DNA of 64,000 nt from Pirellulales bacterium (GTDB taxonomy: Bacteria; Planctomycetota; Planctomycetia; Pirellulales; JAEUIK01), in the NCBI GenBank assembly GCA_019745975.1, contig JAIESQ010000084.1, positions 1 to 64,000 of the forward strand, written 5' to 3'. The notes beneath the pieces are model-generated. The model was not told the DNA's origin, did not search any database, and worked only from the letters and a program-made list of their open reading frames with translations. The position numbers were made by a program, and so were the translations under genes. This document shows, piece by piece, positions 1 through 64,000 of this stretch (within the stretch, counting starts at the first letter, position 1; each line of letters begins with the position of its first letter).

Positions 1-158
<158 letters not shown>

Positions 159-691
159 GTGGGAATGGCTGCCGAAAAGTTGCCGCGCTCTGCGCCAGGG
201 ACTACCCCAGAACGCCATGATGTATCCCCTCGTTCGATCGTCGCCAGTCGATCGCGTCTGACGCGCGCGGTCGCGTTGCCGAAGGTTCACCCGCGGAGAG
301 ACTATCCGAGCCATGGCGGATTGCAAGCAAGAAATGCAGCGACAGACAGGCTAAGTACTAGCGCCCCACCCGGACGCAAAACAATGAGGGGCAGGCAAGA
401 GGTGAGAGGTCCGAGACCAGAGGGAGAACTCGCCGCCCGGACGCAAACTGCGCGGTCACCCCTAGCTGTGCCCTCTATTCAAGTTCCGGTCCAATATCAA
501 AACACCCGGACGCAAAACTCGCGGTGTTACATTCGCCCCAAGTTGTTCCCTCGATTCGAGTTCGGGTCCAATACCAACATACCCGGACGCAAACCGGACG
601 ATCACCCGGACGCAAAATGCCGCGTGTTACACGCGCCCCAAGTCGTGCCTTCTATTCGATTTACGGTCCAATATGAAGACACCCGGACGCA

Positions 692-727
692 CCCGGACGC
701 AAAATTACGGACAACTTTATTCTGGGG
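692..727 (-). repeat. Dispersed repeat, copy A
   Basis: On the minus strand this reads cccagaataaagttgtccg followed by taattttgcgtccg. It aligns with copy B (886-930, minus) and copy C (11720-11761, plus). All three share the order cccagaataa, gt-tgtccgg and aatttgcgtcc. Confidence 0.6.
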
Positions 728-885
728 GACCCCCAGGTGGGGTGGAGAGGTCGACGCGTGCAAGCCCACCGCCGACCCCGGGACGGAAAATGCCCGGCGG
801 GACGCAACCGGGACGCAAACTTTTCAGATTTGCGTCCCGGTGCAAGTCTTTGAGAATTAAGACCTTAACTGCGGGTGGCACTCCG

Positions 886-930
886 CCGGGACGGTAGGGA
901 CGCAAATTCCCGGACAATCTTTTTCTGGAA
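886..930 (-). repeat. Dispersed repeat, copy B
   Basis: On the minus strand this reads ccagaaaaagattgtccggg, then aatttgcgtccctaccgtcc. It matches copy C at 11720-11761 at most positions and copy A at 692-727 over its central part. Confidence 0.6.
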
Positions 931-1038
931 CCCCCCGGGGGGGGAAAGCAACCCGTGGGGACATCCCGCCCGGGGACGCGATGCCGTGGCAGTCGGTACG
1001 CAAAGCGGCCGAGCACGTTAGACCGAGAAGCCGCAACT

Positions 1039-2460
1039 CTACGGCTCGCGGTCGGCGGGCTCGCCCTCGTCGTCAGTCGGCGAATCGTCGTGGGCTTCGA
1101 CGTCGTCGATTTCCTCACCGTCGCGATCGCGTCGGCCTTCCGCTCCCTCGCGCTTGCGCAGGTAAAGCTTGATCGGCACCTCCGAGAAAGGAAGGTGATC
1201 GCGAAACGTGGTCAACAAATAGCGCCGGTAGTCGTCGCCGATCGACCGTGGGCTGCTGCAGAACAGCACGATCGTCGGCGGCTGAATGCCCACTTGCGTG
1301 GCGTAGAAGATCTTGGGCCGCTTGCCGCGATCGAGCGGCGGGGCGTTGCGTTCGACGGCCGCCCGCAGCAGGCGGTTTAAGTCCCCCGTGCTGACGCGCA
1401 CCCGCGCTTGCTTGAAGAGCATCTGCGCATGGTTCAACAGTGCCTTGACGTTCTTGCCGGTCTGCCCTGTGACGAAGGCGATCGGCGCGTAGCGCATCGT
1501 GCGGAACGTATCGTGCAGATACGTGGCCCATTTCTCCGTGGGCATCGTCCCGTAGAGCTGGTCCCACTTGTTGACGACGAAGATGCACGGCTTGTATTCG
1601 TGATCGATGTACTGGCAGAGTTGTTTGTCGACTTTGCTGATCTTCTGCGCGGCGTCGAAGAACAGCAGCACGACATCAGCCCGCCGCACGCTCCGCTGGG
1701 CGCGGTGGATGCTGTAGAACTCCAGGTCGCTGGCCAGGCTCTTCATCCGCTTCAGCCCCGGCGTGTCGATCGCCAGGAAGCTCTTGCCGTCGAGCTCGAA
1801 ACGCACGTCGATGCTGTCGCGCGTGGTGCCCGGCACTTCGCTGACAATCACGCGCTCGGCGTGCGCAAGCGTATTGACGAACGTGCTCTTGCCCACATTG
1901 CGGCGGCCGACGATGGCGACCTTCATCAGCGGTTCGCCCGGCGGCTCCTCGCCGATCTCGGGCGGCGGCAGCCGTTCGAGAATTCGCTCGACGAGCTCGT
2001 CGCGGCCGATGTTTTGCTGCGTGCTGGTGCGGACCAGCTTGCCGCGCCCCAAACGGTAGAATTCGTCGGCCGCCGTACTCAGGCTTTCGGCGTCGGTCTT
2101 GTTGGCCACGCAGATGATCGGTTTGTCGACGTACCGCAGGCGCTTGGAAATCTCTTCATCGAGGGGGACGAGCCCCGCCCGGGTATCGACGACAAACAGG
2201 ATGACCGCCGCCGATTCGATCGCGGTGTCGATCTGCCGCTGGATGTGGGCGGTGAGGTTGTCGGCGTCCTCGAACCCCATGCCCCCGGTGTCGACCAGCT
2301 CGAAGTAGCGTCCGTCGGCATCCATCAGGTAGGTGAGTCGGTCGCGGGTCACCCCGGCAGTCCCCTCGACGATCGCCAAGCGTTTGCCGGCGAGCCAGTT
2401 GAACAGGCTCGACTTGCCGACGTTCGGTCGGCCGACGATCACGACCTGCGGAACACCCAT
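1039..2460 (-). CDS. der: Ribosome biogenesis GTPase Der (EngA)
   Basis: The 473-residue protein has two consecutive GTPase domains, the hallmark of Der, which acts in maturation of the large ribosomal subunit. Domain 1 shows GRPNVGKSS near residue 10, DTGG and NKTD; domain 2 shows GRRNVGKST near residue 185, DTPG and NKWD. A KH-like C-terminal domain follows, then an acidic tail of about 30 residues rich in Asp/Glu/Arg. The start was set at the ATG that begins MGVPQVVIVG; the reading frame stays open upstream, but that extension has no Der character. Length and motif order are normal for the family. Confidence 0.97.
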   Translation of the reverse strand: MGVPQVVIVGRPNVGKSSLFNWLAGKRLAIVEGTAGVTRDRLTYLMDADGRYFELVDTGGMGFEDADNLTAHIQRQIDTAIESAAVILFVVDTRAGLVPLDEEISKRLRYVDKPIICVANKTDAESLSTAADEFYRLGRGKLVRTSTQQNIGRDELVERILERLPPPEIGEEPPGEPLMKVAIVGRRNVGKSTFVNTLAHAERVIVSEVPGTTRDSIDVRFELDGKSFLAIDTPGLKRMKSLASDLEFYSIHRAQRSVRRADVVLLFFDAAQKISKVDKQLCQYIDHEYKPCIFVVNKWDQLYGTMPTEKWATYLHDTFRTMRYAPIAFVTGQTGKNVKALLNHAQMLFKQARVRVSTGDLNRLLRAAVERNAPPLDRGKRPKIFYATQVGIQPPTIVLFCSSPRSIGDDYRRYLLTTFRDHLPFSEVPIKLYLRKREGAEGRRDRDGEEIDDVEAHDDSPTDDEGEPADREP

Positions 2461-2997
2461 ACGATTACTAGTCGGCTGAGGGCCGGGCGGGGCTCTCCAG
2501 CCCGCCACGACAGAAACACGCCCCAACAGGAAGACTGGCCCGCTTTGGTGCGCCGACGGGTCGGCAGGTCGAGGCGCAAGTCCCTGGGGTGCATGATAGT
2601 TCAGGTGACACGCCGCCACCAATCGAACAAAATTGCCCGCACTTGGTTTTCTCCGATCGGCTGGGGGTCATGTGACCGATTGCTCGGCCAGTGCAACTTA
2701 CGTCGGCAGTCGGCACGCGGCCCTGGCAGTAAGGTGCCGACGGCCGGCGACCGCAATAAGGCGTGGTTGAATGCCGAATAACGCTAAGTGTGGCGGGCGA
2801 TAGGCCTCTGAAACAATTGGACTCGCCGCGGCGCATAGCACGAAATGGGACCGCGCTGGAGCGACGAGTCCGTCTACCTCGTTGGCAAGCTTAAGGTTAT
2901 GTTAAATGTCGCCTCGGCCTGGCGAATCCACGCCTTGGCGAACTAATAGGCAATTTTCTCCGGCAGCTCCGCCGCCGGCTTGATAAGGGGTTCTGCC
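2461..2997. other. Divergent intergenic region, der / acyl ligase
   Basis: These 537 bases separate der (minus) from the acyl ligase (plus) and should hold both promoters, though none could be assigned. A GC-rich hairpin sits near 2485-2506 (gggcggggctctccagcccg and following bases). AAGGGG at 2985-2990 is the likely ribosome binding site of the downstream gene. No coding sequence was recognised. Confidence 0.5.
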
Positions 2998-4620
2998 GTG
3001 CAAGGCTCAACCAGCGATTACAACCTGTTGCGGGCGTTCGTTCGCAACTGTCGTCGCAGCATGCGCCGGCCGAAGGTCGCCGACACGTCGGGGGCGGCCG
3101 AACTAACCGGCGGCACGCTGCTCATGAAGGCCCTGGTTTTCAAGCGGCTGTTGGAACGCGAAATCCTGGCACCCGACGAGAAGTTCGTCGGCTTGCTCTT
3201 GCCCCCCTCGATCGGCGGAGTGTTGGCCAACGTGGCCCTGCCGATGGCGCACCGCGTGGCGGTCAACCTGAACTACACCGCATCGTCCGACATCCTCAAC
3301 TCGTGCATCGCCCAATGCGGCATCCGGCAAGTGCTCACCAGCCGGCGAGTGCTGCAGAAGATGAAGCTGGAGCTGAACGCGAGAATCGTCTTTCTTGAGG
3401 ATTTCCGCGACAAAGTTACCCTGGGCGACAAGATCGTGGCCGCCGTGCAGGCGTTCGCCACCCCGGCCCCCATTCTGGAACGCTGGCTCGGGATCGATCG
3501 CATTCAGCCTAACGACCTGCTCACGGTGCTGTTTACGTCGGGATCGACCGGCGAGCCCAAAGGCGTGATGCTCAGCCACGCGAACGTGGGTTCAAACGTC
3601 GATTCAATGAACCAGGTTGTGCACTTGACCGAGAACGACGTGGCAGTTGGTGTGCTGCCGTTCTTCCATTCGTACGGCTACACCGCCACGCTCTGGACGA
3701 TGCTGGCCCTCAAGCCCAAGGGGGTCTATCACTTCACGCCACTTGAGGCGCAAGTGGTCGGCGACCTGGCGCGCAAGCACCGGGCCACGATCCTGATGGC
3801 CACGCCAACGTTCTTGCGGAATTTTCTCAAGCGCTGCGAGCCTGAGGATTTCGCTGCGGTCGACGTTGTCTTCGCCAGCGCCGAACGCTTGCCAAGCGAA
3901 TTGTCGGATGCTTTCGAGAAGAAATTCGGCGTGCGCCCCGTCGAGGCCTACGGCGCTACCGAGCTGGCGCCGCTCGTAGCGGTCAACGTGCCCGAGAGCC
4001 GTTCGCCCAGCAAGGATCGCAGTGGTGTTCGCGAAGGGACGGTCGGCCGGCCGATCCCAGGCGTGCGCGCCAAGGTTGTCCATCCAGAGACATTTGAGCC
4101 GTTGTCGCCCGGCGAGCCGGGCATGCTCCTGATCACTGGCCCCAATGTGATGCAAGGCTATTTGAAACGACCCGACTTGACCGCGGAAGTGCTTCGCGAC
4201 GGTTGGTATGTCACTGGCGACATCGCCCTGATCGACGACGACGGTTTTATCAAGATCACGGGCCGCGAGAGCAGATTCTCGAAAATCGGCGGCGAAATGG
4301 TGCCGCACATCAAGATCGAAGAGACGCTACAGCGTGTGCTCTCGTGCGACGAGGACGAGATCAAGGCCGTGGTCACCGCCGTGCCCGACACCCGGCGCGG
4401 CGAGCGGATCGTCGTGCTGCACACGCACCTCGACCGCACGCCCGACGAAGTTTGCCGCGACCTGGCCGAGGCGGGGCTACCACTTTTGTGGGTCCCTTCG
4501 CCCGACAGTTTCATCGAAGTGGCCGAGATTCCCGTCCTCGGGTCCGGCAAGCTCGATCTGAAGGCGATGAAGGATCGCGCGGCCGAGCATTTTCAGCCAG
4601 CCACGGCCGCCACACGCTAA
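2998..4620 (+). CDS. AMP-dependent acyl-CoA/acyl-ACP synthetase
   Basis: An adenylate-forming enzyme that activates a carboxylic (probably fatty) acid through an acyl-AMP. The signature LFTSGSTGEPKGVMLSH lies near residues 178-195, YGATEL is typical of the next core motif, WYVTGDIALIDDDGF marks the hinge aspartate region, and a C-terminal lysine segment (GSGKLDLKAMKD) matches the catalytic-lysine motif. It most resembles the synthetase half of Aas-type proteins; no acyltransferase domain is present. GTG at 2998 was chosen because AAGGGG precedes it by 7 bases; a TTG at 2980 is in frame but lacks a site. Length is 540 aa. Substrate is not predictable from sequence. Confidence 0.88.
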   Translation: MQGSTSDYNLLRAFVRNCRRSMRRPKVADTSGAAELTGGTLLMKALVFKRLLEREILAPDEKFVGLLLPPSIGGVLANVALPMAHRVAVNLNYTASSDILNSCIAQCGIRQVLTSRRVLQKMKLELNARIVFLEDFRDKVTLGDKIVAAVQAFATPAPILERWLGIDRIQPNDLLTVLFTSGSTGEPKGVMLSHANVGSNVDSMNQVVHLTENDVAVGVLPFFHSYGYTATLWTMLALKPKGVYHFTPLEAQVVGDLARKHRATILMATPTFLRNFLKRCEPEDFAAVDVVFASAERLPSELSDAFEKKFGVRPVEAYGATELAPLVAVNVPESRSPSKDRSGVREGTVGRPIPGVRAKVVHPETFEPLSPGEPGMLLITGPNVMQGYLKRPDLTAEVLRDGWYVTGDIALIDDDGFIKITGRESRFSKIGGEMVPHIKIEETLQRVLSCDEDEIKAVVTAVPDTRRGERIVVLHTHLDRTPDEVCRDLAEAGLPLLWVPSPDSFIEVAEIPVLGSGKLDLKAMKDRAAEHFQPATAATR

Positions 4621-4677
4621 AGACATTCATGTTCCAGCGCGCGGCAGCCTGGAATGTCCACACGTACGTCCGAGTGA

Positions 4678-5613
4678 CTACCGTTCGCGCCGGCCTTGCT
4701 GATAGCCGGCCCTGCGGACTGGCGGCTCGACGCGCGCGACTCCATTTCGTTGACGCGCGCGCTGGGCGACTCGTTCCGTCACCAGAATGAACTGATCGCG
4801 GACTTGCGGATCGACGGTTTCGAGACGGGTGGCCAATCGCGCCAAGCCGGCGCCGTTGATTTCGGCCGTTTGCGACAGCGTTTCGATGAAACCGCAAGTG
4901 GCCACGAAGTTGTAATCGGCCACGCGACTCACCAGCGGCTGGAATGTCTTGGCCAGAAAGTCGAGCCCGACGTGGTGCAACTGCACGAAAACGTCGAGCC
5001 GTGTCGTGATGTAGTAGTGGCCGTCCGGTTCGCGACTGTAGGCGGTGCGCATCAGGAGCACCGAATTCCCAGTGATCGGTTGCGAAAAGAGCGGACCGTC
5101 GTACGAACCCCCGGCGTACACCAGGCAGGTGTCGTGATTGCGGTAGAGCACTTCGACGTCTCCCCGCGTCCCCTCGCCGTCGTCGGCGCGGAAGGTCGTG
5201 GGGCTGGTGCGCTCCAAGACAATGTCTTCGATACCCAAGAGCTGCCAGATGTTGGCGAGCACCTCGGGATTTTCGATCATGAACTGGAACAGCTCGGGGT
5301 CGCAGCGCATGACTTGATTGGGCAAGCGGCGATAGACGCTCGTGTGCTTGAGCACGTCGATCACGCGCTGGCGGTCCGACTCGTCGAGCCGATCAAGCGG
5401 CAGGTTCTTTATCGCGGCTCTGCGGGCCGAGGAGCTGCTGGTCCCTTGCGGAACCGGCTGCGCGGCGTTGACCGGAGCCGAAAGCGTTAGGGCAACTACC
5501 GCCAGCAACGACCACGCGACGCGGCGGACCCGAGACGGCGTCGGAGTGCCGCCGTTGAGATCGTCAGATAGGCTTCGCACAGCGCCGTCGCCGGCGCGCA
5601 AGCATGACAGCAT
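4678..5613 (-). CDS. Secreted protein of unknown function
   Basis: A 311-residue protein not assigned to a known family. A basic N-terminus followed by a hydrophobic stretch (VAWSLLAVVALTLSAPVNAA, about residues 31-50) suggests export. The mature part contains a segment about survival of short motifs such as RLPNQVMRCDPELFQFM and TTRLDVFVQLHHVGLDFLAK, with two cysteines (in MRCDPE and NHDTCLVY) and a third in VATCGFIE that could form disulfides. The basic C-terminus (last 30 residues) is Arg-rich. The start at 5613 is preceded by a GGGGGGAAA tract; an in-frame GTG or ATG at 5658 is possible. It lies downstream of glcF on the same strand, 208 bases away. Confidence 0.7.
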   Translation of the reverse strand: MLSCLRAGDGAVRSLSDDLNGGTPTPSRVRRVAWSLLAVVALTLSAPVNAAQPVPQGTSSSSARRAAIKNLPLDRLDESDRQRVIDVLKHTSVYRRLPNQVMRCDPELFQFMIENPEVLANIWQLLGIEDIVLERTSPTTFRADDGEGTRGDVEVLYRNHDTCLVYAGGSYDGPLFSQPITGNSVLLMRTAYSREPDGHYYITTRLDVFVQLHHVGLDFLAKTFQPLVSRVADYNFVATCGFIETLSQTAEINGAGLARLATRLETVDPQVRDQFILVTERVAQRARQRNGVARVEPPVRRAGYQQGRRER

Positions 5614-5820
5614 TGGTTTCCCCCCAACCGGTCCTGTGGGCCCGGCTACCACACTCATTCACCAGCAAGCTGCGCTAGGCGCGGCGCGTGTGAATGTGCG
5701 GATCGCAGCGACCCTGTTGATTATTCGGATCGTCGCGACCGCTTCCGTCATTCAAAAAGTTGATGGATCGCGTGGAAAGAGATTGCCCAGTTTGCCGCGA
5801 GGGAGTTCGATAAAGCGGGG

Positions 5821-7317
5821 TCAACAGGGTGGCTTCGACCTGCGATAGCTCAAATCTAAGAGATCGATCGGATGGGCAATCCACAGCGGTTCGCCGCGCT
5901 GGCGCGCCTCGCGAGCGATTTGCAACAGGCAACCGGCGTTGCCAGTCAGCACTGCCCGCGCGCCGGTTCGCAAGATGTTGTCGAGTTTGCGGTGGCTAAG
6001 CCGCGCCGCCATTTCCGGTTCCGTGAGATTGTAAGTGCCCGCGGCACCGCAACAGATTTCGGTTTCCGGCAGGTCGACCAACTTCAGCTCGGGCACCTTT
6101 GCCAGCAGGCGTCGGGGCGCTTCGCGCACGCGCTGAGCGTGGCCCAAATGACAGGCGTCATGATATGTAGCTACCATTGGCATCGGCCCTTCGGGGGCGA
6201 CCAGACCGAGCTCATCGAGAAACTCGCTGATGTCACGCACCTTGCCAGCCAGCGCCTCGCGCCCTGGCGCTGCCTCGTCATGCCAGTGATGGCCATAGTC
6301 CTTGAGCATCGATCCGCACCCGGCCACGTTGACGATCACCGCGTCGACGGAAGAGGCGTCGAACGCCCGCACGTTGTGGTCGGCGAGCTCGCGCGCCGGC
6401 GCGCTCGAGCCCGCGTGAAAGTGAATCGCGCCGCAACAAACCTGGTCGTGCTGAACCATCACGTCGCAACCGTTCTCCTGCAACACCCGAGCAGTCGCCC
6501 AATGTGTGCCGCGGAACATCACGTCGGCCACGCACCCGGTGAACAGCGCGACCCTTGCCCGACGACGCCCCTTGGCCGCCAAGAACGCCGGAAGCGCCCG
6601 CTGCTGCCGCGTCGGCGGCGGCAACATCGTCACCAATTGCCTCAAGCGACCCGGCAATACGCGCAGCAAACCAAGCGATTCGGCCAGCCGGATCAAACCC
6701 AAGCGTTGCGCCACGCGCGCCGGCGCGAGCGCGCGACGCAAGCGCCGTGGATTGGTGAACAATCCAAACAGGATCAGCCGGTGGAACCAGTCGTCGGTCC
6801 TGCCGCGTGCCTCACCCTGCGATTCGAGGGCGATGCGGAACGGTTCGATCAGTTTGCCGTATTGCACACCCGACGGGCAGGCCGTTTCGCAGGCCCGGCA
6901 ATCGAGGCACAGTTCCAAGTGGCGGCGGACTTCCGCGGTCGGCGCCAAACGACCGTCGGTCACCGAACGCATCAGGTAGATGCGTCCGCGGGGACTGTCG
7001 TTTTCGTCTCCCAGTTCGAGATAAGTAGGACACGAAGCCGTGCACAAGCCGCAATGGACGCAGTCGAGAAACAGTTCGTAGTCGATTCCCGCGCCGGGGT
7101 TGGCGGCCGGTGCCCGTGCGGCGCGATCGGCCGAGCCCTCGTGGGCAATGGTACGCGACGGAGCAGGATCGCCCCCTTCGCGCGCACTTGCACCCATGAC
7201 GCTGGCGTGTGCGGCGCGCGTGGTCGCCGGCGGCACATCGAGCGATTTTGACGGCGTGTCGCCTGCGACGGCAACCGCTGCCTCGACGGCATCAGGTTTG
7301 ATCGAAGAAGTGCTCAT
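5821..7317 (-). CDS. glcF: Glycolate oxidase iron-sulfur subunit GlcF
   Basis: A 498-residue Fe-S protein that passes electrons from glycolate (or a similar 2-hydroxy acid) oxidation to the respiratory chain. Two ferredoxin-type 4Fe-4S motifs are visible near residues 87-155 (DCVHCGLCTASCP and LCLDCRACETACP), followed by two CCG domains (CCGAIHFHAG and CCGAAGTYNL). About 80 extra Ala/Pro/Ser-rich residues precede the first cluster. The start ATG overlaps the stop of glcE as ATGA (7314-7317), strong support for the start and for co-translation. Confidence 0.95.
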   Translation of the reverse strand: MSTSSIKPDAVEAAVAVAGDTPSKSLDVPPATTRAAHASVMGASAREGGDPAPSRTIAHEGSADRAARAPAANPGAGIDYELFLDCVHCGLCTASCPTYLELGDENDSPRGRIYLMRSVTDGRLAPTAEVRRHLELCLDCRACETACPSGVQYGKLIEPFRIALESQGEARGRTDDWFHRLILFGLFTNPRRLRRALAPARVAQRLGLIRLAESLGLLRVLPGRLRQLVTMLPPPTRQQRALPAFLAAKGRRRARVALFTGCVADVMFRGTHWATARVLQENGCDVMVQHDQVCCGAIHFHAGSSAPARELADHNVRAFDASSVDAVIVNVAGCGSMLKDYGHHWHDEAAPGREALAGKVRDISEFLDELGLVAPEGPMPMVATYHDACHLGHAQRVREAPRRLLAKVPELKLVDLPETEICCGAAGTYNLTEPEMAARLSHRKLDNILRTGARAVLTGNAGCLLQIAREARQRGEPLWIAHPIDLLDLSYRRSKPPC

Positions 7318-8582
7318 GCGGAGCCATACACGAACCGACCGGGATTCAAAATGCCATGTGGGTCGAATTGCTGCTTCACGGCCAACTGTAGGCGCGCGTC
7401 GTCTTGCGGCATCCCCCACACCACTTGCCTGGTCAGTTCGCCGGTGTCGCGCGCTGCCAACAGCACAAGATTGCCGCGCGCTGCGCGGGCAGCCGGCTGC
7501 CAATGTCGCACAATTGCGGCAGCCAAACCACCAAGTGGTGTTTCGGACAAACGGACTGTCACAATGCCGCTGCCAGCGTGCGCAAGAATTGCCGCTGTCG
7601 GGGCAAGCTCTTGAATACTCCGGATCAAGTTTGTGATCATGCTCGACAAGACGCTGGCTTTGATGATCGCCAGTGCCGAAGTCTGAGCGACGCCCTCAGC
7701 ATCTGGAACAGAGAACTCAGTCAGGCGGCTCCAGACTCTTTGGACCGTCGCAGTTTCGCCAGTCGACTGATAATTGACGCCCTCGGCTCGCCCCGCCATT
7801 TGTATCTGTTCGAGCTGCCAGGCGACTTCGGCGGCGGTACCTTCGTAGCCGATCAGCAAGCGGGCGGGCGCCACCGAAGCCAGCGGACCTTCTTCATCCG
7901 GCGGCGGCCCCGTCAGCAATTCGATGGCAGTTGGTGTCGTCGCGCTTGTCGTTAAGGTTGCGAGCAGCTTGTCGGCCGCCTCGAGCGACGGCAACTCGCA
8001 CCACGCCCAAGCCGAAGCCGGCGGTCGCGGTTTGATCTTCAGCGTGACTTGCGTGATGACTGCCAAGGTGCCGAACGAGCCGCACAGTAATTTGCAGAAA
8101 TCGTAGCCGGCCACGTTCTTGACGACTCGTCCACCAGCCTGAAACGCCGTGCCGCGACCATCGACGGCGCGGATCCCGATCACGTAGTCGCGGATCGTGC
8201 CATGAGCGTAGCGACGCGGACCGCTCGCGTTCGACGCGATCGCACCACCGATCGTCGCCTGAGAGGCTTCTGGGATATCGATCGGGAGCCATTGATTCTC
8301 GGCGGCCAACTTGTCGGCCAGGTCGGCGACTCGCAAACCTGCTTCAACCGTGATCGTCATATCGCGCGCGGGATAGTCGACGATGTTGTTCATCCCGGCC
8401 AGCGACAAGCCAAGGCCACGTCGCCGAGCAGGCAACCCGACGTCAAGGCTCGTCTGTCCGCCGAGCGGATAGACGGCGCGGCGGTCGCGAGCGCACTCGC
8501 GCACCACGCGCGCCAGCTCGTCTTCCGCGACGGGTGTCAGCGTGTCATCGAGCGGCAGCGTATGGGCAACGTCGGTCGGCAT
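7314..8582 (-). CDS. glcE: Glycolate oxidase FAD-binding subunit GlcE
   Basis: A 422-residue FAD-binding oxidoreductase of the PCMH/VAO type, the second flavoprotein of glycolate oxidase. Visible features are YPLGGQTSLDVG near residue 39, the FAD-binding stretch ATIGGAIASNASGPRRY near residues 107-125, and the C-terminal NPGRFVYG that closes GlcE proteins. It lies between glcD (91 bases upstream) and glcF (4-base overlap), all on the minus strand, in the usual glcDEF order. Confidence 0.93.
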   Translation of the reverse strand: MPTDVAHTLPLDDTLTPVAEDELARVVRECARDRRAVYPLGGQTSLDVGLPARRRGLGLSLAGMNNIVDYPARDMTITVEAGLRVADLADKLAAENQWLPIDIPEASQATIGGAIASNASGPRRYAHGTIRDYVIGIRAVDGRGTAFQAGGRVVKNVAGYDFCKLLCGSFGTLAVITQVTLKIKPRPPASAWAWCELPSLEAADKLLATLTTSATTPTAIELLTGPPPDEEGPLASVAPARLLIGYEGTAAEVAWQLEQIQMAGRAEGVNYQSTGETATVQRVWSRLTEFSVPDAEGVAQTSALAIIKASVLSSMITNLIRSIQELAPTAAILAHAGSGIVTVRLSETPLGGLAAAIVRHWQPAARAARGNLVLLAARDTGELTRQVVWGMPQDDARLQLAVKQQFDPHGILNPGRFVYGSA

Positions 8583-8673
8583 GAATCGCTAGCTGTCTTC
8601 TCTATTTCCCGTTATCGCGAACTCTTATCCTGTTCTTTTCGATCGGTCGTTTATTCGGTTGTTCGGTCGATCC

Positions 8674-10113
8674 CTACAACGCCGCGCGGCGACCCGGCGC
8701 ACGCTGCTCGATACCACAGGCGCCGGCAGTTGGCAGCATCTTGTGCGGACTCAATCGCCCGACGGGATTGAATGCGTGACGCAGTCGCTCCATTACCGCC
8801 AGGTCATCGGGCGTGAAGAGTTTCCGCATGAATTCGAGCTTCTCGACGCCAATGCCGTGCTCTCCCGTGACGCTGCCGCCGCAGGCAATGCACTCGTCGA
8901 GGATTTCACCACTAGCGGCCAGCACGCGCCGAATCTCGTCCGGGTTGCGTTCGTCGAACAACACGATTGGGTGCAAGTTTCCGTCGCCGGCATGAAAGAC
9001 ATTGACGATGCGCACACCGTGCTTGCCGCCGATCTCATAAATTCGCCGCAGCATGTGCGGCAACTTGGTTCGCGGCACGACGCCGTCTTGCGTGCAATAG
9101 CTCGGACTCAGCCGACCAACCGCGCCAAATGCCTGCTTGCGGCACTTCCACAGTTTTTGGCGTTCGGCGGCATCCACCGCTTGACGCACCTCGCGGGCGT
9201 GGCAGCGCTGGCAGATTTCGGCGATGCGGTCGCGCTGCTCGTCGAGCCCGGCCTCGAGCCCGTCGACTTCGATGAGCAAGATCGCCTGTGCGTCGAGTGG
9301 AAATCCGAACTGAAAGGCCTCTTCCAGGGCGACGAGGATTCCCTGGTCCATCATCTCGAGCGCCGCAGGCACGATGCCTGCCGCAATGATCTCGCTGATC
9401 GAGGTGGTGGCGTCATCGACCGATTCGAATACGCCGAGCATCGTGCGATAGCCTTGGGGATCGCGCGTAAGCCGCACCCAAATCTTGGTGGCAATGGCCA
9501 GCGTTCCCTCGCTCCCCACGAGCACGCCCGTGAGATCGAGCCCAGGAGCGTCTTCGGCCGGGCCACCGATTTCGACGATCGAACCATCGGCCAGCACCGC
9601 TTCGAGCCCCAGCACGTGGTTGACCGTTACGCCGTACTTAAGTGTGTGCGGCCCGCCGGAATTCGTCGCCAGGTTGCCGCCGATCGTGCACGCGCCCTGG
9701 CTCGATGGATCGGGAGCGTAATGAAACCCAGTCCCCTTGAGCGCCTGCGTGAGCCAGACATTCACCACGCCCGGCTCAACCAGGGCGTAGCGATTGCGCA
9801 AATCGATTTCGAGAATGCGCTTCATGCGCGTCAGCGCGACGACGATCCCGCCCCCGACCGGCAAGCAACCGCCAGCCAGGCTGGTGCCAGCCCCGCGGGG
9901 CAGGCAGGGGACGTCGTACTCATTGGCCAGGCGCACAACTGCGGCGACGTCGGCCGTTGATCGGGGGAAGACGACAACGTCGGGCGAGCTCTTCTCGATG
10001 ACGAAGCCGTCGCACTCGTATACCAAAAGGTCAGCGCGGTTGGCCAATACGCCATCGCTGCCCACGGCCCGACGCAAGTCTTCGATCAGGCTGGGCAAAC
10101 GCTGGGCGATCAT
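8674..10113 (-). CDS. glcD: Glycolate oxidase catalytic subunit GlcD
   Basis: A 479-residue FAD-linked oxidase subunit. The FAD-binding motif LPRGAGTSLAGG and the downstream ATNSGGPHTLKYGVT are typical of GlcD/D-lactate dehydrogenase; the C-terminal half carries NVFHAGDGNLHP and SGSVTGEHGIG-like segments (here GGSVTGEHGIGVEK) seen in the FAD-oxidase C domain. ATG at 10113 (MIAQRLPSL) matches family starts; an in-frame GTG at 10152 adds 13 residues. It is the first gene of the glcD-glcE-glcF operon, which would support photorespiration-type glycolate use or lactate oxidation. Confidence 0.94.
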   Translation of the reverse strand: MIAQRLPSLIEDLRRAVGSDGVLANRADLLVYECDGFVIEKSSPDVVVFPRSTADVAAVVRLANEYDVPCLPRGAGTSLAGGCLPVGGGIVVALTRMKRILEIDLRNRYALVEPGVVNVWLTQALKGTGFHYAPDPSSQGACTIGGNLATNSGGPHTLKYGVTVNHVLGLEAVLADGSIVEIGGPAEDAPGLDLTGVLVGSEGTLAIATKIWVRLTRDPQGYRTMLGVFESVDDATTSISEIIAAGIVPAALEMMDQGILVALEEAFQFGFPLDAQAILLIEVDGLEAGLDEQRDRIAEICQRCHAREVRQAVDAAERQKLWKCRKQAFGAVGRLSPSYCTQDGVVPRTKLPHMLRRIYEIGGKHGVRIVNVFHAGDGNLHPIVLFDERNPDEIRRVLAASGEILDECIACGGSVTGEHGIGVEKLEFMRKLFTPDDLAVMERLRHAFNPVGRLSPHKMLPTAGACGIEQRAPGRRAAL

Positions 10114-10476
10114 CGCGCAACTGGGCGATAGCGGTGGTTGATAGCTCCCCACGCTGGCGTTGGCAAACTCACTTCCGGCAACTGATTATAGCGCCGTCCG
10201 CGGCTGATGAAAGCCGCTAGCGCGCCAGAGCGAGTGCGCGGACGGCACGCCGCGGGCAGACCCCGCGATTGGCAGTGCCTGGGCTGGCCGATTCCGCGAT
10301 TGCTCGTCTGGCCAGCAACTCGCCAAGTCGCTACAGTACGCCGCTTTTCGCCGGCTGGCTCGGCGTTCTGCCGTAACCGGCCATTCGCCAGGCGTTTCCA
10401 GCGCTGGGGCGTTCCAAGTCGTTCCAATTCCGGCTACCAGATTTCAACTTCGCGCGCCAGGGCGCGCGGACCGGTC
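10114..10476. other. Divergent intergenic region, glcD / envelope protein
   Basis: 363 bases between divergent genes. The reading frame of the plus-strand gene stays open through it, but the encoded residues are Arg-rich and lack any signal peptide, so they were not included. No clear promoter, operator or repeat was identified. Confidence 0.45.
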
Positions 10477-11652
10477 ATGAAGCGCGCCCCGCTCGTCACG
10501 AACCTAGTCACGCGAATCCCGCTGCCGACGCCCGGCCGCGCGGTGCGCTGGTTTGCGCGCGGCCTGCGGACCGCGACGCGCGCAGCGCTGAGCATGTTCG
10601 CTGCCATCGCCGTGCTTGTGGGGTTCCTGAATGTCGCGATATTCGTGCCCACGGCAAGTGCCCAGTTGCGACTGGGCCCGCCGCAATCGCCCTACGGCGA
10701 CGAGATTGGCGTGCCGGGGGTCGTCGTGCCGCAATACGACGGCGCCGTCTCCACAATGATGCCCACGCCGAGCGGGCCGGCTGCTCCGATCTATACCACA
10801 CCGTCGGCCGCCGCTCCGCCAGGCTCGATTACCCTCGACTACGGCGGCAAACAGTACTCGCCCATTCGCTACGAGTACTGCCCACCCTGGCGCTGGCAGC
10901 TCCTGCCGTCGGGCCTGATCTATCGGTCGTACCTGGCTGGGCCGCGCGAGCCGCGGTTGGGCTCGGTCGTCAATTGGCGGCAGAACGGCTCGCAGTTCTG
11001 GGATCTCACGTTGGGGGGCCGCGTCGGCATTCTGCGCTACGGCAGTGGCACCGGCCCGCGGCCCGACGGTTTCCAGCTCGACATCGAAGGCGCCGCCTTC
11101 CCGCGGCTCGATCTGGCGAACAACTGGGACCTGAACGACGCCGACTTTCGCGGCGGCGTGCCGCTCACGTTCGGCTACGGACCTTGGGAATTCAAGCTCG
11201 GCTACTACCATATCAGCTCGCACCTTGGCGACGAGTTGCTCGTGCGCAATCCTGCGCTCTTGGCAACGCGGCGGAATTACGTGCGCGACTCTATCGTCGG
11301 TGGCGTGGCCTATCGCGTCGTGCCGGCGCTACGGCTCTACGGCGAGGCGGCCTACGCTTTTCATCGCGACGGCGGCGCCGAGCCGTGGGAGTTCCAGTTC
11401 GGCGTCGATCTCAGCAGTTTGAATCCGACAGGCATCTGGGGTTTGCCGTTCCTGGCGGTCAACGGCTATCTGCGTCAGGAAGTGAACTTCGGCGGCAGCC
11501 TGAACGCGCAGCTCGGCTGGCAATGGCGCGGCGAAGGGCCGGGGCACCTGCTGCGCACCGGCTTGCAGTATTTCAACGGCAAGACGGTCGACTTCTCGTT
11601 CTTTCCGCAGTTCGAACAGCAGCTCGGCCTCGGGCTGTGGTACGACTACTGA
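10477..11652 (+). CDS. DUF1207-like envelope protein
   Basis: A 391-residue exported protein. Residues 1-63 form a long, basic signal region ending in a hydrophobic stretch and TASAQ. The mature part contains WQLLPSGLIYRSYLAGPREP, a motif I associate with planctomycete DUF1207 proteins, and many alternating aromatic/small residue strands (for example EFKLGYYHISSHLGDE and LRLYGEAAYAFHRDGG). It ends in LGLWYDY, compatible with an outer-membrane beta-barrel. Function is unknown. ATG at 10477 places the signal peptide at the N-terminus; upstream in-frame ATGs were rejected. Confidence 0.75.
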   Translation: MKRAPLVTNLVTRIPLPTPGRAVRWFARGLRTATRAALSMFAAIAVLVGFLNVAIFVPTASAQLRLGPPQSPYGDEIGVPGVVVPQYDGAVSTMMPTPSGPAAPIYTTPSAAAPPGSITLDYGGKQYSPIRYEYCPPWRWQLLPSGLIYRSYLAGPREPRLGSVVNWRQNGSQFWDLTLGGRVGILRYGSGTGPRPDGFQLDIEGAAFPRLDLANNWDLNDADFRGGVPLTFGYGPWEFKLGYYHISSHLGDELLVRNPALLATRRNYVRDSIVGGVAYRVVPALRLYGEAAYAFHRDGGAEPWEFQFGVDLSSLNPTGIWGLPFLAVNGYLRQEVNFGGSLNAQLGWQWRGEGPGHLLRTGLQYFNGKTVDFSFFPQFEQQLGLGLWYDY

Positions 11653-11719
11653 GCGGCCGCACAAGTGTGGGCGCTTGCCGGGCTGATCACTCGGCCGCCG
11701 CGTGTGTCACAGTCCCCCT

Positions 11720-11870
11720 CCCAGAATAAGTTTGCCCGGGAATTTGCGTCCTAACCGTCCTAAGCGGCTGTCAGAAGTCGTTAAGTCGTTGCTTCATAAC
11801 GAGTTATTCTAGGACGCAAAATCGAAAACCGTTGCGTCCTAGATCGTCCTAAACGAGGTTTTGCGTCCTA
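11720..11870 (+). repeat. Dispersed repeat copy C with gcgtccta motifs
   Basis: 11720-11761 is the plus-strand partner of the repeats at 692-727 and 886-930 (cccagaataag, then cccgggaatttgcgtcct). It continues into a tract with tgcgtccta at 11745, 11833 and 11862 and its inverse taggacgca at 11810, with extra gtcct half-sites between. The inverted and direct copies could fold into alternative hairpins. Nothing coding is visible from 11653 to 12382. Confidence 0.6.
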
Positions 11871-11888
11871 AGCGATGGCCGGTGATCC

Positions 11889-11918
11889 GTAGCCGCGGAG
11901 CTTGCTCCGCGCGCGAGC
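11889..11918. repeat. REP-like element, ccgcgg family
   Basis: A palindrome of the form gtagccgcggagcttgctcc followed by gcgcgcgagc. The same element, with a variable centre, appears at 11970-12033, 16530-16556, 36621-36651, 37749-37779 and 37831-37861, always between genes. Confidence 0.75.
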
Positions 11919-11969
11919 TCGATCGAGGCCGCGACGCGACGAGCGTAAATGCAGTTGAGGCACGACACC

Positions 11970-12033
11970 AGCTAGCGCGCGGCGATATTTTTGGCTTGGA
12001 CCCGCGAGCGGTCCAAGCGATCCCGCGGCTAAC
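11970..12033. repeat. REP-like element with expanded nested hairpin
   Basis: The outer arms are gctagcgcgcgg and cccgcggctaac as in the other copies, but the centre is about 40 bases and contains its own stem, gcttggac / gtccaagc. The other copies have a centre of 7 or fewer bases. Confidence 0.7.
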
Positions 12034-12219
12034 AAGTCGATTGTCGTCTCGGTTCAGCGCGCAGGGCGGACGCAGCTCTCCGCTCCGACTCTGACAAACG
12101 ATTCCGCGGAATCGCGAAGTCCCTGGACGTGAGGCGTGGCTGGTTGGTGTTGTCAGCGCGCAGGCCGGCGCGCCAGGATAACTCCTGTTGTGAATAGTTT
12201 TCAGGGGACCGATCGCAGG

Positions 12220-12244
12220 CATGCCCACGACGAGCGTGGGCATG
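12220..12244. repeat. Hairpin repeat catgcccacg / cgtgggcatg
   Basis: A perfect 10-bp stem with a 5-base loop, followed by gcaccc. Related sequence occurs at 39897-39981. It lies about 140 bases upstream of the small gene at 12383. Confidence 0.65.
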
Positions 12245-12382
12245 GCACCCGTTGCGTATCCCTTCTCAAGGCTCAGGACTCAAGCCTCGTGCCTATTACT
12301 GTACACATTTGTGACCATTTGTCAAGGGGCCAAAAATAGCCACCGGCAAAATGGCCGCTTTGTGGGTGATAGAGCGACTTCT

Positions 12383-12733
12383 ATGACAGACTCATTATTC
12401 CGTGATCTGACTCTCAACGAAGAATCTACTATCGAGCGGTTGCTTGCCGACGACTTTCCCGGACGGGATCAAATAGTTGAGCAGCTCAAGGGATGTTCTG
12501 TTCGTACGATTGATGAGAATGGCAGCCTCGAGTTCCAGGTCGTTTCGCCGGTCAAAGCGACCAGCACAAAGTCTCGCGTTCCAACTGAGGGGGAAGTCGA
12601 GGATTCCGACGGGATAGTAATTCACTTCCTTCTTCACGTGGTAGATGAGACGGTCAAGGAGCTTGAGGTTTACAAGGAGGACAACTCGCGAGTGAAGACG
12701 TTTCCTAGTCCGGGTGCCATCCGCAAATCGTAG
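12383..12733 (+). CDS. Small conserved protein, DUF6984-like
   Basis: A 116-residue soluble protein starting MTDSLFRDLTLNEE. The pattern of an N-terminal helix (ESTIERLLADDFPGRDQIV), a central strand with GSLEF, then HFLLHVVDETVKELEVYKED is what I recall for small proteins grouped as DUF6984; this assignment is tentative. Codon use is less GC-rich than its neighbours, and it is isolated between repeats and a convergent operon, so horizontal acquisition is possible. No function can be given. Confidence 0.6.
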   Translation: MTDSLFRDLTLNEESTIERLLADDFPGRDQIVEQLKGCSVRTIDENGSLEFQVVSPVKATSTKSRVPTEGEVEDSDGIVIHFLLHVVDETVKELEVYKEDNSRVKTFPSPGAIRKS

Positions 12734-12837
12734 TTCTGAAGGAACTGTGCGCAGTGCGCGAAGGCGAGTCTTTCGCGCGGAGGGCGTGGAGTCGGCGAAT
12801 GCCGCGCCGATTACCCCGCACGTTTCGTCCTGCACCA

Positions 12838-13809
12838 TCACGCGGAGTGACCGGTCGTCTGGCTGGCCAGGTAGTCGTCGAGCTTGTCGAACGAGCCGGT
12901 CCAGCCCTGCATCATGCCGGCGCGCGACTTGACGAACGTCGCCAGCTCTTCGGGCGTGGTCGGCCCGTGCGGTTCCCAGGTCACCGTGACGCGCGTGCGG
13001 TCGGGCCCTTCGGCGGTCAACTGCACGACGGTGAGCATTGTGGCCGGCCAGGTCGGGGCCAGCGGATGACGCGACAGCTTCTCGTGCTCGTCGCAAAACT
13101 GCTGCGTGTAGACGAGCCGATCGGGACGCTTGATTTCGAGGTACTCGGCGCGGCCGTACATCTTGAGACCGGCGCTATTCGACATGAAGTAGAACGTGCT
13201 GCCGCCAGGCTTGATGTCGGAGCGGACGAACTGCATCGCGAAACCTGTTGGCGCTAACCAGCGCGAGAAATGCTCGGGGTTCGTCCACATCTCGAACATG
13301 GTGGCCAGCGGCACGTCGAACGAACGGTTGATAACGAACTGCTCGCGGCCGCGCGACTGCTGGGCGAGGTATTCGGCCAGGCGGTCCCAGGTGGAGTAGC
13401 CGTTCGCTTTCTTGATGAACTGGTGCATTTCCTCGGCCGCCTCGGGGGTGGCGAACTTCATCGTCATATCGAGCGTCGTCTTGCCGCCCGACTCGGAGAA
13501 GAGCGCGGTGACGCGGAACAGCGGCGGGCGGTCGTCGTGGCCGCCGTGGTCGTAGACCAGCTTGCGTTGGGGCTCGACTTCGAAGTAGATCGTTTTGTTC
13601 GGGTAGTCGACGCCGTCGGGCCCGTGCATGGTGTAGGTCCAGTGGCCGCCGGGGCGCAGGTCCTTGCTGTGGGTGGTGAGCGTGAAACCGCGCGGGCCCC
13701 ACCACTGGGCGACCTGCTCGGGATCGGTCCAAGCGTCCCACACCAGCGCGACCGGCGCGTCGTAGACCCGGGTGATGCGAAGCTCGCTGGACTTAGCTTT
13801 GGCGGCCAC
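12838..13809 (-). CDS. Tandem AHSA1/SRPBCC-domain protein
   Basis: A 323-residue protein with two consecutive AHSA1-type SRPBCC (START-like) domains. Domain 1 (about 8-150) begins ELRITRVYDAPVALVWDAWT and domain 2 (about 155-315) begins FVINRSFDVPLATMFEMWT; both carry the W..P.G segment of the family (WWGPRGF and WLAPTGF). Such domains bind hydrophobic ligands, and when next to an ArsR-type gene they usually form a two-gene stress or detoxification operon of unknown ligand. Most homologues have one domain, so the tandem form may reflect fusion of duplicates. It overlaps the upstream ArsR gene by 17 bases. Confidence 0.9.
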   Translation of the reverse strand: MAAKAKSSELRITRVYDAPVALVWDAWTDPEQVAQWWGPRGFTLTTHSKDLRPGGHWTYTMHGPDGVDYPNKTIYFEVEPQRKLVYDHGGHDDRPPLFRVTALFSESGGKTTLDMTMKFATPEAAEEMHQFIKKANGYSTWDRLAEYLAQQSRGREQFVINRSFDVPLATMFEMWTNPEHFSRWLAPTGFAMQFVRSDIKPGGSTFYFMSNSAGLKMYGRAEYLEIKRPDRLVYTQQFCDEHEKLSRHPLAPTWPATMLTVVQLTAEGPDRTRVTVTWEPHGPTTPEELATFVKSRAGMMQGWTGSFDKLDDYLASQTTGHSA

Positions 13810-14158
13810 GTTTCTTACCCTGCGCTTTCTGTTTTGCCGTGACGGTTTTCAAGTAGGCGTCGAGCCGGTCGAGGCTCTCTTCCCAGAATTGGCGGTAATG
13901 TTCCATCCAGGCGGCCGCGTCCTTGAGCGGGCGGCTGTTGAGCGCGCAGGGGCGGCGCTGGGCTTCGCGCGTCTTGGTGACCAGGCCGGCTTTTTCGAGC
14001 ACTTTGAGGTGCTTGGTGACCGCCGGCAGGCTCATTTCCCTGAGAAAGGGCCTGGCCAGATCGGAGACGTTGGCCCTGCCCTTGGATAACCGCGCGAGCA
14101 TGGCGCGGCGGGTGGGATCGGCGAGCGCGGAAAAGGTCTGGCTGAGCGTATCGGGCAT
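13793..14158 (-). CDS. ArsR-family winged-helix transcriptional regulator
   Basis: A 121-residue HTH regulator. LSQTFSALADPTRRAMLARL and the recognition-helix region VSDLARPFLREMSLPAVTKH are characteristic, followed by HLKVLEKAGLVTKTREAQRR. It lacks the cysteine metal site of true ArsR/SmtB sensors and matches the type paired with AHSA1 proteins. Translation is probably coupled to the overlapping downstream gene. A C-terminal Lys/Arg-rich tail follows the winged helix. Confidence 0.92.
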   Translation of the reverse strand: MPDTLSQTFSALADPTRRAMLARLSKGRANVSDLARPFLREMSLPAVTKHLKVLEKAGLVTKTREAQRRPCALNSRPLKDAAAWMEHYRQFWEESLDRLDAYLKTVTAKQKAQGKKRGRQS

Positions 14159-14170
14159 GGATGTAACCTA

Positions 14171-14202
14171 GCGGTTAATTAACTTTATGGTTAAATATAG
14201 GC
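14171..14202 (-). promoter_or_regulatory. AT-rich promoter/operator of the ArsR-AHSA1 operon
   Basis: An abrupt AT-rich island upstream of the ArsR start holds ggttaa at 14173 and 14189 (16 bases apart) and the palindrome ttaattaa at 14175-14182. Repeated half-sites over a promoter are what an autoregulated ArsR operon would show. The binding itself is inferred. Confidence 0.35.
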
Positions 14203-14286
14203 AGGCGCGGGGGGGTGTCAAGCTGGGAATGCGTTTCAGGTAGAAGCGAAAGCGCGGGGTGCACAATCGCGGCGGCCCCGGTTTCA

Positions 14287-15348
14287 TCAGCACGCTTTAC
14301 CGAGCTGACAACTTCGTGCGGCCCGTTCGGGCTGACCGACCTTCTCTCGCTCGGTGCCGCACCGCCGTCGGGCGAAGTAGCCTAATGCTATTAGTCCCAA
14401 TACTGCCAGTGGGAGGGTGCTTGGCTCCGGAGTTAGTACCACGGCGGCAACGCGGAACCCGATGGTCTCGTCAGGGCTGTTAAACCAACCTTTAGTATAC
14501 GGAAACTGTAGGTACTTTAGTTCGCTGCTGAAGGAACCGCCGCCGATACCACGCATTGCGCCAATCGGAATTCCATTGATGGATCCGGCGTAGCTGGTCT
14601 CTTCATTCCATTCCCACGCATTGCCACCTTGATCGTACGTGCCATAAGGTCCGCGCGCGTCTGCGTAAGCCCCCACATCGCTAAACGTGCCGACAGCGTT
14701 GGCAAAATTCGCCGACTTGCCACCTGGCGGGACTTCGGCCAGTGGCGCGACATCGCTGGCGGTCGGATAGGTCCAATAGTTGCCGGTGACGCCGTCATTC
14801 TTGTGATAGGCCGATTTGTACCATTCGTCTTCGCTGGGAAGCCACCACCTAGCGTCAGGGTTGCGAGTGATCGAGTTCAGCCCCCTCGCACCGATGAGTG
14901 TGTAGGCGCCATCTTCAGTGGTGGTGGAATCCTGTGCACCTGATGGTTGGCCGTTGTGCCGCCAGTTGACAAATCGTGCTGCATCTAGCCAGTTAACGTA
15001 GTTGACGGGCTTATTCTCCATGCCTGGCTTTGTGGCGTAGGCATAGTTGCCTTTTGTGCCGCTCCGGACGATGCCGCCGTGTGGGCTGCTTCCCATCAGT
15101 GAGTAATACAACTCGTTCGGGTCGGAGATTGCCACCGTGTTGAGAAATGCGGAGTATTGTGCGTTCGTTACCTCGTAGGTTGCCATGCGAAATTCGTAGG
15201 CAACTGCGCCGCGCGAGCTGCGCGGAATGTTGCCGGGATTGCCGATCAACACCGTATCGATTGTGATGGGCGTTGCCACTCCCAGCGATGGGGAGCCACA
15301 CCAAAATACGCTGAGCAAGAAAGAGCGTAACAGGCGTCCCGCAAGCAT
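14287..15348 (-). CDS. SUMF1/FGE-fold protein with PEP-CTERM anchor
   Basis: A 353-residue exported protein: N-terminal signal peptide, a formylglycine-generating-enzyme-like fold (TYEVTNAQYSAFLN, SEDEWYKSAYH, GGNAWEWNEE, GFRVAAV), and a C-terminal PEP-CTERM signal (TPEPSTLP, hydrophobic helix, ARRRCGTER) that targets exosortase processing. The C-terminal part of the fold has no cysteine where catalytic FGEs carry their copper-binding pair, so it is probably a structural or binding variant. Start at 15348 has AAGAGG six bases upstream; an ATG at 15354 is in frame but abuts that site. Confidence 0.88.
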   Translation of the reverse strand: MLAGRLLRSFLLSVFWCGSPSLGVATPITIDTVLIGNPGNIPRSSRGAVAYEFRMATYEVTNAQYSAFLNTVAISDPNELYYSLMGSSPHGGIVRSGTKGNYAYATKPGMENKPVNYVNWLDAARFVNWRHNGQPSGAQDSTTTEDGAYTLIGARGLNSITRNPDARWWLPSEDEWYKSAYHKNDGVTGNYWTYPTASDVAPLAEVPPGGKSANFANAVGTFSDVGAYADARGPYGTYDQGGNAWEWNEETSYAGSINGIPIGAMRGIGGGSFSSELKYLQFPYTKGWFNSPDETIGFRVAAVVLTPEPSTLPLAVLGLIALGYFARRRCGTEREKVGQPERAARSCQLGKAC

Positions 15349-15515
15349 GACCATCCTCTTCGTAAAGGTTGGTGCGAGCGAATGCGAGCCACGGGGGCTT
15401 CGGCAAGGCCGTCGCAGTCAGTCCAAATGATATCATTGGTCGTGATGGCGGACCTAGGGGAATTCACGAGAAAGGGTCGCGCAATGGAGCCTACAATGGC
15501 CTCGGCGCCGCGGGC

Positions 15516-15785
15516 TTAGATTCTCCGGGATTCGTCGATCCACGCCGACGCGTTCGCCTTGATTGACCGCATGGCATCGGCGAGCGACAGGGTTCGGCCC
15601 AACGCGAACAGCATGTGAACGTGATCGGACATGCCGCCGACGATCACCGACTGGCAGCCGAGATTATTCGCGATGCCGCCGAGCACCTGGAAGAGCTCCT
15701 CGCGCCACGGGTCAGCAAGCAGGGGCTGTCGGGCCTTCGTTGAAAAGACCGCGTGGATGTAGATCTTAGCCAGCGACTGCGGCAT
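15516..15785 (-). pseudogene. Truncated REP-associated (IS200-like) tyrosine transposase
   Basis: The 89 residues match the N-terminal half of Y1/REP-associated transposases: IYIHAVFSTKARQPLL, GGMSDHVHMLFAL (the HUH-like metal site) and IKANASAWIDES. Intact members are about 150 residues and end with the catalytic tyrosine region after a FxWQxGYG-type motif; here a stop follows SRRI and no continuation appears in any frame downstream. It is therefore inactive as a transposase. It lies about 95 bases from a hairpin array (15879-16064). Confidence 0.8.
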
Positions 15786-15878
15786 CGTGTGCCCCCGCGA
15801 AGGGATTTCGATGAAGATGCGTCAGAGTTCGTTGAATAGTGTTGATCTAGCAAGTCAGGTTTGCAATGAGCAATGAGC

Positions 15879-16064
15879 GGCCCTGACAGGGCCGGTGTAA
15901 TGATGCGACGCCGACCGAGGGCTCACGCCCTCGGCTGAGAGAGCGACCCCTGCGGGGTCGAGGAAATGAACGACCCCTTCAGGGCCGAACCATTTGATGA
16001 CACGCTTCCGAGGGTTGACACCCTCGGCTGAGTGAGCGACCCCTGCGGGGTCGAAGTATTGAGT
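15879..16064. repeat. REP-like array, two 93-bp units with three hairpins each
   Basis: Six palindromes are arranged with a 93-base period. Unit 1 holds ggccctgacagggcc (15879-15893), ccgagggctcacgccctcgg (15915-15934) and cgacccctgcggggtcg (15944-15960). Unit 2 holds an imperfect version of the first (about 15971-15987), ccgagggttgacaccctcgg (16008-16027) and an exact copy of the third (16037-16053). Reading it as protein gives repeated DPAGVALSAEGV-like text, an artefact of the repeats. Confidence 0.8.
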
Positions 16065-16092
16065 GGCACTAGCCGGGTCGCACATGCGGGGT

Positions 16093-16508
16093 CTACGAGA
16101 GCCAATCGCGCCGCATGAAGAAAGGTCCGCCGTAGCCGTGATCTTCGTGGGTATGCACGTCCACGAGAAATCAGTCGGGCTGACGAAGAACTCCGTATCG
16201 TGAAACGAGCCAAGCGTTACGAGCGAGCCGCGGCATTCGTAAGCACCAACCCTGCGCCGATCTACAACGTGCACGGGCAATCCGGCGATGTTCGAGGTGA
16301 ACGGGACGACGAGGAAATGCGAGCAAGTCGCCTGTTGATAAGCACGTTCGGCCTTGACGCCCTGGCGAACTCGCGGACGACCGACAAAGGCCTCACCGTA
16401 GATGTCGCGCCAGGCGCGCTCCGCAGCAGCGGACGTTGCCTCATCGAGTGGCGTCCAATCGATGCCCGAGCGGATCAAGTATTCGCGCAATTCATCGTCG
16501 CGAGTCAT
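16093..16508 (-). pseudogene. Frameshifted small protein, WT-x-THED type (DUF4275-like?)
   Basis: Starting at the ATG at 16508 (MTRDDELREYLIRSG), the frame encodes a soluble protein up to TDFSWT. At about 16159-16163 one base appears to be missing; shifting frame continues as VHTHEDHGYGGPFFMRRDWL and stops at 16093, giving a sensible protein of about 138 residues. The WT..THE..GP.F ending resembles small proteins such as DUF4275, a tentative match. Without the shift, translation enters the REP array. This is either a decaying gene or an assembly/sequencing error. Confidence 0.6.
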
Positions 16509-16529
16509 TAGATGAATGTTTGCTCCCAG

Positions 16530-16556
16530 GCGCGCGGAGCAAGCTCCGCGGCTAAC
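16530..16556. repeat. REP-like element, ccgcgg family
   Basis: gcgcgcggagcaagctccgc followed by ggctaac; same family as 11889-11918 and 36621-36651. Located between the frameshifted gene and the histidine kinase. Confidence 0.7.
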
Positions 16557-16615
16557 GAACGTGTGCCGAGCGTTACGCCGAGGCAATGGGGAGCGTAATT
16601 TGCTCCGCTGCTTCC

Positions 16616-18319
16616 CTACTTGCCCGGCGCGACGGTCGCCTCGGCGTGGACCGCGGGCAGTTCGATCGTGAAGCGGCTGCCAGCGCCCGGCGTGCTGTCG
16701 ACCACGATCCGGCCGCCGTGCTCCTGCATGATCTTGTTGCTCACCGGCAGCCCGAGCCCGGTGCCACGGCCCGCTTTCTTTGACATGAAGAGGGTAAAGA
16801 TCCGCTCGCGGTCTTCTGGCGAGATGCCGCGGCCGGTGTCTTCGACCACCACGCGAGCCAGGTGCCCCGGCCCGTCGTATTCGGTGCGGACGGTGACGCG
16901 GCCGGGCGGGTGTTCTTCTTCATCCTGCCAGTCGCAGGCGTCGATGGCGTTGGTGACGATGTTCAGAATCGCGCGATGCAAGCCGTCGGGGTCGAAGGTC
17001 AGCGTTGGCATGTTGTGCGCCGGCTCATAAGCGAGTGAGACTTCGAAGTCGGCCGCCCGCGATTGCATCAGTTCGACGACGTCGGCGGTCACCTCGTTGA
17101 GGTTGGCGGGCTTGAGCTCCGGCTCGCGCTCCTTGCTGAAGGTGAGCATGTCCATCACCAGGGTGGAAATGCGGCCCTGGTTCTTTTCGACGATGTCCCA
17201 GCCTTTGCGGATGATGTTCTCGTCGTGGTTCGACAGGCCCATGTCGATCAGGTAGCTGCCGCCGCGAATGCCTTGCAGGATGTTCTTGATGTGGTGCGAG
17301 AGCATGGCGATGGTCTGACCGATGGCGGCCAGGCGTTCGGCTTGCACTAAGGCCGAGTAATGGCGCGTGTCTTCGACGGCCAGCGCCGCCTGATGGGCGA
17401 TGGCGATCATCAGCTTGAGATGCTCGTCGGTGAACCGCGTCGACTTGCGGCCCGACTGGATGATCTGCTCGGGGGGCAGGTAGGTGTCGATGTAGATCAC
17501 GCCGACGACGTCGTAGCGGCCGCGCATCGGCACGCAAATCGCTTCGCGGATGCTCTGGGCCAGGATGCTGGCGGCCGGGTTCCAGCGGGTGTCTTCGCGG
17601 GCGTTGCTGGTCAGGACACCTTCGTTGTGTTCCAGCACGTAGTCGAGGATCGTCTGGCTGATGCTCAAGCGATCTTGCGATTCACCTGGACGACGATCGC
17701 GACGCACCTTGGGAACGAGCTGCTTGGTTGCGGCGTCGATGAGCATCAAGCAGCCGCGATCGGCTTCGACCCACTCGAAAATCAGCTCCATGATGCGGCC
17801 GAGCAACTGATCGATGTCGAGCGTATGGCTTACGGCCAGCGCCGTGCGATACATGATCTGCAAGTTGCTGCGGGCCCGGGCGAGCCAGGGGCTTTCGGAC
17901 ACGGCCGCTTGCGATTCGAAGATGCTGCTCCCCTCGTCGTGCCGCATCGAGCGGACGATGCGCGAGCTGTCGCTGGTCGCTTGGCGGCCGACAATATCGA
18001 TGCGCGAGGCGACGCCGCGACTCGATTCTTCGTCGGGGGCGGTGTAAAGGAGCAGCGTGCTGCCGAGCTGCAACTGGTCGCCGCTGGCAAGCGAATGCGA
18101 TTCGACGCGGTGACCGTTGACAAACGTGCCGTTGGAACTGCCAAGGTCCGCGACCACCAGCCCACGCCCCTCGCGGCGCAATTCGGCGTGGCGGCGCGAG
18201 ACTTCGGTATCGTGGAGTTGGATGCCGTTGGTCGAATCACGGCCCACGGTGAGCAGGTCGCTTTCGAGCTCGAAGCGGCTCCCCTGGTCGTTGCCGCGGA
18301 TCACGAACAGCGACGGCAC
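16616..18319 (-). CDS. FHA-GAF sensor histidine kinase
   Basis: A 567-residue cytoplasmic kinase without membrane helices. Residues 1-95 form an FHA phosphothreonine-binding domain (VGRDSTNGIQL, EVSRRHAEL, DLGSSNGTFVNG). About 155-315 is a GAF sensor domain (HTLDIDQLLGRIMELIFEWV). The phosphoacceptor helix has LSHHIKNILQGIRGG near residue 342, and the ATPase domain shows NIVTNAIDACDW, DTGRGI and GTGLGLPVSNKI. GTG at 18319 has AGGGAG upstream and gives the usual MPSLFVIRG start. The receiver-only regulator at 18513-18878 lies just upstream on the same strand, a plausible partner. FHA input suggests cross-talk with Ser/Thr kinase signalling. Confidence 0.93.
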   Translation of the reverse strand: MPSLFVIRGNDQGSRFELESDLLTVGRDSTNGIQLHDTEVSRRHAELRREGRGLVVADLGSSNGTFVNGHRVESHSLASGDQLQLGSTLLLYTAPDEESSRGVASRIDIVGRQATSDSSRIVRSMRHDEGSSIFESQAAVSESPWLARARSNLQIMYRTALAVSHTLDIDQLLGRIMELIFEWVEADRGCLMLIDAATKQLVPKVRRDRRPGESQDRLSISQTILDYVLEHNEGVLTSNAREDTRWNPAASILAQSIREAICVPMRGRYDVVGVIYIDTYLPPEQIIQSGRKSTRFTDEHLKLMIAIAHQAALAVEDTRHYSALVQAERLAAIGQTIAMLSHHIKNILQGIRGGSYLIDMGLSNHDENIIRKGWDIVEKNQGRISTLVMDMLTFSKEREPELKPANLNEVTADVVELMQSRAADFEVSLAYEPAHNMPTLTFDPDGLHRAILNIVTNAIDACDWQDEEEHPPGRVTVRTEYDGPGHLARVVVEDTGRGISPEDRERIFTLFMSKKAGRGTGLGLPVSNKIMQEHGGRIVVDSTPGAGSRFTIELPAVHAEATVAPGK

Positions 18320-18436
18320 AATCGAGCACTCCCTGCGCGGGAAGCCGGCCGGGAAACCAAAATCTGCCTTCGCGTGGATCCATCGTGCCGCGTGTGCCGC
18401 GGCGCGCCGCCAGGCATGCCGTTTGAGGCGACCTAG

Positions 18437-18478
18437 GAGCACTGCTTCTGCAGGAGCACTGCTTCTGCGAAGCAGTGG
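18437..18478. repeat. Direct repeat plus hairpin, cactgctt family
   Basis: The 16-mer ggagcactgcttctgc occurs twice in tandem (18437-18452, 18453-18468), and the second copy forms a stem cactgctt / aagcagtg (18458-18465 with 18471-18478). The stem and trailing ggcac resemble the palindrome at 129-151. Confidence 0.6.
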
Positions 18479-18512
18479 CACACCGACCTGGACTCGAGCG
18501 ATGAATCCGACG

Positions 18513-18878
18513 TTACGCGGCGTCGGCCAGCAACTGCTCGATTTTACGAATCAGGGGGGCGTAATGGTAGGGTTTCTGCAAGAACGCGCCGCCAGGGGGC
18601 GCCGTGCGCCGCACGCGGGCGGTCCCGATTAAGATGAGCGGCGTGTGCTGATCGTGCGACGTGGCGGCGAAGCTGGCCGACACTTGCTGCGGCGCGCCGT
18701 TCTCGAGTTCGAGATCGACCACGATCAAATCGGGATGTTCGCAGCGCGCCAGCGCGAGGCCCTCGTCGGCCCGCTGGGCTTCGAGTATCTGCATGCCCCG
18801 GCTTTGCAACACTTCGCGGAGCACCTGGCGCGTTTCGCTCGATTCATCGACAATCAACACACGCGGGGAAGCGGACAA
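18513..18878 (-). CDS. Receiver-only response regulator
   Basis: A 121-residue CheY-like receiver domain with no output domain. Key residues are present: acidic D11/E12, phosphoacceptor D55 (LIVVDLELENG), T86 and K102 (LQKPYHY). The start is set by a perfect AAGGAGG at 18887-18893, eight bases before a TTG at 18878; upstream in-frame ATG codons would ignore that site and add unrelated residues. It precedes the FHA-GAF kinase by about 190 bases and could be its target or a phosphorelay intermediate. Confidence 0.88.
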   Translation of the reverse strand: MSASPRVLIVDESSETRQVLREVLQSRGMQILEAQRADEGLALARCEHPDLIVVDLELENGAPQQVSASFAATSHDQHTPLILIGTARVRRTAPPGGAFLQKPYHYAPLIRKIEQLLADAA

Positions 18879-19255
18879 CGTGGTTACCTCCTTGCGCGTC
18901 GAAAAGGCCGGCCGGCGCCGGGCAATTTCGATCCCGAGCCGATCCTTCGGCCCGGTCTTCCCCCTCAGACTGTCGCTGCCGTTGGAACCGTTTTTTCCGG
19001 CGACGTAGAGCGTCGTCACTGGAGCGTGCCGGCGGGTGGCGCCGACGCGTTAAGCGGTTCCTGCAGCGGGCCGCAGAGCATAGCGAGGGGTTCGTCGCGT
19101 CTCAAGAGCGAAATGACGGTTGATTCTGCCAGCCTAAGTGCTAAGAATACAGCGACTTAAGCAGTGCCGCCGCCAACCGATCAGCTCGCCCAATCGAGTA
19201 TTTCAACCCAGCTTATCGCCCCCTACGCGGGCCAGCCGAAGAGGAAAACTTCCGC
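18879..19255. other. Divergent intergenic region, regulator / M28 peptidase
   Basis: 377 bases hold the AAGGAGG site of the response regulator at one end and GAGGAAAA (about 19239-19246) before the peptidase start at the other. No repeat or confident promoter was seen. Confidence 0.45.
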
Positions 19256-21280
19256 ATGACGATTCGCTACGCGCTTTTGCTACTGGTCGTGGTTTGTCTG
19301 GCCGGGGATGCCGGTCCTGCTGTTGCCGAGGAACGCGCGGCCGACCTGGTGGCCGAGAGCGAGTCCAGGCTTTCGAGCGACGTGACCTATTTGGCGGCCG
19401 ACGAGCAGGAAGGGCGTGGGATTGGCACCGAGGGGCTCGACCGCGCCGCCCAATTCATCGCCGAACAATTCGCTGCTGCCGGGCTCGAGACCAAGCTCTA
19501 CGACGGCGCGCCGTTTCAGCGCTTCAGCATGCGGGTGGGCGCGCGGCTGGGCGAGGGGAATAAGCTCGCTTTCTCGCACGCGCGCGCCGAAGGGGCGGCT
19601 GCCGAGACGATCGATGTCGTCGCCAACGCGTTCACGCCGCTGGCCCTCGGTGGCTCGGGCGACATCGACTTGCCCGTCGTCTTCGCTGGGTACGGCATCA
19701 CCGCGAAGGACTTGAACTACGACGACTACGCGGGCATCGACGCGACCGGCAAGGCGGTGATTGTGCTGCGGCACGAACCGCAGCAGAACAATCCGCACAG
19801 CGCCTTCGACGGCACGCGGCACTCGGAACACGCGCCCTTGGCGCGCAAGGTCTCGAACGCGTATGAGCACGGGGCCGCGGCGGTGATCCTTGTGTCGACG
19901 GAGGAGGGAGCGATCAAGGATCTTCGCGCACCCTTGAAACGCTGGCAGGAGGCGCTCGACAAACTAACCGCCTCGCAGGCCGAGTTCGCCAAGATTGAGC
20001 AACCCAGCTTGCAACAATTGCGCGAGCATCAGGCCAAGGTCAACGAGGCGCTAGCCGAGACCAAGGAGCGCGGTGAGAAGCTGCAGGCCGAGACCGATCC
20101 GCTCCTGGACTTTGGGCGGTCGGCGGGCGAAGACGGTGGTCGCGATTTCCCGGTCGTGCATTGTCGACGTGAGGTGGTCGACAAACTATTGCAAGCGTCG
20201 CTCGGCAAGTCGCTCGCCGAGCTGGAACTAGAAATTGACAATGGTCCCGCGCCGCATTCGGCCGAGCTGCCCGGTTGGCGCGTGCAGGGTCAGATTCGAG
20301 TCGAGCGGCAAGACGCCGAAGTGAAGAATGTCGTCGCAGTGCTCCCCGGCGAAGGGCCGCACGCCGAGGAAACGATCGTCATCGGCGCGCATTATGATCA
20401 TTTGGGCAATGGCGGTCCTGGATCACTGGCGCCCGGTGTGAAGGAAATCCACAATGGTGCCGACGACAACGGTTCGGGCACGGCTGCTTTATTGGAAGTG
20501 GCGCGCCGCCTGGCCGCGCGACCGCAGAAACTGCCGCGACGGATCGTGTTTGTCGCGTTTACCGGCGAGGAGCGCGGGCTGATCGGCAGCGCCCGCTACG
20601 TGCGCGATCCGCTGGTGCCGCTCGACAAGACGATCGCCATGCTCAATATGGACATGGTCGGCCGGCTCGACGACGACAAGCTGATCATTTACGGCACCGG
20701 CACGGCTGATTTGCTCGAGCAGACGGTCGACCGGTTGAACGAGCAGTATGGCTTCAAGATCACCAAGCAGCCGGGGGGCTTCGGGCCGAGCGATCAATCG
20801 TCGTTCTATGCCAAGAAGATTCCGGTGCTGCACTTCTTTACGGGCACGCATTCCGACTATCACCGGCCGAGCGACGACTCGAACAAGATCAACTTGCCCG
20901 GCATGCGGCGCGTGGCCGAGATGGTGGCCGACACTGCCGTGGCGCTGGCCGAAGAGGAGAAGGTGCCCGAGTACAAAGCGACGGGGCGCCAGGCCACGAT
21001 GGGAGGAGGTGGCGATCGTCCGTACTTCGGCAGTATTCCCGACTTCAGCCAGGAGCGGCCGGGCTATGCCCTATCGGGGGTGACCAAGGATGGGCCGGCC
21101 GAGAAGGCGGGGCTGCAAGCCGGCGACATTATTGTGCAGTTGGGCGAGAGCAAGGTGGGCAACCTGGAAGATTTCGACAGTGCGTTGCGCAAGTTCAAGG
21201 CTGGCGACCGCGTCAAAGTGGTCGTCGAGCGCGGCGACAAGAAGGTCGAGGTGGAAGTGACGCTCGATCCGCCGAAATAA
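19256..21280 (+). CDS. Exported M28-family metallopeptidase with PA and PDZ domains
   Basis: A 674-residue zinc exopeptidase with a signal peptide ending near AVAEE. A PA-like insert (about 130-350) includes a predicted coiled segment around residues 222-285. Zinc ligands of M28 are visible: GAHYDHLG (about 377), NGADDNGSG (about 400), TGEERGLIGS (about 437), NMDMVGR (about 465) and GTHSDYHRPSDD (about 530). A PDZ domain (about 590-670; GVTKDGPAEKAGLQAGDIIV) ends the protein. It probably degrades peptides in the periplasm. It heads a run of closely spaced plus-strand genes through 26891. Confidence 0.93.
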   Translation: MTIRYALLLLVVVCLAGDAGPAVAEERAADLVAESESRLSSDVTYLAADEQEGRGIGTEGLDRAAQFIAEQFAAAGLETKLYDGAPFQRFSMRVGARLGEGNKLAFSHARAEGAAAETIDVVANAFTPLALGGSGDIDLPVVFAGYGITAKDLNYDDYAGIDATGKAVIVLRHEPQQNNPHSAFDGTRHSEHAPLARKVSNAYEHGAAAVILVSTEEGAIKDLRAPLKRWQEALDKLTASQAEFAKIEQPSLQQLREHQAKVNEALAETKERGEKLQAETDPLLDFGRSAGEDGGRDFPVVHCRREVVDKLLQASLGKSLAELELEIDNGPAPHSAELPGWRVQGQIRVERQDAEVKNVVAVLPGEGPHAEETIVIGAHYDHLGNGGPGSLAPGVKEIHNGADDNGSGTAALLEVARRLAARPQKLPRRIVFVAFTGEERGLIGSARYVRDPLVPLDKTIAMLNMDMVGRLDDDKLIIYGTGTADLLEQTVDRLNEQYGFKITKQPGGFGPSDQSSFYAKKIPVLHFFTGTHSDYHRPSDDSNKINLPGMRRVAEMVADTAVALAEEEKVPEYKATGRQATMGGGGDRPYFGSIPDFSQERPGYALSGVTKDGPAEKAGLQAGDIIVQLGESKVGNLEDFDSALRKFKAGDRVKVVVERGDKKVEVEVTLDPPK

Positions 21281-21331
21281 GCCAGGGCCAGCCGGCACAC
21301 GCGAGCCATGGGGCGCGAGGATCGCCGAGCG

Positions 21332-22174
21332 ATGCCGTCCAGTTTTTCCAACGATGCCGAGTTCAGCAAGCTCCTGGCCGGGCGCGAAGACGTGGCGCTT
21401 GTCGGGCTGATGCTCGAACTGGCTACCGACGCCGCGCCGGATCTCAACGCCGAGAAGTGTCAAGCGCAACTGCAGCAACTGGGAGCCAAGGCGCGGCAAC
21501 GAATCGCCGCGCTGCCGCGGGGAGAAGCGTTGCGCGACAGGTTGGCCGCGATTAGCCGGTTGCTCTACGTCGACGAGGGCTTCCGCGGCAATCGCGACGA
21601 ATACTACGACCCGCGGAACAGTCTGCTGCATGAGGTGGTTGAGCGGCGGTTGGGCATTCCGATCACGCTGGCAATCGTTTATCAGGCTGTAGCAGCTTCC
21701 GCCGGAGTCGACGTGCAGGGCGTCGGCGCGCCGGGGCACTTCGTGCTGCGAGCCGAAGATGATGCATCGAGCTGGTACGTCGATCCGTTCGGGGGCGGCG
21801 ACGTGCTCGATGCCGCGGCGTGCCGCCAGCGGATTGAAGAGATGACCGGCCAGGCCTGTGTGGTTGGTCCCGAAGACCTGCCGGCGGCAACGACCGCCGA
21901 AATCGCGGTGCGCGTGCTGCGGAATTTGAAGGCCGCTTACGCGCTCGAAGAGCAATGGTGCGAGGCGCTGGCCGTGCAGGAGCGACTCGTGCTGTTGCTA
22001 CCCGACGCGCCGTTGGAACGGCGCGATCTGGGTTTGGTCTATTTGCGGAGCGGGAAGCCACATGCGGCGCTGTCGACGCTCGAAGAGTTTTCGCGTGACT
22101 GTGCCCCGCAAGAAGCCCGGCAGTTAGCTCCCTACTTGCGCACGGCGCGGCGCATGGTCGCCGAGATGAACTGA
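21332..22174 (+). CDS. SirB1-type transglutaminase-like/TPR protein
   Basis: A 280-residue protein of the SirB1 (UPF0162) family. The N-terminal region (DAEFSKLLAGREDVALVGL), the central NSLLHEVVERRLGIPITLAI, and the GHFVLR segment match the transglutaminase-like fold; the C-terminal third looks TPR-like (EEQWCEALAVQERLVLLLPD). ATG at 21332 fits the family start MPxxFxxDxEF and has GAGG ten bases upstream; ATG at 21308 is in frame. Biochemical role is unknown. It sits 51 bases after the M28 gene. Confidence 0.88.
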   Translation: MPSSFSNDAEFSKLLAGREDVALVGLMLELATDAAPDLNAEKCQAQLQQLGAKARQRIAALPRGEALRDRLAAISRLLYVDEGFRGNRDEYYDPRNSLLHEVVERRLGIPITLAIVYQAVAASAGVDVQGVGAPGHFVLRAEDDASSWYVDPFGGGDVLDAAACRQRIEEMTGQACVVGPEDLPAATTAEIAVRVLRNLKAAYALEEQWCEALAVQERLVLLLPDAPLERRDLGLVYLRSGKPHAALSTLEEFSRDCAPQEARQLAPYLRTARRMVAEMN

Positions 22175-22219
22175 CATCGGACGAATCCGCGCCCCGTTTT
22201 CAGCCACGGAAGGCCCAAC

Positions 22220-23560
22220 ATGACCGAACTCGCCGGCCGCCGCGTGACGGTGCTGGGCTTGGGGCGACATGGTGGCGGAGTTGGCGCTGCGCGGTTTCTG
22301 GCCCGGCGTGGCGCGCGCGTCACGGTTAGCGACCAACTAGCGGCCGAGGAATTAGCCGAACCGCTGCGCGCCTTGGCTGATGTAAAGATCGAGCGGTTTT
22401 CGCTGGGGGGCCACCGGCAGCGCGACGTGCGCGAGGCGGAGCTCGTCGTCGTCAATCCGGCGGTGCGTCCCGACCATCCGCTCGTGGCCCAAGCTGCCGC
22501 GCTGGGTGTTTCGCTCAGTAGTGAAATCGAGTTGTTCTTGCGTGCCTGCCCGGCGCCATGCATCGGTGTCACTGGCACGAATGGCAAGTCGACAACCGCC
22601 ACGCTGATTGCAGAGATGATTCGCGCTGACGGTCGCCGCTCGTGGCTAGGAGGCAATCTTGGTGGAAGCTTGTTGGATTTCGTCGACGAGATGTCGGCCG
22701 ACGATTGGGTTGTGCTCGAACTGAGCAGCTTTCAGCTTGCGCGGTTGCCCGGCGATTGCCCTGGGCCATCGATCGCCGTGGTGACCAACTGCACACCCAA
22801 CCACTTGGACTGGCACGGCACGTGGGACGCGTATGTGGCAGCGAAGCAGCGGTTGCTGCGGCTGCAACCCGCCGGCGGGATCGCCATCGTCAACCTCGAC
22901 GACAGCCAGCTCGCCGCGTGGCGCGGCTGCGCGCCAGGAGCATTTCAATGCGCCGATGAGTTATCCGCAGAGCCGGCCACGCGTGATTGGCCACTCCATT
23001 TGCGCGACAACGCGAAGCTGGCTGCCGCGGCGGCGCGGGCCGGGGGCGTGCCAGAGGCGGCGATCGCAAGGGGCCTGGCAAACTTCCGCCCTCTCGAGCA
23101 CCGGCAGCAGGTGATCGGTGCGATCACTGGCCGCACATTTGTCGACGATTCGAAGGCCACCACGCCCGAGGCGACGATCGCGGCGCTGGCGGCGCACAGC
23201 GAGCCGGTGTGGCTGCTGTTGGGCGGCACCGACAAACAGTGCGACTTCGCGCCCTTGGCGACGGTCGCCGCTCGGCACACAAAAGGTATCGCTTGCTTTG
23301 GGATGGTAGGGGCCCGCCTGGCTGCTGAGTTGGCAAGCCGAGCCCCCGGTCTGGTGGTTTCCCGTCACACTACGCTCGACGACGCACTGGGTTGGTGTTG
23401 GCGCCAATCGGCCGCCGGCGAGACGATTCTGCTCTCGCCCGGGTGTGCGAGCCATGACCAATACTTCGACTACGTGGCTCGCGCGCGGCACTTTCGCGAT
23501 CTCGTGCGCGACCTGCCAAGCTCGTTTGCACCGGCCAACAGCGGACGGCTCTCGCCCTGA
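22220..23560 (+). CDS. murD: UDP-N-acetylmuramoyl-L-alanine--D-glutamate ligase MurD
   Basis: A 446-residue Mur ligase that adds D-Glu to UDP-MurNAc-L-Ala in the cytoplasm. Domain 1 has VLGLGRHGGGVGAARFL; the ATP site GVTGTNGKSTTATLI lies near residues 114-128; NCTPNHLDWHGTWDAYVAAK and FVDDSKATTPEATIAAL are the central and C-terminal Mur motifs, and LLLGGTDKQCDF is typical of MurD. It is an isolated mur gene here rather than part of a dcw cluster, and it supports a peptidoglycan-synthesising planctomycete. Confidence 0.95.
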   Translation: MTELAGRRVTVLGLGRHGGGVGAARFLARRGARVTVSDQLAAEELAEPLRALADVKIERFSLGGHRQRDVREAELVVVNPAVRPDHPLVAQAAALGVSLSSEIELFLRACPAPCIGVTGTNGKSTTATLIAEMIRADGRRSWLGGNLGGSLLDFVDEMSADDWVVLELSSFQLARLPGDCPGPSIAVVTNCTPNHLDWHGTWDAYVAAKQRLLRLQPAGGIAIVNLDDSQLAAWRGCAPGAFQCADELSAEPATRDWPLHLRDNAKLAAAAARAGGVPEAAIARGLANFRPLEHRQQVIGAITGRTFVDDSKATTPEATIAALAAHSEPVWLLLGGTDKQCDFAPLATVAARHTKGIACFGMVGARLAAELASRAPGLVVSRHTTLDDALGWCWRQSAAGETILLSPGCASHDQYFDYVARARHFRDLVRDLPSSFAPANSGRLSP

Positions 23561-23591
23561 CGAGCACTCTTGACCTGCTATAATCAGGCGA

Positions 23592-23906
23592 ATGTTCGGG
23601 AAGCGTGAACGCTTTAATCCGTTTTACGTGCTGTTGATCGGCGCCGGCATCGCCTTCTCGGTGACCGCCTGCGCCTATGGCGTCATGGCGTTCCGCGCGC
23701 TGCGAGTGGGCGCGCCGCAAGTCGAGGCGGCCGGCCAAGGTGGGCTGCTGGTCTTTCTCGATCAGTATGGCGCGGCGATCATGGGCATCGAGCTCGTCGT
23801 GCTAGGAATTTGCACATTCTGTGCCATGGCGCTCGACAGCGCGCGGAGCCGCTCCGTACCGCCAAGCGCGAACAATGCTGGTGCGAATTCTGGAATCAAC
23901 CGGTAA
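23592..23906 (+). CDS. Small two-helix membrane protein
   Basis: A 104-residue protein with two predicted transmembrane helices (about 10-36, FYVLLIGAGIAFSVTACAYG; and about 58-85, GAAIMGIELVVLGICTFCAM) and a hydrophilic Ser/Asn-rich tail. I do not recognise a family. Position between murD (31 bases) and ligA (50 bases) and its hydrophobic organisation make it a credible gene. Confidence 0.72.
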   Translation: MFGKRERFNPFYVLLIGAGIAFSVTACAYGVMAFRALRVGAPQVEAAGQGGLLVFLDQYGAAIMGIELVVLGICTFCAMALDSARSRSVPPSANNAGANSGINR

Positions 23907-23946
23907 CTTCTTGCAAGGCGTTTCCTCTCGCAGTCGTACTGCCTGA

Positions 23947-26887
<2,941 letters not shown>

Positions 26888-26891
<4 letters not shown>

Positions 26892-27037
26892 GGTGTGCGA
26901 AGCACACCACGCTCGCGCAAGATGAGGCGGACTCCATGGTGCGTTTCACGCACGCGACGGACGCTTGTAGGGTGTGCGAAGCACACCGCGATCGCACAAG
27001 GTCGCGTGGCGTTCATGGTGCGTTTCACGCACCCTAC
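26888..27037. repeat. Duplicated inverted-repeat unit, 79-bp period
   Basis: gtagggtgtgcgaagcacac occurs at 26888 and again at 26967, each followed about 46-50 bases later by a form of catggtgcgtttcacgcac (complete as catggtgcgtttcacgcacc at 27014, ending in ctac at 27037). Arms of this type pair across the unit (gtagggtg with caccctac). The first copy supplies the stop codon of the preceding ATPase gene. Confidence 0.7.
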
Positions 27038-27069
27038 AAATTGGCGAACCGCGCTTGAGTACGACCGCG

Positions 27070-27381
27070 CTAGCGCTTCTCGTCGCCGAAACCGAGGTTC
27101 GCCAGCACGTCGTTGGCGGCGTCGCGCAGGTGATCGGCCGTCGAGTCGCCAAGAATTTGCGACTTGTCGGCTTTGACGATCGCCGCCACGAGCGACTTAT
27201 GCTCGTTCCAGTCGTTGGGTGTGAACTTGCGGACATCGACGTACGACTCGCTGAAACTGGCCGTCAGCTTGGGAACCAGTTCGAAGCCTTCGTTCGTCTG
27301 CACGACGTGGTACTTGAGCGACGTGAAGATTGCGGCACCGCCAACGACACAACCGGCTGCAAACGATCCGGCTCTACCCAT
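27070..27381 (-). CDS. Small conserved protein with N-terminal membrane segment
   Basis: A 103-residue protein. Residues 7-22 (FAAGCVVGGAAIFTSL) form a hydrophobic segment consistent with a membrane anchor, followed by YHVVQTNEGFELVPK, a motif I have the impression of seeing in planctomycete hypotheticals, and a helical C-terminus. No function known. It is convergent with the repeat unit upstream of it. Confidence 0.72.
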   Translation of the reverse strand: MGRAGSFAAGCVVGGAAIFTSLKYHVVQTNEGFELVPKLTASFSESYVDVRKFTPNDWNEHKSLVAAIVKADKSQILGDSTADHLRDAANDVLANLGFGDEKR

Positions 27382-27457
27382 AACTAATCTCCTAATCCAG
27401 GGTGCTCAGGTTGGCCTGATGCGGCGCGTGGCTCGACGCTGCCTCGGCATGGCGCCG

Positions 27458-27641
27458 CTAGCCCGCATTTCTCACCAGCCATCTGCTACGCGGAGCCCAA
27501 GTCCTTGGATGGCGGCGTCTCCGGGTGCGTCTCGATCCTCAACGTATGAGCCAATACGCTTCCGGTCGATCCACACCCTGCTTCTTGCCATCCAAGCACT
27601 TAACTCCGCTCGCGACGAAGTTGGTGAGAAATGCGGGCTAG
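27458..27641. mobile_element. MITE-like element, copy 1 (184 bp)
   Basis: The element is bounded by perfect 20-bp inverted repeats, ctagcccgcatttctcacca (27458-27477) and its reverse complement (27622-27641). A second copy of identical length at 30979-31162 differs at only three positions. No transposase is encoded. CTAG at both ends may be a 4-bp target duplication, which would make the true inverted repeats 16 bp; as CTAG is its own complement the two readings cannot be separated here. Confidence 0.85.
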
Positions 27642-27866
27642 CATGACAGCGTGTCAGTGGGGCGGGTGAGTGCGCCGTTGCGATGGCTCCAGCGCGGGGG
27701 GCAGATGGTAGCCGATGCGGCGTCTGCCGCACAACCCGACTTTGCCGTCGCAAGCTTGCGGTGCGATTGACCACCTGAGCATCGGCAGCTAGAGTCCTCC
27801 CGCGCGAACGCTTGCGACAAGGGTAGTTCGCCCGGCGTTCTCTATTCTTGACGCCTGTGTTGAACC

Positions 27867-29246
27867 ATGACGGACACCACACGCCGCACTGTGGCGCTGG
27901 GCTGGCAGCTCGAGGCTGCCGAAGTCGTTTTGTTGGAAGTCAGCGGTAGCGACGGGCACTTGTCAAAGGTCGTCGACGCGATCGACAGCGCCCGAGCACT
28001 CTTCCTCTCTTGCGACGCGGTCAGTCGCCTGTGGGACCGTGCCATCGGCGGCTCGCCGCGACGGTTCCGCTCTGCCGCCCGCGAGGACGAAGCCTGGCAG
28101 GGTCTGGCGGAATTGCTGGCGGCCGTGCGGCGCTTTCTCGACCGGGATGGGGTGCTCTTCTGCCGGCTCGACTTGCCGTCGCCGGCGTGCCGGGTGGCGA
28201 AGCCGATTGAGCATGCGCTCTTCCCGCGGTCTGCAAAAATCGATTGCTACGACGCGTTGGCGCAGTTACATCCTTTGCTTGGCGAGTTGGCGGCCGGTCG
28301 CGGCGCGGTGGCCGAACCTGATGTCGAATTGGTCGATGCAGCCCATCCAGCGCGCGGCTATCTGGCTCAGTTTCATGGGGCGATGGCCCCAGCGATTGCC
28401 TGGCGCGATGCGGCCAGTGCCGGTCGGGTGTTGGCGAGCACGCCGACGGGATTGGCCGTAGCGGCGGCGGCCGAGCGCGTCGTCTGTGTCCCCCGGTTGG
28501 CGCGCAGCGACCCGGGTCTAGAAGCCGCGATCCTCTTGGAAGTCATCGACGCGCTGTCCGCCGGCGGGCAGCGTCTGACGATCCCCGTGGCGCGGCGATC
28601 TCCCGCGCCGCATAGCACGGGATCGCTTCACTCGGCGCGCGTGCCGCGACTCGAAGCCTTGCGGCGGCAGGAAACGGAGTTGACTCGGCAGATCGCAGCG
28701 CTTGAAGTGCAGCGCTCCGCCCTGGCGACGCGGCGCGAATTGGCGGAGCGTCATTGGCTCAATCCATCGCAGGCTGGCTCCGAACCGCTGGCCACGCGGC
28801 TTGAGTATTTACTGGCCTTGCTGGGCTTCCTGGGACTGCAAGGACAGCCAACCTGGAAGCTGGACGAGACGACCGCCAACTTGGGCGACACGGTGCCTGC
28901 TCTGGGCGTGGCGCAACCTGAACCGTACGCGCGCGGGTCGATCGAACTGAATGACAAAGACCATATTTCGGTCGTGTGGCTGAATCGTTCCGTGTCGACC
29001 GATCAAGCCGACGCAGAGGATCCGACTGTGCGTCAGGCGGTCGACGTCGCCAGCGCCGTGGGCGCAGTCGTTGTACCGCTGCCTGAGTTGTCGCGCGCGG
29101 CGTCGGCGCTGGTGCTAGCCGGCGGCAACGAAGACGTGGCGCGGGCGATTCGCAAGTCGCTCTTGGAAGCGTCCGGGGTGTTTCGCTTTTCACCGGGCGC
29201 GGCGCTACTGACCAAGGCCGAGCGCAAACTGCTACAAGCCGGCTAA
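27867..29246 (+). CDS. Large hypothetical protein with coiled coil
   Basis: A 459-residue protein that I do not recognise. It is acidic/Ala-rich and cytoplasmic by composition, without signal or membrane segments. Residues about 262-300 (VPRLEALRRQETELTRQIAAL and following) form a coiled coil. The C-terminal 150 residues are richer in Val/Leu/Ser. The gene has the GC-rich codon pattern of its neighbours and lies alone between two copies of the MITE-like element, convergent with the Gly/His-rich gene. Confidence 0.62.
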   Translation: MTDTTRRTVALGWQLEAAEVVLLEVSGSDGHLSKVVDAIDSARALFLSCDAVSRLWDRAIGGSPRRFRSAAREDEAWQGLAELLAAVRRFLDRDGVLFCRLDLPSPACRVAKPIEHALFPRSAKIDCYDALAQLHPLLGELAAGRGAVAEPDVELVDAAHPARGYLAQFHGAMAPAIAWRDAASAGRVLASTPTGLAVAAAAERVVCVPRLARSDPGLEAAILLEVIDALSAGGQRLTIPVARRSPAPHSTGSLHSARVPRLEALRRQETELTRQIAALEVQRSALATRRELAERHWLNPSQAGSEPLATRLEYLLALLGFLGLQGQPTWKLDETTANLGDTVPALGVAQPEPYARGSIELNDKDHISVVWLNRSVSTDQADAEDPTVRQAVDVASAVGAVVVPLPELSRAASALVLAGGNEDVARAIRKSLLEASGVFRFSPGAALLTKAERKLLQAG

Positions 29247-29289
29247 CGCGCAGCAGAGCATTAGAACTGTCGCCCAGCCCCTCGCTTCT

Positions 29290-30690
29290 TTAGGGTGCCG
29301 CACTGGCGGCTGGCTCCGCCGGCGCGGTCGACACACCTTCGGCGCCGAGGGTGGGCGGCTCGCCCAGCATCACGCCGCGGAGTCGCTTCGCGAGCTCGTC
29401 CTGGGGCGCGAGTCTGACGACTTCGTCGAGCTTCCTGACAGCGTGCTCCTTGTAGCCCAAGTACCCGTAGTGATAGCCGAGCAGGAACAGATTCGCCGGG
29501 TTGTCGGCTTCGCCCTTGACTGCTTTTTCGAGCGTTTTCAACTGCGCGGCGTAGTCGCTCGAACTACTGTAGAGCTCCTTGTAATTGGCGACGACGACGT
29601 TCCATTGCTCCTCGGGCAGCATCGCGAGGCCCTGTTGCACAGCGCCGGCGGCCTCGTCGAATTGACCGTCGGCGAAGAGGGCCTGGGCGAGCATCAGCAC
29701 GAGCACGCCATTTTGTGGATCGTCGACCAGGGCATGCCGCCACGATTGGATGGCGGCTTTGTAATTTCGCGCCTTAAACTCCACTTCACCTTGTTGGGCA
29801 AACTGGCCGCCGGCCGCAGCCAACTGCGTGGTCGGCTGAGCTGGGGTGGCAACGGGCGGGCCAGTTACGTAACTGTAGTTGCCATACGAATAGGGGCTGA
29901 ACCCGTAGCCGTAGTAGCCCAACCCGCCGTATCCGTAGTAGGGGAAAACGCGCTGGTAGCAGTTCCCGTAGTACGGATACCCAACGCGATAACCGTAGCC
30001 GTACGGGCCGAGGCCTAGGAACGGGAATCCAAAGCCGCCAAAGAACGGCGAGAAGAAGAACACCGAGTGATGCCGGCCGCCGTGATTCCAGTTCCAGCGT
30101 GGATAGTGGTTGAGCGCCGAGTTGACACCGCGATGGTGGCCGACGCTGGCGTTGATTCCGCCATGATGGTGAGCGACCCCTGCTCCCGCGGTAGTGCCGC
30201 CGTGTCCGAGGTTGGCGCCAACGTTCGCACCGCCGCCACTTAAATGGCGATGGCTGAAGGTGGCGCCGTTGTGGTGCGTCGCGGCAGCGCCAGCCCCGCC
30301 ACTAAAACTACCGCTGTGCCGCGCCGTAAAACCGCCATTCAGGCTCCCGCTATGGCGACCCGAGTTTGAGCCGCCCAAATTGCCGCCTGAGAACCCACTG
30401 TGGTGGCTGCCTGAGAAATGGTGTCCCCCCGAATAGTGTCCACCACTGAAGCCGCCGAAACCACTGTGATGCCCTCCACTGAAGCCGCCAAAACCGCCGT
30501 GATGCCCTCCACTAAACCCGCCGAAGCCTCCATGGTGGCCACCTCCGTGGCCACCTCCGTGGCCACCTCCGTGGCCACCTCCGTGGCCACCTCCATGCCC
30601 ACCCCCGTGGCCTTGAGCTTGGACGGTGGACAATTGGACAAATGACACTCCAGCGATAAGCAACACCGCAAGGAATTTTGCGCCACACAT
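29290..30690 (-). CDS. Secreted Gly/His-rich TPR protein
   Basis: A 466-residue protein with a signal peptide (MCGAKFLAVLLIAGVSFVQL). Residues about 27-55 are six HGGG-type repeats encoded by a 12-bp tandem repeat (around 30538-30605), then GGFGGFSGGHH repeats, Gly/His/Asn-rich linker, and a Tyr/Gly-rich stretch (about 220-280). The C-terminal part (about 290-440) contains TPR-like helices (FKARNYKAAIQSWRHALVDD). His density suggests possible divalent-metal binding, an inference. The tandem repeat is likely to vary in copy number. Confidence 0.82.
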   Translation of the reverse strand: MCGAKFLAVLLIAGVSFVQLSTVQAQGHGGGHGGGHGGGHGGGHGGGHGGGHHGGFGGFSGGHHGGFGGFSGGHHSGFGGFSGGHYSGGHHFSGSHHSGFSGGNLGGSNSGRHSGSLNGGFTARHSGSFSGGAGAAATHHNGATFSHRHLSGGGANVGANLGHGGTTAGAGVAHHHGGINASVGHHRGVNSALNHYPRWNWNHGGRHHSVFFFSPFFGGFGFPFLGLGPYGYGYRVGYPYYGNCYQRVFPYYGYGGLGYYGYGFSPYSYGNYSYVTGPPVATPAQPTTQLAAAGGQFAQQGEVEFKARNYKAAIQSWRHALVDDPQNGVLVLMLAQALFADGQFDEAAGAVQQGLAMLPEEQWNVVVANYKELYSSSSDYAAQLKTLEKAVKGEADNPANLFLLGYHYGYLGYKEHAVRKLDEVVRLAPQDELAKRLRGVMLGEPPTLGAEGVSTAPAEPAASAAP

Positions 30691-30978
30691 GGTATTTCCC
30701 TCTCATTGCGAATCGCGATCGCAATTCCATTCTAGGACCGACCGACCCCGTTGGCGAGCGCGCGATGCTTACGAAGTTGTCATAACTGGCCAGGTGACAA
30801 AGCGACCCGCGTTCCAAGTTGCCGATCGAACATTCGCGTTTCTTGCGCGCTAGTCGGGCCGCGGCCAAGAAGCAGTCACTTTACGGCGCGCCGCGAATCG
30901 GATTGCGCGCGATCAATTTGATCTCGCGCCGGACGTCGTCACGCACGCGATTCAGGCACTGAGACCGGAGGCGCGATG
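30691..30978. other. Intergenic region upstream of the Gly/His-rich gene
   Basis: About 290 bases upstream of the minus-strand Gly/His-rich gene, probably containing its promoter. gcgaatcgcgatcgcaatt near 30709-30727 is an imperfect palindrome of unknown role. The MITE-like copy 2 follows directly. Confidence 0.4.
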
Positions 30979-31162
30979 CTAGCCCGCATTTCTCACCAGC
31001 CATCTGCTACGCGGAGCCCAAGTCCTTGGACGGCGGTGTCGCCGGGTGCGTCTCGATCCTCAACGTATGAGCCAATACGCTTCCGGTCGATCCACACCCT
31101 GCTTCTTGCCATCCAAGCACTTAACTCCGCTCGCGACGAAGTTGGTGAGAAATGCGGGCTAG
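30979..31162. mobile_element. MITE-like element, copy 2 (184 bp)
   Basis: Same 184-bp length and perfect 20-bp inverted repeats as copy 1 (30979-30998 and 31143-31162), three internal substitutions. Its right end supplies the TAG stop codon of the HD-domain gene (31159-31161), so insertion or the target duplication defines that protein's C-terminus. Confidence 0.85.
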
Positions 31163-32493
31163 GCGTCTGCTCTCTGGATCGCTTCGCTGAGAAGCTCCGC
31201 CAGGCGAGGGCTATCGCGCAATTCGGCCGCGACGCGCGGATGAGCGAACACGCGGACGCGTTTGACGTAGTCGTCGAACTGTTCCTTGGCCAGGGCGCGC
31301 ACCACCGGCGAGACATCCCCCAGCGAGCGGTAGCGCCGCTCCTTGGCGTAGTACACGTCAACGTCGAACTCGACTTCCCTCTCGATCGGTGGGGAGTCGA
31401 GCAGCAATTCGTGCGGCGCCACCACGCGCCCCAGCGATGTGCTGGCCAGCGTGGCGAACTCGGCGGCACAGCGAGCCAGCCAAGGGAACGGCCGCCGCGC
31501 CAGCCTTTCGTACAGTTCGCGCCCTTCGAACAAGCTGAATTGCGCCACGCGCTTGTACAGCCGCCGCGTCGGGCCGAACAAGCCTGCCAAGAGATCGCGT
31601 GCGGGTCCGTGCTCGGCTGCCCGCTGCATTTCGGCAACTAGCGGTCCATCGCCCAAGCGGAACAAGGCGTCGAGATCAAGGTCTTCGTAAAGCAGATAGA
31701 AGGCCCGCTGCAGCATGGCCGTGGCCGCGCGCACGGCGTGATGCCAGTAGACTTCGCTGAACATCACATAGCGGGCAAAGACCAGCAGTTCGGCGGCCGT
31801 TTTGCCCTTCTCGGTGATCGCCAGGCCATCGCCCGCTTCGTTCAAGCACAAACTGGCGATCAAGCGCCCTTGATCGAAGTTGCGCCCGTAGGGGACGCCG
31901 GCGTGCAGGCTGTCGCGGGCGAGATAGTCCATCTTGTCGATATCGATCGGGCCCGACAAAATGCTCGCCAGCACGCGGCCGCGAGCATCGCGCGGGCGTT
32001 CGCTCAACAGCGCCACCACATCGCGCGGCTGGATGCCCCAGTCACTGCGCAGCACGTCGGCGATCTCGCCTTCGAGCAGAAAGCTGTTGGCGAACAATTC
32101 GTGTCGCGGCACGCGCTCCAGGCGAATATCCTCGATCGGATGGCAGAAAGGCCAGTGCCCCAGGTCGTGCACGAGCGCGGCGACCAAGAGCAGTTCGGCG
32201 TCGCCCGGCCTGATCGTGGCGGCAAACCGTTCGTCGTAGCTCAACCGCCGCAGGTACAGTAGCGCCAGCCGATAGACACCCAGCGAGTGCTCGAAGCGCG
32301 TGTGGATCGCCGCCGGATAAACGAGCGACACGAGCCCCAACTGGCTGATGCGGGCCAGCCGGCGGAACTCGGCAGTGTCGACGATCGCCCGCACGCGCGG
32401 AGTGAGCGGTACGTCGGTCTCGGGCGGAATTCGCAGCAGGCTCGATTGCCCGTCGAGGCCGGCGACTTCAGGGAGATCGCGGATGGAGGTCAT
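31159..32493 (-). CDS. HD-domain phosphohydrolase
   Basis: A 444-residue HD-superfamily protein related to deoxynucleoside triphosphate hydrolases. The metal site residues are visible as HTRFEHSLGVYRLA and LVHDLGHWPFCHPIE, followed by D in DKMDYLARDSLHAG. These proteins hydrolyse dNTPs or other phosphate esters; the substrate cannot be told. ATG at 32493 (MTSIRDLPEV) was chosen; the open frame continues upstream into a repeat and antisense-like Arg/Ser-rich text. The stop codon is in the end of the MITE-like copy. The next gene upstream is deoxyribosyltransferase-like. Confidence 0.88.
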   Translation of the reverse strand: MTSIRDLPEVAGLDGQSSLLRIPPETDVPLTPRVRAIVDTAEFRRLARISQLGLVSLVYPAAIHTRFEHSLGVYRLALLYLRRLSYDERFAATIRPGDAELLLVAALVHDLGHWPFCHPIEDIRLERVPRHELFANSFLLEGEIADVLRSDWGIQPRDVVALLSERPRDARGRVLASILSGPIDIDKMDYLARDSLHAGVPYGRNFDQGRLIASLCLNEAGDGLAITEKGKTAAELLVFARYVMFSEVYWHHAVRAATAMLQRAFYLLYEDLDLDALFRLGDGPLVAEMQRAAEHGPARDLLAGLFGPTRRLYKRVAQFSLFEGRELYERLARRPFPWLARCAAEFATLASTSLGRVVAPHELLLDSPPIEREVEFDVDVYYAKERRYRSLGDVSPVVRALAKEQFDDYVKRVRVFAHPRVAAELRDSPRLAELLSEAIQRADA

Positions 32494-32504
32494 GGGTCTC
32501 GTAG

Positions 32505-32576
32505 GGGGACGGGAGTCGTTTCTGAGAGATACCAAATCAAGGCGATGGTCGTTGCCCAGAAACGACTCCCGTCCCC
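32505..32576. repeat. Inverted-repeat element, copy A (20-bp arms)
   Basis: Perfect 20-bp arms ggggacgggagtcgtttctg (32505-32524) and its complement (32557-32576) enclose 32 bases. A second copy is at 33316-33388. This one lies between the HD gene and the deoxyribosyltransferase-like gene and encodes the last residues and stop of the latter. Confidence 0.85.
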
Positions 32577-33262
32577 GTTGGCCGCGCGCTGCCCTGCGCG
32601 GAAAACTCGCCGCTCTGTCTGTTCGCGAACAGTTTGATGATCCAATCCGCCAGCGGCTCTGCCGGGCGGTCGACGCCGAGCAGCTCGAAGCGCTCCCAAA
32701 ACGCTCGGCCGGCCGAGAGCACGCGCGCCAGTCGCGGCGGCACGGGCCAGTCACGATCGCCCGCGCAATCGAGCGCGGCGATCTGCTCGTGCAAGCACTC
32801 GGCCAGCTTCGGCAACAGTCCGCAGGTGGCAAATTCGGTCTGCCCGATGACCAGCGGATTGTCGCGGCCGGCAATCGCCGAGCGGACATCTTCTTTGTAG
32901 ATCACCACCGGCTTGCCGACCATCCAGGCCATGGTCATTTCGGCGACGCCCCCTTCGTCGGGCGTGCGACCGTTAAGGTTGAAGACCAAGGAGCCACAGC
33001 CGACCAGCACGTGATAGACGTCGAGTGCGAAGATCGCTTCGTGCAACAGGCGCCCGGCCGCCGCGTGCTGCCAGCCACGCCGCTGGAGCTCGGGGAGCAC
33101 CTGCGAGAATTCCAGCCCATCGGCGTGCGGCAGAAACGGCTCGAAACCGCCGGCGGCCAGCGCGTCGGCGATCTGGTGCATCTCGCGGCGCTCGGCGGCA
33201 TTGAACAGCGGCCCAGCACAATAGACGCGCCGCAGATTCTCAAAGGGCTTGATCGAATGCAT
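32537..33262 (-). CDS. Nucleoside 2-deoxyribosyltransferase-like protein
   Basis: A 241-residue protein. VYCAGPLFNAAERREMHQIA near the N-terminus and NGRTPDEGGVAEMTMAWMVG in the centre match nucleoside 2-deoxyribosyltransferases, with the Glu of VAEM as the likely nucleophile. Such enzymes swap or hydrolyse bases on deoxynucleosides. The last dozen or so residues (TGTGVVSGQRPSP) are translated from the inverted-repeat element copy A, so the natural C-terminus was probably altered. ATG at 33262 is used; a TTG at 33298 is in frame and neither has a clear ribosome site. Confidence 0.8.
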   Translation of the reverse strand: MHSIKPFENLRRVYCAGPLFNAAERREMHQIADALAAGGFEPFLPHADGLEFSQVLPELQRRGWQHAAAGRLLHEAIFALDVYHVLVGCGSLVFNLNGRTPDEGGVAEMTMAWMVGKPVVIYKEDVRSAIAGRDNPLVIGQTEFATCGLLPKLAECLHEQIAALDCAGDRDWPVPPRLARVLSAGRAFWERFELLGVDRPAEPLADWIIKLFANRQSGEFSAQGSARPTGTGVVSGQRPSP

Positions 33263-33315
33263 GGCCGGCAAGCTACCGACAACCGAGAAATCGTGCAAGG
33301 AGCGATTGGCCAGAG

Positions 33316-33388
33316 GGGGACGGGAGTCGTTTCTGACCGACCACTCCGACGAATTGGAAAACGAAAGCCAGAAACGACTCCCGTCCCC
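33316..33388. repeat. Inverted-repeat element, copy B (20-bp arms)
   Basis: Arms identical to copy A (33316-33335 and 33369-33388) enclose 33 different bases, showing the arms are conserved and the centre is not. It lies just downstream of crcB and upstream of the deoxyribosyltransferase-like gene. Confidence 0.85.
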
Positions 33389-33397
33389 GTCGGCGCA

Positions 33398-33808
33398 TCA
33401 CAGCATCGCGTACGCGCGCGTCACCACGCGATAGCCGACGAGCACGGCCGCGAAGCCCAGCAGGCAGCTCATCAGCATGTAGACGATCGCCAGGCGACCG
33501 TGTCCGGCGTTGGTCAGCCCGAAAGCGTCGATGCCGAATGTGGAGAAGGTCGTGAAGCCGCCGAGCACACCAACCGTTAGCCCGATGCGATACTCTTCGC
33601 GCAGTGGCCAGGGATCGGCGAACAGGCCCGCGAGCACGCCGATCGCCAGGCAGCCGAGCACGTTGACCGCCAGCGTGCCAAATGGGAACGCCGCGCCCGT
33701 GCTCAGTGGCCAGGTGGTATCGACCCAACGCTGCACCGAGTTGTGCAGCAGGTAACGCAACACGGAGCCAACCGCTCCGCCGAGGGCGATCAAAGCGAAC
33801 TTCAGCAT
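33398..33808 (-). CDS. crcB: Fluoride channel CrcB/Fluc
   Basis: A 136-residue inner-membrane protein with four hydrophobic helices. GGAVGSVLRYLL at the N-terminus and GGFTTFSTFGIDAF in the middle are the family signatures (Phe box and central Thr/Ser). It forms a dual-topology dimer that exports fluoride. No fluoride riboswitch was found in the 75 bases upstream. Confidence 0.96.
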   Translation of the reverse strand: MLKFALIALGGAVGSVLRYLLHNSVQRWVDTTWPLSTGAAFPFGTLAVNVLGCLAIGVLAGLFADPWPLREEYRIGLTVGVLGGFTTFSTFGIDAFGLTNAGHGRLAIVYMLMSCLLGFAAVLVGYRVVTRAYAML

Positions 33809-33919
33809 GCGGGCATTATGATGCGACCGTGTCTAACAACACTAGCCCGAAGCGCAGCGAGGGAGGACAGTTCGTGACTGCTGTTGTCGCGTTCCGGAGG
33901 CCAAATCTACAATCTCGGC

Positions 33920-34705
33920 ATGTTTGTCTTCAGCCTAATGAGACCCCGCCGGCGTTGGCTGCGCATCAGCCTGCGAGGGATGCTTGTGGCCCTGCTTGCC
34001 ACCAGCGTGGCGATGGGCCTTTGGTCGCGAAGTGCGTTGCGACAAAAGAGGGCCGTGGAGACGTTGCGGGCCGGCGGGTGGAGCGTGGGTTACGGCGACG
34101 CCGACGAAGATGCGGAGGATAATTGGCTGGCGCGAATCCTGGGTGTCGACTTCGTTTATAGCGCGACGGCCGTTCTGGAGCGGCCCACGAACACGCTATC
34201 GCGAGAGCAGTTCATCGCGACACTGCGTCAGTTGCCGCGGCTTCGCTTTCTGGTCGCAGTCCGCCTGCCCCTGGCCGATGACGACTTGCAAGTGCTGGGC
34301 CAACTCAACGAACTAATCGCCTTGAGGATGGAGAACTGCTCGTTGATCACGGACGAAGGACGGACTCACCTTCGTGAATTGCAGAGACTGCGCCTGGCGC
34401 ATCTCACCAATGCGCGCTTTACCCCGCGCGGTGTACGGCAGCTTGCCGAGCTGCCCATCCAACAACTGAATCTCGATTTGGACGTAGCGCATGCGGCCAT
34501 CAACGAGTTGCGACAATTCAAGAGCCTTCTAGTGATGTGCAATTATGACGACCTCAACGACACCAGCGACGATCGCATCGACGAGGCCAGCCAACGTCGC
34601 GAGCTCGTACAGCGGCAGCTTGAAGAGGCCCTGCCAGATCGCTTGATCATGTCGGACATCTGGGACGCTTCCGCCCCGGACTGGCCCTGGAACGTGCCCG
34701 AGTAG
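33920..34705 (+). CDS. Membrane-anchored leucine-rich-repeat-like protein
   Basis: A 261-residue protein with an N-terminal basic stretch and a single helix (LRISLRGMLVALLATSVAMG), a layout common in planctomycete anchored proteins of unknown role. The following region has leucine-rich repeats (LPRLRFLVAVRLPLADDDLQ, LNELIALRMENCSLITDEG, LRLAHLTNARFTPRG), consistent with an interaction surface. ATG at 33920 was chosen; ATG at 33938 is also possible. The C-terminus ends in a short Asp/Trp-rich stretch. Confidence 0.72.
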   Translation: MFVFSLMRPRRRWLRISLRGMLVALLATSVAMGLWSRSALRQKRAVETLRAGGWSVGYGDADEDAEDNWLARILGVDFVYSATAVLERPTNTLSREQFIATLRQLPRLRFLVAVRLPLADDDLQVLGQLNELIALRMENCSLITDEGRTHLRELQRLRLAHLTNARFTPRGVRQLAELPIQQLNLDLDVAHAAINELRQFKSLLVMCNYDDLNDTSDDRIDEASQRRELVQRQLEEALPDRLIMSDIWDASAPDWPWNVPE

Positions 34706-34768
34706 AGAGTGCCGAAGCACCGGCGGAGCCAGTGGCACCCGAGTATGATCGTCGTCTTGCGAACCGCG

Positions 34769-36193
34769 CTACTTCGGCGCAGCTTTGAACGCCACGACCA
34801 GGGCTCCGTCGGCGACGTTCCACACTCGCACTTCGCCGTCGTAGCTGCCAGTCGCCAGGCGCTTGGTGCCGTCGTGATAGGCCAAGGCATACACCCAGTC
34901 GGTGTGCCCGCTGAACACGCGCACCTCGTTGCGCTGTTCGAGTCCATGCTGTCGGGCGGTCTTATCGGCCGAGCAACTGAATATCTGCCCGGCCTGCACC
35001 AGCACGCTAAACACATCGAGCCCGAAGCCGCCGATCTGGGCGAGCGCTTTGGCGTCGGCCGCTTGCCACTGATGGATCTTGCGGTCGCGGCCCGCCGAGT
35101 AGACCTGCGCGCTGTCGGGGCTGAACACCGCCGCATAGACTGGCTCGCCGTGCCCTGAATAGGTGATGATGGCGTCGCCGGTCTTGGCGTCAAACACCTT
35201 CGAGGTTTTGTCGCGGCTGGCCGAAACGAGCTTGGTGCCGTCGGGGCTCCAGGCCACGCCCAGCACCCAGTCGGCATGATCTTCGATGAGCACCTCCTCG
35301 GCGCCAGTGGCCACATCGAACACCCGGATCGAACGATCGGCGGCCGCGGCGGCCAGCTTGGTGCCGTCGGGGCTGAAGGTCACATCGCAAGCCACGTCGG
35401 CCAGGCTCACCAGATGTCGGATCAGGCTGCCGTCGGCCGGATTGTAGAGCCTCACTTCGCCCAGCGAGCCGGGTACTCCGGTGGCGGCGGCCAGCAGCTT
35501 GCCGTCGGGACTGTATTCCAGCGCGTAGGTGCGCTCGGCCACGTTCTTGATGCGGGACACGAGCGCGCCGTCGGTCGGGTTCCAGAGCGTGATCTCGCGA
35601 TAGCCGCCGACGGCCAGCACGGCGCCATCGGGGCTGAAAGCCAGCGCGGTGATCGGTACCGACGCCGGGTACGCGGCCGGAGGATCGGCATGCACCCGAG
35701 CGGGCAACATCGACGCCAGCGGCGCCTTGGGATCGGGACCATCGAACGGCGCACCAGCGGCGACCCAGCGGCGCACGAGCGCCACCTGCTCGGCACTGAG
35801 GGCTTCGGCCTCCTTGGGCATCCGCTCTTCGGCGTCGGTCGATGCGATTAGCCGAACGATCTCACTCTCGTCGGGCTTGCCGGCGACAAGGGCCGATCCG
35901 CTCGCGCCCCCCTTCATCAGCGATTCGTAGTTATGAAGCTGATACTCGCCTTTGGGCTCTTGCTGACCGTGGCAGGCGATGCACCGGGCGACAAGGATCG
36001 GCGCGATCTCGTTCTTGAAGCTCGGGGCAGGAGTGGCCGGTTGCTCAGCAGGTGGATCGGCAGGCTTTTCGGTGGCGACCTCGGCCGGCGCGGGAGCGTC
36101 AGCGGCAGGCGGCTCGTCGGCACGCGACAGAGCGGGTAACAAGGCGATCGACGCGATAAAGCCCAGCAGCCAGACGCGACAAAGTCTTTGCAT
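34769..36193 (-). CDS. Exported cytochrome-c (PSCyt1) / WD40 protein
   Basis: A 474-residue protein with signal peptide (MQRLCRVWLLGFIASIALLP), an Ala/Pro-rich linker, a planctomycete-type haem domain with RCIACHG (CxxCH) and a distal MP motif (ERMPKEAEAL), then about seven WD40 repeats (FSPDGTKLAAAAADRSIRVF and similar). It is predicted to be periplasmic. Start at 36193 has GAGGA about nine bases upstream; the ATG at 36202 touches that site. This fusion of cytochrome and beta-propeller is a recurrent planctomycete design of unknown substrate. Confidence 0.88.
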   Translation of the reverse strand: MQRLCRVWLLGFIASIALLPALSRADEPPAADAPAPAEVATEKPADPPAEQPATPAPSFKNEIAPILVARCIACHGQQEPKGEYQLHNYESLMKGGASGSALVAGKPDESEIVRLIASTDAEERMPKEAEALSAEQVALVRRWVAAGAPFDGPDPKAPLASMLPARVHADPPAAYPASVPITALAFSPDGAVLAVGGYREITLWNPTDGALVSRIKNVAERTYALEYSPDGKLLAAATGVPGSLGEVRLYNPADGSLIRHLVSLADVACDVTFSPDGTKLAAAAADRSIRVFDVATGAEEVLIEDHADWVLGVAWSPDGTKLVSASRDKTSKVFDAKTGDAIITYSGHGEPVYAAVFSPDSAQVYSAGRDRKIHQWQAADAKALAQIGGFGLDVFSVLVQAGQIFSCSADKTARQHGLEQRNEVRVFSGHTDWVYALAYHDGTKRLATGSYDGEVRVWNVADGALVVAFKAAPK

Positions 36194-36401
36194 CGTTGCC
36201 ATTCCTCGATAGGGGGCCAATCCCGATGGGGGGGATTGGCAACGGCAAGTATGCAAGCTGGCCCGGCAGGCCGCAAGCAGCGGCGGGCAGAGGCGCTGGG
36301 CCGAGTACGTAAGTGACTCGGCGGCAAATGCTCTGCCTGTCCGAATTCGGACAGGAAGCGTTGACAGAACACGGTCCGCCGAATTGGCGCAGGGGGGGAG
36401 T

Positions 36402-36491
36402 CTATCGCTTGCGGTGGCGGATGCGCGAGCGCATGCGGCGCTTCTTGCGACCAAGCTTCCGCCGTCCTTTGCCCGTCTTCTTAACTCCCAC
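36402..36491 (-). CDS. Very small basic protein (29 aa)
   Basis: A GTG at 36491, with GGAG eight bases upstream, opens a 29-residue frame beginning MGVKKTGKGRRKLGRKKRRM, 62% Lys/Arg. Its composition suggests RNA or ribosome binding; it faintly recalls the AURKAIP1/COX24 and small ribosomal-protein type, but I cannot place it. The upstream extension of the frame (to 36596) is ordinary non-coding text. It lies between the cytochrome/WD40 gene and tsaD on the same strand. Confidence 0.5.
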   Translation of the reverse strand: MGVKKTGKGRRKLGRKKRRMRSRIRHRKR

Positions 36492-36620
36492 GCCCTGACT
36501 CCGTCGCTGAATAGAGAATGACCCGAGCGCGAGCGAGTCGCGCAGATCGTCGGCCCACGAGCGACACATCGTAACAGCGCAACTATCGGACCACAAGCAC
36601 CAGATCGTAGCGCTGTATCA

Positions 36621-36651
36621 GCTAGCGCGCGGGATAAATCCCGCGGCTAAC
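36621..36651. repeat. REP-like element, ccgcgg family
   Basis: gctagcgcgcgggataaatc followed by ccgcggctaac; closely related to 37831-37861 and located just downstream of tsaD. Confidence 0.75.
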
Positions 36652-36689
36652 AATACTTTGTACGCCTGAATCCTCGCGTCGGGTCCGGC

Positions 36690-37718
36690 TTAATCTGCCC
36701 GGCGCGGTAGACGCAAAGTCGGCGCGACTTCGGCATCGAGCGGGGCGGCAAGGCCTGCTCGCAGGCGTTCGATAGCCAGCGCTCCCATGACGGCGTTGTC
36801 GGTCGATAGCTCGAGAGGAGCTAACAGAAGCTGTGCGCCCGCGGCGGCGGTTTCGGCCGCCAGTCGCTCGCGCAGTCGGGCGTTGGCGGCGACCCCACCG
36901 CCGACGGCCAATCGCGAGAGCCCGGTTTGTGTCAACGCCGCTAGTGATTTCTCGACGAGTACATCGACAACGGCTTCTTGAAAGCTGGCCGCCAGATCGG
37001 CCAACTCGCGCGGCGACAGCGCCGGTCGCGGCGGTCCCGACGGAGGATGTAGCAGGTAACGCACCGCCGTCTTCAGGCCGCTGAAACTGAAGTCCAACCT
37101 GGTGGGATCGCCCCGAAACGAACGGGGTAGTTGGTACGCTCGGGGATTCCCTCCTTCGGCGGCCGCGGCGATTGCCGGTCCTCCTGGATAGGCAAGCCCC
37201 AACAAGCTGGCGACTTTGTCGAAGGCTTCGCCGGCGGCGTCGTCGAGGGTGCCGCCAAGGCGACGGAAATCGAGCGGATCGCGCACTTCGTACAGGCTGG
37301 TGTGCCCGCCGCTGGCGACCAATCCGATGCAGGGAAAGATGTCGCGGCCGGCGGCGATGCGGCAGGCGAAGATGTGCGCCTCGACGTGATTGACCGTGGC
37401 CAGGGGTTTGTCGACCGCCACGGCCAGCGCCTTGGCTGCCGACAGGCCAACGAGCAGCGATCCGGCCAGGCCCGGTGTGTTGGCCACCGCGATCGCATCG
37501 ATCTCGGCCAGCACGACACCGGCTTGCCGCAGCGCCTCGTCGATCACTGGCAGCAGGCGTTCGAGATGGGCTCGCGACGCGAGTTCCGGCACGACTCCGC
37601 CGAAGCGCTCGTGCAGCTCGTGCTGCGAGGCGACAACCGAGGCGCGCACCTGGTACGCGTCGTCGACGATGGCAGCGGCTGTCTCGTCGCAGGTGGTCTC
37701 GACGCAAAGTACGAGCAT
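36690..37718 (-). CDS. tsaD: tRNA threonylcarbamoyladenosine synthase subunit TsaD
   Basis: A 342-residue ASKHA-fold enzyme that transfers threonylcarbamoyl to A37 of ANN-decoding tRNAs with TsaB/TsaE. MLVLCVETTCDETAAAIVDD starts the protein; the iron-binding NHVEAHIFA (about 109-117), ASGGHTSLYEV and DDAAGEAFDKVA are typical; LAVGGGVAANARLRERL and STDNAVMGALAIER complete it. It is flanked on both sides by REP-like elements. Confidence 0.96.
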   Translation of the reverse strand: MLVLCVETTCDETAAAIVDDAYQVRASVVASQHELHERFGGVVPELASRAHLERLLPVIDEALRQAGVVLAEIDAIAVANTPGLAGSLLVGLSAAKALAVAVDKPLATVNHVEAHIFACRIAAGRDIFPCIGLVASGGHTSLYEVRDPLDFRRLGGTLDDAAGEAFDKVASLLGLAYPGGPAIAAAAEGGNPRAYQLPRSFRGDPTRLDFSFSGLKTAVRYLLHPPSGPPRPALSPRELADLAASFQEAVVDVLVEKSLAALTQTGLSRLAVGGGVAANARLRERLAAETAAAGAQLLLAPLELSTDNAVMGALAIERLRAGLAAPLDAEVAPTLRLPRRAD

Positions 37719-37748
37719 GAATCAGCAAACTCGCGCGATCTCGGTCTT

Positions 37749-37861
37749 GTTAGCCGCGGGACTTGTCCCGCGCGCTAGCCGATGTGCCGCTGCGCAAGCA
37801 CCCCACGAAGGATGATTCGACATCGAACAAGCTAGCGCGCGGAGTAAACTCCGCGGCTAAC
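37749..37861. repeat. Inverted pair of REP-like elements
   Basis: Two copies face each other: gttagccgcgggacttgtcc plus gcgcgctagc (37749-37779) and gctagcgcgcggagtaaact plus ccgcggctaac (37831-37861), with 51 bases between. The arrangement resembles a BIME (paired REPs) and fills the gap between tsaD and the C-terminal processing protease. Confidence 0.8.
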
Positions 37862-37864
37862 AGA

Positions 37865-39751
37865 TCACGACTTGGGCGCGAGCTGTCCGCGGATGTAGTC
37901 AAGCGCCTTGTGCAACTGACGATCGACAAACTCGCCGCGCGGCGCGGGCTCGTCGCTCTCGTCGGCGTCGTCCGTGCCCCCTTCTCCATCGGTGGGCTCA
38001 TCGTCGCCTGGCGCTGCTTCCGCTGGGGGTGTGTCGGTTGCAGGCGCGTCAGTCGCGGGTTCGTCGACGGCCGGCGCTTCCGTCGGCTCGTCAGCGGCCG
38101 GTTTGTTCGCGGCCGACGGACTTTCGGCCGCGTTCGATTCGGTCGGCTTCGTTTCATCCGGAGTCGACTCCGCCGGCTTGCCCTCCTCGGACGAACTCTC
38201 CGTCGGTGGCTGCGCAGTGGGCTTCTCTTCGGCGGGCTTCGCTTCTGTGGGCTTTTCCTCGGCAGGTTTCTCTTCAGCCGGTTTCGATTCGCCCCCTTCA
38301 GGCGTGGCGACCTGCGTTTCGGCCGGCTTGCGTTCGTGGACGGGCAAAACATCGCGCTGGCGCCGGGACGCCACGAGCTCGCGCAGCTCGCTTTGACGGA
38401 GCTTCACTTCGTAGCCGGGGTTGGGCATCACCCCCCATTCGTCGCTCTCTTTGGCATCGGGAAAGCGGTGGATGTTCTTGCCGCTGGGTCGCAGGTAGCT
38501 GGCGGTCGTGAGCTTCAGCGCGCTGCGCCCGCCTTCGAGCTCGATGACATTCTGCACGCTTCCCTTGCCCCAGGTGCGCTCGCCGACAATGATCGCCCGA
38601 CCGTGATCCTGCAGGCAAGCGGCGACAATTTCGCTCGAGCTGGCACTGAAGTGATTCACGAGCACTGCCATCGGAAAGCCCTCGAACGTTCCTTCGGCCT
38701 GGGCCTCCCAAACTCGGGCTTCGCTGTTGCGCCCTTCGGTGCTGACAATCTTACCGGCCGAAATAAACAGATCGCTCACCTCGATCGCGGCGGTCAACAG
38801 CCCGCCAGGATTGAAGCGCAAGTCGAGCACCAAACCGCGCATCCCCTCTGCCTGCAATTGCTCGAGCGCCTTGCGCAGTTCGTCGACGGTGTCGCGGCTG
38901 AAGGTCGAAACGCGGATGTAGCCGATCTTCTCCTGCGGATCGAGCAGGTAATTCCAGTGATCGTCGGCCGAGTGGCTGTCGCCCAACACGGTTTCGAGAT
39001 GCACGATCTCGCGGGTGAGCGTGACCTTCTGCGGCTCGGTCTGACCGACGTGCACGATGCTGACGGTGACGGTCGTGCCGACTTCACCCTTGAGCTTGCT
39101 GACGGCCTCTTCGAGCGTCATGTCGCCGGTGGGGCGACCTTCGATCTCGGCGATCGTGTCGCCCGATTGCAAGCCGGCGCGGTAGGCGGGGCTGCCGACC
39201 AGCGGGCTTAAGACTTTGAGCTTGCCGTCATCGACAGTGATCTGGATACCGATGCCGCCGAACTGGCTTTCGACGCTGGTGCGGAAGCGCGCGACTTCCT
39301 CCGGGGCGATGTAGTTCGAATAGGGATCGAGCTTCGAAAGCGCGCCATGGATGGCCGCTTCGATCAGTTCGCGGCGACTGATCGGCTTGACGTAGTTGCG
39401 CTCGATCTGGTCGAGCGTGTCGACCAGTACGCTGAACAGCTCGTAGTATTCGTCGGTCTGCGGATCGGCCGGTTCGACATCGGCCGTGGGGAGAGCGGCG
39501 GGCGCGGCCTCGGCGGGTGCGGCAGGTTCAACTTTCTCGGCCGGAGATTCGGTGGCGGGTGCATCGCTGGCCGCGGGAGCGCCCTCGGGCGCGGGGACTT
39601 CCTTCGCGTCTGGCGGAGCAGGCTGGTCCGCCGGCGCGCTGGATGGCTTGGCTGGCGCGTCTGGGGCGTCTTCGGCTAAGACCGCCGCCATCCGCCCGCA
39701 AACGAGCCCCAGAGCAAGCACCCCGATCCAGACGAGTCCTCGGCGCTGCAT
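37865..39751 (-). CDS. S41 C-terminal processing protease with acidic tail
   Basis: A 628-residue exported CtpA-type serine protease. Signal peptide (MQRRGLVWIGVLALGLVCGR), Ala/Pro/Glu-rich linker, PDZ domain (about 160-235; LQSGDTIAEIEGRPTGDMTL), and S41 core with SASSSEIVAACLQ (nucleophile Ser, about 372) and TWGKGSVQN (catalytic Lys, about 397). From about residue 480 to 610 the protein is a low-complexity Pro/Glu/Ala/Thr/Ser tail, longer than in most homologues and followed by RGEFVDRQLHKALDYIRGQL. AAGGGA eight bases before 39751 supports the start. Confidence 0.92.
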   Translation of the reverse strand: MQRRGLVWIGVLALGLVCGRMAAVLAEDAPDAPAKPSSAPADQPAPPDAKEVPAPEGAPAASDAPATESPAEKVEPAAPAEAAPAALPTADVEPADPQTDEYYELFSVLVDTLDQIERNYVKPISRRELIEAAIHGALSKLDPYSNYIAPEEVARFRTSVESQFGGIGIQITVDDGKLKVLSPLVGSPAYRAGLQSGDTIAEIEGRPTGDMTLEEAVSKLKGEVGTTVTVSIVHVGQTEPQKVTLTREIVHLETVLGDSHSADDHWNYLLDPQEKIGYIRVSTFSRDTVDELRKALEQLQAEGMRGLVLDLRFNPGGLLTAAIEVSDLFISAGKIVSTEGRNSEARVWEAQAEGTFEGFPMAVLVNHFSASSSEIVAACLQDHGRAIIVGERTWGKGSVQNVIELEGGRSALKLTTASYLRPSGKNIHRFPDAKESDEWGVMPNPGYEVKLRQSELRELVASRRQRDVLPVHERKPAETQVATPEGGESKPAEEKPAEEKPTEAKPAEEKPTAQPPTESSSEEGKPAESTPDETKPTESNAAESPSAANKPAADEPTEAPAVDEPATDAPATDTPPAEAAPGDDEPTDGEGGTDDADESDEPAPRGEFVDRQLHKALDYIRGQLAPKS

Positions 39752-39896
39752 GGTTCGAGTCCCTTTCAATGGGGCGAGCCGGGCGCAAGTTCTGTCAATT
39801 GCGCAACTTGTGATAGTATAGGCAATGCCTGTGGGGCCAGCAACAAAAGCAGGGATCCGGGCAGGGCCATTCACTGTTTCAAGCTAGGTCGATTGG

Positions 39897-39981
39897 GGTG
39901 CCATGCTCCACGCTTGCGTGGGCATGCACGAAGTCATCGCCGCATGCCCACTTCGGAGTACCTTCAGTGGGCATGGCACCC
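39897..39981. repeat. Nested hairpin repeat with gggcatg motifs
   Basis: gggtgccatgc (39897-39907) pairs with gcatggcaccc (39971-39981), and inside lie cgtgggcatg and gcatgcccac, as in the hairpin at 12220-12244. The element belongs to the same dispersed family. The remaining bases up to 40123 show nothing recognisable. Confidence 0.6.
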
Positions 39982-40123
39982 GACTTTCTGTCTCCTCCAG
40001 ATTGACGAAGTGCGCAGCTCTGGGGATCCGGGATCGGGGCCGGGTGGCAGCAGCGCGGTTGGGCCCGTCGCGAATCGAGATTTCTCCATTCGTCGATTTG
40101 CCCAGGCCCCGATTGTCTGATCC

Positions 40124-40783
40124 CTAGTCCCTGCTTCGCACGGGTCGGGCGTGATGCACCCAGGCCGGAGGCAGGTTGGCCATGACCAGTTCGCTGCGGA
40201 GCCGGTGCTCGCCGAGCCAGCGCGACAGCACGCGATCGACGCCGTGCAGTCGGCGGCGTTCATGATCGCGACTTAAGAGGGTCTTTGCCCGGCGGACGGC
40301 CGCGTACTCAAAAAACGAGACGACGCCGCCAGGGCGTAGCAGCCGGCCAAAGGTGGCAAGGATTCGCGCCACGTCGTGGCGGCCGAAATTGTTCAGCGGC
40401 AAGCCCGACACGATCAGGTCGTAGGCGCCGACTTCGGCCACGTCTTCGACCTTGCCGTGCAGCACGCGGACGCGCCCTGCCGCAGACGTGAAGTGCGGGT
40501 CACCGGCGAGTCGGCCATTGAGCACGTCGACGAACGCCGCATTGAACTCGACCAGCACCAGGGCGTCAGCCGGCGCGAGCGCCGCGATCAACTGCCGGGT
40601 GACCGCGCCGGTGCCGGGGCCGGCTTCGAGAATCTTGCGCGGGGTGCCGTGGAACGGCGGCTGACGCACGTAGCGGGCCAGTTCGAGGGCCAGTGCCCGG
40701 CCGCTGGGCAAGATCGCCCCGGTAGTGCGAAAGTTTCGCCGGAACTCGCGAAAGAACAACCGCTGGTGATGCAAGCCGGGCAT
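40124..40783 (-). CDS. SAM-dependent methyltransferase, phospholipid/rRNA type
   Basis: A 219-residue class I methyltransferase. The SAM motif I is ILEAGPGTGAVTRQLIAALA (about 53-72), followed by acidic VLVEFNAAFVDVLN and motif IV-like YDLIVSGLPLNNF. The closest families I recognise are phospholipid N-methyltransferase-like and rRNA adenine dimethyltransferase-like enzymes; the short length and LPLNNF favour the lipid type. No membrane helix. Confidence 0.8.
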   Translation of the reverse strand: MPGLHHQRLFFREFRRNFRTTGAILPSGRALALELARYVRQPPFHGTPRKILEAGPGTGAVTRQLIAALAPADALVLVEFNAAFVDVLNGRLAGDPHFTSAAGRVRVLHGKVEDVAEVGAYDLIVSGLPLNNFGRHDVARILATFGRLLRPGGVVSFFEYAAVRRAKTLLSRDHERRRLHGVDRVLSRWLGEHRLRSELVMANLPPAWVHHARPVRSRD

Positions 40784-40916
40784 AGGGCGCTTACTCTACA
40801 TAATCCTGCGCCCCTTGAGGCGAAGCGTTGGTCAATTCCAGGGATTGATCGGTCGACGCTGCTCTGGTCCGACCGGGCCGCGACAGCACATCCGAAGCAA
40901 TCGCCTGGTGAGCAGC

Positions 40917-41246
40917 TCAGTGCTCGGTAAGGTCCATGCGAAATCTAGCGTTGTCGACCAAAAAAGTCTTCGAACCAGAGTGCACGAAATGCAAGTCTTC
41001 GATCCTCGGGCTGCCCTGCAGAAGGTACACCAAGACAGTCCCCGCTCCGAGGGGGACGATCTTCGTCCTCGGGTCGTCCTTGCGATTGACGTGTCCGGTC
41101 ATCATGTCCTGGAAGTAGGTAAACCCAGTCGCCTTGATCAGCCCGGCGTCGCATTCCTCCACTACCCCGATAAAAAAACGGGTGCTGTCTTTCTCGAACA
41201 AGCGGCGATGAACGATCAACACCGTATCTTGCGGATTCACAACCAT
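40917..41246 (-). CDS. Small conserved hypothetical protein (109 aa)
   Basis: ATG at 41246 is preceded by AGGAGG six bases upstream, a strong start signal. The protein begins MVVNPQDTVLIVHRRLFEKD and looks beta-rich with charged surface (IGVVEECDAGLIKATGFTYF, KDDPRTKIVPLGAGTVLVY). The beta pattern is compatible with a small barrel, but I recognise no family. It lies between the methyltransferase and the cyclodeaminase-family gene on the same strand. Confidence 0.72.
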   Translation of the reverse strand: MVVNPQDTVLIVHRRLFEKDSTRFFIGVVEECDAGLIKATGFTYFQDMMTGHVNRKDDPRTKIVPLGAGTVLVYLLQGSPRIEDLHFVHSGSKTFLVDNARFRMDLTEH

Positions 41247-41409
41247 CGATGTCCTCCTGGTAGCCGGCAGGCATTCGAGTTCCGCCGTCGGTGGCCGAAA
41301 ACAACGATCGTGGCTTGTACTCAAGCTGAACCGGCGTCGACGAGTGATTGCCAGGCGGGGCATGAAGCGCGCCGACGACGGGTTGCTTAGTTGCGGTGCA
41401 TCCTGGTAG

Positions 41410-42430
41410 CTAGGCCAAGCGAAAGCGTTCGCCAATTCCGCGGTCCAATGCGCATTGGTAGACGAGTTGCCCCAGCGCGATGTCGCAAATCGCCATGCCG
41501 ATCGGAATGGCCACAATCCGCTCCCGATCCGAGTCGCGACCAGGTTTTTGGCCTGCCACAATCTCGCCGATCGTGGCGTAGATGAGGGGCAGGCCGCCAG
41601 GGAATTCGGGATCGGGTTGGCCGTCGGCCGTAAGTCGATCACGGCCGATCTTGTCGAAGTATTCGGCCAAGGGGACGTCGTCGACGATGAACTTGTCTGC
41701 TTGCTGCAAGGCTGCGGGCGTGTAGGCGCAACCCCCTTCGATCCCCACGCCAAACGCACCTGGCTTGAACCACTCGGGCTGGATGACCTGCTCGTCGCCG
41801 TTCGTGCAAGTCGCGATCACATCGGCTCCATCGAGGCACGACCTGTTGTCCGCACAGATGGTTACCTCGCCACGAAAGTGCTCAGGCGTCTGCTCCTTCA
41901 GTGTCGCCATAGCGGCGGGGCGCACGTCGCGGAGTCGAATTTGCGCGAGCGTGGGAAGCTGGTCGATCAGGAACCGCAGGTGCATCGCGCCCTGAAAGCC
42001 GCACCCGACCAGAGCCAGTGTTTGGGCCCCGGCGACTGCGCACCGGCGGGCAACGATGGCGCTCACGGCCGCTGTCCGCAACCCGGTCAGATAACTGCAA
42101 TCCATCACTGCCAATGGAATGCCGGTCTCGGTGTCGTTGCAGACCTGTAAACCCGTCACATTGGGCAGGTCTCGCGAGTAATTTTGGGCGAACCCCCCCG
42201 ACCCATTTCAGACCACAGGCGCCGAGCTGATGAAGGTACGCGGGCATGGCGTGGATGAAGTTCGCCGGGTCCGTGCCGGTCGGATGCACGCCGATCTTCG
42301 GGTGCATCTCGTAGGTTCCGGCGGCGTGCTCTCGAAGCGCCTGCTCAACCGTGTCAACGACCTGGCGGGGCGTCAGGTTGAGTGCGATCACGTCGCTTTG
42401 CGATAACAGCAAGATCGTGATGGGCTTCAT
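41410..42430 (-). pseudogene. Ornithine cyclodeaminase/mu-crystallin family gene with frameshift
   Basis: Two frames together give one complete protein of about 339 residues. The first (from 42430) runs to GLKWVGG; the second resumes with FAQNYSRDLPNVTGLQVCND. The switch is at a run of seven C (42193-42199; seven G on the coding strand); six would restore the frame. The second part has the NAD site ALVGCGFQGAMHLRFL and NDTETGIPLAVMD of the family, which reduces or deaminates amino or imino acids. Either the gene is inactivated, its length is phase-variable, or the homopolymer was miscalled. Confidence 0.82.
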
Positions 42431-42674
42431 GCGGGGGACAACTCAGAATAGCCTCGAGACGCAACACCAGATCACTCGTCGGGTACCGGCGGCACGATTA
42501 TCGCCGTACCGCACCGCCGCGTCGAGCGACGCGGGCATCGGGCTCCGTGGCGAACGGCGACAACGAGGCGCACAATATAAGCTGCGACCGACCGTTCAAC
42601 TTATAGCCTGACCGGTGATTGGCAACTGGTGCGCAATTAGGTCCCAAGCACACACGAAGAGCGACGCGTCTCGA

Positions 42675-43157
42675 ATGACAGTTTCCCGTGTCGAAGAAGT
42701 GCTGGCTCAGCGACTGCGCGCGGTGCTGGCGCGCGCCGCGGTCGGCAAAGCGCTCGACCAGGGCGACGAGCTCCGAGAAATGCTCAGTGCGCTGGAATGG
42801 TATCTACCGTGCGTTCTGGAAGAAATACACGCGTACTGGAAGAACGAGAGCCTCGACGGCGTGCTTTGCTCCAAGCTGACGAGAACCGGGCCCACGAGCG
42901 CTGAGCTCTTGGGTATTTGTATCCTAATGAACGATCAGACGATCGTGCCGGCTCACGTGCGGCTGCGTCTGAGCAAAACAACCGATGAAATCGAGTGGCT
43001 CGAATGTCGGCTCGGCGAACGAGGCAATGGCGCCGGAGGCATGATTCGGCATCCGTACGACCAGAGCATCCAGCGACAGCTTTGTGTGATATCTCGGAAC
43101 ATCAACGCTTTCGATTGGGCGTGCGCCGTCACGTATGGGCAACCTGATCCAAGTTAA
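42675..43157 (+). CDS. Hypothetical protein (160 aa)
   Basis: A soluble 160-residue protein starting MTVSRVEEVLAQRLRAVL. The N-terminal half is helical, containing LREMLSALEWYLPCVLEEIH; the second half has WLECRLGERGNG and FDWACAVTYG. No family recognised. A GTG at 42615 is in frame. The gene stands alone on the plus strand between the cyclodeaminase-family gene and a membrane-protein gene. Confidence 0.62.
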   Translation: MTVSRVEEVLAQRLRAVLARAAVGKALDQGDELREMLSALEWYLPCVLEEIHAYWKNESLDGVLCSKLTRTGPTSAELLGICILMNDQTIVPAHVRLRLSKTTDEIEWLECRLGERGNGAGGMIRHPYDQSIQRQLCVISRNINAFDWACAVTYGQPDPS

Positions 43158-43240
43158 CCTCCAAGTCAAGAACCCCGCCGGCGGGCGGAATTCGGCGCGC
43201 CTAGCCAAGCCGAGTTGGATCGCGGCCACCGAGCCTGAAT

Positions 43241-43591
43241 TCAAAACGTTCGGCTAGACGGGTAGTAGCGCCCAAGCACGATGTGCCGCAGCCAGACGAG
43301 TGCCACGAGATTCAGCGCCTTGGCCGCGATCAGCCAGGTCTGGAGCGCATGAGCTTCGCGAAAGTCGCTCAAGCCAAACGTGAGAAAGGCCGCCGCGTAC
43401 AAAAGTTCGATCGCACTCTGGCGATAGAGCGCGAATCGAACGGCGACCAAGAGCGCCAGTAGGCACCAGATCGCGCCTTCGACGAGATTGATGCCGCGAT
43501 AGATTTGCGAGAATGTCGAGTACGGCGCGGCGTCGAACGACCACCAGGTCGTCGACAACCATTCGACCACGGCGCGCATCTCGATAATCAC
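43241..43591 (-). CDS. Small membrane protein (three helices)
   Basis: A 116-residue protein with about three hydrophobic helices (VEGAIWCLLALLVAVRFALY, IELLYAAAFLTFGLS, TWLIAAKALNLVALVWL). GTG at 43591 overlaps the upstream stop as GTGA; ATG at 43579 is in frame. The coupling indicates an operon with the zinc-ribbon membrane protein. Function unknown. Confidence 0.7.
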   Translation of the reverse strand: MIIEMRAVVEWLSTTWWSFDAAPYSTFSQIYRGINLVEGAIWCLLALLVAVRFALYRQSAIELLYAAAFLTFGLSDFREAHALQTWLIAAKALNLVALVWLRHIVLGRYYPSSRTF

Positions 43592-44211
43592 ATGCGCGAC
43601 TGCTGCGCGAAAGCGGTCTTCACGTCGGGCTGCAGCAGAATCACCAGGCCCCAGATGCCGACCGGCAGCCCAATCAGGCAACAGCAGTTGCCGATATTGA
43701 TCATGGCCAGAATCGCCGAGGTCATCGACAGCGTGTACGATTTCAGCCGCAGCATTTGAATGCCGCCGGCAATGATCAGACCGTTGACCACCAGGAACAC
43801 CCCCTGAATCGCCAGCGCCAAGGGGCCGACGCCACCCTGCATGAATTGCTGCACAAACGGCGGCGCGTCGGGATCGATCGGCGGCGGCGTAGCGACCATC
43901 GACCAGATGCAACTGAAAATCGACAAAGCCAATCCCAAGCCGCCGACGACCAACAGCGCGATCGCCGGGGCCATCACCTTTCCTCGATTGAGGGGCTGGC
44001 CCGGCGCGTAGCCGCCTGACTGGTAGCCGGGGCTGGCATACGGGTTGATTTGCGTGGGATCGCCCCCCGAAGCGTCGGTCTGCCCGGCGAAGGGGTTGGC
44101 GGCCGGCACTTCCATAACATGGCCAGCCGGACAGCGGACCCGCATCCCTGCCTGTTCATCCTTGGCGAGATAGTTCTTACCGCATTCCTGACAGAATACC
44201 GTGATCGGCAT
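43588..44211 (-). CDS. Zinc-ribbon membrane protein
   Basis: A 207-residue protein starting MPITVFCQECGKNYLAKDEQ. The N-terminal cysteines (FCQECG ... VRCPAGH) look like a zinc ribbon common in planctomycete membrane proteins; a Pro/Gly/Tyr-rich linker follows, then about four membrane helices (PAIALLVVGGLGLALSIFSC; LALAIQGVFLVVNGLIIAGG; INIGNCCCLIGLPVGIWGLV). It overlaps the downstream membrane gene by four bases. Role unknown. Confidence 0.8.
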   Translation of the reverse strand: MPITVFCQECGKNYLAKDEQAGMRVRCPAGHVMEVPAANPFAGQTDASGGDPTQINPYASPGYQSGGYAPGQPLNRGKVMAPAIALLVVGGLGLALSIFSCIWSMVATPPPIDPDAPPFVQQFMQGGVGPLALAIQGVFLVVNGLIIAGGIQMLRLKSYTLSMTSAILAMINIGNCCCLIGLPVGIWGLVILLQPDVKTAFAQQSRM

Positions 44212-44378
44212 GCGGGCGGCCCCCTGATGCGAGTGGAACAAAATGATGCCGCGCACGACGCGCGGTCGCAACGCGCCGGTTTGCGGTAAGGTACGGCCTT
44301 GGCCGATCGTTTGCCAGAGCGGTTTCGCCAATTCAAGTCGAGGCGCGCGGCGAAAACAATCGTCGTTTGCGTCCCGCG

Positions 44379-44936
44379 TCATTTCGAGATGGGCGGCGTG
44401 ATCTTGATCGACTGAAAAAACCGGTCGACATCGGGGCTGTTGATCTCCGTGCTGTCCCCCTCGGCAACGACTACGATGTGCCGATTGCCCGTCCAGATAT
44501 CCTCGACGCGGCTATTGACTGCTGAGTTGCTCGCGAAGTTAAGTTTCAGCCCGACGATTCCGTTGCTGTTTGTTCGGTCTTTCCGCGAGACGCTGGCCGC
44601 GAATGACTCGGTCTCGGTAACGACGTTATCGTGCGCGGCGCTGGCCTGACCGGCGGCAATGGCTTCGGGATAGACGGCGCAAGTGATCAAGAACATCAGT
44701 GACGGACCGTTTCCGCGGCCGCGCACGGTGACGTACCGCGTGGCTCCCGCTTCTTTCGACGGAACGGCTTCATCCGCGGCATCGAAAGGATTTGGGAACG
44801 AGGCCGCGAGCCCCAAGTCCGCGGCGGAGTAGTTGTGCCAAGGGCTGGTTTTTGGGCCGCCACAGCCAATGGCCAACGATGCCAGCACGACGAACCCGAC
44901 CAACCGCGAGGTGTGACTCAATTCAATTCGACGCAT
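44379..44936 (-). CDS. Predicted lipoprotein
   Basis: A 185-residue protein whose N-terminus ends in a lipobox (LASLAIGC), predicting lipid anchoring. The mature part contains SADLGLAASFPNPFDA and VDRFFQSIKI, a pattern of small beta-rich periplasmic lipoproteins. ATG at 44936 gives a normal signal peptide; ATG at 44966 adds ten residues. It lies upstream of the zinc-ribbon membrane gene on the same strand. Confidence 0.78.
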   Translation of the reverse strand: MRRIELSHTSRLVGFVVLASLAIGCGGPKTSPWHNYSAADLGLAASFPNPFDAADEAVPSKEAGATRYVTVRGRGNGPSLMFLITCAVYPEAIAAGQASAAHDNVVTETESFAASVSRKDRTNSNGIVGLKLNFASNSAVNSRVEDIWTGNRHIVVVAEGDSTEINSPDVDRFFQSIKITPPISK

Positions 44937-45008
44937 GGTGATTGTCTCTTGATCAAGATTTGCCACCGGCCAGACAGCGGTCGAGATCGACCGTGTCCAT
45001 GCCGGACG

Positions 45009-46559
45009 CTATTTCGCTGCGGATTTCGACTGGTCTTGTGCTTCGAGATACACATCAACCTCGCGAATCAGTTGCTTGAACGTGATCCGTACCTTGGCGC
45101 CTGCCAGGGTGCCTCCGGCGTCGAGTGCCGCCACGAGGGGGTCGAGCATTTGGGGTGCTCCACCAAACTTGTCGACCAGCGCCTCGCGCAGCCCTGGCAG
45201 CGCATGCTCCTTGAAGCCAGCCATCTTGGGATTCGTGGGGTCGTAGTAATCTTGAAACACGCGCAGCAGCATGCAGGTGGCGAACAGTTCGGCGGCAGTT
45301 TCGCCGTAGCGTTCCTTAAGTTGGGCGGCAAGCTTAGGGCCTTCGGAAAAGACGAGACCTACGTTTGGTCCCTTGGAGTCGGCCGGCAACTCGGGGAGGG
45401 TGATCTTGAGCCTTGAGGCGCGCTCCGCGGCTAGTTTCAGTGCGCCGGGATGGCGGTTCTTGTCGCTCACTTGCAGCACGCCAGTCGTCCAGTCGGCAGC
45501 CAACCGCCAGCAATCGAAGGCCGCGGCGGCCTTGGCCAGTTTGTCGAAGGGTTCTTCGAGTGGGCGCTCCTGCAGGATTCGCTGGGCGTCCCAGGAGGCA
45601 AGGGTACCATCTTCGCTGCCGGTGAAGACGGCGCTCCCGGCTGAGTTCATAGCGACCGCGGTCGCGACATCGTCGTGCGCGCGGATGGCCGCCAAGCGCT
45701 GGCCGGTCTGCGCGTGCCAAAACACGACGCGATTGTCGTTGCCGGTCGTCGCCAGCCAGACGACATTGGGCGAGAAGACTGCGCTCGTGATCGTGAAGGG
45801 ATAGTCAAGGTGAAAGATCGGCCGCCAGTTCGAAGTATCGATGACGCTGTTGCCGGCGAACAAACGGCGGCCGTCGCGCGAAAAGTCTAGGGCCGGTCCT
45901 GTGCTGACGAGCTCCGCGACAACCTTGCCCGACGCGACTTCGATGACCTTGGTTGTGCCCTTCGTCGTAGCCACCAAGTGCTTGCCATCGGGCGAGAATG
46001 CGATTGCCTTGATCTCGCCCGACCTGAGGTCGATCGAACGAGTGGGCCTGGCAGTGCCCATTGATAGTCTGCCATCGACCAGCCAATTCGACGCATCGCA
46101 AAGTCGAATCGCGCCATCCTCGCAGCCGGCGGCCAGCCGATGGCCGTCTGGCGAGAACGCCAGGGATAACGGACATTCGTCCAGGTCGGTGTAAACAACG
46201 TGCAGCCGGGGGTCGCTGCGCACCCAAACGTGCAGTTCGCAGTCGTCGGTGGCGGCCGCGACGAGTGCTCCGTCCGCTCGCATCGCCATGGCAGTCGTTG
46301 ATGAGAACTCGTCGCCGATCTCCTGTTCCCAAGTCGGTTGATTGGCAACATCCCATCCGGTCACGACGGCGAGATGACTGGCGACGACCGCCTGACCGTC
46401 GGGAGCCACGGCCAGGCTGGCGATCGACCAACGATTGTTCCAGCGATGGAGTTGGTAGGGGCTGTTTTCGGCGAGAGCCGTGCTGAAGGTCAAGGACAGC
46501 ATGGCCGCAAGACAGCAGGCGACTCGGATGCCTCGATCGCTTCTGAGACTGTTCGCCAT
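45009..46559 (-). CDS. Exported WD40-repeat protein
   Basis: A 516-residue protein with a signal peptide (GIRVACCLAAMLSLTFSTAL) and about seven WD40 repeats (SLAFSPDGHRLAAGCEDGAI, AFSPDGKHLVATTKGTTKVI and similar). Unlike the protein at 34769-36193 it has no cytochrome domain. The last 130 residues form a separate helical domain (LAAQLKERYGETAAELFATC, VFQDYYDPTNPKMAGFKEHA). Likely periplasmic protein-protein interaction role, no specific partner visible. Confidence 0.85.
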   Translation of the reverse strand: MANSLRSDRGIRVACCLAAMLSLTFSTALAENSPYQLHRWNNRWSIASLAVAPDGQAVVASHLAVVTGWDVANQPTWEQEIGDEFSSTTAMAMRADGALVAAATDDCELHVWVRSDPRLHVVYTDLDECPLSLAFSPDGHRLAAGCEDGAIRLCDASNWLVDGRLSMGTARPTRSIDLRSGEIKAIAFSPDGKHLVATTKGTTKVIEVASGKVVAELVSTGPALDFSRDGRRLFAGNSVIDTSNWRPIFHLDYPFTITSAVFSPNVVWLATTGNDNRVVFWHAQTGQRLAAIRAHDDVATAVAMNSAGSAVFTGSEDGTLASWDAQRILQERPLEEPFDKLAKAAAAFDCWRLAADWTTGVLQVSDKNRHPGALKLAAERASRLKITLPELPADSKGPNVGLVFSEGPKLAAQLKERYGETAAELFATCMLLRVFQDYYDPTNPKMAGFKEHALPGLREALVDKFGGAPQMLDPLVAALDAGGTLAGAKVRITFKQLIREVDVYLEAQDQSKSAAK

Positions 46560-46819
46560 CGCCTGCGGACCCTTCGGCTAAGTTCCAACGGATTGGGAAT
46601 CGCCAGCCTAACGCCGACGCGCTTGGAACGCCCGACACCATGTACGGTCGTGTGGCCTGCGTCTGACGTGGGAGCGCTCGGAATTTGACCACAAACGGCC
46701 CATTCGCTAGCCTGACCGGCAGGCACGCAGCGGTCATCGTAAGCCGTTGCCACGACGCATGGTAGCGTTGCGTGGCCCGCGAACGGCATGGTCCGTGATG
46801 GGACAATCACCGAGTCGAT

Positions 46820-49717
46820 ATGATGCCGTCAGTGAGTCGATCGGCGAACCGCTTTGCCCTGTTTGGGCCGTTGCTCGTCGTCGGCTGGACCGCTGCCGCC
46901 CTGGCCGATGAAGCGCCGACGGCAGGTCCGGCTGCTCCGACCGCGGCCGTCGACTATGCGACCGAGATCAAGCCGCTCTTGGCGGCCCGCTGCGTGGCGT
47001 GTCATGGTCCGTTGCGTCAGCAGCAAGGGTTGCGGCTTGATTCGGCCGCCGCGATCCGACGAGGGGGCGAAAGCGGCCCGGCAATCGAACCGCATAAGCC
47101 CCGGGAGAGCTTGCTGATTCGGGCCGTCACTGGCGCCGATGGTTGGCGGATGCCGCCCGAGGGCGAGCCGCTTTCAGCGGACGAGATTTCTCGGCTCGCG
47201 CGCTGGATCGACGCAGGGGCCCCGGCCCCCCACGAGGAGTCGACCGCTACCGACCCGTCGCAACACTGGGCATTTCGACCGCCGGTCCGGCCCGACTTGT
47301 CGGAAGGGAGCACCACTAGCCCGGGTCGCAGCGCAGTCAATCCGATCGACGCCTTCGTCGACGCCACGTTGCGCCAACAGGGACTAGAGCCGTATCCTCC
47401 GGCATCGCGCGAGCGCCTGTTGCGGCGCGTCTATCTCGATTTGATTGGGCTGCCGCCGACGCGCGACGAATTGCTGGCGTTTCTCGCGGACGAATCGCCC
47501 GACGCCTACGAGCAGGTGGTTGATCGGCTGCTGGCCGATCCGCGTCACGGCGAGCGCTGGGCGCGGCACTTCATGGACATCTGGCGCTACAGCGATTGGT
47601 ACGGCTATGGCGCGGAGCTGCGCAACAGCCAGCCGCACCTCTGGCGGTGGCGCGATTGGATTGTCGAGTCGCTCAATGCCGACCGCGGCTACGATCGGAT
47701 GCTGATCGAGATGCTGGCGGGCGACGAAGTCGCGCCGACGGACCTCAACGTGGTTCGCGCGACCGGCTATCTCGCCCGCAATTGGTACAAGTTCAACCGC
47801 AATACCTGGCTGCAAGACACGATTGAGCACACCGGCAAGGCGTTTCTCGGGCTGACATTCAACTGCGCGCGTTGCCACGATCACAAGTACGATCCGATCT
47901 CGCAGGAAAACTACTATCAGTTGCGCGCCTACTTCGAGCCACACGAAGTGCGCGTCGACGTCGCGGGTGGGCAGCTCGATACGAAGGTGGACGGCGTGGC
48001 GCGTGTCTACGATGCCTATGCCGATCGGCCGACGCATGTTTTTGCGCGAGGCGATGAGAAAGAACCCGACAATTCGCGTGTGCTTGCCCCAGCCCTGCCG
48101 TCTGTCGTAGCGCCCGAGTCGATCGCGATCACCGCGGTGCCGCTACCAGGCGCGGCGTGGTATCCGGCATTAGCAAGTGCGCACGGCGGAGCGCTCCTAG
48201 TCAAAGCGCAAACCGAACGCGATGCCGTCGCGACCCAATTGCAACAGCGCCGGGCCGAACTGGCACGCCTGCAAATTGAGATCGAACAGCAAGCGGCCCG
48301 ACTCGAGTTGCTCGATGAACTGACAGAACCGGCGCTCGATTCGCCGACGGAGCTTGATCGCCTGCGTCTCAAGAACGCTCGGTCGCTCGTGACGGCGGTT
48401 CAGGCGGCACTCGAAGTCGACGAGAAACAGCTAGCGGTCGCCGACGCGAACCTGGTGTCGCTTACGGCACGCCTAGCGGCCGATCAGGGTCGGTATCTTG
48501 ACCCGCCGGCGGCCAACATCGAAGACTTGATGCGCGGCGCGGCGAATGCGGAACGAGCGCATGCCGTGGCGGCCGCCGAGTTGCAACGGCACATTGCCCA
48601 GCGCGAGCACGATCGGCTCGCCGCGAAGCCGTTAGCGGACGAGGCGACGAAGAAGTCGTTGGCCGAAGCCGCGGCGAAACTCGCCGACGCCGACAAGGCG
48701 CTAGAAGCTGCCCGAGCCGCGCTGGCCAGCACGGGCGTGAATTACTCATCGGTCGGCAGCACGTACCCGCGCGAAAGCACCGGGCGCCGGCTGGCCCTGG
48801 CGCGCTGGATCGCCGATCGTCGCAATCCGCTGACGGCGCGGGTGCTGGTCAATCACGTCTGGCTACGACACTTCGGCCGGCCGCTGGTGAGCACTGTGTT
48901 CGACTTTGGCATGAACGGCAAGCCGCCAACGCATCCCGAACTGCTCGACTGGTTGGCGGTCGAACTCATGGAGCAAGGCTGGAGCATCAAATCGCTGCAT
49001 CGGATGATCGTGCTATCTGTTGCGTATCGGCGCGATTCGGCGGCGGACTCGCTGGCCAGCAACCTGCAGATCGATCCCGACAATCGCTATCTGTGGCGCG
49101 CGAACACGCGCCGCATGGAAGCCGAAGTGGTGCGCGACAGCCTGCTCTATTTGGCCGGTTCGCTGGAACTGAACGCCGGCGGACCCGAAATTGATCAGAA
49201 GACCGCAGACACCACAAGTCGCCGCAGCTTGTACTACCGGCATGCCAACGAAAAGCGCGTGACGTTCCTTGAATTGTTCGACCAGGCCGGCGTTGGCGAA
49301 GGCTACCAGCGCACCGAGAGCGTCGTGCCGCAACAGGCGCTGGCTCTGTTGAATAGCGAGTTTGCCCATCGCGAAGCGCGCCTGCTGGCCGATCGGCTCG
49401 GCGCAGTCGCTGCGGCCGACCAGCGGCGCTTTATCGGGCTTGCGTTTGAGACCGTCTTGGGCCGCGCGGCGACCGATGCCGAGCTGGCAACCTGTCTGGA
49501 GTTCCTGACACGACATTTCGGGGCGCGTAGCCAGGATGTTGCCGCTGCCGAAAGCGAATCGGACGGCGTCGGAGGTGCTAGCGCGGTCGCGGCGCCGCAA
49601 ACCGCTACACCGGAGAACAGCGCCGGTGCCAATTCGCCGTCGCCGGATGTTGCCCGGGCACGCGCCAGCCTCGTGCATGCCTTGTTCAATCACAATGACT
49701 TCCTGGCGATTCGCTAA
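46820..49717 (+). CDS. PSCyt1-DUF1549-DUF1553 cytochrome protein
   Basis: A 965-residue exported protein characteristic of planctomycetes. Signal peptide; haem c motif RCVACHG near residue 60; DUF1549 (about 160-370; RVYLDLIGLPPTRDELLAFL); a long Ala/Glu/Arg-rich coiled-coil spacer (about 450-640); and DUF1553 (about 645-940; LARWIADRRNPLTARVLVNH). It is followed 37 bases later by the DUF1501 gene, the usual partner. Such pairs are thought to act on polysaccharide or sulfated substrates at the periplasm, but no biochemical activity is established to my knowledge. Confidence 0.95.
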   Translation: MMPSVSRSANRFALFGPLLVVGWTAAALADEAPTAGPAAPTAAVDYATEIKPLLAARCVACHGPLRQQQGLRLDSAAAIRRGGESGPAIEPHKPRESLLIRAVTGADGWRMPPEGEPLSADEISRLARWIDAGAPAPHEESTATDPSQHWAFRPPVRPDLSEGSTTSPGRSAVNPIDAFVDATLRQQGLEPYPPASRERLLRRVYLDLIGLPPTRDELLAFLADESPDAYEQVVDRLLADPRHGERWARHFMDIWRYSDWYGYGAELRNSQPHLWRWRDWIVESLNADRGYDRMLIEMLAGDEVAPTDLNVVRATGYLARNWYKFNRNTWLQDTIEHTGKAFLGLTFNCARCHDHKYDPISQENYYQLRAYFEPHEVRVDVAGGQLDTKVDGVARVYDAYADRPTHVFARGDEKEPDNSRVLAPALPSVVAPESIAITAVPLPGAAWYPALASAHGGALLVKAQTERDAVATQLQQRRAELARLQIEIEQQAARLELLDELTEPALDSPTELDRLRLKNARSLVTAVQAALEVDEKQLAVADANLVSLTARLAADQGRYLDPPAANIEDLMRGAANAERAHAVAAAELQRHIAQREHDRLAAKPLADEATKKSLAEAAAKLADADKALEAARAALASTGVNYSSVGSTYPRESTGRRLALARWIADRRNPLTARVLVNHVWLRHFGRPLVSTVFDFGMNGKPPTHPELLDWLAVELMEQGWSIKSLHRMIVLSVAYRRDSAADSLASNLQIDPDNRYLWRANTRRMEAEVVRDSLLYLAGSLELNAGGPEIDQKTADTTSRRSLYYRHANEKRVTFLELFDQAGVGEGYQRTESVVPQQALALLNSEFAHREARLLADRLGAVAAADQRRFIGLAFETVLGRAATDAELATCLEFLTRHFGARSQDVAAAESESDGVGGASAVAAPQTATPENSAGANSPSPDVARARASLVHALFNHNDFLAIR

Positions 49718-49753
49718 ACCAGCGAGCTACCATACCGTCGGGAGAGTGCGACG

Positions 49754-51268
49754 ATGAAATCGAATAGCACGTTCAGCCACGGCGCGTTTCACCCGCGTTG
49801 CACCGGCGTTTCGCGGCGCACGTTCCTGGCCGATGTCGGGATGGGCTTCACCGGCCTGGCGCTGGGCGCGATGCTCTCGCGCGACGGAGTGGTTCGCGCC
49901 GACACGACCCAGGCGGCCCAGGCCGGTCAACTCCCCACGGGGCTACCGCATTTCGCGCCGAAGGCCAAGAACGTGATCTGGCTGTTCATGGTCGGCGGCA
50001 CAAGCCATGTCGAGAGCTTCGATCCCAAGCCGGCGCTCAGCCAATACGCCGGCAAGACGATCGCCGAATCGCCGTACCGCGACGTGCTCGAGTCGCCATT
50101 CCTCAAAAAGAATCTTCGCGAGTTTGTCGCAGGCAACCACAAGGTGCAGCCGACGATTTTTCCGATGCAGGTCGGCTATCGACCGCGCGGCCAATGCGGC
50201 ATCGAGATCAGTGATTGGTGGCCGCACGTCGGCGGCATGGTTGACGACATTGCGGTCGTCCGCTCGATGTGGACTACGGATAACGACCACGGCGCCCAGT
50301 TGCAGTTCCACACTGGTCGCCACGCCCTCGAAGGCCAGTTCCCCACGATCGGCTCGTGGATTCACTACGGGCTGGGTTCGCTCAACGACGACCTGCCGCA
50401 GTTTGTCGTACTGGGCACCCCCATCGCCGACTGCTGCGGTGGCGCGGGCGCGCACGGTTCGAATTACCTAGGGCCTGAACATCAAGGAGTGCAACTGGCG
50501 GTCGATCCCAAGAACCCGCTCCCCTACGCGCTGCCGCCCAGGGATGTGAGTTGGGACGAAGCACGCGACAAACTGGCACTCGTCAATCAGCTTAATGGGC
50601 TGGCGGCGATCGAGTATCCCGACGACGCAGCGCTGCGAGCGCGGATCAAGTCGTACGAACTGGCATTCCGCATGCAGACGGCGGTGCCCGAGGTGCTGAA
50701 CTTCGGTGACAAGACTGCGTCCACCCAATCTCTATACGGTTTGGACCGCGACGTCACGCGTCCCTTTGGTCAGCAGTGCCTGGCGGCGCGGCGTTTAGTC
50801 GAGCGCGGCGTGCGGTTCGTGCAGTTGTTCCACGGCTCGAACGGCGGCGCCGGCGCCTGGGATGCGCACGGGGGTCTGAAGGCCGGCCATACGGCACTGT
50901 GCGAACAGGTCGATCGGCCGATCGCGGCACTGCTCAGCGACCTGAAGCGTCGCGGCATGTTGGATGAAACGCTCGTCGTGTGGGGAAGTGAATTTGGCCG
51001 CACGCCCGGGGCCCAAGGAGCCGACGGCCGCGACCATCATCCCTATGGGTTTTCGATCTGGCTGGCCGGGGCCGGCATCCGTGGCGGCGTCGTCCACGGC
51101 GCGACGGATGAGTTGGGATTTCACGCGGCGGAGAATCGCCACTACGTGACCGATCTGCACGCCACGGTCCTCGACCGCCTCGGGCTCGACCCGCGCCAGC
51201 TTGAAGTGCCCGGCCGCAAACGGTTGGAGGTCGACTTCGGTCGGCCAATTCGCGAAGTCACGAGCTAA
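49754..51268 (+). CDS. DUF1501 (sulfatase-like) protein with Tat-type signal
   Basis: A 504-residue protein whose N-terminus has SRRTFLADVGMGFTGLALGA, a twin-arginine-like signal. The body contains FMVGGTSHVESFDPKP, MWTTDNDHGAQLQFHTGRHA, GSEFGRTPGAQGADGRDHHP and a C-terminal HATVLDRLGLDPRQL, all of which I associate with DUF1501 proteins related to the alkaline phosphatase/sulfatase fold. It probably acts with the preceding cytochrome protein. Substrate unknown. Confidence 0.94.
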   Translation: MKSNSTFSHGAFHPRCTGVSRRTFLADVGMGFTGLALGAMLSRDGVVRADTTQAAQAGQLPTGLPHFAPKAKNVIWLFMVGGTSHVESFDPKPALSQYAGKTIAESPYRDVLESPFLKKNLREFVAGNHKVQPTIFPMQVGYRPRGQCGIEISDWWPHVGGMVDDIAVVRSMWTTDNDHGAQLQFHTGRHALEGQFPTIGSWIHYGLGSLNDDLPQFVVLGTPIADCCGGAGAHGSNYLGPEHQGVQLAVDPKNPLPYALPPRDVSWDEARDKLALVNQLNGLAAIEYPDDAALRARIKSYELAFRMQTAVPEVLNFGDKTASTQSLYGLDRDVTRPFGQQCLAARRLVERGVRFVQLFHGSNGGAGAWDAHGGLKAGHTALCEQVDRPIAALLSDLKRRGMLDETLVVWGSEFGRTPGAQGADGRDHHPYGFSIWLAGAGIRGGVVHGATDELGFHAAENRHYVTDLHATVLDRLGLDPRQLEVPGRKRLEVDFGRPIREVTS

Positions 51269-51541
51269 GCGGCTTTTCGAGCGGGACGACCGTGTCGGCG
51301 ACAGCAGCCGGCGTGGCAATCTGGCGTGACTTTACCATTGGCGTTCTCCGCGACGGTGCCGGCGTTCTTTGCGCCGGCAGTTCGTCTGGCGACATCCGCC
51401 CTATCGCTACGTCCGAAAGTATCGGTAGGAGCGTTAAGGCAGACGTAAATCGTTTGTTACGTTGTCGCCTTCCAAGTCGCTGCATGCCCTGCGCCGTCGA
51501 GCAGCGCGCCACTAAACACTGTTCTCACCTGGGGAATATCC

Positions 51542-52279
51542 GTGAGTCGTAAGCATGTTGTCGCGTTGCGATTGTTTTCTCTTGCGCTTTTGCTCGCGAC
51601 CGCCTCATTTGCGCAGCGCACTTGGGGGGGCGTTTGTTGCAGTCGTTGTGGCTGTCAAGACAACTGCTGCAAGGTCTGCCGCCCCGTGCCCGACGTTAAA
51701 GAAGTCAAAGAAGTTTGCTGGGATGTCAAGTGCGAGGACTTCTGCGTTCCTGGCCCGAGCTGCTGCTGCGGCAAAGTCGACAAGCAGGACGAATGCGGCT
51801 GCTGGAGCTACAAGATTTGGAAGCCGAATTGCGGCCACGTTCGCACCCGCAAGACCCTCGTGAAGAAAGAAGTCACGCGCGAAGTGCCGACCACGAAGTG
51901 GGTCGTCGAGAACGTGTGTGCGCACTGCAAATCGGCGTGCGACGTGGAGCTGCCTGCTGACGGCGCGCCTCCGAAGTTGCCCGCGGAACAGGCTCCGGCC
52001 ACGTCGCCTGGCTCTCCCGCAATGCCTCCACCGGGCGGCCAGCCAGCTAGGCCGCAGGATCCTCCTCCGAGCAGCACGCCCGGCCCGGCACAGCCCGGCG
52101 CGGCGAGCGTGGCTTATCCACCAGCTCGCGTTGGTTTCGCCCAGCGTGCGGCGTATGCCCGTCCGCTAACGCCTGCTGCGCCCTGGCCAACAGCCCCGTC
52201 TGCGAATCGCCAGCCGCAGCCGACGGTCTATTCGCCGGGCGCGGCTGCGCAGCGGCCTCTGCCGGGCCTGGTAGATTGA
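51542..52279 (+). CDS. Secreted Cys-rich protein with Pro/Ala tail
   Basis: A 245-residue protein. Signal peptide ends near SFAQR; residues about 30-145 hold some 18 cysteines in clusters (GVCCSRCGCQDNCCKVCRP, CVPGPSCCCGK), plus KTLVKKEVTREVPTTKWVVE, a motif typical of planctomycete secreted Cys-rich proteins. The last 100 residues are Pro/Ala/Gln-rich. Disulfide or metal-binding roles are plausible. GTG at 51542 follows GGGGAA. Located just before the metal-efflux island. Confidence 0.82.
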   Translation: MSRKHVVALRLFSLALLLATASFAQRTWGGVCCSRCGCQDNCCKVCRPVPDVKEVKEVCWDVKCEDFCVPGPSCCCGKVDKQDECGCWSYKIWKPNCGHVRTRKTLVKKEVTREVPTTKWVVENVCAHCKSACDVELPADGAPPKLPAEQAPATSPGSPAMPPPGGQPARPQDPPPSSTPGPAQPGAASVAYPPARVGFAQRAAYARPLTPAAPWPTAPSANRQPQPTVYSPGAAAQRPLPGLVD

Positions 52280-52445
52280 GCGAACGCGCTATGGGGAGTT
52301 CGACTGCTTGTCGTCGAGTCGGAATTGGGCAGCGTGCAAGCTCTGCGTGGCGCTGCCGGCAACAACCGTTTTGCGTCAGGTTGATCATCGAAGATAATCC
52401 ACGAGCAAGACGGTGTTGATCGACCTGGAACGAAGTCATGGTGGC

Positions 52446-54812
52446 CTAAAGCCTCGCCCGATTAAGCCGCAGCGCGTTCGCCACAACACTGATCGACGAG
52501 AGTGCCATCGCTGCTGCGGCAATGATTGGGGAGAGCAGAATGCCGAAGAAAGGGTACAGCAAGCCAGCCGCAATTGGCACGCCCGCGGCGTTGTATACAA
52601 AGGCGAAGAACAGGTTTTGGCGGATGTTCGCCATGGTTGCTTCGCTCAAGCGCCGCGCCCGCACGATTCCAATCAGGTCGCCCTTGAGGAGAGTCACGCC
52701 AGCACTCTCGATGGCGACATCAGTTCCCGAGCCCATGGCAATGCCCACGTCCGCCGCGGCCAGCGCCGGCGCATCGTTGACCCCGTCACCGGCCATCGCG
52801 ACGATCTTGCCCTCCTGTTTGAGTCGTTCCAGGACGGCGTTCTTCTGATCGGGTAGCACTTCGGCTTCCACATCCGCGATCCCTAGTCGGCGGGCCACGG
52901 CCTGTGCCGTGGTCCAGTTGTCACCGGTGAGCATGACCACAGCAATGCCATCCTTGCGCAACGAGTCGAGTGCAGCAGGCGTCGTCGTTCTGACCGGGTC
53001 GGCGATGGCAACCGCTCCTGCGAGGTGCTGGTCCACGGCGACAAAGATCGTGGTCGCGCCATCGCTGCGAAGCGCTTCGGCTGGTCCGCTTAGCGCCGCG
53101 ATCGAGATACCCAGTTCCTCAAGAAATCGGGCATTGCCCAGCGCTACCCGCTGGCCGCCAACGGTTCCGACTGCTCCCTTGCCTGTGGGTGAGTCAAAGT
53201 CGCGGACCTCTGGGATCAACAGCTTCCTCTCCTGCGCGGCTGCGACGATGGCGAGCGCCAGCGGATGCTCGGAGGCCCGCTCGACGCCGGCCGCCAGACG
53301 CAGCAGCTCACTTTCTTCAAGGCCCGCGGCGGCGATCACGCGCGTGACCGAGGGCTTTCCGATCGTGAGCGTGCCAGTTTTGTCGACGACGAGCGTATTG
53401 ACCTTTTCCAACCGCTCGAGTGCTTCGGCGTTTTTTATCAGCACGCCCAGCGTAGCGCCACGCCCAACGCCCACCATAATGGACATCGGCGTTGCCAGCC
53501 CCAGCGCACAGGGGCAGGCAATGATCAGAACCGCCACCGCGGCGATGAGCCCATGGGCCAATCGCGGTGCAGGTCCCCAAATGCTCCAGGCAATAAAAGC
53601 CAGGATGGCCACCAAAATCACTGCTGGCACAAACCAGCCCGCAACCTGGTCGGCCACTCGCTGGATGGGCGCGCGCGAGCGCTGCGCGTCGGCAACCATC
53701 TGCACGATGCGCGAGAGCATCGTGTCGTGGCCGACTTTCTCGGCGCGTATGACCAGCGCGCCGCTTTGATTGAGGGTACCCCCGATCACGCGATCTCCCA
53801 TCACCTTGGTGACCGGCATCGATTCACCGGTCACCATCGACTCGTCGAGCGCGGAGCGCCCCTCTTCGACGATCGCGTCGACTGGTACTTTTTCGCCCGG
53901 TCGCACACGGAGTCGGTCGCCAACCGCGATCAGTTCGATTGCGACCTCTTCATCTGAGCCGTCCTCGCGTAAGCGACGCGCTGTTTTGGGCGCCAGATCG
54001 AGCAACGCCTTGATCGCTCCGGATGTGCGCTCGCGCGCCCGCAGCTCAAGAACCTGGCCGAGCAATACCAGCACGGTGATGACGGCGGCCGCCTCGAAAT
54101 AGACCGCAACCGAGCCATCCATGCTCCGGAATGCTGTCGGAAACACCGACGGTGCGAGAGTCGCGACGACGCTGTAGGTCCAAGCGACGCCCGTTCCCAT
54201 GGCGATCAGCGTGAACATGTTGAGACGACGGGTGCGGAGCGATGTCCAACCCCGAGCAAAAAACGGCCAGCCCGCCCAGAGCACGACCGGAGTAGCCAGC
54301 GCGAGCTGGATCCAATTCGAGAGCTGCGGTGCAATCAGCCGATGAACGGCCGGGATCAGATGGCCACCCATTTCAAGCAGAAAGACCGGGGCTGCAAGTA
54401 CGAGACCGATCCAGAAGCGGCGTGTCATGTCGATCAGCTCGGCACTTGGACCCGCGCCCGCGCTGGCCGTCACTGGCTCCAGCGCCATTCCGCAAATCGG
54501 ACACGCACCAGGATGGTCCTGGCGGACCTGGGGGTGCATCGGGCAAGTCCAGATCGTCGCAGCTTCGGCTTCGATTGGCGTCGCTGACTGTGTTGTCACG
54601 AAACGAGCGGGGTCGGCGATGAATTTCGACCGGCAACCGGCGCTGCAGAAATAGAATTCATGGCCATTATGCACGGCATGCTGCTTCGTCTTGGCCGGAT
54701 CGACAGCCATACCGCAAACTGGATCCGTCGCGTCGCGCCGTTTGCCGTCGTCGATTGCGTGGGTGGCGTGGATCGTATCGCCGGTGTACACCGTGTCTCG
54801 TGAGTTCGTCAC
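52446..54812 (-). CDS. copA: Heavy-metal P1B-type ATPase with YHS domain (CopA-like)
   Basis: A 788-residue efflux ATPase. It opens with a YHS domain ([26 protein letters not shown]), then a heavy-metal-binding domain ([20 protein letters not shown]), followed by membrane helices, the actuator motif TGES, CPC ion site ([12 protein letters not shown], about residue 434), phosphorylation site DKTGTLT (about 480) and [10 protein letters not shown] hinge. The CPC motif suggests copper/silver specificity. Start GTG at 54812 has GGAGG six bases upstream. It is co-directional with the RND genes and 82 bases from cusA. Confidence 0.95.
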
Positions 54813-54894
54813 AGCGAGCCTCCTTATCAACCCAACCAGGCAAGTGCTCGATATCTCGTCATCGCGATCACATCGCATCGCGAATGAGCGGATA

Positions 54895-57800
54895 TCACGA
54901 TCCAATCGACACTTGTGGACGAAGCGGATGTTCGTCCGGGATCCGCTTGAGTTTGAGCCAACGGGCCCGTCGTACCCAATAGAACCGCACGGGCAAGAAC
55001 AAGTCGACAACCTCATCTGATATCAACAGACCACCCAGCACGGGCAGAGCCATTGGTGCCAGGATCTCGCCGCCGACTCCCTTGGCAAACACCATTGGGA
55101 AGATCGCGATAATGGCGACTCCCTCGGTGAGGAGCTTCGGTCGCAGGCGATGCACGGCCCCTTCGATCACGGCTTGGCGCAGCTCTTCGAGCGACTTGAT
55201 GTTCTCCAGGCCACCTCGTTTGTCGATCGCTTCGCGCAGGTAGACGAGCATGATGATGCCTGTTTCGGTCGCCATGCCGAAGCAGGCGATGAAGCCGACC
55301 CACACGGCGACGCTGAAATCCATCGGCGGCGCATTCCAGTCCCAAGCCATGATCTTGGGAAACAAGAACATGAAGAAGGCACCACCAGCCAGGGCCTCGG
55401 GCACGGCGAGCATCATCAATCCCGCGTCGGCCAGGTCGTTGTATGTCAGATAGAGGATAATGAAGATCAGCACGACCACGGTGGGAAAAACGATCCGCAG
55501 TGTCTTGGCAGCTCGGATCTGATGCTCGAACTCGCCGCTCCACTCGAGATGCACCCCCTCGGGCAATCGCACCTTTTGGACGACGGCGCGCTGTGCCTCG
55601 TCGACGAAGCCGACCATATCGCGGCCTCGAACATTGAGGGTCACGTAATTCAGCAGCCGGCCGTTTTCGCTCTTGATCATGGCGGGCCCTTCGACGATTT
55701 TGATGTCCGCCACGGCGCTGAGGGGAATCAGCGACTTGCCGCGGCCCGCATGTAGTGGCCTGGCAATGTGCGCGGTATCGGTCGACGCGACTTGCGTCGA
55801 ATCGGCGGACATTCCGGGTAGGGCGGGCATGCTGGGTGTTGCCATCCCACCACCGGCGCTAACCAGCAGCCGCCGGATGCTGTCCTCGTCGTCGCGCTGC
55901 GCACGTGCGTAACGGATTCGCACGGGTATCCGGTCACGTTTTTCGACCGTGAACGTGACCGCGCGACCTCCCAGGGCGACTTCGATTTCGTTTTGAATGT
56001 CTTCGACGGAGATTCCGTAGCGCGCGGCACGCTCCCGATCGATGTCGATCTGCAAGTACCCTTTGCCCATGATGGGGGCGGCGATTGCATCGCGGGCGCC
56101 GGGAATCGGTTTCAAAACCGACTCGACTTCTTTGCAGACGCGATCGATCGTGTTGAGATCGGGGCCGAACACCTTGACGCCAATATCCGTGCGCACGCCG
56201 GTCGAGAGCATCTCGATGCGGTTGATGATCGGCTGCGTAAAAATATTACTCCAGCCGGGCACCTGCAGGACGCGCCCCATTTCGTCGTCCACGAGATCGC
56301 CTTTGGGGCCAGTCTGGCGCGGCCAGAAAAATACCTGCTGCTTGAAGCCGGCTTCCAATTCAGAACGCAGGCCGGCAAAGGGCTGGTAAGCCCCGGTTTC
56401 GACCGTCTCGTTGAGTTGATCGCGGATCGAAGCCTGGGCGAATCGCCGGGTTGTGTCGCCTTGCTTCGCCTGCTGTGTCAGTTGCTGCGCTTCGGCGGCC
56501 TTGGCTGTTTCCTGCAAGGCATACCAGGTGTAGGCCTCGACGCCGCGATCGAACAGTTCCCAGTTGATCTGCTCAACGGCCGCCAGCCAGAGCTCGTCTC
56601 GATGCCGCTCGAGTGTATTCAACAGTTCGCTGGCTAGAGTCGGCCGCTGGCCGCCCAGTGCTTCCCGGATCGCAGCTGACAATCTGGAGAAGGATGAGCC
56701 ATGCAGCTCCAGTGCTTCGACTTCGTTGGTGATAATGCCCTGGTCCTTCAAGGAGCGAACGACCCATTGGCTAAGTTGGGCGAGATCCTCGAGTGCCGGG
56801 TTGCGCGACAACCAATAGCCGTAGTCGGGCGCAAACTTGGTCGTCAACTCTTCGACAAGCGTTGCGGTGGTGGTTTGTGGCGGCAACGTGAGCCGCTCGG
56901 CGGCGACCGCGTTGTCGAGGGTCTTTTGAATCGCAAATCGCGTCAGCTCGCGCTCCAAGCCTCGCTCAGTCTCGCGAAACCGCGAGAGTGCCAGCTCGCG
57001 CAGCGTCTCATCGAAACGTTCCAAGGCCTTCTGCGTGGTGTCGTTGACCAATGTCTGCCGATCGTCTCCTGAAGTCGCGGCGACATAACTTTCGCGTTCG
57101 AGCGCCACGAGTACGGCTTCCGTTTGACGGGCCGCGTCGGCGTACTTGAGGACTCGCTTCGGCCACTGCGCTTTCGGCCGAAAGTTCACAAACGTCTCGA
57201 CCATGTCGAGTGGGGCCGGGTCGGTCGGAGTATCAGCCCGACCTGACTTGCCGACGACCGATTCGACCTCGGGGAAACCGCGCAGTAGCGCATCGCGGGC
57301 CTTCAGATCGTCGGTCGCTTGCGTGACGCTCGCCCGAGGCACTGTGACTGGCATATCGAGCGTGGTTCCCTCATCCAGGGCCGGCATGAAGGCGACGCCG
57401 ATCTTCGTGAAGTGAAACGACCAGAGCCCGATTAGTAGCAGCGTTGCGAACGACAATAGCTGCCAGTGAAAGCCGCGGGTAAAGATCACCGTCAAAGCAG
57501 TGACGACAAAGAACACGATCAAGAATGTCGTCTTCCACGCAGTCTCGCTGGCGCCTTGCCCCATGACGGCCTGCAGTGGGAACATGCCGGCGGCCATGAC
57601 CAACAGCACGGCGAACATCCACATCACCAGGTTGCGCCGGGGCAGCGCCCAGGTCAGAAGCGGCTTGTAGATGTTGATGAAGCTGCGGACGATCGGGTTA
57701 TCTTCTTCGCTGCGGAGGCGCCCGCGGATGAAGGTTGGAATGAGCGCCGGCACCACCGTGATCGAGATCAAGGCCACGCCGATCATGGCGAAGCTCTTGG

Positions 57801-59307
57801 TGAATGCCAGCGGATGGAAGTACTTGCCTTCGCGGCCGCTGAGCATGAAGACCGGCACGAACGACAGCAGCATGATCAGCACGGAGAAGAAAATCGGCCG
57901 GCCGACGGTGCGGCACGGTGCGATGACCAGTTCTCGGATGTCGCCGGTCACCTTGCGGTCGCCGAAATGAGTTTTCAGCTCGTGCGTGGCGTTTTCGGTC
58001 ATCACAATCGCCTGATCGACCAAGATGCCGATGGAAATGGTAATGCCGGCCAGCGACATGATGTTGGCCTGAATGTCGATGATGCCCGTCTCGCGCAGAA
58101 CCCACATCAAGAGGAACGAGAAAAGGACTGCAAGTGGTAGCGTCACGCAAATCACGAACACGCTGCGGAAGTGGAACAGGATTACGAGGACAGCCAACGA
58201 AGCGATGACCATCTCATGCCACATCACTTCGGTAAGCGTGTGAATCGCGCCGTGGATCAGGCGCGTACGGTCGTAGGCGGCGACGATATGCACACCCCGA
58301 GGAAGTCCCGGTTGCAGTTCCTGGATCTTGGCTTTGACTGCCTCGGTCACGGTGAGCGGATTCTGTCCATGGCGCATGAGCACGGCGCCGCCGACGACCT
58401 CGTTGCCATCCTTTTCGTAGACGCTTCGCCGGAACTGGACGCCGAGCTGAACACTGGCAACATTGCGCACATAAATTGGCGTGCCGTTGACTTCCTTGAT
58501 GACCGTTTTCTCGATATCCCCTTTGTCCTTGATCCAGCCCACGCCACGCACGATGTATTCGGCATTGTTCTTCTGGATAACGCCGCCGCCGGCCGGCATA
58601 TTGCTGCTGCCCACGGCTGAGTACAGATCGCCAAGGGTCAGCCCATACGCCCGCAGGTCTTCAGGGCGCACATCGATCTGATATTCAAGAGGCATGCCGC
58701 CGACAATGGCCACGTCGGAGACGCCGGCCGCCGCATTGATCTGCGGTGCGATATAGAACTTGTTGAGCGCCCACAGCCGAGACAGCTCCATTGGCTGGCT
58801 CGCGCTAGTCTCAACCGTGTACCAGAAGATCTGCCCCAGGGCAGTCGCATCGGGCGCCAGGTACGGCACCACGCCCGCGGGGAGGAAGGTGCTCGCCTGT
58901 GCCAATTTCTCGGTGACGCGCTGTCGGGCGAAGTAGAAGTCGATGTCGTCATTGAAGATGATCGTGATCATCGAGAAATTGAATTCCGATGACGACCGCA
59001 CGGCCTTGACGCCGGCCAGACCTTGCAGCTTACGCGACAACGGGTACGTGACCTGATCCTCGATCTCGCGCGGGCTGCGCCCCATCCAGTCGGTGAAGAC
59101 AATGACCTGGTTCTCGGAAAGATCGGGTGTCGCATCAACTGGCGTGTTCAGCACGGCATAAATGCCTGCCACGGTCAGAGCGGCCGCTAGTATCAAGACC
59201 AGAAAGCGGTTGCGAATCGAATACTCGATGATCCGCTCAATCAACCCGTGGGGCGTTGGCGGCTTGTCGTGGGCTGGCGTGGTCGGGGACAACTTGACGT
59301 CGATCAT
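54895..59307 (-). CDS. cusA: CusA-type heavy-metal RND efflux pump with large insertion
   Basis: A 1470-residue inner-membrane proton/metal antiporter, where E. coli CusA has about 1050. Standard features are [20 protein letters not shown] near the N-terminus, [20 protein letters not shown] (conserved Asp of the proton relay), [20 protein letters not shown] and the C-terminal helix bundle. Two departures are visible: an extra pair of probable membrane helices around residues 640-665 ([15 protein letters not shown] and [15 protein letters not shown]) before [13 protein letters not shown], and an insertion at about 720-1000 within the second periplasmic porter region, rich in predicted helix. 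The start ATG overlaps the cusB stop (ATGA). Confidence 0.94.
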
Positions 59308-61448
59308 GGAGTTGTCTCCGCGGTGGGAGCTTGTGCTTTGCGCAATCGATCGACCGTGTCCAGTGTTCGTTTGGGATCGTCCGTTGCTCGTTGAGTGCAA
59401 CCTTCGCAGCAGACAAAGACGTCTCGGCCCTGAATTTGCAGCTTGAGCGGAGCGCCCATTGACCCGAGGCGGCTAGTGGGAATAACGGCGCAATTTCGCT
59501 GCTGACGTGCTAACTGCTGGTCTTCGGCGGAGAGCTCTGCCAAAGCGGCCGCGATTTCGGCTTCTTCGGAATCGGCTTTCGCGATGTCAGTGCCGCCATC
59601 GGCTTCGCCAGTGGTTGCCGAAGGTGCTACTTCGGTAGCGGGCGCCGCACGTCGCTTTAATTGCGCGAGCGTCGCTTTGGAGTTCTTAAGCGCCTGCGCC
59701 TTACAACCGGCGCAGCACAGGAAGACGGGCTCGCCGTCGATCGTCAACTTGACCGGCACTCCCATCGATCCCAACAAGTTATTGGTGAGCACCGGACAGT
59801 AGCGCTGCGCCTCGGCGAGCAGGCGGTCGGATTCGGGCAGCTTGGCCAGTTCCGCCTTGACCATGGCATCCGGATCTTCGGGTGTGGACGGACGCACGGT
59901 GGTTGCGGCTGTCGAGCTTTTAGTACCACTCCCTCCGAAGTAGATCGAGCCGGCGGCTGGATTGAGCCGGGTTTCCGCATCCACGAGAAACGAGCCCGAG
60001 GTGACAATCTCCGCACCAAGAGCGAGCCCATGCAGGACAGGATAGAAAACAACGTCTCCAGGGCCACTCATCTTCGGGCCCAAGACGACCTTTACACCTT
60101 CGAAAACGCCAGGACTCGCCTGGCGATAAACGATCGTCTGACTGCCAGTATCGATCACAGCGCTCTCGGGGACTGCCAGCACGTGATCGTTTCTCACGAG
60201 CGGATTAGCTTCGGATTGATCGCGTTGAGCAATCTTGAGAGCTTCGACGTCTTGCGGGGGCACTCGCAAGGTGACGGTGGCTGTCATGCCGGGCCGTAGC
60301 TTGTGACCCGGATTAGCGACTTCGAATCGCACGGCGACGGTGCGCGTGTCTTGATCGACGTGCGGGTAGATGAAGGTCAGCTTGCCTTCGAATTCCTCTC
60401 CTGGCAGGCCGCGGGTGGTGGCAATCACCGGGATGTCCGATTCACTACCCTCGGTGGCATGCCTGTGTGACTGCTCCAGCGGCAGGAAGGCCAAATCGTC
60501 TTCGTAGATCTGAGCAAGAATCCAGACGCTCGACAGATCGGCGATTTCGTAGAGCGCTTGTCCTTCCTCGACATATTGACCCTCGCGCACTTTTTTCTTG
60601 ATCACGTGCCCCGTGATGGGAGAGTAGATAGACACGTGAGTGTCGGTCCTTCCATGAGCCAAGATCTCGTCGATCTGACGGGCGTCGACCCCCAGAAGCT
60701 CAAGTTTCGTGCGGGTGCTTTTCAGTAGCTCCTCGTTGCGATTGCGCTGGGAAATCAGCAGGCTTTGCACGGCACTGAGGAGCTCCGGGCTATAAATTGC
60801 CGCGAGTTTCTCGCCCGCGTCCACGAACTTTCCGGTTTCGCTGACGAACAACTCATCGATGCGGCCGGCCACGCGGGCCGATACCGTGCGCTCGCCCCGC
60901 TCATTGAATTCGATGTAACCGACGGCTTCGATTTCCTTGACGAGCGGTTGATAATCGACCTTCCAGGTGTTCGCGCCCGCCAGCACCACGCGATACGGCG
61001 AAAGCTGCACGCGATTGACGACACCCGCAGGCAGGGCTTCCGTGTGCGCGTCTCCCTTCTTGCGCTTCGACAGCGGCATGAAGCAGATCGGACATTTATC
61101 TTTCGGATTGTCGCGGATCACCGTCGGGTGCATCGGGCAGAAATACTCGATATCGCTGCTGGCGGCCCCCGCGGCGCCAGCCGGTCGCGTCCAGCGCTCG
61201 TAGTATTGCACAAGCCGATCCCACTGAGTGATCACCAGCCCAATCGCCACCAGTACGGCAATGAATCGCAAGCGAGCCAGCTTCACCAAGATCAGAAAAT
61301 CGAACCACCACCAAAACTTCCGCCAGCCTTTGAGGTCGGGTGGGGCGCGCAGTCCGCCTTCATCCATCTCGGGTGACAGGGTGGCATTTGTCGAGACGGG
61401 GCGGCGCTCGACGTCGTTGCATTCGTGAGCAGGCTTCTGGAAACTCAT
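59304..61448 (-). CDS. cusB: CusB-type RND adaptor with extra metal-binding modules
   Basis: A 714-residue periplasmic adaptor. A membrane segment near residues 48-68 precedes a heavy-metal-binding domain (YFCPMHPTVIRDNPKDKCPI, about 103); the membrane-fusion core follows (VEGQYVEEGQALYEIADLSS, PGMTATVTLRVP). C-terminal additions are two YHS-like modules with cysteine pairs, VFLCCAGC (about 590) and VFVCCEGC (about 690), linked by Ala/Glu-rich segments. Metal would therefore be handled at both ends of the adaptor. ATG at 61448 has GAGG eight bases upstream; the stop overlaps cusA. Confidence 0.93.
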   Translation of the reverse strand: MSFQKPAHECNDVERRPVSTNATLSPEMDEGGLRAPPDLKGWRKFWWWFDFLILVKLARLRFIAVLVAIGLVITQWDRLVQYYERWTRPAGAAGAASSDIEYFCPMHPTVIRDNPKDKCPICFMPLSKRKKGDAHTEALPAGVVNRVQLSPYRVVLAGANTWKVDYQPLVKEIEAVGYIEFNERGERTVSARVAGRIDELFVSETGKFVDAGEKLAAIYSPELLSAVQSLLISQRNRNEELLKSTRTKLELLGVDARQIDEILAHGRTDTHVSIYSPITGHVIKKKVREGQYVEEGQALYEIADLSSVWILAQIYEDDLAFLPLEQSHRHATEGSESDIPVIATTRGLPGEEFEGKLTFIYPHVDQDTRTVAVRFEVANPGHKLRPGMTATVTLRVPPQDVEALKIAQRDQSEANPLVRNDHVLAVPESAVIDTGSQTIVYRQASPGVFEGVKVVLGPKMSGPGDVVFYPVLHGLALGAEIVTSGSFLVDAETRLNPAAGSIYFGGSGTKSSTAATTVRPSTPEDPDAMVKAELAKLPESDRLLAEAQRYCPVLTNNLLGSMGVPVKLTIDGEPVFLCCAGCKAQALKNSKATLAQLKRRAAPATEVAPSATTGEADGGTDIAKADSEEAEIAAALAELSAEDQQLARQQRNCAVIPTSRLGSMGAPLKLQIQGRDVFVCCEGCTQRATDDPKRTLDTVDRLRKAQAPTAETTP

Positions 61449-61588
61449 CGTCTAATCCTCAAGAGCAGTTGATCGTGCCCAAGACGGGGCAGCCGCGGCG
61501 CAAGGCCAGCATATATGGCGCTAACCCGCCAGCTCTGGCGCGGCTACCCCGTCGCAGGCACGGGCATCCATCGTACCTGCGCTGATCG

Positions 61589-62110
61589 TCAGGGAATCGT
61601 CCCCTCTAATCCGACATCCGCCAGTGCGGTCAAGAGCTGAGCCGTCGTCGCCTTGCCCTTGGTCGCGAATTGCACGGCGACCAATTTCTTGCTTTTTTGC
61701 ACTTGAACTTTCGCCACACCAGGCACGGCCATGAGAGCATCAGTTGCCTTTTTGGCGTTTGCTTTGTCCGTGAGTCCCGCGACTGAGACGAATAGCCAAC
61801 CGCTGTAATGCATGCTGCCGCCCATCATGTGAGGCGTACCTGCGATGGCCTGCGCGATCTGTTGGGCCGAAATGCTCGATTCATCTATTTCGACGCGGGC
61901 CGATTTCCTGCCATAGTCGACCTTGACCGATCGCACGCCCTTGACGCGTCTCAGCGACCTTTCGACGGTTGACGCGCACGGCGGGCAGTGCAGGCCACTG
62001 ATCAGAAACGTGGTGGCGACCGGCTCGGTTTCCTTCGCGCCGTCCGGCGCCGGTTCGGCCTGGGTCGCGCTCAACAAGCTTGCCGCGACGATTGCTAGTG
62101 GGGTGAGCAT
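61589..62110 (-). CDS. Secreted double HMA-domain protein (MerP-like)
   Basis: A 173-residue protein with a short signal peptide (MLTPLAIVAASLLSATQAEP). The first HMA domain (about 35-100) has GLHCPPCASTVERSL, a copper-type CxxC; the second (about 105-170) has the fold pattern (SVAGLTDKANAKKATDALMA) but no cysteines. One binding and one non-binding HMA domain in a single secreted chain suggest metal relay or sensing. GGAG seven bases before 62110 supports the start. It sits upstream of cusB on the same strand. Confidence 0.88.
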   Translation of the reverse strand: MLTPLAIVAASLLSATQAEPAPDGAKETEPVATTFLISGLHCPPCASTVERSLRRVKGVRSVKVDYGRKSARVEIDESSISAQQIAQAIAGTPHMMGGSMHYSGWLFVSVAGLTDKANAKKATDALMAVPGVAKVQVQKSKKLVAVQFATKGKATTAQLLTALADVGLEGTIP

Positions 62111-62265
62111 AACAAACTCCAATGCGATTGCTGTGGGTGCAGATCTTGTGAGACAAATTGCCAAATCAATCACGTGGAGGCGCCGCCGCCCCGCCCAGAC
62201 CGGATGGAGCAACGGCCAGGAGCGGGACAGCCGGCGACTCCGCCACTGGAGACGCAAGAACGTGA

Positions 62266-62631
62266 CTATTGCCCACGGACCTTGCGACCAGCGTCAAAGG
62301 CCGAGAATCCGCGCGAACCGCGCATCATCGACGACGAGCCGTAGGAACGGTACGACGGCGAATACGAATAGCTGCGGTACGACCTCCGCACCGGCGCGCC
62401 CGCGGTACGCGGAGTTGCCGGACTCGCGGCGACCCGCGGTGTCCCTGGCGCTGGGCGCGCGGCGTAGCCGGCCGCGCCCGAGGCCTTCGACGTGCCAGCC
62501 ATCTCCATGCCTGACATGGCCGAGCAACTCGCACCACTACCGCAACCGCCACCACCGCACGCTCGCGCCGCTGATGTGTGGAACAAACCGACAGACAAAG
62601 CCACGACGGCGATGCTGAAAACCTTCAACAT
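62266..62631 (-). CDS. Small secreted protein, Cys/Met then Arg/Tyr/Ser-rich
   Basis: A 121-residue protein with a signal peptide ending at ARACG. The first mature residues contain CGGGGCGSGASCSAMSGMEM, a possible metal-binding cluster of Cys and Met; the rest is low-complexity Arg/Ser/Tyr/Pro (YRSYSYSPSYRSYGSSSMM). AGGAG nine bases before 62631 supports the start. Context suggests a periplasmic metal-handling accessory; no family recognised. Confidence 0.75.
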   Translation of the reverse strand: MLKVFSIAVVALSVGLFHTSAARACGGGGCGSGASCSAMSGMEMAGTSKASGAAGYAARPAPGTPRVAASPATPRTAGAPVRRSYRSYSYSPSYRSYGSSSMMRGSRGFSAFDAGRKVRGQ

Positions 62632-62840
62632 GATGTTTCTCCTGACTGGCGACGGGCGCAAGCGAGCAGTTGCTGCTCACGAGGTCACGTCGCTGCGGTT
62701 ACGGCGACTTTCGCTGCCGCGGAGCGGCCTTCAACTCGAAAGTTCGCCTTCAAAACGCTGCCTGGTCACGCCAAATCTGCGGAAATCAAGCAAGGTGCAA
62801 TTGCCGCCATGGCGCAGGGCAATGACGAAAACTGCAGGGT

Positions 62841-62883
62841 TGACTCAGCGGGGAATGCCGCGTAAAAAGCGCGGCATGAGTCA
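62841..62883. terminator. Hairpin between two Cys-rich genes
   Basis: Nested stems tgactca/tgagtca (62841-62847 with 62877-62883) and atgccgcg/cgcggcat (62855-62862 with 62870-62877) enclose the loop taaaaag. It lies 3' to the gene at 62890-63411 on the minus strand. No U-tract follows, so it may be a weak terminator or a REP-like element. Confidence 0.45.
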
Positions 62884-62889
62884 ATCGAA

Positions 62890-63411
62890 TCAGATCAACA
62901 GACAGCGGAACACGACGACGAGATCGGCATCGGGACTACAGTGGAGATGCCCGAGGTCGACAATCGAATCGGCGTGTCTGGGTAGCGGTTCGTCGGCCGA
63001 CTCGAGCGCCACACCACTAAAGACCGTGGCCAGCTCTGGCACTTGTACCGAGGTGACGACGACGCTCGGGTCGGCGGCCACGGCGACGCGGCAGGACGAG
63101 CCCTCATGTCGGTCAACGCCAGACGACACACAACAGGCATGCTCTGCCGTACGAGTCACACTCGGTCGAGCATGACTCTTGGTCGTTGCCGATTGTCGGC
63201 TGGCCGAACAGCAACCTCCGCAGCAGCAACACTTGCCGGTTGACGGAGCGCCTGAGATCGCCTTCGCTTGGCAGCAGGGACAATCGCACGTGATCGGTCG
63301 TTCGCTCGCGCCGCATTGGCAGCGCGGAGTCGGCACGCCGCAGAGAACCGCCAAGGGCAACATTGCCCACACGACGGTGCACTTCAGGTATTTACTGTTC
63401 TGCGGTCGCAT
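62890..63411 (-). CDS. Secreted Cys-rich protein
   Basis: A 173-residue protein with an N-terminal hydrophobic segment (CTVVWAMLPLAVLCGVP) and several dense Cys clusters (CDCPCCQAK, KCCCCGGCCSA). Its C-terminus, DADLVVVFRCLLI, resembles endings of Cys-rich proteins I associate with planctomycete RND clusters. A metal-sequestering role is an inference from context. ATG at 63411 is used; the open frame continues to a TTG at 63453 and neither has a clear ribosome site. Confidence 0.7.
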   Translation of the reverse strand: MRPQNSKYLKCTVVWAMLPLAVLCGVPTPRCQCGASERPITCDCPCCQAKAISGAPSTGKCCCCGGCCSASRQSATTKSHARPSVTRTAEHACCVSSGVDRHEGSSCRVAVAADPSVVVTSVQVPELATVFSGVALESADEPLPRHADSIVDLGHLHCSPDADLVVVFRCLLI

Positions 63412-63782
63412 CGGAATCGATCGAATGGGCGCAAGAACTTCAAGGCTACCCAAACTATCCGCTTAGCCAAGTCGTTCGTCAATATCGAATGAAGGCAGCG
63501 ATTGCTATCGGCAACGGCAAGTGGATGACGTGAGTTCATCTTGACTGATTCGCGGCATCTCCCGAGATCGCAACAAGTTGCAGCCGTCCGTTCCGACAGT
63601 TTGCGGCCGATTGAGGGGATTTGTCGATCGGTGGGGAATTGCGGTTCGTAGCACGATTTCTGACCAACGACATTTGTTCTGACCGATGCCAACGATGCAA
63701 GTGCCGGGTGCCAGAGGCCCGGCACTTCTTACGCTAACCCGCCAGCCCGCGCAACAGCCGAAAGACATCGCACGGAGGCGTC
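63412..63782. other. Divergent intergenic region with hairpin
   Basis: 371 bases between divergent genes at the right edge. It contains the hairpin aagtgccggg / cccggcactt (63699-63708 with 63718-63727, 9-base loop) about 55 bases before the start of the plus-strand gene. No coding sequence recognised. The region probably includes the promoters of both transcription directions. Confidence 0.5.
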
Positions 63783-64000
63783 ATGTCGCCGCTCCACCGG
63801 GTAGTGGTTTGCGCCGTAGGGCTCGCGTTGTGTTGCAGCGCGCCGCGACCTAGCCACGCCCAGCAGCCGGCTCACGATCTGGCGGCAGGTCTGCGCCTAA
63901 GCCATACACGCGTGGCACAAACCGCACCCCTCCAGGGATCGGCAGCGGCCGTCGAGCCGCTGCCGACGCCGCCAGCCACGGCGCCGGCCAACGCGGTCCC
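63783..64000 (+). CDS. Exported protein, start only; possible outer-membrane efflux partner
   Basis: ATG at 63783 follows GGAGG by four bases and opens a frame that is not closed at the window end. The N-terminus (MSPLHRVVVCAVGLALCCSA then PSHAQQPAHD) is a signal peptide with a cleavage-like AQQ; an Ala/Pro-rich stretch follows. About 72 residues are visible, too few for a family. Because an RND operon needs a TolC-type protein and none lies in the cluster, this divergent gene is a reasonable candidate, but that is inference. Confidence 0.5.
   Translation, partial: MSPLHRVVVCAVGLALCCSAPRPSHAQQPAHDLAAGLRLSHTRVAQTAPLQGSAAAVEPLPTPPATAPANAV

Follow-up and report, generated by a model that had tools for sequence, protein, structure and literature searches.

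The HME-RND (CusA/CzcA family) pump encoded at 54895..59307 on the minus strand of the window, the stretch of 64,000 nucleotides analysed here, carries a predicted all-helical domain of about 285 residues inserted into its porter domain PC1, between beta3 and alpha2. The insert was gained once, in ancestral Planctomycetota, and is common to pumps across the phylum. It marks an unnamed subfamily of CusA/CzcA pumps, which the curated models now available recognise only at the general CusA/CzcA level. A domain of this size, gained once and retained at an unlisted position near the substrate cleft, shows that PC1, too, is open to expansion. Some sister pumps are free of the insert, and together with the insert pumps they provide a system for testing metal loading into HME pumps. 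We suggest tentatively that the domain is a docking scaffold for a periplasmic copper donor.

The pump and its copper site

The pump, P0001, is specified by one continuous open reading frame that occupies exactly this interval, starts with ATG and encodes 1470 residues, against 1047 in E. coli CusA. With NCBIfam TIGR00914 it reaches 915.6 bits, above the curated cut-off of 701.45; its Pfam match is ACR_tran, and its closest solved relatives are CusA entries. The C-terminal half of P0001 was compared with CusA (PDB 3k07, 3ne5) and gave a VIA Z of 23-24 and an rmsd of about 6, with ~490 residues aligned at ~35% identity. The two proteins share the family, the fold of the C-terminal half, the Cu(I) site and the proton relay. 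CusA differs from P0001 in having no PC1 insert, a single TM7, no third loop and four complete methionine pairs. An assembly artefact, an intein or a frameshift was ruled out by more than 60 loci, which show the same architecture in open frames.

The CusA-type (HME4) periplasmic site of three methionines and E625 was found complete in P0001. M652 (57352..57354), M702 (57202..57204), E704 (57196..57198) and M1033 (56209..56211), all on the minus strand, correspond to CusA M573, M623, E625 and M672, the last located on the horizontal helix, and each of the four is present in 70/70 insert pumps. The proton relay is also in place, with D431, E1348, K1391 and T1394 of P0001 matching CusA D405, E939, K984 and T987; D405, K984 and T987 are conserved in all 70 insert pumps and E939 in 65 of them. 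By family and conserved residues, P0001 is the putative subunit of a CusA-type exporter that is driven by protons and expels Cu(I)/Ag(I), an HME-RND protein with a CusA-type cleft site that is not classed here as a CusA orthologue. Since the copper site is conserved in insert-free relatives as well, it points to copper or silver and is silent on the insert.

None of the methionine pairs of CusA (M410-M501, M403-M486, M391-M1009 and M271-M755) is complete in P0001, which has, in the same order, M436-I523, L429-M508, M417-L1416 and F292-A1116. Three pairs keep one methionine each, and M271-M755 is lost. The absence of a complete pair fits periplasmic rather than cytosolic loading, suggesting that P0001 would receive Cu(I)/Ag(I) from the periplasm.

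The inserted domain and its distribution

By alignment and AlphaFold2, the inserted domain spans P0001 719-1004 (56296..57153, minus strand). It is directly followed by PC1 helix alpha2 (P0001 1004-1013; 56269..56298, minus strand), on which R1012 corresponds to CusA N651. In the alignment with E. coli CusA the insertion point falls between T641 and M642 of the latter. P0001 has 287 residues (717-1003) where CusA has 6, a gain of ~281, and 285 residues separate [10 protein letters not shown] (712-721) from DDEMG (1007). An earlier, sequence-only reading had described nearly 300 helical residues in place of about 20 in CusA. Its estimate of the insert was sound and AlphaFold2 predicts the segment to be all-helical, but the CusA figure was too high, the true one being under ten, so that the net gain is larger than proposed.

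An AlphaFold2 model of the half-pump (P0001 residues 545-1470, 67 sequences) had a mean pLDDT of 86.7 and a pTM of 0.78, with values mostly between 88 and 98 in the insert. In this model the elements of PC1 follow the order beta1, alpha1, beta2, beta3, insert, alpha2, which, together with the alignment, agrees with the periplasmic porter location first assigned to the insert. Folded alone, the insert gave a pLDDT of 96.4 and a pTM of 0.87 and formed about nine helices, the two longest of 50 and 56 residues. The sequence-only reading had spoken of a new subdomain, and the insert, which folds both in the half-pump and alone, is indeed predicted with high confidence to be an autonomous all-helical domain of ~285 residues. 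D766 is invariant and R770, E917 and L918 are near-invariant, a pattern that suggests a domain and not a random linker; with the confident fold, the insert is neither disordered nor devoid of conserved residues. The insert has no conserved Met, Cys or His and for this reason probably does not serve as a metal site; metal binding was rejected as the main idea for its role.

Searches of the insert against Pfam and PDB sequences gave no convincing match. When its fold was compared with the PDB, the best Foldseek E value was 0.2 and the best VIA Z was 6.6, within noise for helical models. The best VIA rows were GltPh and covered only part of the model, and neither comparison rose above noise. For a helical model, this lack of a match does not prove a new fold. 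A simple heptad coiled coil was not supported for the two long helices, since hydrophobicity averaged over the family has its maximum near 93 degrees per residue. The length of the insert ranges from 178 to 386 residues among the pumps, and its sequence diverges fast, with 35-49% identity where the pump core has 81-89%. Three loci (L154, L155 and L063) have a further insertion of ~55 residues inside the inserted domain, near P0001 870-880.

Expansion of the porter module by helical insertion has been described in other RND proteins. MmpL5, a cluster I MmpL, has a large periplasmic insertion of 196 residues, and its deletion showed that it is essential for efflux (PMC12501195); SecDF P1 and HAE-3 also have helical insertions (PMC8277102). 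The insertion points are different, however. In cluster I MmpL proteins the insert is an extended coiled-coil hairpin that separates beta2 from beta3 in the second porter domain (PMC8277102, PMC12501195), and those of SecDF P1 and HAE-3 lie at beta2-beta3, or at alpha2-beta4 in SecDF (PMC8277102). The half-pump model of P0001 does not show the cluster I arrangement; about nine helices enter instead between beta3 and alpha2 of PC1. A review described RND porter insertion points as limited and conserved, listing beta2-beta3 and, in SecDF, alpha2-beta4, and called PN1 and PC1 continuous folds (PMC8277102). The beta3-alpha2 site of PC1 is absent from this list.

In CusA, the N651-R705 distance was used as a measure of conformational change in the PC1/PC2 cleft (PMC8092243). 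The insert of P0001 ends ~10 residues before R1012, the counterpart of this cleft-opening marker. The proximity to metal entry supposed in the sequence-only reading is thus supported by the CusA alignment and PMC8092243, which place the insert beside the metal-entry cleft. Since porter helices are placed on the outer side (PMC8277102), the inserted domain is expected to point outward next to the cleft.

A search with one query sequence detected the insert in 112 of the 397 genomes sampled from the class, and a profile search found it in 24 of 392 genomes from the phylum, 3 of the 24 being marginal. It is present in 38 of 41 close relatives (L036-L076), the other three being cut before the insert position, and absent from distant relatives in other phyla (L077-L090). 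The insert was missing from all 240 genomes sampled in the phylum to which locus L085 belongs (genome G752, Lentisphaerae). In the phylum of locus L080 (genome G756, Saprospiraceae), one of 148 genomes gave a marginal match of 60 residues, in a frame of 471 aa, and plasmids gave no match. Everything sampled thus holds no credible copy outside Planctomycetota, and the suspicion that the insert might be confined to planctomycetes is upheld for these genomes and plasmids. On a trait tree built without the insert columns, the insert changes state 1 time and the extra TM helices 6 times. The insert is standard in a large subfamily, which speaks in part against the sequence-only reading; no paper or curated family describing this subfamily was found, nor was any paper on this insert. 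A second CusA-like pump, without the large insert, is encoded with its adaptor on the same contig, shortly beyond the right end of the window (L122:8861-12418).

Neighbouring genes and the role of the inserted domain

The cognate CusB-like adaptor gene of a CusA-type system lies immediately upstream of the pump (59304..61448, minus strand), and its stop codon overlaps the pump ATG (ATGA). The adaptor has 714 residues, with an N-terminal HMBD, a barrel-sandwich domain and a Cys-rich C-terminal tail of two repeats (Pfam HlyD_D23, HlyD_3 and HMBD; sequence). Pfam also identified two further genes on the minus strand, running in the same direction as the pump: upstream, one for an HMA heavy-metal-associated domain protein (61589..62257), and downstream, one for a CopA-like P-type ATPase (52446..55016) that has YHS and HMBD domains. 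An outer-membrane factor (OEP) gene is present on the same contig just past the window end, on the opposite strand. Small Cys- or Ser/Tyr-rich ORFs, whose products are probably exported, occur near the copper genes at 62890-63453 and 62266-62661 (minus strand) and at 51542-52279 (plus strand); none of the three had a Pfam match.

Cys-rich modules of CusB-like adaptors are of several types, C-terminal or internal. Of 54 adaptors encoded next to insert pumps, at least 47 have a distal Cys-rich module, compared with 4 of 15 other adaptors; the first figure is a minimum, because the motif search misplaced the start in several visibly Cys-rich adaptors. Strict coupling of the insert to these modules was rejected: Cys-rich tails also occur in the adaptors of L138 and L139, the closest sisters that lack the insert, whereas the neighbouring adaptor of L125 is without one. 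The L138 and L139 adaptors suggest that the association may be one of clade, not a functional link. In a mirror-tree analysis by partial correlation, with the slow pump core taken into account, the distances of insert and adaptor correlated at 0.64, only modestly above the controls of 0.48 for fast TM columns and 0.51 for fast core columns; the signal of insert-adaptor coevolution is thus not specific. No paper was found in the literature on a SilB-like adaptor precedent.

The inserted domain probably serves as a scaffold for docking or gating and not as a metal site. Our best explanation, which as a whole falls somewhat short of an even chance, is that the helical domain, next to the lip of the PC1/PC2 cleft, would offer a docking scaffold for proteins on the outside of PC1 and position a periplasmic copper donor at the cleft. 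The donor would most likely be the cognate adaptor, through its Cys-rich metal module, or a nearby HMA protein. Cu(I) would be passed to the M-M-E-M site and then expelled as the cleft opens and closes in the standard way; a disordered, Met/His-enriched loop may help metal collection, and the extra TM pair would be a separate, labile addition. This docking role is suggested by an insert that is ordered in both models, gained once and free of conserved Met, Cys or His, and by its position just before alpha2 with the N651 equivalent, where porter helices face outward (PMC8277102). It is also consistent with the neighbouring adaptor with HMBD, HMA protein and CopA-like ATPase, with the lack of a complete Met pair, and with the greater frequency of distal Cys-rich modules beside insert pumps. 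The loose pairing with Cys-rich tails, the small margin of the mirror-tree correlation over its controls and the fast divergence of the insert argue against it. The insert may affect adaptor contact or metal entry, as the sequence-only reading had surmised. A more ambitious claim, that a new RND porter insertion point, evolved in planctomycetes, bears a helical fold without a solved relative and acts as a docking gate at which a Cys-rich copper donor at the cleft loads the pump directly from the periplasm, seems unlikely to hold in full.

Other roles can be proposed for the same domain. It may be a lid or strut on the PC1/PC2 cleft that limits ligand entry or the swing of PC2 and binds no partner, as its predicted helices are rigid and it is attached directly before alpha2, the bearer of the cleft-opening marker. 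The lineages with much shorter inserts of 178-186 residues (L071, L125 and L161) nevertheless keep the same copper site, and we consider a lid possible but somewhat unlikely. The domain may instead be an assembly bracket that widens the outer face of the pump and holds the trimer or adaptor ring together but takes no part in metal entry. Such a bracket would fit the absence of conserved metal ligands, the restriction of conservation mostly to the fold and to D766, R770, E917 and L918, and the fast sequence change. Among the CusA residues that we take to be adaptor contacts, D155, E584 and K594 are replaced in P0001 by R177, Q663 and A673, which favours a bracket, whereas R771, R777 and R669, presumably contacts as well, are kept; a bracket, like a lid, seems somewhat unlikely. 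That the insert is a tolerated and largely neutral decoration of a permissive surface loop would agree with its variable length and rapid divergence. With a single change on the sampled tree, no loss seen after the gain, an invariant Asp, near-invariant Arg, Glu and Leu and a confidently predicted fold, decoration is quite improbable.

Extra transmembrane helices and a third insertion

HME-RND pumps usually have 12 TM helices, a number that is not strictly defining; 14 are predicted in P0001. Three helices (P0001 558-575, 588-609 and 613-631; 57415..57636, minus strand), identified by hydrophobicity and AlphaFold2, replace the one (TM7) of CusA. P0001 531-633 comprises 103 residues against 46 in CusA, and the hydrophobic peaks lie at 560-578, 595-613 and 623-641. 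The three hydrophobic segments noticed in the sequence were therefore genuine. They had been presented together with the insert, but the different numbers of state changes on the tree separate the two, and the extra TM pair is an evolutionarily labile trait of its own. The count of 14 is a within-family variant, as the single helix is present in close relatives. Hydrophobic segments in the TM7 region number 3, 5 or 7 in most of these pumps. The helices were apparently added in pairs, preserving the topology (P0001 558-631; L065, L067, L069, L073 and L144).

Like P0001, the CusA-like pumps of Bacteroidetes and Lentisphaerae (L080-L090) and the L122 paralogue have extra hydrophobic segments between TM6 and PC1. 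Their extra helices precede the YxPxL amphipathic segment, whereas those of P0001 follow it, so the gains look independent. The PC1 loop of these pumps is only 19-85 residues long.

A third insertion, which the sequence-only reading had missed, is a disordered Gly/Ala/Ser/Pro loop at P0001 1156-1192 (55732..55842, minus strand), recognised by length, pLDDT and composition. P0001 has 45 residues (1149-1193) where CusA has 8, with AlphaFold2 pLDDT mostly below 60 in the loop. Across 69 pumps the loop is richer than flanking periplasmic sequence in Met (5.7% vs 2.3%) and His (2.9% vs 0.5%), and it is possibly a metal-collecting arm. Elsewhere in the porter, L039, L040, L042, L053, L059, L061 and L073 have 18-35 extra residues in the N-terminal half, near P0001 160-180.
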